In this document: in pieces, positions 1 to 42,815 of the stretch | Layout of the letters: every line of letters begins with the position of its first letter | How positions within the stretch are numbered: the first letter of the stretch is position 1 | IMG/VR virus record: IMGVR_UViG_3300010883_019285 | Location: 1-42,815 of that record | Origin: a virus | DNA length: 42,815 nt | Reading direction: 5' to 3' (one strand) | Notes under the pieces: model-generated | What the model was told of the DNA's origin: nothing | The model's database searches: none | The model's input: only the letters and a program-made list of their open reading frames with translations | Program-made: the position numbers and the translations under genes

Positions 1-732
1 AAAATTGATATTAACGATTTGCGTGAAGAAGTACGTGATGAAGGTATGAAAGGGATTTCAACTAGATTCATTATGAAAGCAATCGATCATGCACTAACAG
101 ATCATTCTAAAAAGTGTATCACTCCAATCGGGGTAATGAAGTCACTAACTAAAATGGTTAAAGAGCAAATAATCGATCAAGATTTCAGAGAGCATTGTCT
201 TGAAATCATTCAAAAAATAGTAAGAGAAGAATATCTTCGAATATTAGAAACCGAAATAGCTAAAGCATTTATTACTGCATACGAAGAGCAAGCACAATCG
301 TTGTTCGATACGTATCTAGATAACGCAGAGGCATATACGACGACTAAGAAAATGAGAGATGAGCTTACTGGCGAAGAAAGAGTAGCTGATGAAAAGTTAA
401 TGAAATCGATCGAAGAGGTTATCGGTATCACCGGTTCTTCAAGACAAGGATTTAGATCTGACGTTACAGCTTACATGTTCGCAAAATTGCGTCATGGTGA
501 AAAGGTAGATTACACTTCATATGAGCCTTTGAAAGAAGCTATTGAGGCTTACTTAATCAACTCTGTAAAAGACATGGCACGTATTGTGACAAAGAGTAGA
601 TCCCGAGATGACGATCAACGTAAAAAGCACGGCGAAATGATTCAAACATTAATAGAAGAATATGACTATAATGCTGATAGCGCTGAAGAAATATTGAGAT
701 ACGCATCAAACAATCTTTGGAGGGATTCTTGA
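1..732 (+). CDS. prkA: PrkA-type serine protein kinase, C-terminal part (5' end outside window)
   Basis: The reading frame is open from base 1, so the gene enters from upstream. About 243 codons remain of a family usually near 630-680 residues. What remains matches the PrkA C-terminal domain: an early GISTRF segment (AAA-type end of the kinase core), then AFITAYEEQAQSLFDTYLDN, the acidic turn with TGEERVADEKLMKSIEE, and a final lysine-rich helix pair ending in EEILRYASNNL. The order and spacing resemble the Bacillus PrkA/E. coli YeaG family as I know it. PrkA kinases are cytoplasmic stress or starvation kinases, usually encoded with SpoVR and DUF444 proteins, which would lie upstream if present. 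The Walker motifs cannot be checked here. The next gene starts on its stop codon. The family call is strong; the role in infection is unknown. Confidence 0.87.
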   Translation, partial: KIDINDLREEVRDEGMKGISTRFIMKAIDHALTDHSKKCITPIGVMKSLTKMVKEQIIDQDFREHCLEIIQKIVREEYLRILETEIAKAFITAYEEQAQSLFDTYLDNAEAYTTTKKMRDELTGEERVADEKLMKSIEEVIGITGSSRQGFRSDVTAYMFAKLRHGEKVDYTSYEPLKEAIEAYLINSVKDMARIVTKSRSRDDDQRKKHGEMIQTLIEEYDYNADSAEEILRYASNNLWRDS

Positions 733-917
733 AAATAACATTTGGAATGCCTGAATTATTATTAGTATATAGTTTATTAATACATCAGCTGTCATGGCCA
801 TTATGCATAATAACTTTGATTTTGGGAACATTATCAAGGTTATTATGTTTTGCCCAACAAAAGGGCGAAAAGCTTATTACGACAGATGTAGACATATCTA
901 AAAAAGATATTCATTGA
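729..917 (+). CDS. Small hydrophobic membrane protein, unknown
   Basis: The preferred start is TTG at 729: the ribosome binding site TGGAGGG lies at 718-724 and the start overlaps the stop of the upstream kinase gene (TTGA), which suggests translational coupling. An in-frame TTG at 717 sits on the ribosome site and is less likely. The 62-residue product is hydrophobic from about residue 8 to 42 (a run of Leu, Ile, Val and Trp), enough for one or two membrane segments. A short charged tail follows (KGEKLITTDVDISKKD). No family is recognised. Its position between a PrkA kinase and a GroEL-like protein suggests a shared transcript but not a function. Confidence 0.6.
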   Translation: MKITFGMPELLLVYSLLIHQLSWPLCIITLILGTLSRLLCFAQQKGEKLITTDVDISKKDIH

Positions 918-924
918 GGTGCAC

Positions 925-2130
925 GTGGATCGTGTTTTTGTTAAAAGCAATAAAAGTATATATCGTAATTTAATAAAAGAATGTTTAGACATTGAGCATC
1001 ATCAAGTGTTGCTCAATGAGGATTTGATTTCGTGGATTAACATATTCCATTATATCGTTAATAAAACTTATTCAGGCCCATCATTATGTCTTAAGAACAT
1101 ATTGGTTAATTATCTTTATAACGCAAAAAAGGCCGTACCTGGATCTGAATTGTGGCTTTTAAAATTTCTTGTTAGCAATTATAAGTTAAAGAGAACATTG
1201 AGGCTTTCAACAGCAGAAGCATCTAGGATAACCCAGGGTCTATTAAAGAACGAAAGATCTAGAAGTATATTTAAAAACATACCTGATGTCTTAGGGTCGA
1301 CTGGGAAGGTAATAGTTTCAAAAGAACAAACCAGAGAAGATATACTAAAAATAGCTTCTGGGTGTTCAATTGCAATGAATCTAGATCCTAGGTTTTCAAG
1401 TCAAATCCAAACATCAGATATAAAGCTAGATAATTCATTAGTATTAATTATCGAAGGAGCTCCTGCCTCTGTGTCGGAGTTAAATAAATTATTGACTTAT
1501 TGTTATGATAATAAGTCAAAACTGATATTATTAGCCAGATCGTATCCTTCTGAGGTTATATCTACTTTAGCAACTAATTGGCAAAAAAACAGATTAAGCG
1601 TCATCCCGTTTGTATACGGAGATGAATTAAGCAATATCAATTCACACGCAGATTTAGCAGCAATAAGCGGAGCTACACCAATCACGCCTATGATGGGTGA
1701 TACTATGCAGACGAATTTTTTAGAAAAGTTTGGTAAGCTTTTAAATGTTTCTGTTCAAGAAAACGTCGTTATAGCTGATCCAACAACATCCCCAAAAAGA
1801 TTAGTTCGAAGTTTGATGGATAAAATAAAAAATACGCCTGAAATGGAAAGAGAATCGGCTCAAATGTTGCATGAAAGAATTGCAGGATTAGCTAATGATT
1901 CTCTAAAGGTTTGTTTAAAAGCATCTGCTGGAACAAATATTATCAAAGATGAGTTAGATGTCGCAATACCATACTACAACCATCTTTGTTACAACGCATG
2001 CGAAATAGAAATAGAAGGCAAAACAGAAATATTACCATGGCAAGTTTTTTTAAAAGCTGATGAGTTAAGTTCTAAATTCGTTGAGCAGATTAACTCAATT
2101 GGTGGATTTTTAGTAACTAATAATAAATAA
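925..2130 (+). CDS. GroEL-like protein with apical and intermediate domains but no ATPase domain
   Basis: The start is placed at GTG 925, five bases after GAGG (916-919). GTG 919 overlaps that site and is the alternative. Residues about 146-363 line up colinearly with the GroEL apical domain and following intermediate segment. NLDPRFSSQIQTSD stands where GroEL has GYLSPYFIN. LVLIIEGAPASVSELNKLL fits the strand and helix before KPLLIIAED. LILLARSYPSEVISTLATN fits the substrate-groove helix. ADLAAISGATPI fits DIATLTGGTVI. ERIAGLANDSLKVCLKASAG fits ERVAKLAGGVAVIKVGAA. The N-terminal ~145 residues do not look like the equatorial domain, and the GDGTTT-type ATP motif is absent. It could be a modified chaperonin subunit, an adaptor of host GroEL, or a virion assembly factor. 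The homology is inferred by eye, without a search. Confidence 0.6.
   Translation: MDRVFVKSNKSIYRNLIKECLDIEHHQVLLNEDLISWINIFHYIVNKTYSGPSLCLKNILVNYLYNAKKAVPGSELWLLKFLVSNYKLKRTLRLSTAEASRITQGLLKNERSRSIFKNIPDVLGSTGKVIVSKEQTREDILKIASGCSIAMNLDPRFSSQIQTSDIKLDNSLVLIIEGAPASVSELNKLLTYCYDNKSKLILLARSYPSEVISTLATNWQKNRLSVIPFVYGDELSNINSHADLAAISGATPITPMMGDTMQTNFLEKFGKLLNVSVQENVVIADPTTSPKRLVRSLMDKIKNTPEMERESAQMLHERIAGLANDSLKVCLKASAGTNIIKDELDVAIPYYNHLCYNACEIEIEGKTEILPWQVFLKADELSSKFVEQINSIGGFLVTNNK
2122..2129 (+). promoter_or_regulatory. Candidate T4-like late promoter element AATAAATA
   Basis: The octamer AATAAATA fits the NATAAATA form of T4-like late promoters recognised by gp55-type sigma factors. It overlaps the end of the upstream gene and ends 49 bases before the ATG at 2178, the same distance as a second candidate at 34153-34160. 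In an AT-rich genome such octamers occur by chance, so spacing and context carry the call. Confidence 0.35.
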
Positions 2131-2144
2131 TTTTACAACTATAG

Positions 2145-2156
2145 TGTCTTAAGACA
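2145..2156. promoter_or_regulatory. Perfect 12-bp palindrome TGTCTTAAGACA
   Basis: A perfect dyad without a spacer lies in the 47-base gap between two genes, downstream of the candidate late promoter and about 22 bases before the next ATG. This suits a dimeric repressor operator or a site acting on the transcript leader. No second copy was noticed elsewhere in the window. Confidence 0.3.
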
Positions 2157-2177
2157 TAATTATATGAGAGGTAACCA

Positions 2178-2396
2178 ATGACAGAACAAAAACTAATACT
2201 ATCAACTTACAGAGACATAGTCGAAATGATTAAATCAAATCTAGTAAGAGACTTAATCGAAGCTAATTCTACCGGTACAATTAATGTATCTAGGCCTGAT
2301 CTCGAGAAAATAACAAATTTAACAGGAACGTTTATCGATCTCTATGCGGCAAACGGTTATGAGCTACTAATGAATCAAACAGCTACTAAAAAATAA
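2178..2396 (+). CDS. Hypothetical protein, 72 residues
   Basis: ATG is preceded by GAGAGG (2165-2170) at normal spacing, and the frame is intact to TAA. The product is mainly helical and soluble (STYRDIVEMIKSNLVRDLIE, then DLEKITNLTGTFIDLYAANG), with no cysteines and no membrane segment. I do not recognise the family. It opens a short run of small genes to 3312 and may have its own late promoter at 2122-2129. Confidence 0.6.
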   Translation: MTEQKLILSTYRDIVEMIKSNLVRDLIEANSTGTINVSRPDLEKITNLTGTFIDLYAANGYELLMNQTATKK

Positions 2397-2415
2397 ATAT
2401 TAGATCGATATACTC

Positions 2416-2874
2416 ATGGATTGTATTAAACATTTGGTTGAATGCCATTGCAAACTGCCACAATATAAGGCCAGTTACAAGGCGCCATATCATCAATTTG
2501 TAGTATTTTCAGTAATCGACGATTCTGAAACTGTTGTACCAAAGCACGCAGAATGTAATAATTGCGGAGTGGTTCACAACATTTTCGATATCGCAAAATC
2601 TGAAATATTGTCAGGTCAAGAGATAGGCGCTGTGATGGCTAAAGATGACGTTGCATTAATGCTTCCAGAGTCTTTAAAAAACATATTAAATAGTTATAGT
2701 TGTGGCGTAGCGGACTGGGAGCATGTTTTATTTGTTTTACAAAACAGTAAATTTCCGGAAGATATAATTATCGATCGTAAAACTGAAAACGACGTTGTGT
2801 CTGGAAAGATCTTGTCTATATCCGGACACGGAAAGTATAAAATACAACCTTTTTCAAGGAAAATAGCAGTATGA
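2416..2874 (+). CDS. Conserved phage-type protein with CxC...CxxC metal-binding motif
   Basis: The 152-residue product has Cys10-x-Cys12 and Cys47-x2-Cys50 flanking a beta-rich segment (HQFVVFSVIDDSE), a layout that suggests a zinc knuckle. The C-terminal half is helical and then has a short strand-rich tail. Similar small zinc-ribbon proteins are, from memory, common in marine T4-like phages without known function; I cannot confirm this here. No clear Shine-Dalgarno precedes the ATG. The stop overlaps the next start by four bases (ATGA), so the two are probably co-translated. Confidence 0.6.
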   Translation: MDCIKHLVECHCKLPQYKASYKAPYHQFVVFSVIDDSETVVPKHAECNNCGVVHNIFDIAKSEILSGQEIGAVMAKDDVALMLPESLKNILNSYSCGVADWEHVLFVLQNSKFPEDIIIDRKTENDVVSGKILSISGHGKYKIQPFSRKIAV

Positions 2875-3113
2875 ATAATTCAAAATCCGGCTTAAAGGTA
2901 AAAGACGAAGAAGATATTTTAGATAAATCTAAGACACGCGAAATAGTTCAGGTTATTTTAACACACGGAATTAATCAGAATCAAATGTATCACATGATAT
3001 ATTTATTAGCATTAGAGTTAGAGAATCAAGATAACACAAAGAAAATAACAAAATTAATTAATCAGTTAACCACGACGGTCAAAACAAAATCACCCTTAAT
3101 TACAGGAGAATAA
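2871..3113 (+). CDS. Hypothetical protein, 80 residues
   Basis: It starts in an ATGA overlap with the upstream zinc-motif gene and ends one base before the next start, so it is well embedded in a compact operon. The product is charged at the N terminus (KVKDEEDILDKSK) and then helical (MYHMIYLLALELENQ), with a basic, Thr-rich end. No family is recognised. Only operon context and the intact frame support it. Confidence 0.6.
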   Translation: MNNSKSGLKVKDEEDILDKSKTREIVQVILTHGINQNQMYHMIYLLALELENQDNTKKITKLINQLTTTVKTKSPLITGE

Positions 3114-3114
3114 A

Positions 3115-3312
3115 ATGAGCACTAACCCAGTTATAGAAAAATGGCAAGAGCTAAAAGTACTAATCGAATCTGTTGATTTAGACGTACATAAGAACGCAAA
3201 CGGAAATGCATCTGCAGGAGTCAGAGCTAGAAAAGGGCTACGATTATTAAAATCTCAAGCCGCTGAACTAGTTAAGCTTACCGTAGCAATGGACAAAGCA
3301 AACAAAGCATAA
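3115..3312 (+). CDS. Small histone H1/Hc1-like DNA-binding protein
   Basis: ATG follows an excellent site (AGGAG at 3105-3109). The 65-residue product has the helical pattern of bacterial Hc1-like histone N-domains: an N-terminal helix (KWQELKVLIESVDLDV), a Gly/Asn/Ala turn, then the signature-like stretch AGVRARKGLRLLKSQAAELV and a Lys/Ala end. The closest memory is the RVRKGMQELK motif of Bacteroidetes and chlamydial H1-like proteins. Such proteins bind and compact DNA. It lacks the long Lys-Ala tail of Hc1, so it is a minimal form. It is the last gene before the terminator at 3363. The family call is moderate; the function is inferred from similarity only. Confidence 0.5.
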   Translation: MSTNPVIEKWQELKVLIESVDLDVHKNANGNASAGVRARKGLRLLKSQAAELVKLTVAMDKANKA

Positions 3313-3362
3313 ACAGAATATGCATGCCGTTAAATAAGAAGCAATAAGGTTCTTTCAAATAA

Positions 3363-3389
3363 AAAATGGGGATCTAAGATCCCCATTTT
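3363..3389. terminator. Bidirectional intrinsic terminator
   Basis: A perfect 12-bp stem, AAAATGGGGATC / GATCCCCATTTT, closes a TAA loop. The A-rich 5' and T-rich 3' flanks give a U tract in either direction. It lies between the + strand histone-like gene and the end of the minus-strand sigma-like gene, as expected for a shared terminator of convergent transcripts. Confidence 0.88.
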
Positions 3390-3414
3390 AAGTTAACAAA
3401 TATAATAATTGTGA

Positions 3415-3666
3415 TTACATAACTTTATATAATAACTCCCTAACTTTTTTAAGAGCTGACTTTTCAATTTGACATATGCGCATTCTAGTAAGACCATTTA
3501 AATCGCCGATTTCTTGTAAAGTTTTAGGTCCTCCTTGACTAGCTAGAATTATGCAATTGTTATGTTTTGAACATTCCATCCATTGCCGGCATTCTCGTTT
3601 TTCACAATTCTTATTTGCTTTTTCATGTTCTTTAAAACATGTTGTGTTTTTTAAAATTTTATCCAT
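3415..3666 (-). CDS. Small sigma-region-4 (HTH) transcription factor with N-terminal Cys cluster
   Basis: The only convincing minus-strand gene. GGAGG lies six to seven bases before the ATG on its strand. Residues about 48-80 match sigma-70 region 4: TLQEIGDLNGLTRMRICQIE has the -35-recognition helix-turn-helix and is followed by KSALKKVREL. The N-terminal part holds Cys21, Cys26, Cys32 and Cys38 with regular spacing, a probable zinc or iron-sulfur site. No region 2 is present, so it cannot be a full sigma factor. It may redirect host polymerase, act as an anti- or co-sigma, or bind DNA as a repressor. Divergent to phoH and convergent to the histone-like gene, it has its own transcription unit, which suits an early regulator. 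Confidence 0.75.
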   Translation of the reverse strand: MDKILKNTTCFKEHEKANKNCEKRECRQWMECSKHNNCIILASQGGPKTLQEIGDLNGLTRMRICQIEKSALKKVRELLYKVM

Positions 3667-3720
3667 TTTAAACCTCCAATATTAATTGTACCACTGCACT
3701 CTAACTTGTATGAGGATTTT

Positions 3721-5049
3721 ATGCAAAGAAAAATATTTGTAGTCGATACTAGCGTTATGCTTTACGACAAACTGGCAATTCATCAATTCACAGGGAATGA
3801 TATAGTGTTGCCACTATGCATTCTAGAAGAGTTAGATAAATTTAAAGGAAAGCAAGGTTTATTAGGAGAATCTGCTAGATATGTTAATCGATATCTAGAT
3901 TCGCTTCGAATTATTGAAAAGGATGAAGAAGGATGGACGGTAGACATAGATACGGATACTAGGTTTCGTTACGTAACTAAATCATTAAAGAGTTTAGTTC
4001 CGGAAGGCCTAGACGCAAACTACAACGATAATCAAATTATCGCATGCGCAAAATATCTGCAGGAAAAGCATCCGGAAAGCATAGTTTTAGTAATTACAAA
4101 AGATATTAATCTTAGAGTGAAATGCGACGCAGTTGGCGTTAACGCAGAAGATTACTATAAGGATCATATAGAAGATGTCGACAATCTTAAAGGGTACAAG
4201 GTTTATGCAGCAACAAGAGATGAAGTCAATTCTTTCTATTCTAAAGGCTCTTTAAATATAGATATCGACATTGAGCCAAACGGGTTTATTATTGGAAAAT
4301 GTGAATCACAATCATTTCTAGGGATAAACAAGCCAGACGGAATTAAAAAGCTAACTCATGAAATGGACGGGTTTATTAGCGTAACACCTAGAAATTCAGA
4401 ACAAAGTTTTGCTGTTGAGGCATTATTAGACCCAAATATTCCACTAGTTACTTTAACTGGGCTAGCTGGATCTGGAAAAACGTTTTTAGCTTTGATGGCT
4501 GGGCTTTATGGATTAAAAAATAAGTCTTTCACTTCAACAATAGGGTCTGCATTTCCGGAAGAGTTCAAATCTGGATACGAAAGATTAGTTATAACTAGAA
4601 CTCTTCAGCCTGTAGGAAGAGATTTAGGGTATTTGCCAGGCAGCATGGAAGATAAGATGCAACCATGGCTAATGCCTATCTTAGATAACGTACGCCATGC
4701 TTTTAAGGATATATCATACTTTCATACTATGGTAGAAAACGGTGAAATAGAGGTCGCGCCTATACCATATATTCGCGGTCGTACATTCAACAATTCATTT
4801 GTTATCGTTGATGAGGCACAAAACGCAACTATCCATGAGCTTAAAACTATCATAACAAGAATAGGACAAGGAGCCAAAATTGTGTTGTTAGGAGACATCG
4901 ATCAAATAGATACACCATATATTGATAGACAGTCTTCCGGATTGAGCATAGTTATAGACAGGTTTCGAAATTCAAATTTAGCTGCGCATATTAACCTAAG
5001 TAAAGGCCAGAGATCTGATCTTGCCTCTGCTGCAGGGTTAATATTATAG
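3721..5049 (+). CDS. phoH: PhoH family PIN-domain/ATPase protein (PhoH2-like)
   Basis: The start is ATG 3721, with GAGG at 3712-3715. An in-frame TTG at 3706 lies before that site and is rejected. An N-terminal PIN nuclease domain begins IFVVDTSVML (Asp9) and continues through acidic residues such as LEELDKFKG. The PhoH ATPase domain holds Walker A GLAGSGKT (247-254) and Walker B FVIVDEAQN (Asp364, Glu365), followed by GDIDQID. The two-domain form equals PhoH2, whose bacterial members act as ATP-dependent RNA helicase/ribonucleases. PhoH genes are common in marine phages. The N-terminal Asp suggests an active nuclease site. Expression is probably divergent from the minus-strand sigma-like gene across 3667-3720. 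Confidence 0.93.
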   Translation: MQRKIFVVDTSVMLYDKLAIHQFTGNDIVLPLCILEELDKFKGKQGLLGESARYVNRYLDSLRIIEKDEEGWTVDIDTDTRFRYVTKSLKSLVPEGLDANYNDNQIIACAKYLQEKHPESIVLVITKDINLRVKCDAVGVNAEDYYKDHIEDVDNLKGYKVYAATRDEVNSFYSKGSLNIDIDIEPNGFIIGKCESQSFLGINKPDGIKKLTHEMDGFISVTPRNSEQSFAVEALLDPNIPLVTLTGLAGSGKTFLALMAGLYGLKNKSFTSTIGSAFPEEFKSGYERLVITRTLQPVGRDLGYLPGSMEDKMQPWLMPILDNVRHAFKDISYFHTMVENGEIEVAPIPYIRGRTFNNSFVIVDEAQNATIHELKTIITRIGQGAKIVLLGDIDQIDTPYIDRQSSGLSIVIDRFRNSNLAAHINLSKGQRSDLASAAGLIL

Positions 5050-5058
5050 GAGATTAAC

Positions 5059-5397
5059 ATGGGTGCAACAACATTTAAAAAAATAGATCGTCAAAGATAC
5101 AAAAAATTGTACCCGGCTTTAAGAAAAACACCAAGAATGGCCGTAATATCTGATAAATCAATATTGTTAGAGTCGCATTCTTTAATATTTACAGAAGCAT
5201 CAGGAATTACGACTGCAACATACGTATTCGAATGTGTGTATGAATCGATTCCAACTATAACACACGGCGTAAGTTCAACATCCGGTGATATGGTAATAGC
5301 TAGAATAATAGAGCTTACGACACAAAGAGCTGTTTTTGAAGTTACTGCAGCATTTGACGGCACAATTGATATTCAAATACTTCAGGTGTTAGGCTAA
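5059..5397 (+). CDS. Probable small virion protein, 112 residues
   Basis: AGGAG at 5049-5053 precedes the ATG, and TAATG overlaps the next gene by one base. The product has a basic N terminus (FKKIDRQRYKKLYPALRKTP) followed by alternating beta-type sequence, with no cysteine pair and no membrane segment. The beta-rich fold and position just before the giant tail fibre suggest a tail or head accessory protein. I do not recognise a family, so the structural role is inferred from context. Confidence 0.55.
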   Translation: MGATTFKKIDRQRYKKLYPALRKTPRMAVISDKSILLESHSLIFTEASGITTATYVFECVYESIPTITHGVSSTSGDMVIARIIELTTQRAVFEVTAAFDGTIDIQILQVLG

Positions 5398-5702
5398 TGG
5401 GCGCAGCTTCTACCGGGCAATTAGAAGAAGGGTTTGCTAACTTCGATGCCGGCCAATCTTTTCAAGATGTCATATTACAATTAGTAAGACGGCCAGCTAA
5501 TATTAACGCAACAATTGTAGAATTGCCAGATACATACAATACTGGATCTGATTATAACAGCCCCGCAAACAGAAATATAGATATTCCGTCAAGAGCACAT
5601 GGCACCATTCAAGTTGCAGCATATTGGTTATCAGATACAAAATTTCGAATAACAACCTCTGCGCCGTTTTACGGCCATGTCAGGTGGTTAGTTACGTCCT
5701 AG
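5397..5702 (+). CDS. Probable small virion protein, 101 residues
   Basis: It begins on the last base of the upstream stop codon. The sequence is short, Gly/Ala/Asn-rich and beta-like (IQVAAYWLSDTKFRITTSAP ends near FYGHVRW). It resembles small fibre- or neck-associated phage proteins in composition only. The AGGAG at its 3' end serves the tail fibre gene. It is probably co-expressed with 5059-5397 and the fibre. Confidence 0.5.
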   Translation: MGAASTGQLEEGFANFDAGQSFQDVILQLVRRPANINATIVELPDTYNTGSDYNSPANRNIDIPSRAHGTIQVAAYWLSDTKFRITTSAPFYGHVRWLVTS

Positions 5703-5711
5703 GAGAAAATA

Positions 5712-8700
5712 ATGTCAAAAGATTTTAGAATAAAACAGTTAAGAACCTCTCAAATAATCGTGTCAGGGTCAGCAGTGGGTACGTCTCCTAGCGCAATGAT
5801 GTATTCAGCATCAGCTGCGACTGACGTTGATGGAAATTATAATGCTGATTTATTAAGAAATGTAGGTACAGACGTCTGGTATTTCGTTTCGGGTTCGAAA
5901 CATTCTGTTTCTGGATCAGCTAGAAACGAAGTAGTATTATTTGGCGGTGACGTGGTCATTTCCGGAACACTTTTTGCTGAAAAACAAGTAATAGAGGTTG
6001 ATTTAAGTCAGACATCAGACTTGTTTTTGTCCGGAGCAATTGTTTTAGGTGATCAAAGTGCTGGAGCAAATACCGGTCGGGCTGGATTAGCTGACATGAT
6101 TTTAAATAATAGCGGAAGTCTTTTTATGGCTACCGGATCATTATTTTTAGCCACAAGAGACTCGGGGACTTATACGGAAACTGTAATATCTTCAGTGACA
6201 GCAGGGAACGGTTTAGCGAGTCAGCTCTTAGCAGGGGTTGAATCTAGTTTAAATTTAGATATTAATAGTCTCTCAGGGTCATTAACCAATTCGAATATCG
6301 ATACCGCAGATTTGTTCGCAGTAGCAGATGTTTCAGAAACTACAAATGAGTCAAAGAAAATTACTTTAGCACATGTAGCAGCAAAGCTAGCTGGCGCCGG
6401 CCTGGCTTCAACAGCTGGGGTTGTTAATACAGATATTTCAACATTAACTGCGGCTGACATTGACGTAGCAGCAGATTTAATTACTTTTCATGATACTAGC
6501 GGAACGCCAGCAACTAAAAAAGCTTCAATAGGATCCTTGATATATGCGCTTACAGGGTCTGGTGTAGGAAGATCAGCTAGTAACAAATTAACATTAGATA
6601 TCAATGCTCTTGGAGCTGATGGTAACGCCGGCAATCTGTCTGATGCAATTGCTTTAGCTGATGCATCTGATTCGAATGTTACTAAAAAAATAACAATAAC
6701 ACAATTAAAATCATTAGTTGATACAGATACAACTTATACAGCCGGAGATGGTCTAGACTTGTCGGGAACTACTTTTAGTACTGATCTTAAAGCTAACGGT
6801 GGTTTGCTGATAGACAGTACGGAAATAGCAATTGATGATAGTAAAGTTGCAACACTTACAGGGTCAGACTTCTCCGGAGTGGTTATCGCTAGTAATTCTT
6901 TAACGGCGTCTTTTGGTTTGCATGTCGCAGAATACATCAGACACATCTTCGACGCAAACACCCACGCACGCTTTCAGCCAGATCTATTAGAATTAACTGC
7001 GGGTGGAATTAAAGCAATAAAGATGTTAGAAGATGTTGCAAATTCAGTAGTAGAAATCAACCCAGATTCAAATACAAATCTAGATTTTGTAGTTAAAACA
7101 GTATCTGAGCCTAAAATGATAAACGTTAACGCTGGCCTAGACTATATTTCAATAGGGGACGATGCCGGTATAAAACCTGATATGCATCTTTATGTTTCTG
7201 GTTGGAATGGCGGTGCGGCAGAGGCTGTTCACACCGGAGTCACTGTGTTTGAAGGAGACGTCGTTTTTAGTGGAAGTTTATTAACCGGCGGTCATGGAAT
7301 AATTGATAAAACTTCGCTTGCACAAAACGGAACATTTGGCGCCGGCTCTGCAAATGTCCCGGTAGCTTCCGGAACTGATGCCGTTGCTATAGGGTTAAGA
7401 GCCAAAGCAACCGGAAATTATTCATTAGCAATCGGATCGAGTGAAACAAATAATACGGACGCAACAGCAGCTCATTCATTAGCAATTGGCGGTGACGATG
7501 CAACAGCATCTGGAGCATACGCTTCGGCAATCGGAGGATCAGGTAATACAGCAACCGGCCAATATTCTGTCGCAATGGGTAGAAACACCGCTGTTGCAGG
7601 GAATTATTCAGTTGCTATAGGCGATAGTTTGGTAACCTATGATAATTATACAACCATTTTAGGATCTAGTACTCCAGCAAACGCAAAAGTTCTACTATCT
7701 AGTTCTCTCGAGGTTAATCAAGCTGCAGCATTTAAATCTGATCTAGACGTTGCAGAAAAAATACGTCATGATGGAGATACGGATACATATTTGAAATTCG
7801 AAGCAGACCGTTTAAGTAATTACACTGGCGGTATTGAAATGTTAGATATGGCATATACTGCAGTAAATAACCGCTATGTTAAAATTATGAAACAAGGCGT
7901 CATCGCTAGCGGGGTCACTGAATTTGAAGGTAACGATATATCATTTTATGTTTCTGGTACAATCGGAAGTTTAAATAGTAGTACAATTAAAGGTACAGCT
8001 CTATTTGGTGGGGATGTTATGTTCTCCGGAAGCATCAATACCACTCAGAATATATCAACGTCTGGTAGCCTTGTATTCGACGCAAATACTTCTATAGTCC
8101 GAGACGGAAACGATCTTAAGTTTGATGATGGAAATAATACGGTAAAAACTCTAACCCAACTAGCTTCAACAGGAGATTCATCAGCATTCCATCTAGGAGT
8201 GCATGGAGGCTCCAATGATTCAAAAATGGCTTCATCGGCATCGTTTGCTCTTGCGGGTACTCAAGGAGCAGACCATTATACAGAAAATATCGGATCAGAC
8301 GTACTTTTGTATGTTTCTGGTGGGTTTCGCAGCGACACGGCTGCTTTTGGTAAAACAGCATCAGTATTCGCTGGAGGGGTAGTTTTCTCAGGTTCAGCAG
8401 ATTTCTTTGGCGCAACAACTAGTCTTATAGGTGTTAACGCTCTTTCACTGACAGGAAGCCAAAGTTTAAAAGTGCCGTTGATAATAGATGGTACTGGCGC
8501 AGTTATCAACATGGCGGCACAAAAGCTTTCTATCGGAGCAAGTCTATCAACTCCCGATGCGAATAGTGCAACGTTGACAATAAATAAAAACACAGCTACA
8601 CAAGCCGCAGCTGGAAACGTTAACAACGAATTTCAAATATTACTCAAAAATCTAGATGATGGAGACAATTCATTCTCAGGAATAGCGTTTGATTCCGGAA

Positions 8701-10739
8701 CAGAGACAGATCCGGATAGTATCGGTGCTGCTATACGTGGCGAAAGAGATTCAACAGCCGGCTCAAATATGGCTTTGCACGATACGAATCTTACGTTTGC
8801 AACAAACGATGGTGGCGATGGTGGTCTTACGGAAAGAATGAGAATTACTCATGACGGAATTGTTGAGATCGCCGGTGGTACATTAGCGTTTGGTAATGGT
8901 CAAAATGCAGCAATTGACGTTTCAGACGTTTCAGGTACAGACACCGCCGGAAAAACATTAAGCATTCTCGGAGGAGCATCAACCGGTACAGGCGCCGGCG
9001 GCCAAATCGAATTTAAAGTTACGCCGCCAGCAGGATCTACAGGGGCAGGGGTTAATTCTCATCTAACACTGTTAACACTTCCATCAACCGGAGTTGCAAC
9101 GTTCGCAGGGTCAATTCAGATACCTAACGGCGAAAGTCTTAAAAATGGCGATGGTGAAAGCGTTATTACAATTGATGCAAATCAAAATGTAACAGTCTTG
9201 GGCGATCTTACAGTCGCAGGAAACGATATAAAAGACGCCAGCGGTAATACGGCATTAACGTTCGATGGAACCTCCGGTAATATTACCAACGCTGTAACAT
9301 TTAGTGGTACTCAAATACCAGTGTTTTCCGGAAATAACGGCGTTAAGTTTGCCAATAATTTAATTCACGATGGCGACACAGATACTAAGATCGCCTTTAC
9401 TACGGATCAAATAGATTTTACGGCTGGTGGAGTCGCGTTTATGATATTAGACGAAGACACACAGAATAAAGTCGTATTTAACGAAGGCGGAGTCGACGTT
9501 GATTTTAGGATTGAATCTAGTAACGAAGATCATATGTTCTTTGTCGATGGCGCTACAGATCGTATAGGTATAGGGATCGCAGCGCCATCGACAACAGTTG
9601 AAATTAAAGGCGCCACGGCAGATCAAACTACACTTCAATTAAAAGATTCAGCAAGCTCTGATGTTATAGTTAAAATGTATCACTTGTCTGGTGAAGATGA
9701 TGGCATAATCGATGTGCTTGCCAACAACGTTGTTACTGCAAGGATTAACTCAAACGGAGTATCGATGCTCGGCGGTGACGGGGGCTCTGCGGCTGCAGAA
9801 CCTGGTCTGTTGATCGTCCGTCGAGATTCATCAACTGCTGCCGATGACTTATTAGGCGCAATTGGTTTTGATTCATCCGATGGGAATGTACCATCATCTG
9901 TTCTAGAGGCATCTGCATTTATCGCAGCATATGCAGCAGAAGACCACTCCGCCAACGACAAAGGAGGATATCTCTCATTAGGACTTTCGATTATCGACGA
10001 AAACGATGATGTTGCTTCCACAGAAATAATGAGAATCACCGGTGAAGGTGCCATTATCACAGGAAATGATGGTGGTGATGCTGCCCTTAAGGTTATAGGG
10101 CGATCTAGTGGCGCACATCCATTAGTTAAAATTATAAGTAACGATACTGAAATGGACGCTAACCAAGCGTTACTTGAAATAAATAGTGAAGATACAACAA
10201 TGGGCTCTGATAATTTCTGGGTTGAGTTTACACAAGGCGGAGGCTCTACAATCGTAGGCTCTATTAACTCTGAAGTCGCCTATACTACATTTACGGGACA
10301 GCATCCAACAAAATTGCTAAATAATCAGATCCCAGCCGAAGGATCAATTATAATATCAACAGGTAACGTACTCCATCGCGATGGAATATCAAATGCTTGG
10401 GTTGAAACAACCACAACAACAAAGGCAAAAGATAAAGCCGTCGTAGGAGTATATAGAGGCGCTTGGACAGACAACGGGTCAATACCAGGGCAGCTATATG
10501 TATATAACGCTATTGGTGAGGGTCAAATATTAGTTACAGATATTGGCGGAAATATAGAAGTCGGAGATTATATTTGTTCAAGTATCCGTTCTGGTCACGG
10601 TATGCTACAAGACGACGATTTACTTCACAATTATACTGTGGCAAAAGCAACAGAGGCTATTGACTGGTCGGACATCGTAATCGATGCAAGTCTTGGATTT
10701 AAATCCAAGTTAGTCGCATGCACATATCATTCAGGGTAA
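5712..10739 (+). CDS. Giant repeat-built tail fibre protein, 1,675 residues
   Basis: AGGAG precedes the ATG. The protein is a mosaic of short phage-fibre repeats rich in Ser, Gly, Asp and Thr. The GGDVVISGT/EGDVVFSGS/GGDVMFSGS motif recurs at about residues 75, 510 and 770. Three copies of an HDGDTDT...TGG unit lie near residues 407, 682 and 1216. A YadA-like stretch with SxAIG motifs covers about 554-650. MRI-type repeats (ERMRITHDG) lie in the second half. The C-terminal ~130 residues (VVGVYRG, GQILVTDIGG, GDYICSS) look like the compact end domain seen on marine phage fibres, possibly a Peptidase_G2/chaperone-type domain; that name is tentative. It likely forms a long trimeric fibre used for host recognition. 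It directly precedes the sugar island. Confidence 0.87.
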   Translation: MSKDFRIKQLRTSQIIVSGSAVGTSPSAMMYSASAATDVDGNYNADLLRNVGTDVWYFVSGSKHSVSGSARNEVVLFGGDVVISGTLFAEKQVIEVDLSQTSDLFLSGAIVLGDQSAGANTGRAGLADMILNNSGSLFMATGSLFLATRDSGTYTETVISSVTAGNGLASQLLAGVESSLNLDINSLSGSLTNSNIDTADLFAVADVSETTNESKKITLAHVAAKLAGAGLASTAGVVNTDISTLTAADIDVAADLITFHDTSGTPATKKASIGSLIYALTGSGVGRSASNKLTLDINALGADGNAGNLSDAIALADASDSNVTKKITITQLKSLVDTDTTYTAGDGLDLSGTTFSTDLKANGGLLIDSTEIAIDDSKVATLTGSDFSGVVIASNSLTASFGLHVAEYIRHIFDANTHARFQPDLLELTAGGIKAIKMLEDVANSVVEINPDSNTNLDFVVKTVSEPKMINVNAGLDYISIGDDAGIKPDMHLYVSGWNGGAAEAVHTGVTVFEGDVVFSGSLLTGGHGIIDKTSLAQNGTFGAGSANVPVASGTDAVAIGLRAKATGNYSLAIGSSETNNTDATAAHSLAIGGDDATASGAYASAIGGSGNTATGQYSVAMGRNTAVAGNYSVAIGDSLVTYDNYTTILGSSTPANAKVLLSSSLEVNQAAAFKSDLDVAEKIRHDGDTDTYLKFEADRLSNYTGGIEMLDMAYTAVNNRYVKIMKQGVIASGVTEFEGNDISFYVSGTIGSLNSSTIKGTALFGGDVMFSGSINTTQNISTSGSLVFDANTSIVRDGNDLKFDDGNNTVKTLTQLASTGDSSAFHLGVHGGSNDSKMASSASFALAGTQGADHYTENIGSDVLLYVSGGFRSDTAAFGKTASVFAGGVVFSGSADFFGATTSLIGVNALSLTGSQSLKVPLIIDGTGAVINMAAQKLSIGASLSTPDANSATLTINKNTATQAAAGNVNNEFQILLKNLDDGDNSFSGIAFDSGTETDPDSIGAAIRGERDSTAGSNMALHDTNLTFATNDGGDGGLTERMRITHDGIVEIAGGTLAFGNGQNAAIDVSDVSGTDTAGKTLSILGGASTGTGAGGQIEFKVTPPAGSTGAGVNSHLTLLTLPSTGVATFAGSIQIPNGESLKNGDGESVITIDANQNVTVLGDLTVAGNDIKDASGNTALTFDGTSGNITNAVTFSGTQIPVFSGNNGVKFANNLIHDGDTDTKIAFTTDQIDFTAGGVAFMILDEDTQNKVVFNEGGVDVDFRIESSNEDHMFFVDGATDRIGIGIAAPSTTVEIKGATADQTTLQLKDSASSDVIVKMYHLSGEDDGIIDVLANNVVTARINSNGVSMLGGDGGSAAAEPGLLIVRRDSSTAADDLLGAIGFDSSDGNVPSSVLEASAFIAAYAAEDHSANDKGGYLSLGLSIIDENDDVASTEIMRITGEGAIITGNDGGDAALKVIGRSSGAHPLVKIISNDTEMDANQALLEINSEDTTMGSDNFWVEFTQGGGSTIVGSINSEVAYTTFTGQHPTKLLNNQIPAEGSIIISTGNVLHRDGISNAWVETTTTTKAKDKAVVGVYRGAWTDNGSIPGQLYVYNAIGEGQILVTDIGGNIEVGDYICSSIRSGHGMLQDDDLLHNYTVAKATEAIDWSDIVIDASLGFKSKLVACTYHSG
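6932..9460 (+). repeat. Three-copy HDGDTDT/TGG protein repeat in the tail fibre gene
   Basis: Copies begin near 6932 (ANTHARFQPDLLELTAGG), 7758 (DGDTDTYLKFEADRL) and 9359 (DGDTDTKIAFTTDQIDFTAG). Each has the pattern Asp-Thr, Phe, Asp, Ile/Leu, then GG followed by a hydrophobic segment. They are diverged at the DNA level, so this is an old protein repeat rather than a recent tandem duplication. Confidence 0.6.
7372..7660 (+). repeat. YadA-like left-handed beta-roll repeats in the tail fibre
   Basis: Successive units carry the S-x-A-I/M-G motif (YSLAIGSS, HSLAIGG, YASAIGG, YSVAMGR, YSVAIGD) at regular spacing of about 14-22 residues. This is the head-repeat pattern of trimeric autotransporter adhesins, also seen in phage fibres. 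It predicts a trimeric beta-roll in this part of the fibre. Confidence 0.7.
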
Positions 10740-10775
10740 TTTAAATAATCTTTCTAAGTTAACTAATTGTTCATA

Positions 10776-10814
10776 TTACTGTATATTATGGTACAGTAAT
10801 GACAATTAATTGTA
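10776..10814. promoter_or_regulatory. Two adjacent inverted repeats before the sugar island
   Basis: The first is a 9-bp stem ATTACTGTA / TACAGTAAT (10776-10784 and 10793-10801) with an 8-base loop and no T tract. The second is a perfect palindrome ACAATTAATTGT (10803-10814). The 146-base gap in which they lie is the second largest in the window. Operators for dimeric proteins are a likelier role than an intrinsic terminator. Confidence 0.35.
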
Positions 10815-10844
10815 CATTACGTAAATTAATTATATATGTTTAAT

Positions 10845-10852
10845 ATAAATTA
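10845..10852 (+). promoter_or_regulatory. Weak late-promoter-like element TATAAATT
   Basis: One mismatch from the T4 late consensus TATAAATA, 34 bases before the ATG at 10886, with GAGAGA as ribosome site between. The AT-rich gap makes chance matches likely, so this is only a candidate start for transcription of the sugar island. Confidence 0.25.
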
Positions 10853-10885
10853 ACTGCGCTATAGCAAAAATAAGAGAGATATTGT

Positions 10886-12862
10886 ATGTTTGATAAAGAT
10901 CTTTTTGGTGATCAATCTAATAAAGAAATTATAATTCCACCCGGCTGCCATGTTGTTTTTGTGGCAGATCTTTTCGAAGAAGATTATGCAGGCGGAGCAG
11001 AGTTGACAACAGAGGCATTGATAAGCTCAGTACCATCTGATATTAATATTTTTAAGATTAAGGCTTCTCAAATTACAGAAAAAACAATCGAGTCTGGTTA
11101 CCAAAAATACTGGGTATTCGGTAATTTCGCTAGTTTGAATCCAAATTTAATTCCACTTATCGTTAAAAACGTAAAGTATTCAGTTTTAGAGTACGATTAT
11201 AAATTTTGCAAATATAGATCGATTGAAAAGCACGAGTATAGCACCGGATCTCCGTGCGATTGCGCTGAGAGCATGCATGGCAAAATTATTTCTGCATTCC
11301 TGCACGGAGCTAAAACAGTATTCTGGATGTCTGATGAGCAGTTAGGGAGATACACTAGTAACTATCCTTTCTTAGACGATATAAATCAAGGTTCTAGGCA
11401 GATAGTCCTCAGTTCAGTTTTTTCTAAGCGCACTTTTAAAAAGATAGATGAACTGATAAAGTTGTCTGGCAAAGAACCAAACGACACATATATTGTTTTA
11501 GGATCGGAATCGTGGATAAAGGGTAAGAAAGAATCTATTAAGTATTGCGAAGACAATAATTTAAAGTATGAAGTAGTGTGGGGATTACCTCATGACCAAT
11601 TGTTAGAAAAACTATCAAAATCAGCTGGGTTAGTTTATCTTCCGCTCGGCGGCGATACATGCCCTAGAATGGTTCTCGAGGCGCAGCTATTAAACATAAA
11701 GGTTATAGTTAATGATAACGTTCAGCACGCGAAAGAGTTCCCTTTTCAAGGAGGCGAGTTGTCTGATGTGTGGGATTATTTAACAGGGAGAGCAGAACAT
11801 TTTTGGCTAAATACAATTGACGATATGGATTGGTATCCTAGGATTTCAGGCTATACAACAACATACAATTGTGTTTCACAAACATATCCATTCGTACAAT
11901 CGATCATGTCAATGATTCCTTTTTGCGAAGAAGTAGTAGTAATGGATGGAGGCTCTACAGACGGAACATATGAAGCGTTGCTAGCCTTAGCAGAAAAAAA
12001 TCCAAAAATAGCAGTGTTCCAGAATAAAGTCGATTGGTCGGCACCCCGTGCAGCACTTGAAGACGGCCAGCAAAAAGCAAGAGCTAGAGATAAGTGCACT
12101 CAAAAGTATTGTTGGCAAATGGATGTCGATGAGATCGTTCATGAGGATCATTATACTAAAATCCATGCAATCATAAGGCAATTTCCAGTATTCGTCGATT
12201 TAATTTCCTTACCAGTTATTGAATATTGGGGAGGGTATGAAAAAGTTAGATGCGATATCAATCCATGGAAATGGAGGTTAAGTCGTAATAAACAATCAAT
12301 TACACATGGCATTCCTAAACGTTTGCAGCTAACAGATGAAGACGGGAATATGTACGCAGCACAGGGCACAGACGGTTGCGATTTAATAAACAGGGAAACA
12401 CAAGAGCCGTTACAGCATGCTAGCTTTTATACACAGGAAATGCATGATTTTAGAATTCAAGCGCTTCAAGGCGATGAGCAATCTTTAAAAGAATACAATA
12501 AGCAATTCAATATGCTAATTGACTCAGTTCCAGGCGTGTTTCATTATTCATGGTTTGATTTAGAAAGAAAGATAAAAACATATCAAAATTTCTGGCAAAA
12601 TCATTGGCAATCGCTGTATAATATAAAACAAGAAGATACACCAGAAAACAACATGTTTTTTAACAAGGCATGGTCTGACGTAACTGACGAAGATATTAAA
12701 GTACTAGCTGTCGAGCTTAAAGAAAAAATGGGCGGTTGGATATTTCATCAAAAAGTTGATTTTTCACAAAAAACACCTTACGTAACAATCGATAAAAAAC
12801 CACCTGGAATAATGAATGAAATCTCAGAAAATACTAGTAACAATTTGCAATTACAATCATAG
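10886..12862 (+). CDS. Bifunctional glycosyltransferase: GT-B domain fused to GT2 domain
   Basis: 658 residues. The first ~300 look like a GT4-type GT-B half: VVFVADLFEEDYAGGAE near the N terminus, then YVLE-like strands, and LPLGGDTCPRMVLEAQLLN as the nucleotide-sugar-binding segment. From about residue 318 there is a GT2 GT-A domain: ISGYTTTYNCVSQ, then VVVMDGGSTDGT (Met353) and the DxD-type metal site MDVDE (Asp413, Asp415), followed by a WRLSR...HGIP acceptor region. It is the first gene of the sugar island, preceded by a likely regulatory gap. The 3' end overlaps the next gene by 47 bases in another frame. Acceptor and donor cannot be told. Confidence 0.85.
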   Translation: MFDKDLFGDQSNKEIIIPPGCHVVFVADLFEEDYAGGAELTTEALISSVPSDINIFKIKASQITEKTIESGYQKYWVFGNFASLNPNLIPLIVKNVKYSVLEYDYKFCKYRSIEKHEYSTGSPCDCAESMHGKIISAFLHGAKTVFWMSDEQLGRYTSNYPFLDDINQGSRQIVLSSVFSKRTFKKIDELIKLSGKEPNDTYIVLGSESWIKGKKESIKYCEDNNLKYEVVWGLPHDQLLEKLSKSAGLVYLPLGGDTCPRMVLEAQLLNIKVIVNDNVQHAKEFPFQGGELSDVWDYLTGRAEHFWLNTIDDMDWYPRISGYTTTYNCVSQTYPFVQSIMSMIPFCEEVVVMDGGSTDGTYEALLALAEKNPKIAVFQNKVDWSAPRAALEDGQQKARARDKCTQKYCWQMDVDEIVHEDHYTKIHAIIRQFPVFVDLISLPVIEYWGGYEKVRCDINPWKWRLSRNKQSITHGIPKRLQLTDEDGNMYAAQGTDGCDLINRETQEPLQHASFYTQEMHDFRIQALQGDEQSLKEYNKQFNMLIDSVPGVFHYSWFDLERKIKTYQNFWQNHWQSLYNIKQEDTPENNMFFNKAWSDVTDEDIKVLAVELKEKMGGWIFHQKVDFSQKTPYVTIDKKPPGIMNEISENTSNNLQLQS

Positions 12863-13550
12863 TCAGTATCTTCAAGAGTCAATAGCGTCTATTCAAAATC
12901 AGACATATGAAAATTTAGATATATGTATATATGACGACGGCTCTGATGATTTAGAAAAAGTTAAATCAATATGCGAGAATTTAAAGTCTAGTGACCCAAG
13001 AATCCGAACAATCTATTCGGATTCAAACAAAGGCAAATGGCATGGCTTAAATGAATCGATAAAGTCATCTGGCGCAGAGATATGTACGTCTCACGACGCA
13101 GATGATATATCATTGAAAGACAGGCTTGAAATGCAGTATAATACTTTGACACACACAAATACCGTACATAACTTGTGCGGTTTTCACCATTGTTGGAGCG
13201 AAGACGACGTTAAATTACACAATAAAAATAGATTTAATCGTGAAACAGATATAACGGTAATAGCGCCAGAATCAGTGCTTGAGCTTGTTAAATTAGGCGC
13301 ATCTCACCCAAAAGTCAACCATTATTTTACTGGAGAATTCGAAACTGCTGGAGTTACATCAATGTTTCTTAAACCGTTTTGGGATTTAGGAATCAGATTC
13401 CAACCACCCGGGTTAGGGCTTCGAACGCTTTTATCAGAAGACTCCGACTTTAATTTCCGTATGACTACTTTGTTTCAAAGAACGTCAGTAACCGCAGAAA
13501 AGCTTTACTTATACAGAAGGAATACTTCCACAAACACGGAAGAAATATGA
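12816..13550 (+). CDS. Family 2 glycosyltransferase (GT-A)
   Basis: The N terminus KILVTICNYNHSQYLQESI, then NLDICIYDDGSDD, is the classical GT2 nucleotide-binding start, followed by the metal site SHDADD. These motifs begin inside the end of the upstream gene, so the unusually long overlap is real and the ATG at 12816 is needed to keep the first strand. At 244 residues it is a catalytic core with no membrane part. The next gene overlaps by ATGA. Donor and acceptor are unknown. Confidence 0.85.
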   Translation: MKSQKILVTICNYNHSQYLQESIASIQNQTYENLDICIYDDGSDDLEKVKSICENLKSSDPRIRTIYSDSNKGKWHGLNESIKSSGAEICTSHDADDISLKDRLEMQYNTLTHTNTVHNLCGFHHCWSEDDVKLHNKNRFNRETDITVIAPESVLELVKLGASHPKVNHYFTGEFETAGVTSMFLKPFWDLGIRFQPPGLGLRTLLSEDSDFNFRMTTLFQRTSVTAEKLYLYRRNTSTNTEEI

Positions 13551-14452
13551 TATATCATTCAAAAAAAGAAAATGTTAATAACCAATATTTAACAAATATT
13601 TTCTGTGTTGCGTTTGATAATGGTTTAAATCTGCCAGTATATCAAATCTCCCACGCAGATAATTTAGAATATAAATCAACAATTCCAGATAATGTCGACC
13701 AATATATATTAATGATTTGTGGGAATGAACATCATAAGTCAATAAGCCACTTTTTAGATGATCCAAAAGTAAAAATGGTTGTTAAAAATTATCCTAAAAT
13801 GAAAAACATATCGCCAACACCAGAAACCGCTCAAGAATACGCGGCAAAGTGTTCTCCAACAGGACACATAAAATTAATAGTAGATCCTGAACCTGAAAAC
13901 GTTATAACGATTCCATTAGGAGTTTGTAATAATTACAATCCAAATTCTTTCAACCAGAAAAGAATTCCTGGCGGATTTATAGGGCAGATCTCTGAGCTTC
14001 GAAAACAAAAAGTAGAAAACATTGCTGATTCTTTCGCCCATGATACGTGTCCATATACATGGGCTTTTTATAATGGGTTTGGACCATTTGTTCAATCAAA
14101 AGAATTCAGTTCAAAAACTAGTTTAGATAGCAAAGCATACTCAGAATTCATGTCTAGTTTCGAAACTTCTTTTGTATTCTCTGGCGCTAGCGCAGAAACA
14201 TTCAGACTGTTTGAGGCGGCATCAGCAGGCTGCATTATAGTACACGATATTTTGCCAGATGTATGGTATTATGAAAACTTACCCTATCTGCCGTTACCAA
14301 AATCTGGAGAATGCGTTTTAGGCGTTAAAGAATATATAGAGAAAAATAAAACATATCTTAAGACCGCCACTGGAAAATGGTGGCAGCAAAGCGCTAGCCC
14401 CGTAGCAGTCGGGCAAAAAATTGCTGCAACGGCAAAATTAATAGGGCTCTAA
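13547..14452 (+). CDS. Exostosin/GT-B-like glycosyltransferase
   Basis: 301 residues, started in an ATGA overlap. The C-terminal half has the GT-B sugar-nucleotide pattern FVFSGASAETFRLFEAASAG followed by CIIVHDILPDVW, as in exostosin-like or GT47-type and GT4-type enzymes. The N-terminal half has short beta-alpha repeats (IPDNVDQYILMICGNEHHKS) fitting a Rossmann acceptor domain. The exact family is uncertain. It lies in the same operon as the GT2 genes on both sides. Confidence 0.65.
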   Translation: MIYHSKKENVNNQYLTNIFCVAFDNGLNLPVYQISHADNLEYKSTIPDNVDQYILMICGNEHHKSISHFLDDPKVKMVVKNYPKMKNISPTPETAQEYAAKCSPTGHIKLIVDPEPENVITIPLGVCNNYNPNSFNQKRIPGGFIGQISELRKQKVENIADSFAHDTCPYTWAFYNGFGPFVQSKEFSSKTSLDSKAYSEFMSSFETSFVFSGASAETFRLFEAASAGCIIVHDILPDVWYYENLPYLPLPKSGECVLGVKEYIEKNKTYLKTATGKWWQQSASPVAVGQKIAATAKLIGL

Positions 14453-14453
14453 A

Positions 14454-15176
14454 ATGAAAATATTATACAAATATCCAACCCGTGATCGCCCACTCAAATT
14501 TCAAAGATGTCTAGACAGATATTATGATTACGCTACAGATTTAGATAATTCAGAGTTTGTTATTAGTGTCGACACCGATGATGACACGATGACTACAGAT
14601 GCTGCAAAACAGTATATGGATTCAAAGAAGAATCTTAAGTATTTCTATAGCGACAACACTTCAAAGATAATGGCTATTAATGCAGATATACCAACAACAG
14701 ATTGGGATATTATGGTGCTCATATCTGACGACATGATTCCAGAAATTAAAGGTTTTGACGAGATAATAAGAGCAAAAATGCTCAAGTATTATCCAGATAC
14801 TGACGGGGTTTTATGGTTCTTTGACGGCTGGAGAGAGGATTTAAATACATTATGCATCTTAGGACGAAAATATTACGATAGGTTTGGGTATATATATCAT
14901 CCATCATATGAAAGTTTTTGGTCCGACGCGGAATTTACAGAAGTAGGTACTAAATTGAACAAACAGACATATATCGATAAAGTAATTATAAGACATCTTC
15001 ATCCTGATATTGTAATGGCCGATAAAGATACTCGGATTAAGTTTGCCGAGTTTATGCCAGAATATGCAGAAGCTGGTTCTTGCGGTCACGATCAACTATG
15101 GCAAAAAAATAGTTTAGAAGGAGATCCAGATCACACAATATATTTAAATAGAAAAAAAGAAGGTTTCAACTTATGA
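14454..15176 (+). CDS. GT-A-fold glycosyltransferase
   Basis: 240 residues. It begins MKILYKYPTRDRPLKFQRCL, typical of short phage GT-A enzymes. VISVDTDDDTM provides the first acidic cluster and MVLISDDMIP the DxD-like metal site. A later HPSYESFWSDAEF segment and HLHPD may bind the sugar. The gene follows closely after the upstream one and its stop is overlapped (ATGA) by a tiny remnant reading frame at 15173. Substrate is unknown. Confidence 0.75.
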   Translation: MKILYKYPTRDRPLKFQRCLDRYYDYATDLDNSEFVISVDTDDDTMTTDAAKQYMDSKKNLKYFYSDNTSKIMAINADIPTTDWDIMVLISDDMIPEIKGFDEIIRAKMLKYYPDTDGVLWFFDGWREDLNTLCILGRKYYDRFGYIYHPSYESFWSDAEFTEVGTKLNKQTYIDKVIIRHLHPDIVMADKDTRIKFAEFMPEYAEAGSCGHDQLWQKNSLEGDPDHTIYLNRKKEGFNL

Positions 15177-15241
15177 AAATGATCATGGTATCGCAATTTC
15201 AATTGTTGGAAGCGTTATCTCGGTGTGCCTCGAGAATTTGA
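15173..15241 (+). pseudogene. Probable remnant of a decayed gene start (22 codons)
   Basis: An ATG overlaps the upstream stop as ATGA, exactly like true gene starts in this operon, and reads MKMIMVSQF, which resembles the first strand of many glycosyltransferases, before ending after 22 codons. Bases 15242-15267 have no reading frame of note. Together this looks like the 5' stub of a lost gene. A tiny functional peptide is possible but not supported. Confidence 0.35.
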
Positions 15242-15267
15242 AAATAGTAAAGGATAGTTTGTATAAA

Positions 15268-15966
15268 ATGAATGTATTATTAGCTCCTCCAAGATCCGGA
15301 TCGTGCGCTGCAGAATCAATATTAAGAATTTTGCACCCTGATATCGAAAAATGTCATTATGTTAAAGAGGAGCAAGGGTGGTTGATCTTTGATAGTGGGT
15401 TGATTCGAATACATTCTAACAAGATTTCAAATCTTTATTACCAATATCGCATGCCATTAGAGTGCGCAGCGTCTTATGCTCTTTTTGACAAATTCGAAAC
15501 ATTGCAAAGTACGGAAACTTACAGACAATGGATTAATTCGTCTAAAGGGATACATTCATTACTTTGCAAACTAGAAAAATATTTCAAATTTGGAATAAAT
15601 GTATTCAACGGCTGCGATGTTAGCAACAAAATGGTATTACACTATGACCACATGATACATAGTGTTGAAGAGTACGTTAAAGATATCCCGGAAGAATACC
15701 TAAGTAACAGAGAGTTAAAGAGAGAAGAATTAATCAAGACATCAGAAATACATCTGAATCAATCCTATGTTGAAAAAAGTCAAAGTTCTGGCGACAGTCG
15801 TTTGTTATCAAAAAACAACATATCCGCAATAGAATTGTTAAACATAGATTCTTTAGTAATATTAAAAGCTGTTTGCAGAGATTCATATCTAGACGCCATA
15901 AATTTTGAAATAGATTCGAATATTCAACGTCTAGGAGAAAACATAGGAACAATGGTCGATCCATAA
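15268..15966 (+). CDS. Sulfotransferase-like protein
   Basis: The start is taken at ATG 15268, which puts the P-loop at the very N terminus; a GTG at 15223 would add 15 residues without homologous look. Residues 6-13 (APPRSGSC) fit the 5'-phosphosulfate-binding loop of PAPS-dependent sulfotransferases, and YRMPLECAASYALFDKF fits the 3'-phosphate-binding motif with Arg and Ser placed as in the family. About 232 residues, on the short side. If active, it would transfer sulfate from PAPS to a glycan or protein in the cytoplasm. The surrounding glycosyltransferases suggest a glycan. The family is inferred from two motifs; the C-terminal half is not recognised. Confidence 0.55.
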   Translation: MNVLLAPPRSGSCAAESILRILHPDIEKCHYVKEEQGWLIFDSGLIRIHSNKISNLYYQYRMPLECAASYALFDKFETLQSTETYRQWINSSKGIHSLLCKLEKYFKFGINVFNGCDVSNKMVLHYDHMIHSVEEYVKDIPEEYLSNRELKREELIKTSEIHLNQSYVEKSQSSGDSRLLSKNNISAIELLNIDSLVILKAVCRDSYLDAINFEIDSNIQRLGENIGTMVDP

Positions 15967-15984
15967 AGAGATAGGAAAAATAAT

Positions 15985-16638
15985 ATGAAAAAATTAATAT
16001 GTTATAGTTTGTGGGGTCATGACCCTAAGTATACAATCGGCGCAATAAGAAATGCTGAACAGATCAAATCAGTATATCCAGGGTGGATTGCTAGGTTCTA
16101 TTGTGGCACATCAGTTCCTAAAGACATTATAAAAAAACTAATTGAACTAGATGCAGAGATTATCTATATGAGTGTACCAGGAGATTGGTCTGGAATGTTT
16201 TGGAGGTTCGAAGCAATCGCAGACAGCGACTGCGAAGTAATGATATCCAGGGATACAGACTCTAGGTTATCGTCTAGAGAGTCTGAAGCTGTTAATATGT
16301 GGTTACAGTCAGATAAGTTGTTTCATGTCATGAGAGATCATCCTGAGCATAACACAGAAATACTTGGCGGTATGTGGGGTGCTAGAAAACCAATATTACA
16401 AGACATGTTACAGCTAATGAAGGAATATAATAAAGGTGATTTTTGGCAGGTTGATCAAAACTTTTTAAGAGAAGTTATTTGGCCCCGGGTTTCGTATACA
16501 ACATATACTCATGATCCGTTTTTTGCAAAAGTTCCATTTCCAACGCCAAGAAAAGATTTAGAATTTATAGGTCAGGTTTGGAATGAAAACGAAGAAACTG
16601 TACAGGAACATTTAGATTTGCTTAAGGAGGCATTATAA
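15985..16638 (+). CDS. GT-A-like glycosyltransferase of a marine-virus type
   Basis: 217 residues, started after AGATAGGA. KKLICYSLWGHDPKYTIGAI begins a nucleotide-binding fold. MISRDTDSRLSSRESEAVN gives an acidic DxDxR site. LGGMWGARKP and FWQVDQNFL follow, as in short capsular or LPS glycosyltransferases. No membrane segment. The stop lies in AGGAGGCATTATAA, whose ribosome-like AGGAGG seems left over from a following gene now reduced to a remnant (16632-16712). Substrate unknown. Confidence 0.65.
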   Translation: MKKLICYSLWGHDPKYTIGAIRNAEQIKSVYPGWIARFYCGTSVPKDIIKKLIELDAEIIYMSVPGDWSGMFWRFEAIADSDCEVMISRDTDSRLSSRESEAVNMWLQSDKLFHVMRDHPEHNTEILGGMWGARKPILQDMLQLMKEYNKGDFWQVDQNFLREVIWPRVSYTTYTHDPFFAKVPFPTPRKDLEFIGQVWNENEETVQEHLDLLKEAL

Positions 16639-16712
16639 AGTATTTTTTAGATTTCGGAACAAATATAGGACAAGAACCATTTCAGCGTATAAAAATGAAA
16701 TATATAGGTTGA
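16632..16712 (+). pseudogene. Remnant of an FkbM-like methyltransferase N terminus
   Basis: In a frame different from the upstream gene, without an ATG, the DNA reads KYFLDFGTNIGQEPFQ before stopping after 26 codons. The FLDFGTNIG segment is the SAM-binding motif I with the usual FkbM start. A strong AGGAGG lies just before it (16625-16630). This looks like a gene start left by deletion. Confidence 0.45.
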
Positions 16713-16804
16713 TCATAGATCAGCAAAATATGTACAAAATATATATATTTAGTATTATATACGCATATAGTAACAAAAGGCATCACTGAATCAAAGGTTA
16801 AGCT
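16713..16804. other. AT-rich gap before the second glycosyltransferase run
   Basis: With the remnant this makes the largest gene-free stretch (166 bases). It is a run of TATA repeats (16740-16770) with several possible -10 boxes such as TATTAT, plus a weak TGATC/GATCA inverted repeat at the left end. It may carry a promoter for 16805 onward. No specific motif is convincing. Confidence 0.3.
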
Positions 16805-17680
16805 ATGAGTTTAAAAGGTATAAATATATTCCACCCAGCAACGACAAAAGTCCATGGGCCTACAACTACGCTACTTAATCTTTTAAAGGGTTTAGAAAGC
16901 CTAGGGATTGAAGTTGTTTCTAACGATAACAATAGTAAATTTCCAAAAGTGCACTTTTCCGGAGATCTGCAGCCTCATCAAATAAATCAAAAATTTTATT
17001 TGTCTGGACCAAATGTCCTTAATCATACAAAATTTAATGATTTTTCAGTGAGATATCATAATAAAAACAGAAATTATATTTTAGGTTCTGAGTGGATGCA
17101 AAAAACGTTTCAATATTACGATCCCAGTGTTAATACGAAATTATGGCAATGGGGAATCGACACAGAATTTTGGCAGCCAACAATATCAGAGTTCAAACAA
17201 AAGCAAGGCTGTTTTATATATAGTAAAAATAGAGATGCTAGCAGCATACATTCTGTTTGCGCTAACATGGGAATTACCAGTTCACAAATTTCATATGGGT
17301 CATATGACCATAAAGATTTACTTGAAGCATGCAGGCGCCACCGGTTTTGTATAGTTGCAACCAGGCAAGAATCAAACCCAAACTTTTTGCTCGAGATATT
17401 ATCAATGAATATTCCTTGTATAGTTTTAGATTGGTCTGATCATTGGTTGCCCGAATTAAAAGGTAAGATATCAACGTCATCTGCAACAGAGTGGGCAAAT
17501 TTGTTTGGATACAAACTTAAACTACACAATAATTTATACGATCTAGAAACGTTTAAAGCTGCTATTATAGATTTAAATGAAAATTATAATGATTACAACC
17601 CTAGGTCAATTATTAAAAAAGAATATAGTTTAGAATGCGGCGCTAAAAATTATTTAGATATACTAGAGACAGTAATATGA
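16805..17680 (+). CDS. GT-B-type glycosyltransferase (GT4-like)
   Basis: 291 residues. The N-terminal part has the short GT-B opening INIFHPATTKVHGPTTTLLN and a middle linker NYILGSEWMQKTF and LWQWGIDTEFWQP (the usual GID.EFW hinge). The C-terminal domain has FCIVATRQESNPNFLLEILS, where the Glu pair of the E-x7-E motif of retaining GT4 enzymes is expected (ESNPNFLLE). It starts a new tight operon; the next gene overlaps by ATGA. Donor and acceptor are unknown. Confidence 0.75.
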   Translation: MSLKGINIFHPATTKVHGPTTTLLNLLKGLESLGIEVVSNDNNSKFPKVHFSGDLQPHQINQKFYLSGPNVLNHTKFNDFSVRYHNKNRNYILGSEWMQKTFQYYDPSVNTKLWQWGIDTEFWQPTISEFKQKQGCFIYSKNRDASSIHSVCANMGITSSQISYGSYDHKDLLEACRRHRFCIVATRQESNPNFLLEILSMNIPCIVLDWSDHWLPELKGKISTSSATEWANLFGYKLKLHNNLYDLETFKAAIIDLNENYNDYNPRSIIKKEYSLECGAKNYLDILETVI

Positions 17681-18384
17681 AAATAGGCATAATTGTTGCA
17701 ACTCATATTCCAACAATACAGCACCATAATGCTCTATTAACAAGGTGCATTGATTCTTTAAACAGTCAGACCAGATCTGCAGACGAAGTAATATTTGTTA
17801 TTAACGGGTTTTATGAACCGACATTTGATAAGCTAGTTGAGTCTATCAAAAAATCGTATAAAGGCGAGCATAAGGTAATTTTAGTTAATAGAAAGTGCGG
17901 ATGCGGGCCAGCAAGAAATATTGGGGTAAATAATTTAAGTGAGGATATAGAATATTTCGGTTTATTAGATGTCGACGATCGCTATCATGAGCAAAAATTA
18001 GAGTTACAAGAAAAAAGATTAAAAGTAAAGCCAGTAGATGTTTTAGGTACTCTGCATTACGATGTAGATATTCACGGCAAGATATCTGATTCAGCCGCTG
18101 TTCCTGGCACGCTAGTTGCATCTGATAAGATAGCTGCAGCACTCAAATCTAGAAATGTCGTATGCGGAGCTAGCGTTCTGATAAAAAAGAAAATGTTTTT
18201 AGATTTAGGAATGTTTGAAGAGAATTTAATTCCGGGAACAGTTTGGCCACAATATGGAAAACGAATGTGGGAAGATTGGGATATGTGGCAAAGAGTAACA
18301 AACGCCGGATATAAAATTGAAAATATGGATGATCGATTATACTATTGGTTTTCTGGATTGAGTGTTTCAAGGGAGTTTAAATGA
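17677..18384 (+). CDS. Family 2 glycosyltransferase
   Basis: 235 residues. IGIIVATHIPTIQHHNALL and SLNSQTRSADEVIFVINGFY form the GT2 start. CGPARNIGVNN binds the nucleotide region, and FGLLDVDDRYH is the DxD site. Further on VKKKMF-like and WEDWDMWQRV fit the acceptor loop with a catalytic acid. It is ATGA-coupled to both neighbours. A standard catalytic core without membrane anchor. Confidence 0.87.
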   Translation: MKIGIIVATHIPTIQHHNALLTRCIDSLNSQTRSADEVIFVINGFYEPTFDKLVESIKKSYKGEHKVILVNRKCGCGPARNIGVNNLSEDIEYFGLLDVDDRYHEQKLELQEKRLKVKPVDVLGTLHYDVDIHGKISDSAAVPGTLVASDKIAAALKSRNVVCGASVLIKKKMFLDLGMFEENLIPGTVWPQYGKRMWEDWDMWQRVTNAGYKIENMDDRLYYWFSGLSVSREFK

Positions 18385-19235
18385 AAATATTAATTATTGC
18401 TGAGAACGGAAGAAAAGAAGCAAACCGCCATTTGTTTCTTTGCAACGCTATGGAGTATTGGTTAAACAATTCCGGAGCTGAAGCTGTATGTTGGGGGCCA
18501 GGACACCAATCATACGAAACACCAATAGAAAAAATGGTAGCAGATACAGACGTTATATTATGTATGGAAAATTATGATACTGGATGGCACCCAGATTTAT
18601 CTAAAACAAATAAATACAAAATATTTTGGAGTATTGACAGCCATTGCGTTCTAAAAGAGCATGTTGAGTTTTCAAAGAAAAATAAAATTAATCTGCATTT
18701 AAATTCTACAGAAGGGTATCTTAAACACTTTTCGTTTTGCGAAAAGTCAATGTGGTTTCCTAATGCTGTAGATACTAGGTATTATAAGCCGCAGGATATA
18801 GAAAGGAATATAGACCTAGGATTTTGCGGTTCTATTATAGCTAGTAGAGAACCATGGATTAATTTCATGAATCAGCATTATAACGTAACAGTTGATTATA
18901 TAATCGGCAATGATATGATAAAAAGATTAAATCAATATAAAATATCGCTTAATCAAACAATATCAGACGATTTAAATTATAGAATATTTGAAAATTTAGC
19001 ATGTAAGACTCCGCTAGTAACAAATTACGTCCCGGGTTTAGAAAAGCTTTTCAAATTAGACTCAGACTTTTTAGTATACCAATCCGGGAAAGAGCTTATA
19101 GGGGTAATAAAAATACTACAGGATAATCCGGCATTAGCAAAAACAATTGGAGAAAATGGATATAAAACTGTGATGAGCAAACATACTTTTGAACATCGAT
19201 GTAACTTTTTATATAACCAGCTATTGGAGATATAG
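18381..19235 (+). CDS. CgeB/GT4-like glycosyltransferase
   Basis: 284 residues, ATGA overlap with the upstream gene. The opening MKILIIAENGRKEANRHLFL and the middle LGFCGSIIASREPW are like CgeB-family (DUF3880 and Glyco_trans_1_2) proteins. The C-terminal end has LNYRIFENLACKTPLVTNYV, the family's nucleotide-sugar site, and HTFEHRCNFL as in other CgeB enzymes. The substrate cannot be predicted. Confidence 0.75.
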   Translation: MKILIIAENGRKEANRHLFLCNAMEYWLNNSGAEAVCWGPGHQSYETPIEKMVADTDVILCMENYDTGWHPDLSKTNKYKIFWSIDSHCVLKEHVEFSKKNKINLHLNSTEGYLKHFSFCEKSMWFPNAVDTRYYKPQDIERNIDLGFCGSIIASREPWINFMNQHYNVTVDYIIGNDMIKRLNQYKISLNQTISDDLNYRIFENLACKTPLVTNYVPGLEKLFKLDSDFLVYQSGKELIGVIKILQDNPALAKTIGENGYKTVMSKHTFEHRCNFLYNQLLEI

Positions 19236-19238
19236 TAC

Positions 19239-20285
19239 ATGCGATTTTTTGCTATTGATTGTCATGTTGGAATTAACGATATAAAGTCTATTTTTGAAAG
19301 TTTGGGCCATTCTTTAGACGTTTGGTCTATTTCTCGAGCCGCTCCATTAATGGGCTGGGAACAACGAGAACCAGAAATTCTAAACAATAAAAGCTGGTAT
19401 ACGTTTAATCATGAAATGGCATATGCATTTGCAGAAAAATATAAAGACGTTCTAGAAACGTACGACGGGTTTGTTTGCTTTTACCCAGCTAGCTTTTCTT
19501 TGATATATAGTTTTTTTAATAAGCCTATTATAATTCAAGCGCCAATAAGATCTGACGTTCCATTTCATTTTTCACCTAAATATTCTGAAGCTTTTTATGA
19601 TTTTCTTAAGGTCAACATTGCAGCAAAGAAAATAATCCCATTAGCTAACAATAGAGTTGATAAAGAATATAACGAGATATTAACTGATAGTTCTTGGAAA
19701 TTAATACCAAGTTTATGCGATTATGTCTCGGCGAAATATAGGCCAAATCAAAACAAATGCATATATTCTACACAGGATCGATTCGAACTTCCTAAAATAA
19801 AAGGATTAGAGTTAGCATCAGGGTTTTCCGGAAAGTCTTGGGACGAAATATACTCTTATAAAGGGATAGTTCATATTCCGTATCATAATAGCGTTATGTC
19901 TTGTTTCGAACAGTACAACGCCGGCGTGCCTCTTTTCTTTCCTTCACACTCATTCTTAAAAGATTTAAAAACTAAATTTCCTAATAAAATAATGAATGAA
20001 ATGAGTTGGCAGCAGATCGACAAGCGGCAACCGCTGCAACGACCAGAATTTACGAATAAATCAATACCCGATATAGCTAACTGGGCATCTAAAGAATCGT
20101 TTGAATACTGGTCATCAAAATGCGATTGGTATGATGAAGAATGGATGCCTGGAGTCAACCTTTATGATTCTTTTGAACATCTTTCAGAGATGATTAATCA
20201 AAACAACTTTAGTATCCAATCTGGGTTAACTGAAAGAAAAAATAGGATTTTGCATTTATGGAAACAAACATTGGATCAGATTTAA
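19239..20285 (+). CDS. Probable GT-B glycosyltransferase, divergent
   Basis: 348 residues. Two Rossmann-like halves can be made out: MRFFAIDCHVGINDIKSIFE at the start, and after the linker KIKGLELASGFSGKSWDE the segment GIVHIPYHNSVMSCFEQYNA then GVPLFFPSHSF, the position of the donor site. No E-x7-E motif is obvious. The family is uncertain, but its location among transferases supports the call. Its last 28 bases overlap the next gene. Confidence 0.55.
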   Translation: MRFFAIDCHVGINDIKSIFESLGHSLDVWSISRAAPLMGWEQREPEILNNKSWYTFNHEMAYAFAEKYKDVLETYDGFVCFYPASFSLIYSFFNKPIIIQAPIRSDVPFHFSPKYSEAFYDFLKVNIAAKKIIPLANNRVDKEYNEILTDSSWKLIPSLCDYVSAKYRPNQNKCIYSTQDRFELPKIKGLELASGFSGKSWDEIYSYKGIVHIPYHNSVMSCFEQYNAGVPLFFPSHSFLKDLKTKFPNKIMNEMSWQQIDKRQPLQRPEFTNKSIPDIANWASKESFEYWSSKCDWYDEEWMPGVNLYDSFEHLSEMINQNNFSIQSGLTERKNRILHLWKQTLDQI

Positions 20286-21028
20286 TCATCGGCGGATCAT
20301 CCCAGATAGCAAAGTACATGCCGGCAAATTATCATAGAGTTTCCGGAAGATTAATCCCGGATTACGTTTTTAGCCATAAGTGGAAAAGAGTATATATTTG
20401 TTTTTCAGAGCAAAGAACATCACTAGCTAACGACAAAAGCTTTAAATCAGAATTCTATGACGTTAATTTACATAAAACATTGTCTGTTATTAACAAATTG
20501 ACAGCTCAAAAAATAATTTGTTTTTCTACAGCAGAGCTATGGAATATGTGTAATGGCGTTATAAATTTAAATACTCCGTATAATTTTAAAGAAAATTATT
20601 ATACAGAATCTAAATTATTATTAACAACTGCACTAAAAAAAAGAGAAAATGTAATAACGTTATATCCATTCAATTTTAATTCGAAATTCAGATCAGAAAC
20701 ATTTTTGTTTGGAAAAATATTTGATAGTCTTATTAATAACAAAAAAATAGAGATAGGAAGTACATATTATTATAGAGAAATATTGCATGCAAGATACGTA
20801 GCTTCATCGGCGATCACAGCAACTTCCACAAAAATTATAGGATCTGGCAGGTTAATCCACGTTAACGATTATATTAAAGATTTGTACATGCACGCTAAGC
20901 TAGATTATAATAAGTTAGTTATAGAGTCTGAACAATCATGGCGTCCAAACACTACCTTTTGGCTTGATTCTACTGACTGTCAATATAGTTATGTTAATTT
21001 ATTAGAAGATTCTATGGAAGACTTATGA
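20258..21028 (+). CDS. NAD(P)-dependent SDR epimerase/dehydratase-like, short and divergent
   Basis: 256 residues. The Rossmann start is DLIIGGSSQIAKYMP (GxxxxIAKY in place of GxxGxxG), ICFSTAELW carries the catalytic Ser/Thr of extended SDRs, and YYTESKLLL gives Tyr-x3-Lys. TLYPFNFNSKFR corresponds to the substrate-side loop. It lacks about 60 residues compared with GalE-like enzymes and has diverged, so its reaction cannot be named. It starts inside the upstream gene and ends ATGA-coupled to the DegT-fold gene, which suggests both act on the same sugar nucleotide. Confidence 0.7.
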   Translation: METNIGSDLIIGGSSQIAKYMPANYHRVSGRLIPDYVFSHKWKRVYICFSEQRTSLANDKSFKSEFYDVNLHKTLSVINKLTAQKIICFSTAELWNMCNGVINLNTPYNFKENYYTESKLLLTTALKKRENVITLYPFNFNSKFRSETFLFGKIFDSLINNKKIEIGSTYYYREILHARYVASSAITATSTKIIGSGRLIHVNDYIKDLYMHAKLDYNKLVIESEQSWRPNTTFWLDSTDCQYSYVNLLEDSMEDL

Positions 21029-22164
21029 TACCATTAGTAAAAAATACAATTTCAAAAAAAGAAATCGATCATTTATGCGATTGGCTAAAAACCGATCCTA
21101 GGCTGACAAAAGGAAATTTAACAGATTCTTTCGAAAAAGAATGGTCTAAATATATAGGCCGAAATCACAGTTTATTTGTCACATCAGGATCTTCAGCTAA
21201 TTTAGCAGCTTTTTATGCAATGAAGCTCTCCGGAAAACTCAAAAATCTTAAGGTTGTTCTCCCAGCTGTGTCATGGTCGACAACAGTATCTCCAGCTATT
21301 CAGTTAGGATTCGAGCCAATATTGTGCGATTGCAATTTGGTAAATTACGGATTAGATTTAGACCATCTAAAAAGAATAATTGAAGAAGAAGATCCAGGGT
21401 TACTAGTGACATGCAACGTTTTAGGATTTTGTAATGATTATAGCGAAATATTATCAATATGCAAAGAAAAAAATATATTAATTATTGAAGATTCATGCGA
21501 AACTGTCGGAACAGTATATAAAGGTACAAATTCCGGCTGTTTTGGAGATATAAGTACGTTTTCGTTTTATTATGGCCACCACATGTCGACGATAGAGGGC
21601 GGGATGATTTGTACAGATGATCCGGAATTATCGATGATTTTAAGGTCAATACGATGTCACGGATGGGATAGGGATCTTTTAGAAGAAAACCAGCAGCTTT
21701 TAAGAAAAAAGTATTCTATAGATGATTTCCGGGCGTTGTATACTTTTTATTATCCAGGGTTTAATATGAGGCCTACTGATTTGCAGGCGTTTTTAGGTCT
21801 AGGGCAGTTAAAAAGACTTGATACAATGAATCAATCGCGCCATTCGAATTTCATGTATATGAAAAACAAAGATACTAGCAATTGGGCATTAGACGTAGGC
21901 AATTACTCATTCATATCTAATATGGCATATCCAGTACTCAGCTTAGACGCTAAAAAAACAAAAAAAAGACTATCAGAAAAAAATATTGAGCATCGACCTT
22001 TGATTTGTGGATCAATAGGAAAACAGCCTTTTTGGATAGAACGGTATGGGCAAACAAACCTAAAAAACGCTGATTTCGTACATCAGCATGGTATATATGT
22101 CCCAAACAACCCTGATCTTTCCGAAGAAGAATTGAATATAATTTCAAATTGCCTATGGCAATAA
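21025..22164 (+). CDS. DegT/DnrJ-fold PLP enzyme with His for the catalytic Lys (ColD/RfbH-type 3-dehydratase)
   Basis: 379 residues of the sugar aminotransferase fold: TSGSSANLAAFYAMKLSG binds PLP phosphate, LPAVSWSTTVSPAIQLG follows, and IIEDSCETVGTVY holds the Asp that pairs with the PLP ring. The site that carries the Schiff-base Lys in aminotransferases (SFxxxK) reads SFYYGHH, with His185 at the Lys position. This replacement is the hallmark of ColD (GDP-4-keto-6-deoxymannose 3-dehydratase) and RfbH/E1 dehydratases. No obvious cluster-binding Cys set as in RfbH was noted, so ColD is the better model. It probably removes the 3-OH of a 4-keto-6-deoxy sugar nucleotide. Gmd and a ColC-like gene lie downstream. 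The reaction is inferred. Confidence 0.8.
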   Translation: MIPLVKNTISKKEIDHLCDWLKTDPRLTKGNLTDSFEKEWSKYIGRNHSLFVTSGSSANLAAFYAMKLSGKLKNLKVVLPAVSWSTTVSPAIQLGFEPILCDCNLVNYGLDLDHLKRIIEEEDPGLLVTCNVLGFCNDYSEILSICKEKNILIIEDSCETVGTVYKGTNSGCFGDISTFSFYYGHHMSTIEGGMICTDDPELSMILRSIRCHGWDRDLLEENQQLLRKKYSIDDFRALYTFYYPGFNMRPTDLQAFLGLGQLKRLDTMNQSRHSNFMYMKNKDTSNWALDVGNYSFISNMAYPVLSLDAKKTKKRLSEKNIEHRPLICGSIGKQPFWIERYGQTNLKNADFVHQHGIYVPNNPDLSEEELNIISNCLWQ

Positions 22165-22173
22165 AGGCATAAA

Positions 22174-22737
22174 ATGAACGGAGCATTAGAATTTTGGAAT
22201 CGGGCTTATGACAAAAATTTTCAAAGAAAAGTGTATTCTGACGTCGGGAATTTTCTATATAAAGAACAAGCACCGGTTATACTTGATATCGGGGTAGAGC
22301 AATATAATATCCATTCTCAAGGGTTTATAGAAAATAAAAATATTACGTATTATCAAATGGATCCAAATCCGCCAAGTTATATAGCATGCGACTATTTAAT
22401 GAAGTGTAAAGTTTCAGAATCAGAAACTATATATCCTCATATAAAGTCTTTTTTTGATGTTATAATGGATTTCGGTGTATTTGGTTGGAACGGCGTGAAA
22501 CTTGATCAACAAGAGCAAGGGATATATATTCAAAACATTTTGCGGATGCTTAAGCCGAATGGCATTTATATACTCCACGGAGATAGAATTAAAGTGCCGC
22601 CATATTCTATTGATATGGACACAACGATATTTCCATATTTTAAACCAATTAATTTTTTAGACAATTTAAAGCATGTTGTATTGTCTAATGGCGGCACAAC
22701 ATGGGATATATGGTTCTTACAAAAGAGATGCGTATGA
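22174..22737 (+). CDS. SAM-dependent methyltransferase-like protein
   Basis: 187 residues. VILDIGVEQYN is a diverged motif I, YYQMDPNPP stands at the acidic ribose-binding position, FFDVIMDFGVFG at motif II, and ILRMLKPNGIYILHGD at the motif III strand. This order is that of class I methyltransferases. The glycine-rich motif is weak, so activity is uncertain. The gene is ATGA-coupled to the deacetylase that follows, consistent with tailoring of a sugar. Substrate unknown. Confidence 0.65.
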   Translation: MNGALEFWNRAYDKNFQRKVYSDVGNFLYKEQAPVILDIGVEQYNIHSQGFIENKNITYYQMDPNPPSYIACDYLMKCKVSESETIYPHIKSFFDVIMDFGVFGWNGVKLDQQEQGIYIQNILRMLKPNGIYILHGDRIKVPPYSIDMDTTIFPYFKPINFLDNLKHVVLSNGGTTWDIWFLQKRCV

Positions 22738-23330
22738 GCGATTGTTTGATGATTGTAGCGCATGCCGACGACGAGAGCATTTTCGCAGGAGACTTTCTTA
22801 TAGATTCAGAATGTACATGGGACATATTATGTATAGTGACTCCTGACCATTTAAGCTTGTTTAGGATCCCAATGTTCCTCGAAAAGCTTCCTGCTTATTT
22901 AGGGGTGAAAACTTCTATGTTGTCATATGAAGACACTCGGACCAATCCAATTAAAGGAGATATTTTTAAAGATTTGTTACGCAAGATTACTGAAAAAAGC
23001 TGGAAAAAAATAGTAACACACGGTCCTACCGGCGAATATGGCCACAATCATCATATACAGGTTCATAAGGAGGTTGTCAGCATAACAAAAAGTTTAAATA
23101 TTATAGAAAAGCTATACGTTTTCACCCCGTATCGAGAGTACGACAAAGATAACCCCGGGCAATATCGTAAGCAGGAAATATCTAAACAGAAACTAGCATT
23201 ATTCGCGCACACTTATGATGACGAAACAAATCTGCCCGACGATCATCCTAGGGAATGGATTCATGGTTGGAATAAAACTAACGGCTGGAAAGAAAAAATA
23301 ACAAAATATACCGATTTAAAAGGGACATAA
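22734..23330 (+). CDS. PIG-L/LmbE family deacetylase
   Basis: The start is ATG 22734 in an ATGA overlap; the upstream in-frame ATG at 22701 would read back through the methyltransferase gene. IVAHADDESIFAGDFL is the family's metal-binding AHxDDE motif, and THGPTGEYGHNHHIQVHKEV gives the second His cluster (HxxxH). About 198 residues, normal for a minimal PIG-L domain. These zinc enzymes remove N-acetyl groups from GlcNAc-type sugars or conjugates. Sited between sugar genes, it may free an amino group for further modification of the glycan. The exact substrate is unknown. Confidence 0.87.
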   Translation: MSDCLMIVAHADDESIFAGDFLIDSECTWDILCIVTPDHLSLFRIPMFLEKLPAYLGVKTSMLSYEDTRTNPIKGDIFKDLLRKITEKSWKKIVTHGPTGEYGHNHHIQVHKEVVSITKSLNIIEKLYVFTPYREYDKDNPGQYRKQEISKQKLALFAHTYDDETNLPDDHPREWIHGWNKTNGWKEKITKYTDLKGT

Positions 23331-23333
23331 TTC

Positions 23334-24257
23334 ATGAAGGTTTTAGTTACAGGAGGGACAGGGATGGTTGGTTCTGCTTTTGCAAAGCATAAAACACACC
23401 ATGATATTATACTAGTCGGATCGAAAGACTACGATTTAACATCATCACACGATACGAAAAGTATGTTTATAGATCACAGTCCGGACGCCGTTATTCATTT
23501 AGCAGCTCGTGTTGGAGGGGTAAAGAGCAATTCGGATTATATAGCTGATTTTTATTGTGACAATATTTTAATAAACACAAATGTACTAAATTCTGCAAAA
23601 AACGCTAATATTACAAAAGTAATTTCTCTTTTATCAACATGCGTCTATCCGGATAAAATAAAATATCCATTAACAGAAGACCATATTCATGATGGAGAAC
23701 CGCATAAAAGTAATTTCGGGTACGCATATGCCAAAAGGATGTTAGACATTCAAAGCCGCGCAATACGCAGTCAATACGGCCTAAAATTCATGACGATGAT
23801 ACCAAATAATCTTTATGGAACTAATGATAATTTCGGCTTGTTCGACAGTCATGTTATTCCAGCAATGATTAGAAAAATATATGAAGCCAAATATTATGGT
23901 CCTGAGGTCGTTCTATGGGGGACTGGCAAGCCGTTAAGAGAATTTACTTTCGCTGATGATATTGCAAGAATATTGATAAAAATGCTAAATGTTGACCACG
24001 AAAAACCAATAAACGTAGGCAATCCAGGGGAATATTCTATTAATTTTATAGCAAAAACAATCTGTAATATTTTTAATTATGATTATAATTTAATTCAGTG
24101 GGATACGTCATTTCCTGCTGGACAGTACAGGAAGCCTAGTTCAAATGAGGTATTCAGGGAAATATTTCCAGATTTTAAGTATACAGATTTAAGTATTGGA
24201 TTAGAAAAAACATGCAGCTGGTTTGCAAAGGAGTATCCAAATGTCCGCGGAGTATAA
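23334..24257 (+). CDS. GDP-fucose synthase/ColC-like epimerase-reductase
   Basis: 307 residues. VLVTGGTGMVGSA is the NADPH-binding site, and HLAARVGGVKSN is typical of WcaG/Fcl proteins. Catalytic residues are in place: Ser101 and Cys103 (LLSTCVYP), Tyr130-x3-Lys134 (YAYAK) and His173 (DSHVIPAM). These match GDP-4-keto-6-deoxymannose epimerase-reductase (Fcl). ColC, which makes GDP-L-colitose from the ColD product, belongs to the same family and has a very similar active site. Sequence alone therefore leaves two products, GDP-L-fucose or GDP-L-colitose. The His-type DegT gene nearby favours ColC. Confidence 0.88.
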   Translation: MKVLVTGGTGMVGSAFAKHKTHHDIILVGSKDYDLTSSHDTKSMFIDHSPDAVIHLAARVGGVKSNSDYIADFYCDNILINTNVLNSAKNANITKVISLLSTCVYPDKIKYPLTEDHIHDGEPHKSNFGYAYAKRMLDIQSRAIRSQYGLKFMTMIPNNLYGTNDNFGLFDSHVIPAMIRKIYEAKYYGPEVVLWGTGKPLREFTFADDIARILIKMLNVDHEKPINVGNPGEYSINFIAKTICNIFNYDYNLIQWDTSFPAGQYRKPSSNEVFREIFPDFKYTDLSIGLEKTCSWFAKEYPNVRGV

Positions 24258-25290
24258 AAGAAAAAACATCTTAATCACCGGCATAGCTGGACTTTTAGGG
24301 AGTCATATGGCAAAGCATCTGGTTAATAAAGGTCATAAAGTTTTTGGAATTGACAATTTATCGGGCGGTTATATAGAAAACGTCCCAGCAGAAGCTAAGT
24401 TTCATAAGGTAGATTTATTAAATCACGAAGCGGTTGGCAGTATTATTAAAGATAATGACATTAACGTTATATATCATTTTGCGGCATATGCTGCAGTAGG
24501 ATTGAGTCCTTTTATAAGAAGATTTAACTATCAGAACAATATATTGGCATCGGTTAACTTAATAAATGAGAGTATAAAAAACAATATCGATAAATTTATA
24601 TTTTCTAGCTCCATGGATGTCTACGGCGCGCAAGAACCCCCCTTTACAGAAGACATGACACCATTACCATTAGACCCATATGGGATAGCCAAATACGCTA
24701 TAGAACTTGACTTAAAAAACGCGTATAGTCAGTTTGGCTTGGATTATACTATAATTAGACCACATAACATTATTGGGCCTCATCAAAACATATGGGATAG
24801 ATATCGAAACGTTGCAGGGATATGGATCCGGCAGGCAATGGCAGGCGAGCAACTGACAATATACGGCGATGGCCAACAACGACGAGCATTTAGCGACGTA
24901 AAATATTATTTAGAGCCTTTCGAAAGTTTGATATGGAACACCGAAACCACTGGACAGACGATTAATATCGGCGCTGATCAAGACATATCAATTAATGATT
25001 TAGCTAACATAGTACAGGATGTAGCTCATGAGCGACTACATATCCGCCCGGTATTAAAGTATTTAGAGGCGAGGGATGAGGTTAAACATATGTGGTGTAA
25101 CCATGATAAGGCAAAGAGCATGCTAGACTTCAGCGATAACACAGACATCTATAGTTTAATTAAAGAAACTTGGGATTGGGCTGTACAAATCACACCTAAG
25201 CCAGTAAAGTATATGGAATACGAAATAAACAAAGGTATATACTCATATTGGAGAAACAATGAATCAGGATCAAATAAAAAAAATAATTGA
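24241..25290 (+). CDS. GalE/WbpP-like NAD-dependent sugar epimerase
   Basis: The start is ATG 24241, seven bases after AAGGAG (24228-24233); the in-frame TTG at 24223 precedes the site. 349 residues. ILITGIAGLLGSHMAKHL is the Rossmann loop, VIYHFAAYAAVG the next motif, SSSMDVYG the Ser site and YGIAKYA the Tyr-x3-Lys pair. The DP-GIAKYA and RPHNIIGPHQN spacing is that of UDP-hexose 4-epimerases and related dehydratases. The substrate is most likely UDP-Glc, UDP-GlcNAc or a related nucleotide. It overlaps the upstream gene by 17 bases. Confidence 0.85.
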   Translation: MSAEYKRKNILITGIAGLLGSHMAKHLVNKGHKVFGIDNLSGGYIENVPAEAKFHKVDLLNHEAVGSIIKDNDINVIYHFAAYAAVGLSPFIRRFNYQNNILASVNLINESIKNNIDKFIFSSSMDVYGAQEPPFTEDMTPLPLDPYGIAKYAIELDLKNAYSQFGLDYTIIRPHNIIGPHQNIWDRYRNVAGIWIRQAMAGEQLTIYGDGQQRRAFSDVKYYLEPFESLIWNTETTGQTINIGADQDISINDLANIVQDVAHERLHIRPVLKYLEARDEVKHMWCNHDKAKSMLDFSDNTDIYSLIKETWDWAVQITPKPVKYMEYEINKGIYSYWRNNESGSNKKNN

Positions 25291-25441
25291 TATAAGGAAT
25301 CATGTTATCGGCGCATTTAATGCACTAGAAGGAAAGCACGAGCCGACAGCGGTTGTTAAGCAATCAAAAATAGCGTACGAATTAGAGGTAACAATTAAAA
25401 AAATTGATAAAATACTAAAAGATTACGTTAACTTTTCCTAG
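25259..25441 (+). CDS. Small helical protein, unknown
   Basis: 60 residues, starting after GGAGA inside the last 32 bases of the epimerase gene. The product is helical and charged (IKKIIDIRNHVIGAFNALEG, then LEVTIKKIDKILKDY), a likely two-helix bundle. No family is recognised. The good ribosome site and the AGGAG right after its stop (for the dehydrogenase) support it as a real gene. Confidence 0.5.
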   Translation: MNQDQIKKIIDIRNHVIGAFNALEGKHEPTAVVKQSKIAYELEVTIKKIDKILKDYVNFS

Positions 25442-25449
25442 GAGATAAA

Positions 25450-26355
25450 ATGGCAAATATAGGAATTATAGGTCAGGGCTTCGTAGGGTCTGCTATAAGA
25501 GAAGGGCTAAAAAACTTTTATTCTGTTAAGGGATATGACATTGATTTGTCAAAATGCTCAAACATGGGTCCAGATTCTAAAAATCATCTTAACGAGCTGG
25601 TAAGTTATAGCGACATTATATTCGTTTGCGTCCCTACTCCAATGAGAAAAGACGGTTCATGCGATACGAAAATAGTAGAAGACGTATTAGAGAAAATATG
25701 CGCGTCAATTCAGAACTACCGTAAGCAGCCAAAATACGCATCGATTTTAGACGGTTTAAAGATTGCAAAAAATAAAACAGTCGTTATAAAATCAACAGTG
25801 CCGCCTGGAACAACAGAAAGATTATCAGAAAAACACCCTAGGATTAATTTGTGTTTTAGTCCAGAGTTTTTAACAGAAGCTAATTCGTTTGATGATTTTA
25901 AAAACCAGAGTCGGATTATAATCGGAGGACTTGGATCTGAGCAAGTTAAAGAGATGTTCCAAAAGCCATTCCCAAACGCAACAATTGTAGTTACTAAGTC
26001 TGAAACAGCTGAAATGGTTAAATATTTCACAAACTGTTTTCTTGCAACAAAAGTAACGTTTGCAAATCAAATGTATGAGATTTGCGAAGCTTCCGGAGTC
26101 GATTATGACAAAGTATGTGAATATGCATTGTATGATGAGAGGATTGGAAAGAGTCACTTAGCTGTTCCTGGCCCGGATGGAGACCGTGGATTTGGCGGAA
26201 TTTGTTTTCCAAAGGATTTGGCTGCCATGATTGCTTTTGCAGATAACAACAATGCGGATAATCATTTCTTAGCTTCTGTAGAGATTTTTAATAACAAGAT
26301 AAGGACCAATAGAGACTGGGAAAAAATGAAAGGAAGGGCAGTATCAGATGACTAA
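25450..26355 (+). CDS. UDP-glucose/GDP-mannose dehydrogenase family, short form
   Basis: 301 residues compared with about 390-440 for the family. The N-terminal Rossmann start is [22 protein letters not shown]-like [12 protein letters not shown] follows, then [12 protein letters not shown] and [11 protein letters not shown]. The catalytic site [10 protein letters not shown] gives Cys252 and a Lys that fits the family. The C-terminal UDP-binding domain is missing. Family members oxidise the C6 hydroxyl of UDP-glucose or similar to the uronic acid. The motifs are intact, so it may be active as a minimal enzyme or with an altered substrate. The next gene overlaps by 8 bases. Confidence 0.83.
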
Positions 26356-27382
26356 AAAACAGAAAACAGCTTTAATTACCGGCATTACCGGTCAAGACGG
26401 ATCTTATCTTGCAGATCTACTTTTAGAAAAAGGGTATAAAGTAGTAGGGGTAAAACGACGTACATCAATTATATCTACACAGAGGGTTGATCATTTATAC
26501 AACAACCCAGATTTTAAAATGATATATGGATCGATGCATTCGACAGATTGGATGTATAAGACATTAAACAAGTATAAGCCAGATGAAATTTATAATTTAG
26601 CTGCGCAAAGTCATGTTAGGGTAAGTTTTGACAATCCAGAAGAAACAGCTGATATTGTGGCGTTAGGAGCTCTTAGATTACTCGAAGCAACAAGACAAAT
26701 GCTGCCAGGCGCTAGATTTTATCAGGCGTCGTCATCAGAAATGTTCGGGGATAACCCAGAACACCCACAGAGCGAGTCGACGGCTCTTATGCCTGCAAGT
26801 CCATACGCATGCGCAAAAACGTTTTCTCATAACATTATAAGGAATTATAGGATATCATATAATATGTTTTGTTGTTCCGGGATACTGTTTAACCATGAGT
26901 CTCCGAGAAGGGGGGAAACATTCGTTACTCGAAAGATAACAATGGCTGCAGCAAAGATCAAGTTAGGATTACAGGATAAATTATATTTAGGAAACCTCGA
27001 GGCAAAAAGAGATTGGGGACATGCAAAAGATTATGTAGAGGCGATGTGGTTAATGCTGCAGCAACCAACACCAGAAGATTTTGTTATCGCTACCGGGCAG
27101 ACTCAAAGTGTAAAAGAGTTTTTAGATTTAGTTTTTAAACTAGCTGATTTAAATGTTGAAGATCACGTAGAGATAGACGAAAGACTGTTTCGTCCTCATG
27201 AGGTACCGTTGTTATTAGGGGACCCTTCTAAGGCTCATGCTGTTTTAGGGTGGAAGCCAAAATATAACTTAAAGTTGCTGGTTAAAGACATGTATCATAG
27301 CGATTTTGAAATGGTAGAGAAGACGGCACGGTCTAAAATGATGAACATATCTCCATCAGCGTACATAACTAACAATATTTAA
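26348..27382 (+). CDS. gmd: GDP-mannose 4,6-dehydratase
   Basis: 344 residues, the normal length. [19 protein letters not shown], the GVKRRTSI nucleotide-binding loop, [13 protein letters not shown], the catalytic SSSEMFG and YACAK, and [20 protein letters not shown] are all present, so this is a safe identification. It converts GDP-mannose to GDP-4-keto-6-deoxymannose, using tightly bound NADP. This is the first committed step toward GDP-fucose, GDP-colitose, GDP-perosamine and similar sugars. No GDP-mannose-forming gene is in the window, so the precursor would come from the host or from elsewhere in the phage. It ends the main run of sugar-nucleotide genes. Confidence 0.95.
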
Positions 27383-27390
27383 CTTTTTAT

Positions 27391-27400
27391 CACTGCAGTG
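27391..27400. promoter_or_regulatory. Palindrome CACTGCAGTG in an intergenic gap
   Basis: A perfect 10-bp dyad lies in the 44-base gap before the nuclease gene, followed at once by TATCAT, a fair -10 box. A similar CACTGCACT occurs at 3692-3700 before phoH, also a few bases before a gene start. It could be a middle-promoter activator site. Only two copies are seen, so support is thin. Confidence 0.3.
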
Positions 27401-27426
27401 TATCATAGCTGTAAGGAGCAAACATC

Positions 27427-28293
27427 ATGGCTGCCAAAGCATTTCCAACAGGAAAAGGGCATATATCCTTTTCGGAAGTAAAAGCATGGGCTGAATGTCC
27501 ATTTCGACATTACTTAATGTATGTTGAAAAAATCAATACATATAACGATAATCCTTACGCAGATTTCGGTACAACGATTCATAACGCAATTGAAGAGTTT
27601 TTAAACGGAAAAGCTTTCGATCTAGATGATATTAATAAAAAATTAGACGAGATTTGGGATAAAGGCGGGTATGACACACCGGAATATATTAAAGGAGTCG
27701 AAGAGGATAGAGCATCTAACGGCTGGAAATATACACACGAATCATTGGATGACTATAAGAGTTCAGCCAAAAACATCATAGGCGATTTTGAGTTGTTTAT
27801 GAATGAAACGTTTCCAGGTTGGGAGCCTATATCAGCTGAGGTTGAATTGTATGAGCCTTTGAATGAAGATCTTAAGTTCAAGGGGTTTATTGATTGTGTG
27901 ATCGCCAAGCCAAAAAAACCTGGGTCTGACAAGGTAGAATATTGGATTATCGATTGGAAGACGACTGGAAAGACTGGTTGGTTTTATAAAAAGAAAAAAG
28001 AATTTTTAAGTTTGGCACAGGTCGGGCTTTATAAGAATTATTGGGCTAGTAAATTTGGTATTCCTGTAAAAGATATTAAGGCTGGATATGTTTTCTTAAA
28101 AAGGGGCGCAAAGCCTGGGAAAACATGCGAGCTTCTTGAGGTTGCAGCAACACCTAAATTTTTAGAAAAAACAAACACTTTAGTTAAAAAAATGATTACA
28201 AATGTACAAAACGGCGTCAAGTTAAAGAATTATAATAACTGCACATTTTGTCCATATAAAGGTACGGAGCATTGTAATGGAAAAGGCTGGTAA
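27427..28293 (+). CDS. PD-(D/E)XK nuclease with probable Fe-S cluster (Cas4/RecB-like)
   Basis: 288 residues with AAGGAG upstream. His52 (FGTTIHNAIEEF), Asp156 (GFIDCV) and Asp176-x-Lys178 (IIDWKTTGK) form the RecB/Cas4 active site. Four cysteines, Cys24 (AECPF), Cys272, Cys275 and Cys283, are placed as in [4Fe-4S] nucleases of the Cas4/AddB type. Such enzymes process DNA ends. In phages they serve recombination or degradation of host DNA. The gene sits oddly inside the sugar island, between gmd and two GT4 genes. No cas genes or CRISPR repeats accompany it. Confidence 0.87.
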   Translation: MAAKAFPTGKGHISFSEVKAWAECPFRHYLMYVEKINTYNDNPYADFGTTIHNAIEEFLNGKAFDLDDINKKLDEIWDKGGYDTPEYIKGVEEDRASNGWKYTHESLDDYKSSAKNIIGDFELFMNETFPGWEPISAEVELYEPLNEDLKFKGFIDCVIAKPKKPGSDKVEYWIIDWKTTGKTGWFYKKKKEFLSLAQVGLYKNYWASKFGIPVKDIKAGYVFLKRGAKPGKTCELLEVAATPKFLEKTNTLVKKMITNVQNGVKLKNYNNCTFCPYKGTEHCNGKGW

Positions 28294-29533
28294 AAAATAT
28301 AAAATCTTAATGTTGAGTGATCACGCATTATCAACTAGTGGAGTAGGGACACAATCTAGGCACTTAATAAACGGACTCGTCGAAAAAGGTTGTTGGTCTG
28401 TCAGACAGTTTGGCGCTGCAATGAAGCACGATAATTATGATATCGTCACAGTGTCTCCAGACTTTATAATTAAGCCAATCGATGGTTTCGGTTCAAAAGA
28501 AATGTTACGTTTGGCATTAGCTGTAGAGAAGCCAGATATAGTATTTATATTTACTGATCCTAGGTTCTTTTATTGGTTATTTGAAATGGAAGATGAAATA
28601 CATCAAGTTTGTCCATTAGTTTGGTGGCATGTTTGGGATAACAAACCGTATCCTGAATATAATGATCCGTTTTATGAATCAACAGATTTGATTAACTGTC
28701 ATAGTCATCATACATATAAGCAGCTAGCTGAACACCATCCTGAAAAAACAAATTTTGTCCCTCATGCAATTCCACCAGACCTGTTCTTTCCAGCACCGGA
28801 GCAGCAAAAGATTGATTGGAAGGTTCAAGTTTTAGGTAAAGAAAGAGCTGATCATTTTGTTGGATTTTGGGTTAATAGAAACGCAAGACGCAAGCGTCCT
28901 GGAGATTTGTTGTGGTCATGGAAATTGTTCCTTGATAAATTGCAGATTGACTCTGGTCACAAAAAAGCTACGCTTATAATGCATACAGATCCATTAGATA
29001 AAGAGGGACCAAATTTGTTTGCAATAGTTGAGCATTTAGGAATAAAGGATAACGTTGTTTTTTCTACAGAGAGAATAGGGTTTGATCAAATGAACGCTTA
29101 TCATAATATATCGGATTTTGTTATTAACATATCTTATGCCGAAGGGTTTGGTCTTTCTACATTAGAGTCAATGATGACGGAGACTCCTATTATCGCACCA
29201 TGTACTGGCGGCCAAACACGACAAGTGGTAGATCATCGTGACGGGTCCGAAAACGGATTTGCACTGCCTATAGAGCTGCAGTCACTGGTCGGAAGTCAGT
29301 CAGTACCTTATATTTACGAAGATTATACTACAGCCGAGACTATTTCAGAAAAAATATTTAGTATGTGGGATTTAGGTCCTGAAGGCCGAAAAGAGTTAGG
29401 TAAAAAAGCCAAAGCATATGCAGATTCTGAGTTTTCTTATCAAGGGACGGTCGATGCTTGGCATGATACAATGATCAATACTATCGAAAATTGGAAAGAA
29501 AATTACGATAGATATACAGTAGAGGAATTATAA
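28277..29533 (+). CDS. Family 4 glycosyltransferase
   Basis: 418 residues, a full-length GT-B enzyme. It begins KILMLSDHALSTSGVGTQSR, with the acceptor-domain loop. The donor domain has VGFWVNRNARRKRP (basic phosphate-binding loop) and EGFGLSTLESMM, the E-x7-E motif of retaining GT4 enzymes. It overlaps the nuclease gene by 17 bases and the next GT4 by one base (TAATG). Sugar and acceptor are not predictable. Compared with the short transferases at 12816-20285, this and the next are complete enzymes. Confidence 0.9.
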   Translation: MEKAGKKYKILMLSDHALSTSGVGTQSRHLINGLVEKGCWSVRQFGAAMKHDNYDIVTVSPDFIIKPIDGFGSKEMLRLALAVEKPDIVFIFTDPRFFYWLFEMEDEIHQVCPLVWWHVWDNKPYPEYNDPFYESTDLINCHSHHTYKQLAEHHPEKTNFVPHAIPPDLFFPAPEQQKIDWKVQVLGKERADHFVGFWVNRNARRKRPGDLLWSWKLFLDKLQIDSGHKKATLIMHTDPLDKEGPNLFAIVEHLGIKDNVVFSTERIGFDQMNAYHNISDFVINISYAEGFGLSTLESMMTETPIIAPCTGGQTRQVVDHRDGSENGFALPIELQSLVGSQSVPYIYEDYTTAETISEKIFSMWDLGPEGRKELGKKAKAYADSEFSYQGTVDAWHDTMINTIENWKENYDRYTVEEL

Positions 29534-30681
29534 TGGCTAATATATTGATAAGAGGTCCTTTGTTGACACAGTCCGGATACGGGGTACATTCACGACAGAT
29601 ATTTGCTTGGGCCCTTGATCGTGGACATAAAATATATGCTGAATGTACTTCGTGGGGAATGACGCCATGGTACGTTAATGCGGCTAGCTGTGATGGGTTA
29701 ATCGGGGAAATAATGAGTCGTACGACACCACCGGCCACGATGCCAGACGTGTCAATCCAGATTCAGCTTCCAAACGAATGGGATTCAAACTTATGTCAAA
29801 AGAACATAGGTATAACTGCTGGTGTTGAAACCAACATATGCTCTAGAGGGTGGGTTGAAGCATGCCAGAAAATGGACATAGTTATTGTGCCATCAACTTT
29901 CACGGCTAATACTTTTATAAATTGCGGTTTCGAAACTCCAAAGGTTATTAGCGAAACTTACTATAAAGCATGCGCAGAGGATCCGATTGGATTAGCTGAA
30001 ATAGAAAATGTTAAAACCGAAAAAAACTTTTTATTATTCGGTCAAATCACCGGAACCGATTCAACAATGGATAGAAAAAACACGTTAGATACAATCAAAT
30101 GGTATATGGAGTCTTTTAAAGACACAGACGTGGGTTTGTTTATAAAAACGAATAGCGGTACTAATTGTAAAATGGATCGTCGCGTAACGAAAAGACATTT
30201 AGGAAATTATATTAATAAAATCAGGCCTAAAGACTGCAAAGCAAAAGTATATTTGCTCCATGGAGCAATGACAGAAACTGAAGTTGCAAGTTTGTACAAG
30301 TCAAAAAAAATAATTGGTTTAATTTCTGCAACGCGCGGAGAAGGGTTTGGATTACCACTGTTGGAGGCTGCAGTCGCGGGTCTTCCAGTGATAGCCACTA
30401 ATTGGTCAGGTCACAAAGATTTTTTAGATAAAGGCGAATGGTTGGCAGTTGATAAAAAGTTGATTCCTGTTCCTAGCGCAAAAATCGATGGTAATATTTT
30501 CGTTCCTGGCGCTCAATGGGCACAAGCTTATTCAAAGGACTTTACTAAAAAGCTTAAAGCGTTATATAAAAATGAACAGTACTATAGAAAGAAAGCACAG
30601 CAATTAAGTTTGAACATTCAAAAAGACTTGAATTTTGAAACTATTTGTTGTGAATACGATAAAATGCTGGACAATTTATGA
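29533..30681 (+). CDS. Family 4 glycosyltransferase
   Basis: 382 residues. ILIRGPLLTQSGYGVHSRQI opens the acceptor domain, NIGITAGVETNI and VPSTFTANTF follow, and the donor domain holds GEGFGLPLLEAAVAGLPVIA with the E-x7-E motif. It is probably a paralogue of the preceding gene in fold, but sequence identity looks low by eye. It overlaps both neighbours (TAATG, ATGA) and links the sugar island to the phage core genes, so the two may share transcripts. Confidence 0.88.
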   Translation: MANILIRGPLLTQSGYGVHSRQIFAWALDRGHKIYAECTSWGMTPWYVNAASCDGLIGEIMSRTTPPATMPDVSIQIQLPNEWDSNLCQKNIGITAGVETNICSRGWVEACQKMDIVIVPSTFTANTFINCGFETPKVISETYYKACAEDPIGLAEIENVKTEKNFLLFGQITGTDSTMDRKNTLDTIKWYMESFKDTDVGLFIKTNSGTNCKMDRRVTKRHLGNYINKIRPKDCKAKVYLLHGAMTETEVASLYKSKKIIGLISATRGEGFGLPLLEAAVAGLPVIATNWSGHKDFLDKGEWLAVDKKLIPVPSAKIDGNIFVPGAQWAQAYSKDFTKKLKALYKNEQYYRKKAQQLSLNIQKDLNFETICCEYDKMLDNL

Positions 30682-30977
30682 GTTATTTAATTCCTTGGGT
30701 TTTACTAGGAGTATGTTTTATTGCACTATTAATATCTTTACGGTATAATTATAAATTCGCAATAATAATTATAGAAGTAGAAGATTCTATGACCGAGTGC
30801 TTAGGTATATTAGATGATCAATATTCGAATATATCAAAAGTTTTAGAGATACCTATTTTCTTTGATTCACCACAGGTAAGACAGGTTATTGATAGTATGA
30901 AAGTGTGTAAGGATTCAATACTGTACGTTGCAAACAATATAGCGAAAATCGAAGAGGAACAAAGTGAAGAAGATTAA
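30678..30977 (+). CDS. Conserved phage membrane-anchored protein, 99 residues
   Basis: One N-terminal transmembrane segment (LIPWVLLGVCFIALLISL) with the remaining 75 residues helical and acidic (VEDSMTECLGILDDQYSNIS, then EIPIFFDSPQVRQVIDSMK). The C-terminal pattern is, from memory, conserved in marine T4-like phages without known function. It is ATGA-coupled to the glycosyltransferase and overlaps the late sigma gene, which marks the return to phage core genes. Confidence 0.65.
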   Translation: MSYLIPWVLLGVCFIALLISLRYNYKFAIIIIEVEDSMTECLGILDDQYSNISKVLEIPIFFDSPQVRQVIDSMKVCKDSILYVANNIAKIEEEQSEED

Positions 30978-31695
30978 AAAAATAAAAAAAATAAAAAGAC
31001 CGTCTTCAGGCAAAAAGCCTTATTTCACTAAAGACACCCAAGCAGCAATAAAAGAGTACGTTAATTCTACTGATGAAGATTTCAGGGCGGCTATATACGA
31101 AAAAGATATCCAACCGGCTCTTAATAAGCTTAGCGAGAACTTAATATTCGTATATGGTTTTCACAAGCAGCATCCGGATGTTAGTGTTCTTAAGCAGGAT
31201 TGCGTTATTAATTTGTACGAAAATTTACACAAATTCAATCATGATTTAGGAAAGAACGCATTTTCTTATTTTAACGTTGTCGCTAAAAACTGGTTAATAA
31301 TTCAGTCTAGAAGAAGAAAGAAGCGTACTGATAGGTTGGTATATATCGATGACACAAGTTTGTCTATAGCTGACAAGTATGCTGTAGAGGCATATCAGAT
31401 TGCACCTCCGCCTGGACATAATATAGTTCACAAAGAGAACGTTGAAGCAATGAAAGAATTGCTAAACGAGATTAAGAACAAAGCTAAAAACAATTCTGAA
31501 AAAAAGTGTATTGATGCAATATTGCAAGTTTTTGGAAACATAGATCAGTTAGATTATTTAAATAAAAGAGCAATATTCGTATATGTAAGAGAGATATCAG
31601 GGTTGAATTCAAAGCAATTATCTGTTTGTATGTCTTCTTTGCGGAAAATTTATAGGGACTTAGTAGGGCCAGATAAAAAATACGATATATTTTAG
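30964..31695 (+). CDS. gp55: T4 gp55-like sigma factor for late transcription
   Basis: GTG start six bases after GAGG (30954-30957), inside the end of the upstream gene. 243 residues with a Lys-rich head (KKIKKIKKIKRP). The sigma region-2-like part reads AALNKLSEN-like segments, then NLHKFNHDLGKNAFSYFNVV and AKNWLIIQSRRRKKR, which matches the FSYF...KN.LI pattern of gp55 in T4-like marine phages. A C-terminal helical extension (LNSKQLSVCMSSLRKIYRDL) looks like a weak HTH. gp55 redirects host RNA polymerase to late promoters (TATAAATA). It lies just before the baseplate genes it would switch on. Longer than T4 gp55 (about 185 residues). Confidence 0.8.
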   Translation: MKKIKKIKKIKRPSSGKKPYFTKDTQAAIKEYVNSTDEDFRAAIYEKDIQPALNKLSENLIFVYGFHKQHPDVSVLKQDCVINLYENLHKFNHDLGKNAFSYFNVVAKNWLIIQSRRRKKRTDRLVYIDDTSLSIADKYAVEAYQIAPPPGHNIVHKENVEAMKELLNEIKNKAKNNSEKKCIDAILQVFGNIDQLDYLNKRAIFVYVREISGLNSKQLSVCMSSLRKIYRDLVGPDKKYDIF

Positions 31696-31707
31696 GAGAT
31701 TATTAAC

Positions 31708-32064
31708 ATGTCTAAAACTGCAGAAATAACGTACGAAGATATTAAGGTTAAAGTTAAGTCTTTTGAAAGCTTAATCGATTCTATAGAGAACCTAGAAGGG
31801 AAAAAGAAGCAGTTGTGGAAAGAGATATATGAGAACGCATTTATAGACAGGATGAATGCATATATGTTATTCACCGATGCATATACAGCTATGACTGGCG
31901 GAATTAACGATCATATACAGTTAGGGTCTCAAATATCAAAATATATCGAAAGAATGAATAAAGCTAACGATCAATTGATAAAATTGGCAGAAATAATCTC
32001 GAAAGAAGAAGAAAGATCATCATCAATTAACTCTGAAGATTTGTTTAAGCAAATACAAGATTAG
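31708..32064 (+). CDS. Hypothetical phage protein, 118 residues
   Basis: Start after AGGAG at 31694-31698. Almost wholly helical and charged, with heptad-like stretches (DSIENLEGKKKQLWKEIYEN and RMNKANDQLIKLAEIISKEE), so a coiled coil or helical bundle is likely. No family is recognised. Placed between the late sigma factor and the spike, it is probably a tail assembly or virion protein by context only. Confidence 0.6.
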   Translation: MSKTAEITYEDIKVKVKSFESLIDSIENLEGKKKQLWKEIYENAFIDRMNAYMLFTDAYTAMTGGINDHIQLGSQISKYIERMNKANDQLIKLAEIISKEEERSSSINSEDLFKQIQD

Positions 32065-32067
32065 CGT

Positions 32068-33585
32068 ATGTCTAGACAGAATCAAATATTTACAGAGGCT
32101 TTTGTTGAAGAAATCATAATCGATGTCGTCAGAACCGAGTTAGATGAAAGAATCAAGCAAGGAGATTTAGATACCAGTATCAATTCAGAAATGTATTTAA
32201 AAGCACCTCATAATTCGGCAATAATTCGAGTATTATCGTCAGGCAAGCAAAAAAGGCAAGAGATTGCTTATCCTCTTTTCCCTCCACATCTGTTACTTCC
32301 AATTAACGTCGGTGATCACGTGTGGACATTAACATTAGCTGGACAAACATATTGGGTTTCTCGCAAAAATTACGATTCGACCGTCGACGATTTATCGGTA
32401 GTATATCCGGATCGCGAAGTTGGAGCCGATCAATTTAACGACGATACCGCGGCACAGCATGATCGTGCAAAAACCGAGAAAAGTATTCTGCCTCGAATAG
32501 TTAGTTCTATTAAGTCTGTGTTTAAAGATGATGAAGATGAGTATATTAATAAGCTCAAAGAAAACCGAAAAATAGTATCTGAGGTAGTTCCGAGATTTAA
32601 AAAGCGGCCTGGAGATTTAGTATTTCAGGGGTCAAATAACACTTTAATATCTCTAGGGTCTGACCGAGGATTTAAAAAAGAAGATCCTATCGATCTAGCG
32701 ACTCCTTCATCCGCGTTAGACGTTCCAGAACGATATACTGGTACTATTGATTTAGTAACTGGTAGAGGAAGATATCATCCTTTAAAATCAACATCTGAGT
32801 CTGCTACAGGAGATGTACCTTCCCGCACGGCTCCACCAGTTATTCAAAATGCTATGGGAGAAGAAGAGGTTGATAAAGATCCACTCGCAAATGAAATTGC
32901 AGAGCTAAACAATCGATCCGAAGGGGATCCGGATTTTTTCTGTGACGCTAGTCGTATATATGTTTCTTCTAAAACAAAGGTCGATGAAAACTTTTCGCTC
33001 AAATCGAACTATCCTAAAATACCAGCTGTTATCACCGCGGCAATTGGCGACGTACCGTTCAATATCGAAGGAGCAGCAATCGTTTTAAAGTCAGACGAGA
33101 TTAGGCTAATCGCACGCAGACACGTAGCAGCCGAGCATGCTGATATCAAAGACACCAAAGCTGTCGATGTTAATGGATCAATAAAAATTGTAAAAGAAGG
33201 AACAAGAGGTAGCGACGGTCATTCTGCAACAGACGGAAATGGCGCCGCTGTAATTGCATTACAACCAGACGGTACAATTATGATCGATGGTCCGACGATA
33301 GTTATAGGTACGGGTCGAGAGGAGGCAAACGGGTCTGGAAATCAAGTTTTCATTGGAGCCGGAGCAACTGAATCATTAGTTTTAGGAGACAGTCTAAAAC
33401 TACTATTAGATAATTATTTTGATGCGATGGGACAGTGGATTTTAACGAAATTTGATGCACACATTCATCCAACAGGTGTAGGACCCTCAGGCACCCCAGT
33501 CGGTTTCACCGGATTTGACGGAGGTACCGGAGATGCTAAAAAATCTACTGGTGATACTCTATCGAAAGTTGGGAAGACAAAGTAA
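32068..33585 (+). CDS. Baseplate hub/spike protein (gp5/gpV-like)
   Basis: 505 residues. An OB-fold-like N part (NSAIIRVLSSGKQKRQEIAY, PPHLLLPINVGDHVWTLTLA) is followed by PGDLVFQGSNNTLISLGSDR, a strand pattern of phage spike proteins. The C-terminal repeats (VNGSIKIV, GTIMIDGPTIVIGT) look like a beta-helix shaft, and the end has DAHIHPTGVGPSG with His465-x-His467, as in metal-tipped spikes. There is no lysozyme domain, unlike T4 gp5. It probably forms the membrane-piercing needle. The 1-bp overlap with the next gene supports operon expression. Confidence 0.83.
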   Translation: MSRQNQIFTEAFVEEIIIDVVRTELDERIKQGDLDTSINSEMYLKAPHNSAIIRVLSSGKQKRQEIAYPLFPPHLLLPINVGDHVWTLTLAGQTYWVSRKNYDSTVDDLSVVYPDREVGADQFNDDTAAQHDRAKTEKSILPRIVSSIKSVFKDDEDEYINKLKENRKIVSEVVPRFKKRPGDLVFQGSNNTLISLGSDRGFKKEDPIDLATPSSALDVPERYTGTIDLVTGRGRYHPLKSTSESATGDVPSRTAPPVIQNAMGEEEVDKDPLANEIAELNNRSEGDPDFFCDASRIYVSSKTKVDENFSLKSNYPKIPAVITAAIGDVPFNIEGAAIVLKSDEIRLIARRHVAAEHADIKDTKAVDVNGSIKIVKEGTRGSDGHSATDGNGAAVIALQPDGTIMIDGPTIVIGTGREEANGSGNQVFIGAGATESLVLGDSLKLLLDNYFDAMGQWILTKFDAHIHPTGVGPSGTPVGFTGFDGGTGDAKKSTGDTLSKVGKTK

Positions 33586-34154
33586 TGTCGTTAAGTTCGA
33601 GCGACTTAGAATCCGACATAAAATTAATTTTTGAAGCTGGCGGTGAGGCAGATGACGTTGCAGTTAAATTAGCTAGCGCTATTATAGATTACTCAAGTAA
33701 GGCAGAAATATTAATGCTCCCCGGTCCAATGTTAATTCCTGTTGTACCAACTCCATTGCCATCTACAGGTCAAGGCGCTATGTTAGGGGTTAAAATGCCT
33801 CCATTTGTCAAAATATCAGCACGATCGGCACTCGAGTTAGGAATAAAAGGGCAGTTTTCCGCGGGAGATCCAACGTTAAGTTTAATGGCTATAGCAATTC
33901 AGTTATACGTCAATACTAGTTTCACCATGTTTCAATCATCTATTGGTCATATGGCTACTGGGGCAACATTAATGGCTGCGCCTCCGATATTACAACCGGT
34001 AGTTGCTGCTGGGCTTGCTGGGAAAGATAGCGGTTTTTGCGCTGAAGTAATGGCGAGTTTAATTCATGCTGCATTTCAGTTATCAATTTTTAATGGCGCC
34101 GGAATTGCGATCGACGGCGGTTTAGGAGCTGTGGTTGCACAAAAGCTTATGTGA
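33585..34154 (+). CDS. Small hydrophobic virion-associated protein, unknown
   Basis: 189 residues, started on the last base of the spike stop codon. It has several Ala/Gly/Ile/Leu-rich segments (PGPMLIPVVPTPLP, then LMAIAIQLYVNTSFTMF and the Gly-rich end FNGAGIAIDGGLGAVVAQ). These may be amphipathic helices rather than true membrane spans. The location between spike and gp25-like genes suggests a baseplate or tail-tube accessory. I do not recognise the family. Confidence 0.6.
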   Translation: MSLSSSDLESDIKLIFEAGGEADDVAVKLASAIIDYSSKAEILMLPGPMLIPVVPTPLPSTGQGAMLGVKMPPFVKISARSALELGIKGQFSAGDPTLSLMAIAIQLYVNTSFTMFQSSIGHMATGATLMAAPPILQPVVAAGLAGKDSGFCAEVMASLIHAAFQLSIFNGAGIAIDGGLGAVVAQKLM

Positions 34155-34160
34155 TAAATA
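34153..34160 (+). promoter_or_regulatory. Candidate late promoter element GATAAATA
   Basis: The octamer fits NATAAATA and ends 49 bases before the ATG at 34209, matching the spacing of the candidate at 2122-2129. It overlaps the stop of the upstream gene and lies in a 54-base gap, an unusual gap within this packed baseplate block. This supports a late promoter for the gp25-like operon. Confidence 0.4.
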
Positions 34161-34208
34161 TTGTATATATTTTTAATAAGATCATAATTATGAATTGGAG
34201 TATAAAAT

Positions 34209-34736
34209 ATGTCAACTGCAAAAAACTTAAGTACTAGTACAACTGTTACATTTAAATCGGTTGGTTCCAAAATAGCTGCGTACAACGAATCACAAAATAC
34301 AGAAGAGATTCAGCTGTTGCCTATCGGTATCCAGACTCCGCTCGAGCTCAATAACGGTGATTTATTTAAAATGCACTATAGGTTAGAAGATCAAATAACA
34401 GATAATTTGAGAAATTTAATAGCTACAAATAAAGGTGAACGGCTAGGGAATCCTGAGTTTGGAACTAATTTAAAAAGAGTACAATATGATGCACCGAACA
34501 AAGAAGATGCGGAAATAGAGATGATGGCTAAGATATCTGGAGCGGTTTCAAAATTTATGCCGTTTGTTACATTGGTTGATTTTACCACAACTATTCTTCC
34601 GCCATCAATGCTTGATGCATCGACAGATACGGAAGGGTATCCTGCGGGAGCTTTACTAGTGCGGATATCATATACGGTTGCGCAATTAGGTTCCGGAACT
34701 AGGGGCTTACAATTAATCTTACCTATGGGGGTTTGA
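34209..34736 (+). CDS. gp25: gp25-like baseplate wedge protein
   Basis: 175 residues. LIATNKGERLGNPEFGTNLK is the GPW/gp25 hallmark. It is preceded by a helix (DLFKMHYRLEDQITDNLRN) and followed by the family's beta strands, ending VRISYTVAQLGSGTRGLQLI. T4 gp25 is about 132 residues, so this has a longer N terminus. It forms part of the wedge core that initiates sheath assembly. It lies immediately before gp6, as in T4-like phages. Confidence 0.9.
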   Translation: MSTAKNLSTSTTVTFKSVGSKIAAYNESQNTEEIQLLPIGIQTPLELNNGDLFKMHYRLEDQITDNLRNLIATNKGERLGNPEFGTNLKRVQYDAPNKEDAEIEMMAKISGAVSKFMPFVTLVDFTTTILPPSMLDASTDTEGYPAGALLVRISYTVAQLGSGTRGLQLILPMGV

Positions 34737-34738
34737 AA

Positions 34739-36559
34739 ATGGCAGATAGTAAATTACAGAGAAGTTATTTAGCTAAAGATTTTGTCGGATTCAGAAATGA
34801 ATTATTAAATCATGCAAAAATATATTTTCCAAATAATATTCAAGATTTTTCCGAGGCTTCTTTAGGGGGTTTGTTTTTAGAAATGGCAGCGTATGTTGGC
34901 GATTCTATGGCGTATTATCTAGATCATCAATTTAATGAATTAAATTATGAAACAGTCGTTGAAACTGCTAATATAGAACAGCATTTGAAAACAGCAGGAG
35001 TACGTATATCTGGAGCCAGTCCAGCCACTTTAAATATTAGCTTTTACATAAAAGCACCAGCGACTATTGGGATATCAGGAGATTATGTACCAGATTCTTC
35101 TACTCTGCCAATATTTAAAAAAGGAACGCAGGTTTCAACCGCAGCGGGCATCAATTTTGAATTAACACATGATTTAGACTTTTCAGAAACAGATTTAGAT
35201 GGTAATTATGCGGCAGAAATACTAAGCTCAAATAGAAGAAATGGAATACCAGAATCATTTTTCATGATACGTGAGGGGTTATGTATATCTGGCAAGTCTG
35301 TTTCTGAAAACACTACTATACCAAACTCTGATGTACCATTTAGGGAGATACAACTTTCTAATTCTTCAGTGAATTCTATCGATGGGGTATATGATACAGA
35401 CGGTAACGAATATTATGAAGTAGAAAGTTTATCGCAAGACACAGTTTTCAAAGCAGTTGCAAATGACAAATATTCTATGGATGGAGTACGGTTTAATCTG
35501 CAGGTTTTAAATGCTGAGAGAAGATATATCGTATCACAGAGCCTGCAGACAAGATCTTCTACAATACAATTTGGTTCCGGATCTCCAACTAGTTTAAACG
35601 ATGATATTATCCCTGATCCTTCTGAAATGGCTTTGCCTTTATTCGGGAAAACAACATTAACCAAGTTTAGTATAGATCCTAACGCTATTTTAAAGTCTAG
35701 AGCTCTAGGGGTATATCCTAAAAACACGGTTATAACGGTTAATTATCGATATGGTGGTGGAGCATCGCATAATGTGCCGGTCGATTCCGCACGAGGGGTC
35801 GTTGGATTAGATATACTGTTTCCTCCTTCATGCTCAATAACAAATAGGAATTCAGTTATCAACAGCATCGATGTTAAAAACTTTGCTGCTGCAACTGGAG
35901 GTGCTAATGCTCCAAGTCTAGCGGAGCTTAAGTCAATGATACCGGCTTCTAGAAGTATGCAAAATAGAATAGTGACTAGACAAGACTTATTGGCTAGACT
36001 GTATACATTGCCAGCTGAATTTGGTAGATTATTTCGCGCTAGTATCGTTAATAACCCTAACAATCCATTGGCTAGTATTCTTCACGTTATTTCTCGAGAT
36101 CGTTTTGGGAAATTGACAAACGCGCCAGATGCTTTAAAACAAAACTTGTCGACTTATTTAAACGAGTTTAGGTTAATATCATCAGCATTAGACATATTAG
36201 ACGCTGATATAATTAATTTTAAGCTAATAATTAATATAATAGTGCGTCCTGGCGTCAATTCAACGGATGTAGCAAATTCTTTAATAAATGAGTTAATAGA
36301 AAAATTTAATATTAGTAATTTCGATATCGGCATGCCAATAATAGAGTCAGAAATAATTAATTTAATACTTAATATAAACGGAGTTCAAGCACTTGACAGT
36401 GTTAATTTCGTAAGTCAAACAGGAACCATTTTGGATCGTCAATATTCGGATACAATATATAATTTTGATTTAGTTAAATCTAATGGAATGTTTTTTATTC
36501 CTCAAAACGCTATATTCGAAATGAAGCATCCAGAATTCGATATTACGGTGAACATCTAA
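34739..36559 (+). CDS. gp6: gp6-like baseplate wedge protein
   Basis: The start is ATG 34739, seven bases after the G run at 34727-34731; TTG 34733 is the upstream alternative and is too close. 606 residues, close to T4 gp6 (660). The N-terminal part has the baseplate_J pattern LGGLFLEMAAYVGDSMAYYL followed by DHQFNELNYETVVETANI, and the C-terminal half the helical-and-beta part with LINELIEKFNISNFDIGMP. gp6 forms the inner baseplate ring with gp25, whose homologue is directly upstream, so the pair is safe. Confidence 0.87.
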   Translation: MADSKLQRSYLAKDFVGFRNELLNHAKIYFPNNIQDFSEASLGGLFLEMAAYVGDSMAYYLDHQFNELNYETVVETANIEQHLKTAGVRISGASPATLNISFYIKAPATIGISGDYVPDSSTLPIFKKGTQVSTAAGINFELTHDLDFSETDLDGNYAAEILSSNRRNGIPESFFMIREGLCISGKSVSENTTIPNSDVPFREIQLSNSSVNSIDGVYDTDGNEYYEVESLSQDTVFKAVANDKYSMDGVRFNLQVLNAERRYIVSQSLQTRSSTIQFGSGSPTSLNDDIIPDPSEMALPLFGKTTLTKFSIDPNAILKSRALGVYPKNTVITVNYRYGGGASHNVPVDSARGVVGLDILFPPSCSITNRNSVINSIDVKNFAAATGGANAPSLAELKSMIPASRSMQNRIVTRQDLLARLYTLPAEFGRLFRASIVNNPNNPLASILHVISRDRFGKLTNAPDALKQNLSTYLNEFRLISSALDILDADIINFKLIINIIVRPGVNSTDVANSLINELIEKFNISNFDIGMPIIESEIINLILNINGVQALDSVNFVSQTGTILDRQYSDTIYNFDLVKSNGMFFIPQNAIFEMKHPEFDITVNI

Positions 36560-38094
36560 TGTATCTTATATTCTCAGCATCAAAAGACAATTATATTACA
36601 AACAAGATAATATCTACATCATTGTCAGCATCAGACGCAAACGTAGGACAGGCTTCTACACTAGATTTATTTAAGTTGTATGACGAGACTAGTTTCTCAG
36701 GTTATACTGGATCTTATGATGCACCAACTGAGTTTTCTAGAATATTGATTGCTTTTAATACAACAGCAATTTCTAGATCAATAAGGCCATATGCTGAATT
36801 AGACGGTTTTAAAGCTTATTTAAGCCTAAAAGATATTAACGGCTCTCAAATAGCGCCCAAAGATTTTAATACTATAGTATATCCACTATCACAAAGCTGG
36901 GATGAGGGTAGAGGAACAGACATATATTCATTTAACGATTTAGGACGATCGAATTGGATGACCGCTAGCTATACTGCGGGAGCGGAAGTTTTGTGGAACA
37001 CCCAAGGCGCTAAATCAGAAGGATATCTAAATGCATCAGATATAGATGTTATAGCTTCAGGATCAATAGCCGGAGGTAGCTCAGAATTCTTGTATTCAAC
37101 TCAGTACTTTGAAAAAGGACACGAAGATTTATTCGTAGATATAACAACACAGCTTTCTGCTACTATGGCTGGCTTTTTACCAGATCAAGGATTTTTAATT
37201 GCATTTTCAGGATCCGAAGAGACCGATTCAAAATCTAGATTTGTTAAAAGATTTGCATCTAGGCATACACGAGATCCCTATTTGAGGCCTTCGATAGTTA
37301 TCGCATATGATGATCACAAGAACGATGCTCGAGATCGTCTAGTTTTTAACACGACAGGATCACTATTTTTAGAAAACAAAACTCTAGGAGCATATTCGAA
37401 TTTATTATCCGGATCAAATAACACAAATATGACAGGATCAGATGTTCTTAGTGTTATTTTCCATACAGGGTCGTATGCTGTGACAGCATCTGGAGGGCAG
37501 TATGATCCTGCTAATAAATACCTTCTAGGCGTTTATACAGCATCTATTAGCTTTGATAGGTTCGTTACTGAAACTGTAGGAGCATCTGCAGGGTTTGATG
37601 AACATATAAACACATCCGGGTCTTTAAGAATGTATGAAAGATGGATGGATGCAGACGAAAGAGTAACTTTTTATACAGGATCATTTAACGTCAATAGTTC
37701 GAATGTTAATGTAGGAACTTCTAGGCCGCAATATAAGTTTTCCGTTACAAATCTCAGAAAAGATTATAAAATTGACGAAACTCATAAGATAGAGTTGTTT
37801 TTGCGAGACGATAAAATTGCGCATAATCCAGTTAGAAAGAATTATTCTTTAAAGTCATTAAAAGTTAATGAAGCATATTATCAAATAAGAGATTTAAAAA
37901 CCGGCCAAAAAGTAATACCTTTTAATGAAACAAATAATTCAACCCGGGTTTCAACAGATATTAATGGTATGCATTTTGAATTTTCAACCACCGGCTTGCC
38001 GGTCGGTAGAGCATATACTGTAGATATTAAAGTTAAATTAGGACAGCAATATTTTATATACGAAACAAAAACTAGTTTTAGGGTTGAATCATAA
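36559..38094 (+). CDS. Beta-rich baseplate/virion protein, possibly with DNRLRE/CBM-like domain
   Basis: 511 residues, TAATG overlap with gp6. The N-terminal ~230 residues read like the DNRLRE/CBM96-type jelly roll: KDNYITNKIISTS, then DANVGQASTLDLFKLYD and EFSRILIAFN, the usual order of that domain. The rest is beta-rich with Tyr/Thr/Ser and a final SLKSLKVNEAYYQIRD region. It may bind carbohydrate or other parts of the baseplate. The domain name is tentative; a baseplate role follows from operon position. No T4 gene was matched. Confidence 0.6.
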   Translation: MYLIFSASKDNYITNKIISTSLSASDANVGQASTLDLFKLYDETSFSGYTGSYDAPTEFSRILIAFNTTAISRSIRPYAELDGFKAYLSLKDINGSQIAPKDFNTIVYPLSQSWDEGRGTDIYSFNDLGRSNWMTASYTAGAEVLWNTQGAKSEGYLNASDIDVIASGSIAGGSSEFLYSTQYFEKGHEDLFVDITTQLSATMAGFLPDQGFLIAFSGSEETDSKSRFVKRFASRHTRDPYLRPSIVIAYDDHKNDARDRLVFNTTGSLFLENKTLGAYSNLLSGSNNTNMTGSDVLSVIFHTGSYAVTASGGQYDPANKYLLGVYTASISFDRFVTETVGASAGFDEHINTSGSLRMYERWMDADERVTFYTGSFNVNSSNVNVGTSRPQYKFSVTNLRKDYKIDETHKIELFLRDDKIAHNPVRKNYSLKSLKVNEAYYQIRDLKTGQKVIPFNETNNSTRVSTDINGMHFEFSTTGLPVGRAYTVDIKVKLGQQYFIYETKTSFRVES

Positions 38095-41000
38095 TGAGCA
38101 GTAACCAATCACTATTTACAAAACTTCCTATAGACAACTCTGATAATGCGTCTATAAAGAATAAGTCGTTAACCAGAAATGATCTTAAAAAAGATTATCC
38201 GAGTACGGAAGCGGGATTAAATTGGGAATATGACAATCCAGATGTTGGAATCAGATCAACTCAGCAATTACTAATAGACTGGTCAGATTTTGCAAATCAC
38301 ACGTTCTTTCATTCTGCAGAAGTAAAAGTTAACGCAGCATACGAACGGTTAATAAACCATTTCCCTTATGATGGATCAGCTGCAGAGGTTTCAGAATTTA
38401 TTAGTGCTTTAAACGGATGGGAAAAGCATGTTTTAGATATATTTCCAAAGTATGTTGGATATTTGAATTTTAATTCTTCAGAATTTATATCAATAAAAGA
38501 CAGTCAGGGGTATCTTTTTCCGGATTTAGCTAAAAAAAACACGCTTCAATCTATATTAGGAAAAGGGACGTCCGACGCAGGTTATACCTTAGAGTGCTTT
38601 ATACATCCGCCTACAGGGTCTTTTAACACAAAGAACCAGGTTATATTTCAGAAGCTATCATCAGATGGCAACACTGGAATAACCTTAGCTTTATCACAGT
38701 CATTAATTTCATCACCAACTATTGAAGTTCATTCATTTTTATCGAGTGGTTCAGACAATAACGTATATACACTTCACACGTCGGCTTCAGTAACCAAGGG
38801 AGAATTTAGTCATATTGCCACGGTGTTTGACAAATCATTAACAAACACACTAAGCATTTTAAAAGACGGCGTGCTGGCTGATACTAGTACAAATAGCTTA
38901 GAAATTAATAACTTAAATTTCATATTATCAGACATTTTGATAGGATCCGGATCAAATCAAGTCACCGGCTCGACAGGATTATATCCATTTGAAAATAGTG
39001 TTTTTTGGGCAGAGGAACCGCTCACTGGTTCTGTCGATGAATTAAGGTTTTGGACTTATCCTAAAAAACACAACGTTATATCTTCATCAATAGCATATTC
39101 AGCTGAAGAAACAGAAGGCTTAGGGTTATATCTTAGATTCAACGAGCCAACTGGATCATATAACAGCAGTAATTTGGTTTTAGATTCTAGTGGAAATGGA
39201 TTGCACGGTTATATAACGAATTATAGCGAAACCGGCGCAACCACCAGGGTAGTTGAGCATCCCCTCCCAATTAGAAACGAAAACCCAGAATTTAATCCAG
39301 TATTGTTTCCAGATTATCCTGCTTTAACTGCTCAGAATGTTTCACTTTTAACAACCGCTAGTAATTATGATGTTATTAATCCTAATTACATTATAAAGTT
39401 AGTTCCAAAACATTATATAGAGGCAGATACCGTACAGCCAGTTGATGCATCAATATTACCTGAATACACGTCATCAGTGTCTGTGCCTGGTGGCGGAAAA
39501 ATGCCATCAAGCCAAATCATAGCTCACTTTTTGTTTATGTGGGCTGCATTTTTCGATGATATAAAACTACATATAGATTCAGTTAAAGATATTAAGTCTT
39601 TGAATTATAAGGATATAAACGGAATTCCAAGTCAGGCAATTAAACAGGTCGCAAAACAGTATGGGTATGATTTACCAAACATGTTTTCAGAAGCGACGCC
39701 AGAACAATTTCATTTAGGAAGAAATTTAAACAAAGACAACGTGTATGCAGAAAAGTCTTTAAAAGACTTGCTTCATTCTATCTGGAGAAGAGTAACAACC
39801 GAAATACCTAGTATTAACCGCGCTAAAGGGACAATCTCATCGATAAGGATGATGTTAAATTCTTTTGGTATCGATGCTGATTCTAACTTTAGAATAAGAG
39901 AATACGGAAATAGCCCAACAAGAACAATACAGAACGCAAGAAAAGAAAAAAAGAAAGCATTAAACTTTATTAACTTTACGACTAGCTCGTTAATGCATAT
40001 GTCGTCTTCAAACCTGTTAGCATATCGCTGGGCACCTGGATATCCATCTGCACATGGAGAACAATTACCGACTTATAACATATCTGGTAACGATTGGACA
40101 GCACATCCTAGACAAGTACCTTTGACTTCTGGTTCTTGGACTTTTGAGGGTAGGTATAAGCTTAACAAGACAACATCATATGCAACACAGAGTTTAGTAA
40201 GACTAGATTTATCGGCATCAGATGGTACCACGTCTCCATTCATGAATGTTTTAGCATATTCCGGAAGCAGCTATTATCCAGAAGAGTACAAGGTTAAAGT
40301 TTTAATGTCAACATCAGGATCAGATACCGCAATTGATTTAGAGTTGCCTTCGATAAACATGTATGAAGGAGATTATTGGCATATTGCGGTGAGTTCGAAG
40401 ATCGCTACAGATAAAGCACTTATGACTTTGTCCGCAACAAACGCAAACGGTTCTAGAGTATATACTAGCAAATCAACATCGTCTTATTACGCTCTAACAG
40501 ACACACATCCGCTTAAATCATATATGAGTACTCCAGGAGCAAGTTCAGCTCCTGCTGACGATCGGACTGAGGACGATATTCCTTTTTTGTCTTTTGGGAA
40601 TTACGCCGGGTATCAAAATAAGCATTTAGGTAGCTCTATACCAACTAATTTCAACGGATCGATTAGTTCTTTAAGGTTTTGGTCAAAAGCGTTAAATAAA
40701 AACGAGATTAAAGATCATGCACTAAATCCTTTTTCTATAGGGTCATCAGATCCAATCGTTAATTCTCCGTTTTTAAAAGTAGATCATCCATCATTAGGCG
40801 TTACAGGGTCTCACGTTAACCCTATAATTAATATCTCGTCTGGGCAAATAAGCGTAAATTCTGGATCTTGGGAAAGATTAAGGATGATAGGAGATGTTAT
40901 TAATAGTAATACATCATCAGATGCATCTGGGGTTGCCAAAATAATAGATTTAAGTAGAAACGCGTACAATTTAGGGATCTCAAACGCTGTGACATCAGCT

Positions 41001-41588
41001 CAAATAATTTCACCGGCATTTGTAAATTATAGTGTTTTAGAAACAAACTGGGATAATCCGACTGTTAGTAACAAGATAAGAGTCAGGTCATTCGAAGATG
41101 AAGATACAGCAGCAGCGCATTCAGCTCATCATGGCACTTTAACAAGAATCGATCCTCGGGAAGTTAACACAGATGATAAAAGATTTTCAATAGAGGCGTC
41201 GGTAGCGCAAGCGCTTAATGAAGATATATCAAGTCTAATATCAGATTTATTTTTCTTAAATAATTCGATCGGATCCCCAGAAATGTTGTATGCTATAAAT
41301 TATCCGGATTTAGATGCGATGGCAGACAAATACTTTAATCGATTAGAAGACAAGGTTGATTTTAAAAATTACTTCGAATTTTTTAAATGGTTTGATTCAA
41401 ACTTTTCTTCAATGATAGAAAAACTGATTCCTTCAACTACCGAATTTTTAGGGATTAATTTCGTTATAGAGAGTCATGTTTTAGAAAGGCATAAATTACA
41501 ATATCAACAAGCTGATGTACATATAGACTTAAGTAGAAGATTAGCGGCAACTTTCGATATCGATTTCCTAGCTCCAATTAGTAGATAA
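38094..41588 (+). CDS. Large baseplate protein with two LamG-like domains
   Basis: 1,164 residues. The first concanavalin A-like/LamG domain is about residues 160-330 (YTLECFIHPPTGSFN, then KLSSDG and LTGSVDELRFWTY, the usual end strand). The second is about 680-880 (SWTFEGRYKL, DYWHIAVSS and FNGSISSLRFWSKAL). Between them lies a helical stretch with AHFLFMWAAFFDD and the ARKEKKKALN turn. It resembles, in size and place, the large wedge proteins of marine T4-like phages (gp7-like in position, but homology not shown). LamG domains bind glycans, so this may contact the host surface. 1-bp overlap upstream. Confidence 0.72.
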   Translation: MSSNQSLFTKLPIDNSDNASIKNKSLTRNDLKKDYPSTEAGLNWEYDNPDVGIRSTQQLLIDWSDFANHTFFHSAEVKVNAAYERLINHFPYDGSAAEVSEFISALNGWEKHVLDIFPKYVGYLNFNSSEFISIKDSQGYLFPDLAKKNTLQSILGKGTSDAGYTLECFIHPPTGSFNTKNQVIFQKLSSDGNTGITLALSQSLISSPTIEVHSFLSSGSDNNVYTLHTSASVTKGEFSHIATVFDKSLTNTLSILKDGVLADTSTNSLEINNLNFILSDILIGSGSNQVTGSTGLYPFENSVFWAEEPLTGSVDELRFWTYPKKHNVISSSIAYSAEETEGLGLYLRFNEPTGSYNSSNLVLDSSGNGLHGYITNYSETGATTRVVEHPLPIRNENPEFNPVLFPDYPALTAQNVSLLTTASNYDVINPNYIIKLVPKHYIEADTVQPVDASILPEYTSSVSVPGGGKMPSSQIIAHFLFMWAAFFDDIKLHIDSVKDIKSLNYKDINGIPSQAIKQVAKQYGYDLPNMFSEATPEQFHLGRNLNKDNVYAEKSLKDLLHSIWRRVTTEIPSINRAKGTISSIRMMLNSFGIDADSNFRIREYGNSPTRTIQNARKEKKKALNFINFTTSSLMHMSSSNLLAYRWAPGYPSAHGEQLPTYNISGNDWTAHPRQVPLTSGSWTFEGRYKLNKTTSYATQSLVRLDLSASDGTTSPFMNVLAYSGSSYYPEEYKVKVLMSTSGSDTAIDLELPSINMYEGDYWHIAVSSKIATDKALMTLSATNANGSRVYTSKSTSSYYALTDTHPLKSYMSTPGASSAPADDRTEDDIPFLSFGNYAGYQNKHLGSSIPTNFNGSISSLRFWSKALNKNEIKDHALNPFSIGSSDPIVNSPFLKVDHPSLGVTGSHVNPIINISSGQISVNSGSWERLRMIGDVINSNTSSDASGVAKIIDLSRNAYNLGISNAVTSAQIISPAFVNYSVLETNWDNPTVSNKIRVRSFEDEDTAAAHSAHHGTLTRIDPREVNTDDKRFSIEASVAQALNEDISSLISDLFFLNNSIGSPEMLYAINYPDLDAMADKYFNRLEDKVDFKNYFEFFKWFDSNFSSMIEKLIPSTTEFLGINFVIESHVLERHKLQYQQADVHIDLSRRLAATFDIDFLAPISR

Positions 41589-41615
41589 CTCAAATTTAAA
41601 TTATAAGGTGTCTTC

Positions 41616-42809
41616 ATGGCAGATCCAACATTAACAAGAAAATATTATTCAGATGCTAGTCGTCGTAAGTCTGGCGCTACAGGTCAAAAAACAGCCGCAA
41701 CATTGGGGTCATTACCCGGTGAAGCATATTCTCAAGGTTATATAACGAATAATTTGTTGGCTAAAAGAAGTATGCTTCCTGTACTAGGACGACAGTCAGA
41801 TTTAAAAAGTGTGTTAACATACCGTGTCGACGATGGTAGCGCTAGTAATAGGACGGTTTTCGCAATAGAGGATTTCCAATCAAACGCGTATTTTTTAGAT
41901 ACAGATAAATTAATTAAGTCAAAATTTAAAGCTAGTTTAGAGCATACTGTGCCAACAACAGATAATTTGCTAGGATTCATACTTCCGGATGGCGACGTAT
42001 TAGAAGCCACACAGGAATTAAAGGATATATTTTTTGATAAAATAAAGCCGGCTTTAGATTTAACAGGGTTTTTAAATTATTCCGGAAACGTTCCAATTCC
42101 TGTTGAATATCAAAACAACTTTAAAAAATACCAGTCTATAGCATTAAGTTACACCGCAAAGCCTCAAGTAACAGTGACATTTCCTGATGGTGGAATAAGA
42201 CAAGAATTTAGTTTTAGGTTGCCAATGGAATCATATGGCTACGGTCAAGAATTCAATCCAGACACAGTTTTTACAGAATTGCAAAAATTCAACGCGATTG
42301 AATTCGTAAGAAGTAGCGCACCGCTAGGAATGTTTCCTGAAACATCAAAGTCACCGTCATATTCAAACGAAAATATATATAATGGGATTATAGAACCTTT
42401 TAATATAAGAGATGAAATATACGGAAAAGAAACATTTGCTGTTGATGATAAAAAACCTGGATCGTTAAGTGGCGATATAACAGATCCTATTGAATTTTCT
42501 TATAGCGTAACAGAAACAACAAAAGGCGCGATAGCGTTGTATGAAGACGTCGCCATACCAAACACAGCAGACGGCTATCTACAAGAAGTATATGTTTCTG
42601 AAACAGTATATAGACCAGACGCGTACGAAGACAGAGATCCATATGATTCAGTTTATGTTGACGAAGAATTAGAAAACGTGCTAATTAGTATGGATGCAAC
42701 ATTAGATGAAGGAGTTTTGTCAGTGCGACACATTGATATGACTGTTGGATTCGACGGAATTTCTAAAGATAGATTTGGGTCCATGGTATACCGTGGGCTG
42801 TTGAGGTAA
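41616..42809 (+). CDS. Virion structural protein of the baseplate operon, unknown family
   Basis: 397 residues, preceded by a weak ribosome site (AAGG at 41606-41609). Start and stop are both in the window, so it is complete. N-terminal basic Ser/Thr-rich segment, middle beta-rich part (TVTFPDGGIRQEFSFRLPME), and an acidic Tyr-rich C-terminal third (VYRPDAYEDRDPYDSVYVDE). No family recognised. It is close to the baseplate genes, so structural by context. Confidence 0.6.
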   Translation: MADPTLTRKYYSDASRRKSGATGQKTAATLGSLPGEAYSQGYITNNLLAKRSMLPVLGRQSDLKSVLTYRVDDGSASNRTVFAIEDFQSNAYFLDTDKLIKSKFKASLEHTVPTTDNLLGFILPDGDVLEATQELKDIFFDKIKPALDLTGFLNYSGNVPIPVEYQNNFKKYQSIALSYTAKPQVTVTFPDGGIRQEFSFRLPMESYGYGQEFNPDTVFTELQKFNAIEFVRSSAPLGMFPETSKSPSYSNENIYNGIIEPFNIRDEIYGKETFAVDDKKPGSLSGDITDPIEFSYSVTETTKGAIALYEDVAIPNTADGYLQEVYVSETVYRPDAYEDRDPYDSVYVDEELENVLISMDATLDEGVLSVRHIDMTVGFDGISKDRFGSMVYRGLLR

Positions 42810-42811
42810 AA

Positions 42812-42815
42812 ATGG
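42812..42815 (+). other. Probable start of the next gene
   Basis: ATG at 42812, with GAGG at 42803-42806 and a five-base gap, follows the upstream stop at once. Only one codon is visible. Confidence 0.4.

Follow-up and report, generated by a model that had tools for sequence, protein, structure and literature searches.

Background

Sigma factors are proteins that direct RNA polymerase to the starts of genes. Sigma factors divided between two proteins have already been described. In phage T4, gp55 and gp33 have been described as forming a split sigma, and gp33 recognises no DNA sequence (PMC2988020). In B. subtilis, SigO and RsoA divide a sigma between sigma4 and sigma2 (PMC8103513). A review (PMC7824862) reports minimal sigma factors with a single helix-turn-helix (HTH) in jumbo phages, and this small form was read by its authors as an ancestral remnant.

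In the present study, we analysed a stretch of 42,815 nucleotides (hereafter, the window), which corresponds to positions 1 to 42,815 of the virus record IMGVR_UViG_3300010883_019285, together with related viral records. The window encodes a small protein, P0001, that contains a part of sigma region 4. Our results suggest that the sigma factor of a family of large, uncultured bacterial viruses is made as two separate pieces, and that P0001 is the one that would read the -35, upstream half of the promoter. As in T4, two phage proteins would share the sigma function on the host core RNA polymerase (PMC2988020, PMC7892883); however, gp33 has no sequence likeness to sigma, whereas P0001 is a true region 4.2. 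As in SigO-RsoA, the sigma domains lie on two proteins, but SigO-RsoA is cut between sigma2 and sigma4 (PMC8103513), and the phage sigma studied here is cut inside domain 4, between regions 4.1 and 4.2. Like the minimal sigma of jumbo phages, P0001 is a single sigma HTH made as a separate small protein by a large phage; unlike for P0001, the passages on these proteins in the review (PMC7824862) describe no cysteine site and no sigma that lacks the corresponding part. The open-access papers that we searched did not describe any sigma divided between 4.1 and 4.2, nor did they contain the cysteine site or the matching truncated sigma. Next to the known split sigmas T4 gp55/gp33 and SigO-RsoA, a cut inside domain 4 would be a new variant.

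Methods

IMG/VR was scanned with four relatives of P0001, which gave 454 candidate stretches, possibly including ordinary sigma factors. The family counts rest on the best 80 loci of these 454 candidates, and the removal of duplicates left 68 distinct proteins. The scan patterns required an N-C pair or C, Q, or S at position 65; thus, the search itself favoured C38 and, in part, C65, but placed no demand on C10, C21, or C26.

Promoters were searched for as TGTA[AC]A-N15-18-TAnnnT in the regions upstream of genes, and the counts were compared with those in dinucleotide shuffles.

Results and discussion

P0001 is a real gene with its own transcription unit

The features of the locus are listed in Table 1. 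The ATG start of P0001 lies behind a GGAGG ribosome site, and the translation is MDKILKNTTCFKEHEKANKNCEKRECRQWMECSKHNNCIILASQGGPKTLQEIGDLNGLTRMRICQIEKSALKKVRELLYKVM. Between pairs of family members, dN was 0.02-0.09 and dS ranged from 0.6 to saturated, with synonymous sites saturated against the closest relative; where dS was measurable, dN/dS was about 0.01-0.08. A PhoH homologue is divergent to the gene in 76, and an Hc1-like gene is convergent with it in 77, of the 80 viral loci (the best 80 of 454 candidates). Because dN/dS is low and the neighbours are kept in 76-77 of the 80 loci, the P0001 ORF is a real gene, and it is under strong purifying selection. It is the sole minus-strand gene of the window in a simple gene set. 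The original prediction that P0001 has a divergent transcription unit of its own is supported.

Table 1. Features of the P0001 locus and of the gp55-like gene in the window
Feature	Position	Strand	Basis
Hc1-like small protein, convergent neighbour	3115..3312	+	77/80 loci
Terminator hairpin, 3' end of P0001 gene	3363..3389	-	12 bp stem, -16.4 kcal/mol, z -3.4; terminator scan
P0001, 83-aa cysteine/sigma-region-4.2 protein	3415..3666	-	Sigma70 region 4; AlphaFold2 mean pLDDT 92.6
HTH, sigma region 4.2, residues 46-77; recognition helix TRMRICQIEK	3436..3531	-	Pfam; model compared with 1ku7
N-terminal cysteine domain, residues 10-38 (invariant C10, C21, C26, C38; W29 or Tyr; N37)	3553..3639	-	Conservation over 68 distinct members
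Candidate -10 element TACAAT, P0001 gene	3686..3691	-	Same element and same 16-nt spacer in the closest relative
Candidate -35 element CATACA (4/6 to TGTACA), 16 nt from -10	3708..3713	-	CGTACA in the closest relative
PhoH-like gene, divergent neighbour	3721..5049	+	76/80 loci
gp55-like late sigma (region-2 type)	30964..31695	+	Homologue in all 13 related records

Several other genes of the window were recognised. The Hc1-like protein matched the Pfam family of histone H1-like Hc1 (E=1.7e-8) and is strongly conserved, mostly at 53-87% identity. Positions 19-732 encode the C-terminal domain of the serine kinase PrkA (Pfam E=3.5e-70), here in a phage and near the P0001 homologue in 39 of the 80 loci, and positions 919-2130 encode a distant GroEL-like protein (PHROG chaperonin, E=8.6e-11) that is part of a conserved block. 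Sugar genes, namely those for a glycosyltransferase, a DegT aminotransferase, an epimerase, and a GDP-mannose dehydratase, are clustered at about 12.8-27.4 kb.

The C-terminal half of P0001 is sigma-70 region 4.2

The Pfam profile Sigma70_r4 (PF04545) matched residues 39-77 of P0001 with E=2.7e-10 and a score of 40 bits, against a curated cut-off of 24.1. The profile search proposed with the original prediction thus upheld its claim of a sigma-region-4 piece that keeps only the -35-binding HTH: the match to the region-4 profile is limited to positions 12-50 and region 2 is absent, so P0001 is not a complete sigma-70. In the AlphaFold2 model, built from 66 sequences, the HTH superposed on region 4 of Taq sigmaA bound to -35 DNA (1ku7) with an rmsd of 1.3 A over 38 columns, and a second comparison gave 0.9 A over 38 residues. 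The C-terminal half of P0001 is sigma-70 region 4.2. It is like that of primary sigma-70 (PF04545; PHROG_351) in the HTH, the QIEK signature, and the fold, and differs from it in being part of a stand-alone protein with a cysteine domain and in two residues of the recognition helix. These are M62 and C65, which align with E585 and R588, two DNA-reading residues, in E. coli sigma70 numbering. The exchanges E585M and R588C are present in 68/68 members, and R584 and Q589 are kept in the alignment. The two exchanges are compatible with, but do not prove, an altered -35 preference.

The N-terminal half is a conserved cysteine domain

P0001 has cysteines at positions 10, 21, 26, 32, 38, and 65. C10, C21, C26, C38, and C65 are each Cys in all 68 distinct family members, as are the residues N37, G54, R61, M62, R63, Q66, I67, E68, and K69 invariant; H14 is frequent (49/68). 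Position 32 is Cys in only 15/68, and we rejected C32 as a ligand. As C32 is not conserved, the conserved four-cysteine set is 10/21/26/38, with the spacing C-x10-C-x4-C-x11-C. The cluster had originally been placed at Cys21/26/32/38; three of these residues stand, and C10 belongs in the set instead of Cys32. The more general proposal, that promoter recognition is paired with a cysteine site, agrees with the Pfam match and the invariant set. From the conserved pattern of the residues, we infer that C10, C21, C26, and C38 hold zinc or possibly an Fe-S cluster.

For the cysteine domain that makes up the N-terminal half, no relative was recognised. Fold searches with this domain, modelled within the whole protein, gave no usable match, and no full-length relative of P0001 was found among 50,697 phage records. 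Candidates for stand-alone cellular relatives (L088, L092, L094, L098, and L100, from 17 loci of one genome_contigs scan) were full-length sigma factors. More distant short cysteine sigma-4 proteins occur in other viral contigs (L002-L005) with a similar-looking gene directly upstream; their recognition helix is without the M/C pair.

Large relatives encode a sigma-70 that ends where P0001 begins

A search for region 4 in 12 large relatives gave one strong match in each, namely, the P0001 family protein, and in several of them a second, weak match to profile positions 1-18 only. The weak matches fall in sigma-70 proteins that contain regions 2 and 3, most of them region 1.2 as well, and that end after the region-4.1 motif RLRFG(I/L) and a short tail. 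Among the 80 best IMG/VR relatives of this truncated sigma, 78 stop at the same point after region 4.1, and the two isolate-genome records are full length with a normal region 4.2. In the truncated sigmas with a match to the motif, the tail is about 12-42 residues long. The flanks of the 78 truncated sigmas, about 3 kb in each direction, contained no region-4.2 pattern in any frame. In PHROG_351 columns, the truncated sigma ends at 695-697 and P0001 begins at 693. In Enterococcus phage PQ520365, the stretches homologous to the two halves abut to the base (3291-3956 and 3957-4052).

We examined eight relatives with a length of at least 250 kb (G001-G005, G016, G019, and G032); each encodes a second protein with the regions missing from P0001 and thus carries both halves. 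In seven of them, P0001 is the only clear region-4.2 match; the other, G019, has a second region-4.2-like HTH inside a 335-aa protein. Proteins of 335-358 aa with a region-4-like HTH (E from 1e-7 to 3e-6) were observed in G017-G020 and G031 (L309-L312 and L329), in several contigs about 10 kb from the truncated sigma. When 25 sigma-bearing contigs were searched, P0001 was present in four, the Hc1-like neighbour was present in the same four, and 20 had neither; G023 has the Hc1-like neighbour without P0001, 5.7 kb from the contig end. The absence of P0001 from smaller contigs nearly always goes with the absence of its neighbourhood. Because the contigs are fragments, we regard the co-occurrence of the two halves as consistency rather than strict linkage.

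The truncated sigma lies outside the 43-kb window and is present in G001, the closest relative of the window; for this reason, the original prediction missed the partner. It had described P0001 as a fragment. Since the sigma-70 of the large relatives lacks exactly this region, a better description is that P0001 is the other half of a split sigma.

Other candidate partners

A conserved protein of about 90 aa (MSMPKG...GYREIAE.MT..G..MNHS.ARN), which belongs to no known family, is encoded behind the truncated sigma, either immediately or with one gene in between (L123, 2120-2392, and 80 further viral loci, L225-L304). The sigma motif was found within 1.5 kb upstream of this HTH protein in 80/80 loci. 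We rejected it as the missing region 4.2: the profile link had a probability of 2%, the Pfam match was weak (E=0.22), and no PDB relative was found by sequence or by fold (model pLDDT 79). Positionally closer to the truncated sigma than P0001 is, it is a candidate for an alternative partner and, possibly, a third component of the transcription machinery.

The gp55-like protein of the window gave a weak match when searched alone (PHROG_234, E=0.008), and a relative supported its identity (E=8.6e-6). Homologues were found in 13/13 related records searched, the window included; a gp55-like sigma is thus present in the same phage, as originally proposed. P0001 might then be the domain-4 partner of this late sigma, a gp33-like coactivator that has kept its DNA-reading helix and serves late transcription. 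The description of T4 gp55 and gp33 as a split sigma and the distant cysteine relatives in other viral contigs speak for such a role. However, T4 late transcription proceeds without upstream sequence recognition by gp33 (PMC2988020), P0001 complements the truncated sigma-70 and not gp55, and a TGTACA-type promoter tends to precede the P0001 gene itself (see below). T4-type late promoters (TATAAATA) were also not enriched in the window, where two were found against eight expected, fewer than by chance. No coactivator PHROG was listed for P0001 at E<=10, although the gp33 sequence family is very divergent. We consider this role unlikely.

Phage-type promoters

The pattern TGTA[AC]A-N15-18-TAnnnT was found in 16, 16, 14, and 7 upstream regions of G001, G002, G004, and G005, compared with 1.2, 1.3, 0.9, and 0.5 in the shuffles; together, these four genomes have 53 regions with promoters of the TGTAAA-N16-TATAAT class, where about 4 were expected. 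The best-scoring spacers peak at 16 (30/52). Of the hexamers located 16-18 nt before TAYAMT sites, TGTAAA was the most frequent (15/118) without being specified, and TTGACA pairs were at background level in the same four genomes. No TGTAAA promoters were found in the GC-rich G003 (59% GC), which has both halves. In G001, the genes behind such promoters include those for thymidine kinase, a gp32-like SSB, RecA, and DNA polymerase III alpha, and in G004 the operon of the truncated sigma lies directly behind one. Clustering along the genome was significant in G004 only (p=0.012; 0.16-0.62 in the others); therefore, we claim no early/late map.

Upstream of the P0001 family gene, a TGTACA/TGTAAA-like -35/-10 pair was found in 47/66 regions, compared with 20 (maximum 28) in the shuffles. 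The CATACA-N16-TACAAT of the window is below the scan threshold, and its place and spacing are as in the CGTACA-N16-TACAAT of the closest relative (L008).

These sites also bear on the idea that P0001 is an ordinary small DNA-binding regulator, a repressor or activator that uses the sigma-4-like HTH alone, for example on palindromic TGTACA sites between P0001 and PhoH. A divergent position beside a conserved gene is typical of autoregulators, TGTACA is palindromic, and TGTA[AC]A occurs upstream of the P0001 family gene in 24/66 regions against 11. Yet the motif is part of a genome-wide -35/-10 pair with a preferred 16-nt spacer, and so use by a sigma fits better than an operator; moreover, if P0001 were a regulator, there would be no recognisable region 4.2 for the truncated sigma. 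We therefore judge such a regulator to be quite improbable.

Least probable of all, by a little, is a host-takeover factor that replaces or remodels the host sigma region 4 at the beta flap, like AsiA or WhiB: the four cysteines and the tie to sigma region 4 invite comparison with the WhiB Fe-S proteins, and the top Foldseek matches were sigma region 4/flap chimeras solved in WhiB complexes, but the confident part of those matches is the sigma-4 part (35 residues, 48% identity) and not WhiB, P0001 is itself region 4 and has neither C-x2-C-x5-C nor the G[VI]WGG (GVWGG) motif, and AsiA-like factors are not known to have an intact sigma recognition helix.

A proposed two-piece sigma factor

We lean, if only slightly, towards P0001 as the metal-knuckle region-4.2 subunit that reads the -35 element in a two-piece phage sigma, with the partner and the metal as its inferred parts. 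P0001 would be a free-standing region 4.2, held together or extended by the C10/C21/C26/C38 metal site, and the cysteine domain probably substitutes for, or reinforces, the absent domain-4 helices around the metal. The other piece would be the sigma-70 protein with regions 1.2, 2, 3, and 4.1, which would bind the host core RNA polymerase and read the -10 element. No RNA polymerase beta subunit was matched in 10 records, and on this basis we rejected a phage-encoded multi-subunit enzyme; the host core is therefore used. P0001 would meet the truncated sigma, complete domain 4 near the beta flap, and read the phage-type -35 element, TGTAAA/TGTACA. A host sigma could also read TGTAAA, which counts against P0001 as the reader. 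The main uncertainty of the split-sigma reading is the partner, as gp55 is always present too and the 90-aa HTH protein is close to the truncated sigma in all 80 loci.

More tentatively, and in our opinion rather doubtfully, the split inside domain 4 may have a regulatory consequence: if a free region 4.2 that carries a metal site of its own docks on a truncated phage sigma, -35 specificity or holoenzyme activity would become separately controllable, possibly by sensing of metal or redox state.

Conclusions

If the two-piece reading is true, a large group of uncultured phages has a natural sigma in which a protein of its own reads the -35 element, and the cut point between P0001 and the truncated sigma is one not described in the papers that we found. 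It would then become possible to test which parts of sigma domain 4 require a covalent link, and how these phages determine the choice of promoters by the host RNA polymerase.

Follow-up and report, generated by a model that had tools for sequence, protein, structure and literature searches.

A phage gene cluster with a predicted ColD-like nucleotide-sugar 3-dehydratase carrying histidine at the aminotransferase lysine position

Sugar genes at the locus

The window, meaning the whole stretch of DNA that was analysed, is a 42,815-base virus record from IMG/VR. It has T4-like baseplate wedge genes at 34209-36559 as well as PhoH and an exonuclease. The features on which the analysis centers are as follows.

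20258-21028, + strand: divergent SDR-fold protein of 256 aa, whose gene shares 4 bases with the dehydratase gene
21025-22164, + strand: predicted ColD-like PLP/PMP-fold sugar 3-dehydratase gene, an uninterrupted ORF of 379 aa
21562-21603, + strand: active-site motif SFYYGHHMSTIEGG, residues S180-G193, from the ORF translation
21577-21579, + strand: codon CAC of His185, the residue that aligns with ColD His188 and with the Lys used in catalysis by DegT aminotransferases
23334-24257, + strand: SDR homologue of GDP-L-fucose synthase (Fcl/ColC-like)
26348-27382, + strand: GDP-mannose 4,6-dehydratase (GMD), 450 bits against a TIGR01472 cut-off of 415

The dehydratase gene is surrounded by many glycosyltransferase genes, a PIG-L deacetylase gene and genes for other SDRs, including those at 24223-25290. 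The Fcl-like and GMD genes lie 1.2 kb and 4 kb downstream of it, respectively. A homologue of UDP-glucose/GDP-mannose dehydrogenase at 25450-26355 is only 301 aa long and is matched in its N-terminal and central domains, not in its C-terminal domain. Just upstream of the glycosyltransferase block, 5712-10739 encodes a 1675-aa protein with YadA head repeats that is probably a phage fibre or adhesin. A 403-aa ORF at 919-2130 has a partial GroEL-like match (phrog_5725, residues 126-335).

The protein encoded directly upstream of the dehydratase (20258-21028) has no sequence match in Pfam, NCBIfam, PHROGs or PDB. Its AlphaFold model (pLDDT 89.6) has an extended-SDR fold and matches extended SDRs with E ~1e-12, GDP-mannose 4,6-dehydratase first and also the GDP-6-deoxymannose reductase RMD. 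Residues Y115 and K119 of the YxxxK motif are invariant in the alignment of the family. The GxxGxxG cofactor motif is not intact and reads IIGGSSQIAK, with IIGxTSQLA in most relatives.

Histidine at the lysine position

The dehydratase protein belongs to the DegT/DnrJ/EryC1/StrS superfamily by its match to PF01041 (208.6 bits; cut-off 19.8) and by its structure matches. In a phmmer search against PDB, ColD ranks first (2gms, E=2.4e-55), E1 second (3bcx, 5e-44), and the following matches are mostly Lys-type aminotransferases. The ColD entries have YSHH at the aligned site in the wild type (2gms), YSNH in H188N (3b8x), YSKH in H188K (2r0t) and YNKH in S187N/H188K (3gr9). Because the mutant sequences differ at the aligned letter, His185 falls exactly on ColD His188; it is also aligned with the leading His of the E1 HH pair. 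The sequence-only reading had proposed that His replaces the catalytic Lys of a DegT-fold enzyme and that the ColD and E1 dehydratases have the same change. Both proposals hold in these alignments, which place the first His on its ColD and E1 equivalents and not elsewhere. Its residue range for the site, 180-193, also stands, but the coordinates given with it, 21556-21600, cover residues 178-192 and need the correction made above. What chiefly sets 3-dehydratases apart from aminotransferases is the change of the catalytic Lys to His, which acts as both acid and base (PMC8987622).

Relatives were collected from 68 loci in IMG/VR, from annotated phages and from 80 loci in bacterial and archaeal genomes. 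All 149 that score at least 140 bits against the window protein (71 viral and 78 cellular) have His at the site, a count biased by GHHM-containing seeds in the first scans. Below 140 bits, one further viral protein has His and 16 weaker DegT relatives have Lys, most of which are encoded by adjacent genes of the same viral loci. Because of the bias, a second set was fetched through the neighbouring SDR gene, without use of the motif. Three of its loci (L163, L173 and L175) were already among the first records. In this set, all 24 of the ColD-like proteins that reach 140 bits have His. Its flanks vary (FSFYFG-H-HM and FSTYYG-H-HF). The second His is less constant: 148 of 152 proteins have it, and the others have T, Q or A. 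His185 is inherited from a large His-type family and is not a change within the window gene.

Residues S54, G55, W84, D156, N247, R249 and R324 are also conserved in the family and, by homology, are expected to lie close to the substrate or cofactor. The fold and PLP-site residues such as D156 are shared with Lys-type DegT aminotransferases, GDP-perosamine synthase among them. The window protein differs from the Lys-type relatives fetched in having His for Lys and in S54, W84 and R249.

The two types can occur together. In ∼10 viral loci (L010, L015, L016, L024, L027, L039, L044, L066 and others) the His-type gene is directly preceded by a gene for a Lys-type DegT aminotransferase, placing both chemistries side by side.

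Relatives, neighbours and alternative readings

ColD is the closest characterized likeness of the window protein. The two are of similar length, share His at the Lys position, and have GMD and Fcl/ColC-like genes nearby. In a Foldseek search of PDB with the AlphaFold model, which is full-length with a mean pLDDT of 94.3, ranks 1-9 are ColD chains (TM ∼0.88), followed by E1. Four cysteines bind a [2Fe-2S] cluster in E1 and SpnQ but not in ColD (PMC8987622). Cys193, Cys251, Cys253 and Cys261 of E1 align with C158, R216, L218 and L226 of the window protein, and C158 is found throughout the His-type proteins, including ColD. Like ColD, the window protein thus lacks three of the four E1/RfbH cysteines that bind the cluster, which makes it ColD-like rather than E1-like. 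It differs from ColD in sequence (∼29% identity), in having Gly184 where ColD has Ser187, and in being phage-borne with another SDR as its partner.

A maximum-likelihood tree of 130 proteins, built with a quick search without bootstrap and carrying a long-branch warning among Lys-types, separates Lys-types from His-types (SH-aLRT 99). E. coli ColD groups with five cellular proteins (SH-aLRT 100). The window protein is outside this group, in a sister clade of 108 members (SH-aLRT 97) that mixes phages with a few archaea and a very wide range of bacteria. E1 pairs with a bacterial protein that has the four cysteines, and the window protein is outside that branch as well.

In 37 of 72 viral loci, a count that takes in near-identical contigs, the gene immediately before the ColD-like gene encodes a strong Fcl homologue, and the two genes mostly overlap by 4 bases. 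Of 50 viral records, 10 have a GMD above the cut-off and more than 10 others have one just below it. In the isolated cyanophages S-CAM7 (KU686212) and ACG-2014f (NC_026927), genes for GMD, Fcl, a ColD-like enzyme with His at the site and a glycosyltransferase follow one another in that order. As in the window, their operons combine a phage-borne His-type enzyme with GDP-sugar genes, but their enzymes are 33-37% identical to that of the window, belong to another subclade, and have Fcl immediately upstream where the window has the 256-aa SDR. In Chelatococcus, pCO-6 groups manC/manA, gmd and a GDP-fucose synthase gene with the gene for a His-type enzyme.

The overlapping SDR has its own distribution. 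A search of IMG/VR with this family recovered 25 viral loci, of which 23 have a ColD-like gene no more than three genes away from the SDR homologue, most often as the next gene. Among these loci, selected by presence of the SDR, the ColD-like partners include the subclade of the window. Some bacterial relatives have a short SDR gene upstream with one glycosyltransferase gene between it and the ColD-like gene.

We consider it very likely that the window protein is a ColD-like nucleotide-sugar 3-dehydratase of a tailed phage, acting on GDP-4-keto-6-deoxymannose by a ColD-type mechanism in a pathway to a GDP-3,6-dideoxyhexose. An aminotransferase-like protein with the ColD-type His most likely removes oxygen from a GDP-sugar, and the GMD and Fcl-like genes of the window fit a pathway that starts from GDP-4-keto-6-deoxymannose and leads to a GDP-3,6-dideoxyhexose. 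The GMD and Fcl neighbours in phages and Chelatococcus support this substrate. The low identity to ColD and the position outside the E. coli ColD clade weigh against the reading.

A ColD-type 3-dehydratase could instead act on another nucleotide sugar, such as a UDP-sugar, a dTDP-sugar or a GDP-heptose. The sister position to the ColD clade, rather than one within it, is compatible with such a shift, and half of the viral records, most of which are fragments, lack a strong GMD. The several uncharacterized SDRs of the window and its UDP-glucose-dehydrogenase-like gene, together with the distance of the Fcl-like and GMD genes from the dehydratase gene, make another GDP- or NDP-sugar possible. 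GMD and Fcl homologues recur as neighbours among phages and also among bacteria, Chelatococcus being one, which leaves a different substrate unlikely.

An enzyme of the E1/RfbH/DdhC type, a CDP-4-keto-6-deoxyglucose 3-dehydrase (3bcx) that would use a [2Fe-2S] cluster along with a separate reductase, is a much poorer fit and is very improbable. Such enzymes share the fold and the His-His motif, RfbH is the best NCBIfam model for the window protein, and the annotators of S-CAM7 chose this name. However, the RfbH score of 208 bits is half of the cut-off of 423, and CDP-glucose 4,6-dehydratase exceeds its cut-off in none of the 50 viral records. E1/RfbH membership was rejected on this score, the three replaced cysteines and the separate branch in the tree.

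The missing aminotransferase Lys could also mark a decayed or noncatalytic DegT protein. This has very little to recommend it: across 152 diverse proteins His185 is invariant and 28 other positions are at least 97% conserved. Decay was rejected on this conservation and the confident full-length model. The results agree with the sequence-only reading, which took the change as adaptive rather than decay and the rest of the fold as intact. Finally, an ordinary aminotransferase with its Lys elsewhere, as the family annotation would have it, has practically no chance of being correct. No column of the family alignment is both a conserved Lys and Lys in the window, the best-conserved Lys columns (88% and 70%) being Asn there, and with His exactly on ColD H188 an alternative catalytic Lys was rejected; no nearby Lys thus threatens the original proposal.

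Proposed pathway and annotation

The pathway that we infer, from substrate and cofactor state to product and biological use, is drawn by analogy to ColD. Phage GMD would supply GDP-4-keto-6-deoxymannose. The dehydratase would hold PMP noncovalently because no Lys forms an internal aldimine, and PMP would condense with the C4 ketone of the sugar. His185 would take the C4' proton and the C3 hydroxyl would leave; the enamine would then be released and hydrolysed to GDP-4-keto-3,6-dideoxymannose. Glutamate would re-aminate PLP to PMP, and no Fe-S cluster or reductase would be used for the cofactor. Such a 3-deoxygenation with PMP and glutamate is consistent with the GMD and Fcl context.

A reductase step would follow to yield the GDP-3,6-dideoxyhexose, most likely catalyzed by the overlapping SDR, the Fcl-like gene product, or both. 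The simplest reading is that the SDR is probably a dedicated 4-ketoreductase acting on the ColD-type product. If C5 is also epimerized, by the SDR or the Fcl-like enzyme, the product would be colitose, whereas retention of C5 would give a tyvelose-like D-sugar. The many phage glycosyltransferases would use the GDP-3,6-dideoxyhexose on a host or virion glycan.

A broader scenario is more speculative, and we offer it tentatively. In several phage lineages, including one with a 308-kb contig, a ColD-like dehydratase may be co-inherited with a private short SDR that the profile libraries searched do not recognize (20258-21028 in the window). Together with GMD, the pair may produce a GDP-3,6-dideoxyhexose, possibly a D-sugar such as tyvelose derived from GDP rather than CDP, that alters host-surface or virion glycans. 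The viral pairing of ColD and SDR could represent a novel form of the pathway, and the SDR is a lead to an unnamed reductase family.

The change of Lys to His is a documented hallmark of 3-dehydratases and already known. What appears to be new is the viral gene unit. Deposited names hide the presence of such enzymes in a wide set of phages, which was the less expected finding. A search of the literature on colitose with phage or auxiliary metabolic genes, with subscription papers mostly outside its coverage, returned no report of a phage ColD. The expectation that automatic annotation would label the protein an aminotransferase proved correct for its family: PHROG 3139 is named 'aminotransferase', as is the RefSeq protein of cyanophage ACG-2014f, and that of Chelatococcus is a 'DegT/DnrJ/EryC1/StrS family aminotransferase'. 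In S-CAM7, KU686212.1 164022-165155 is named CDP-4-keto-6-deoxy-D-glucose-3-dehydrase yet is inside a GDP-sugar operon, so the nucleotide in this name is probably wrong.

Annotation pipelines merge two enzyme types of this family, 'aminotransferase' and '3-dehydratase', that one residue separates. As a result, the sugars predicted from glycan clusters of phages and bacteria can be mistaken, with an amino sugar given for a dideoxy sugar. The His-type genes point to 3,6-dideoxyhexose synthesis encoded by phages, which would let phages alter receptor glycans.

Other His-type genes were seen in phages. E1-like enzymes also occur, as in Synechococcus phage S-H68 (L153:5827-7122), which has the E1-like spacing of four cysteines, and two loci each have an E1-like and a ColD-like gene (L182:1905-3215 and L183:3390-4724). 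On a contig of 308 kb (IMGVR_UViG_3300044712_002679; L043:9992-12583), the ColD-like gene is split by an intein that includes a LAGLIDADG endonuclease domain, the whole forming an ORF of 864 aa with matches to PF14890 and PF14528. The intein starts right after GHHM, at the catalytic loop.
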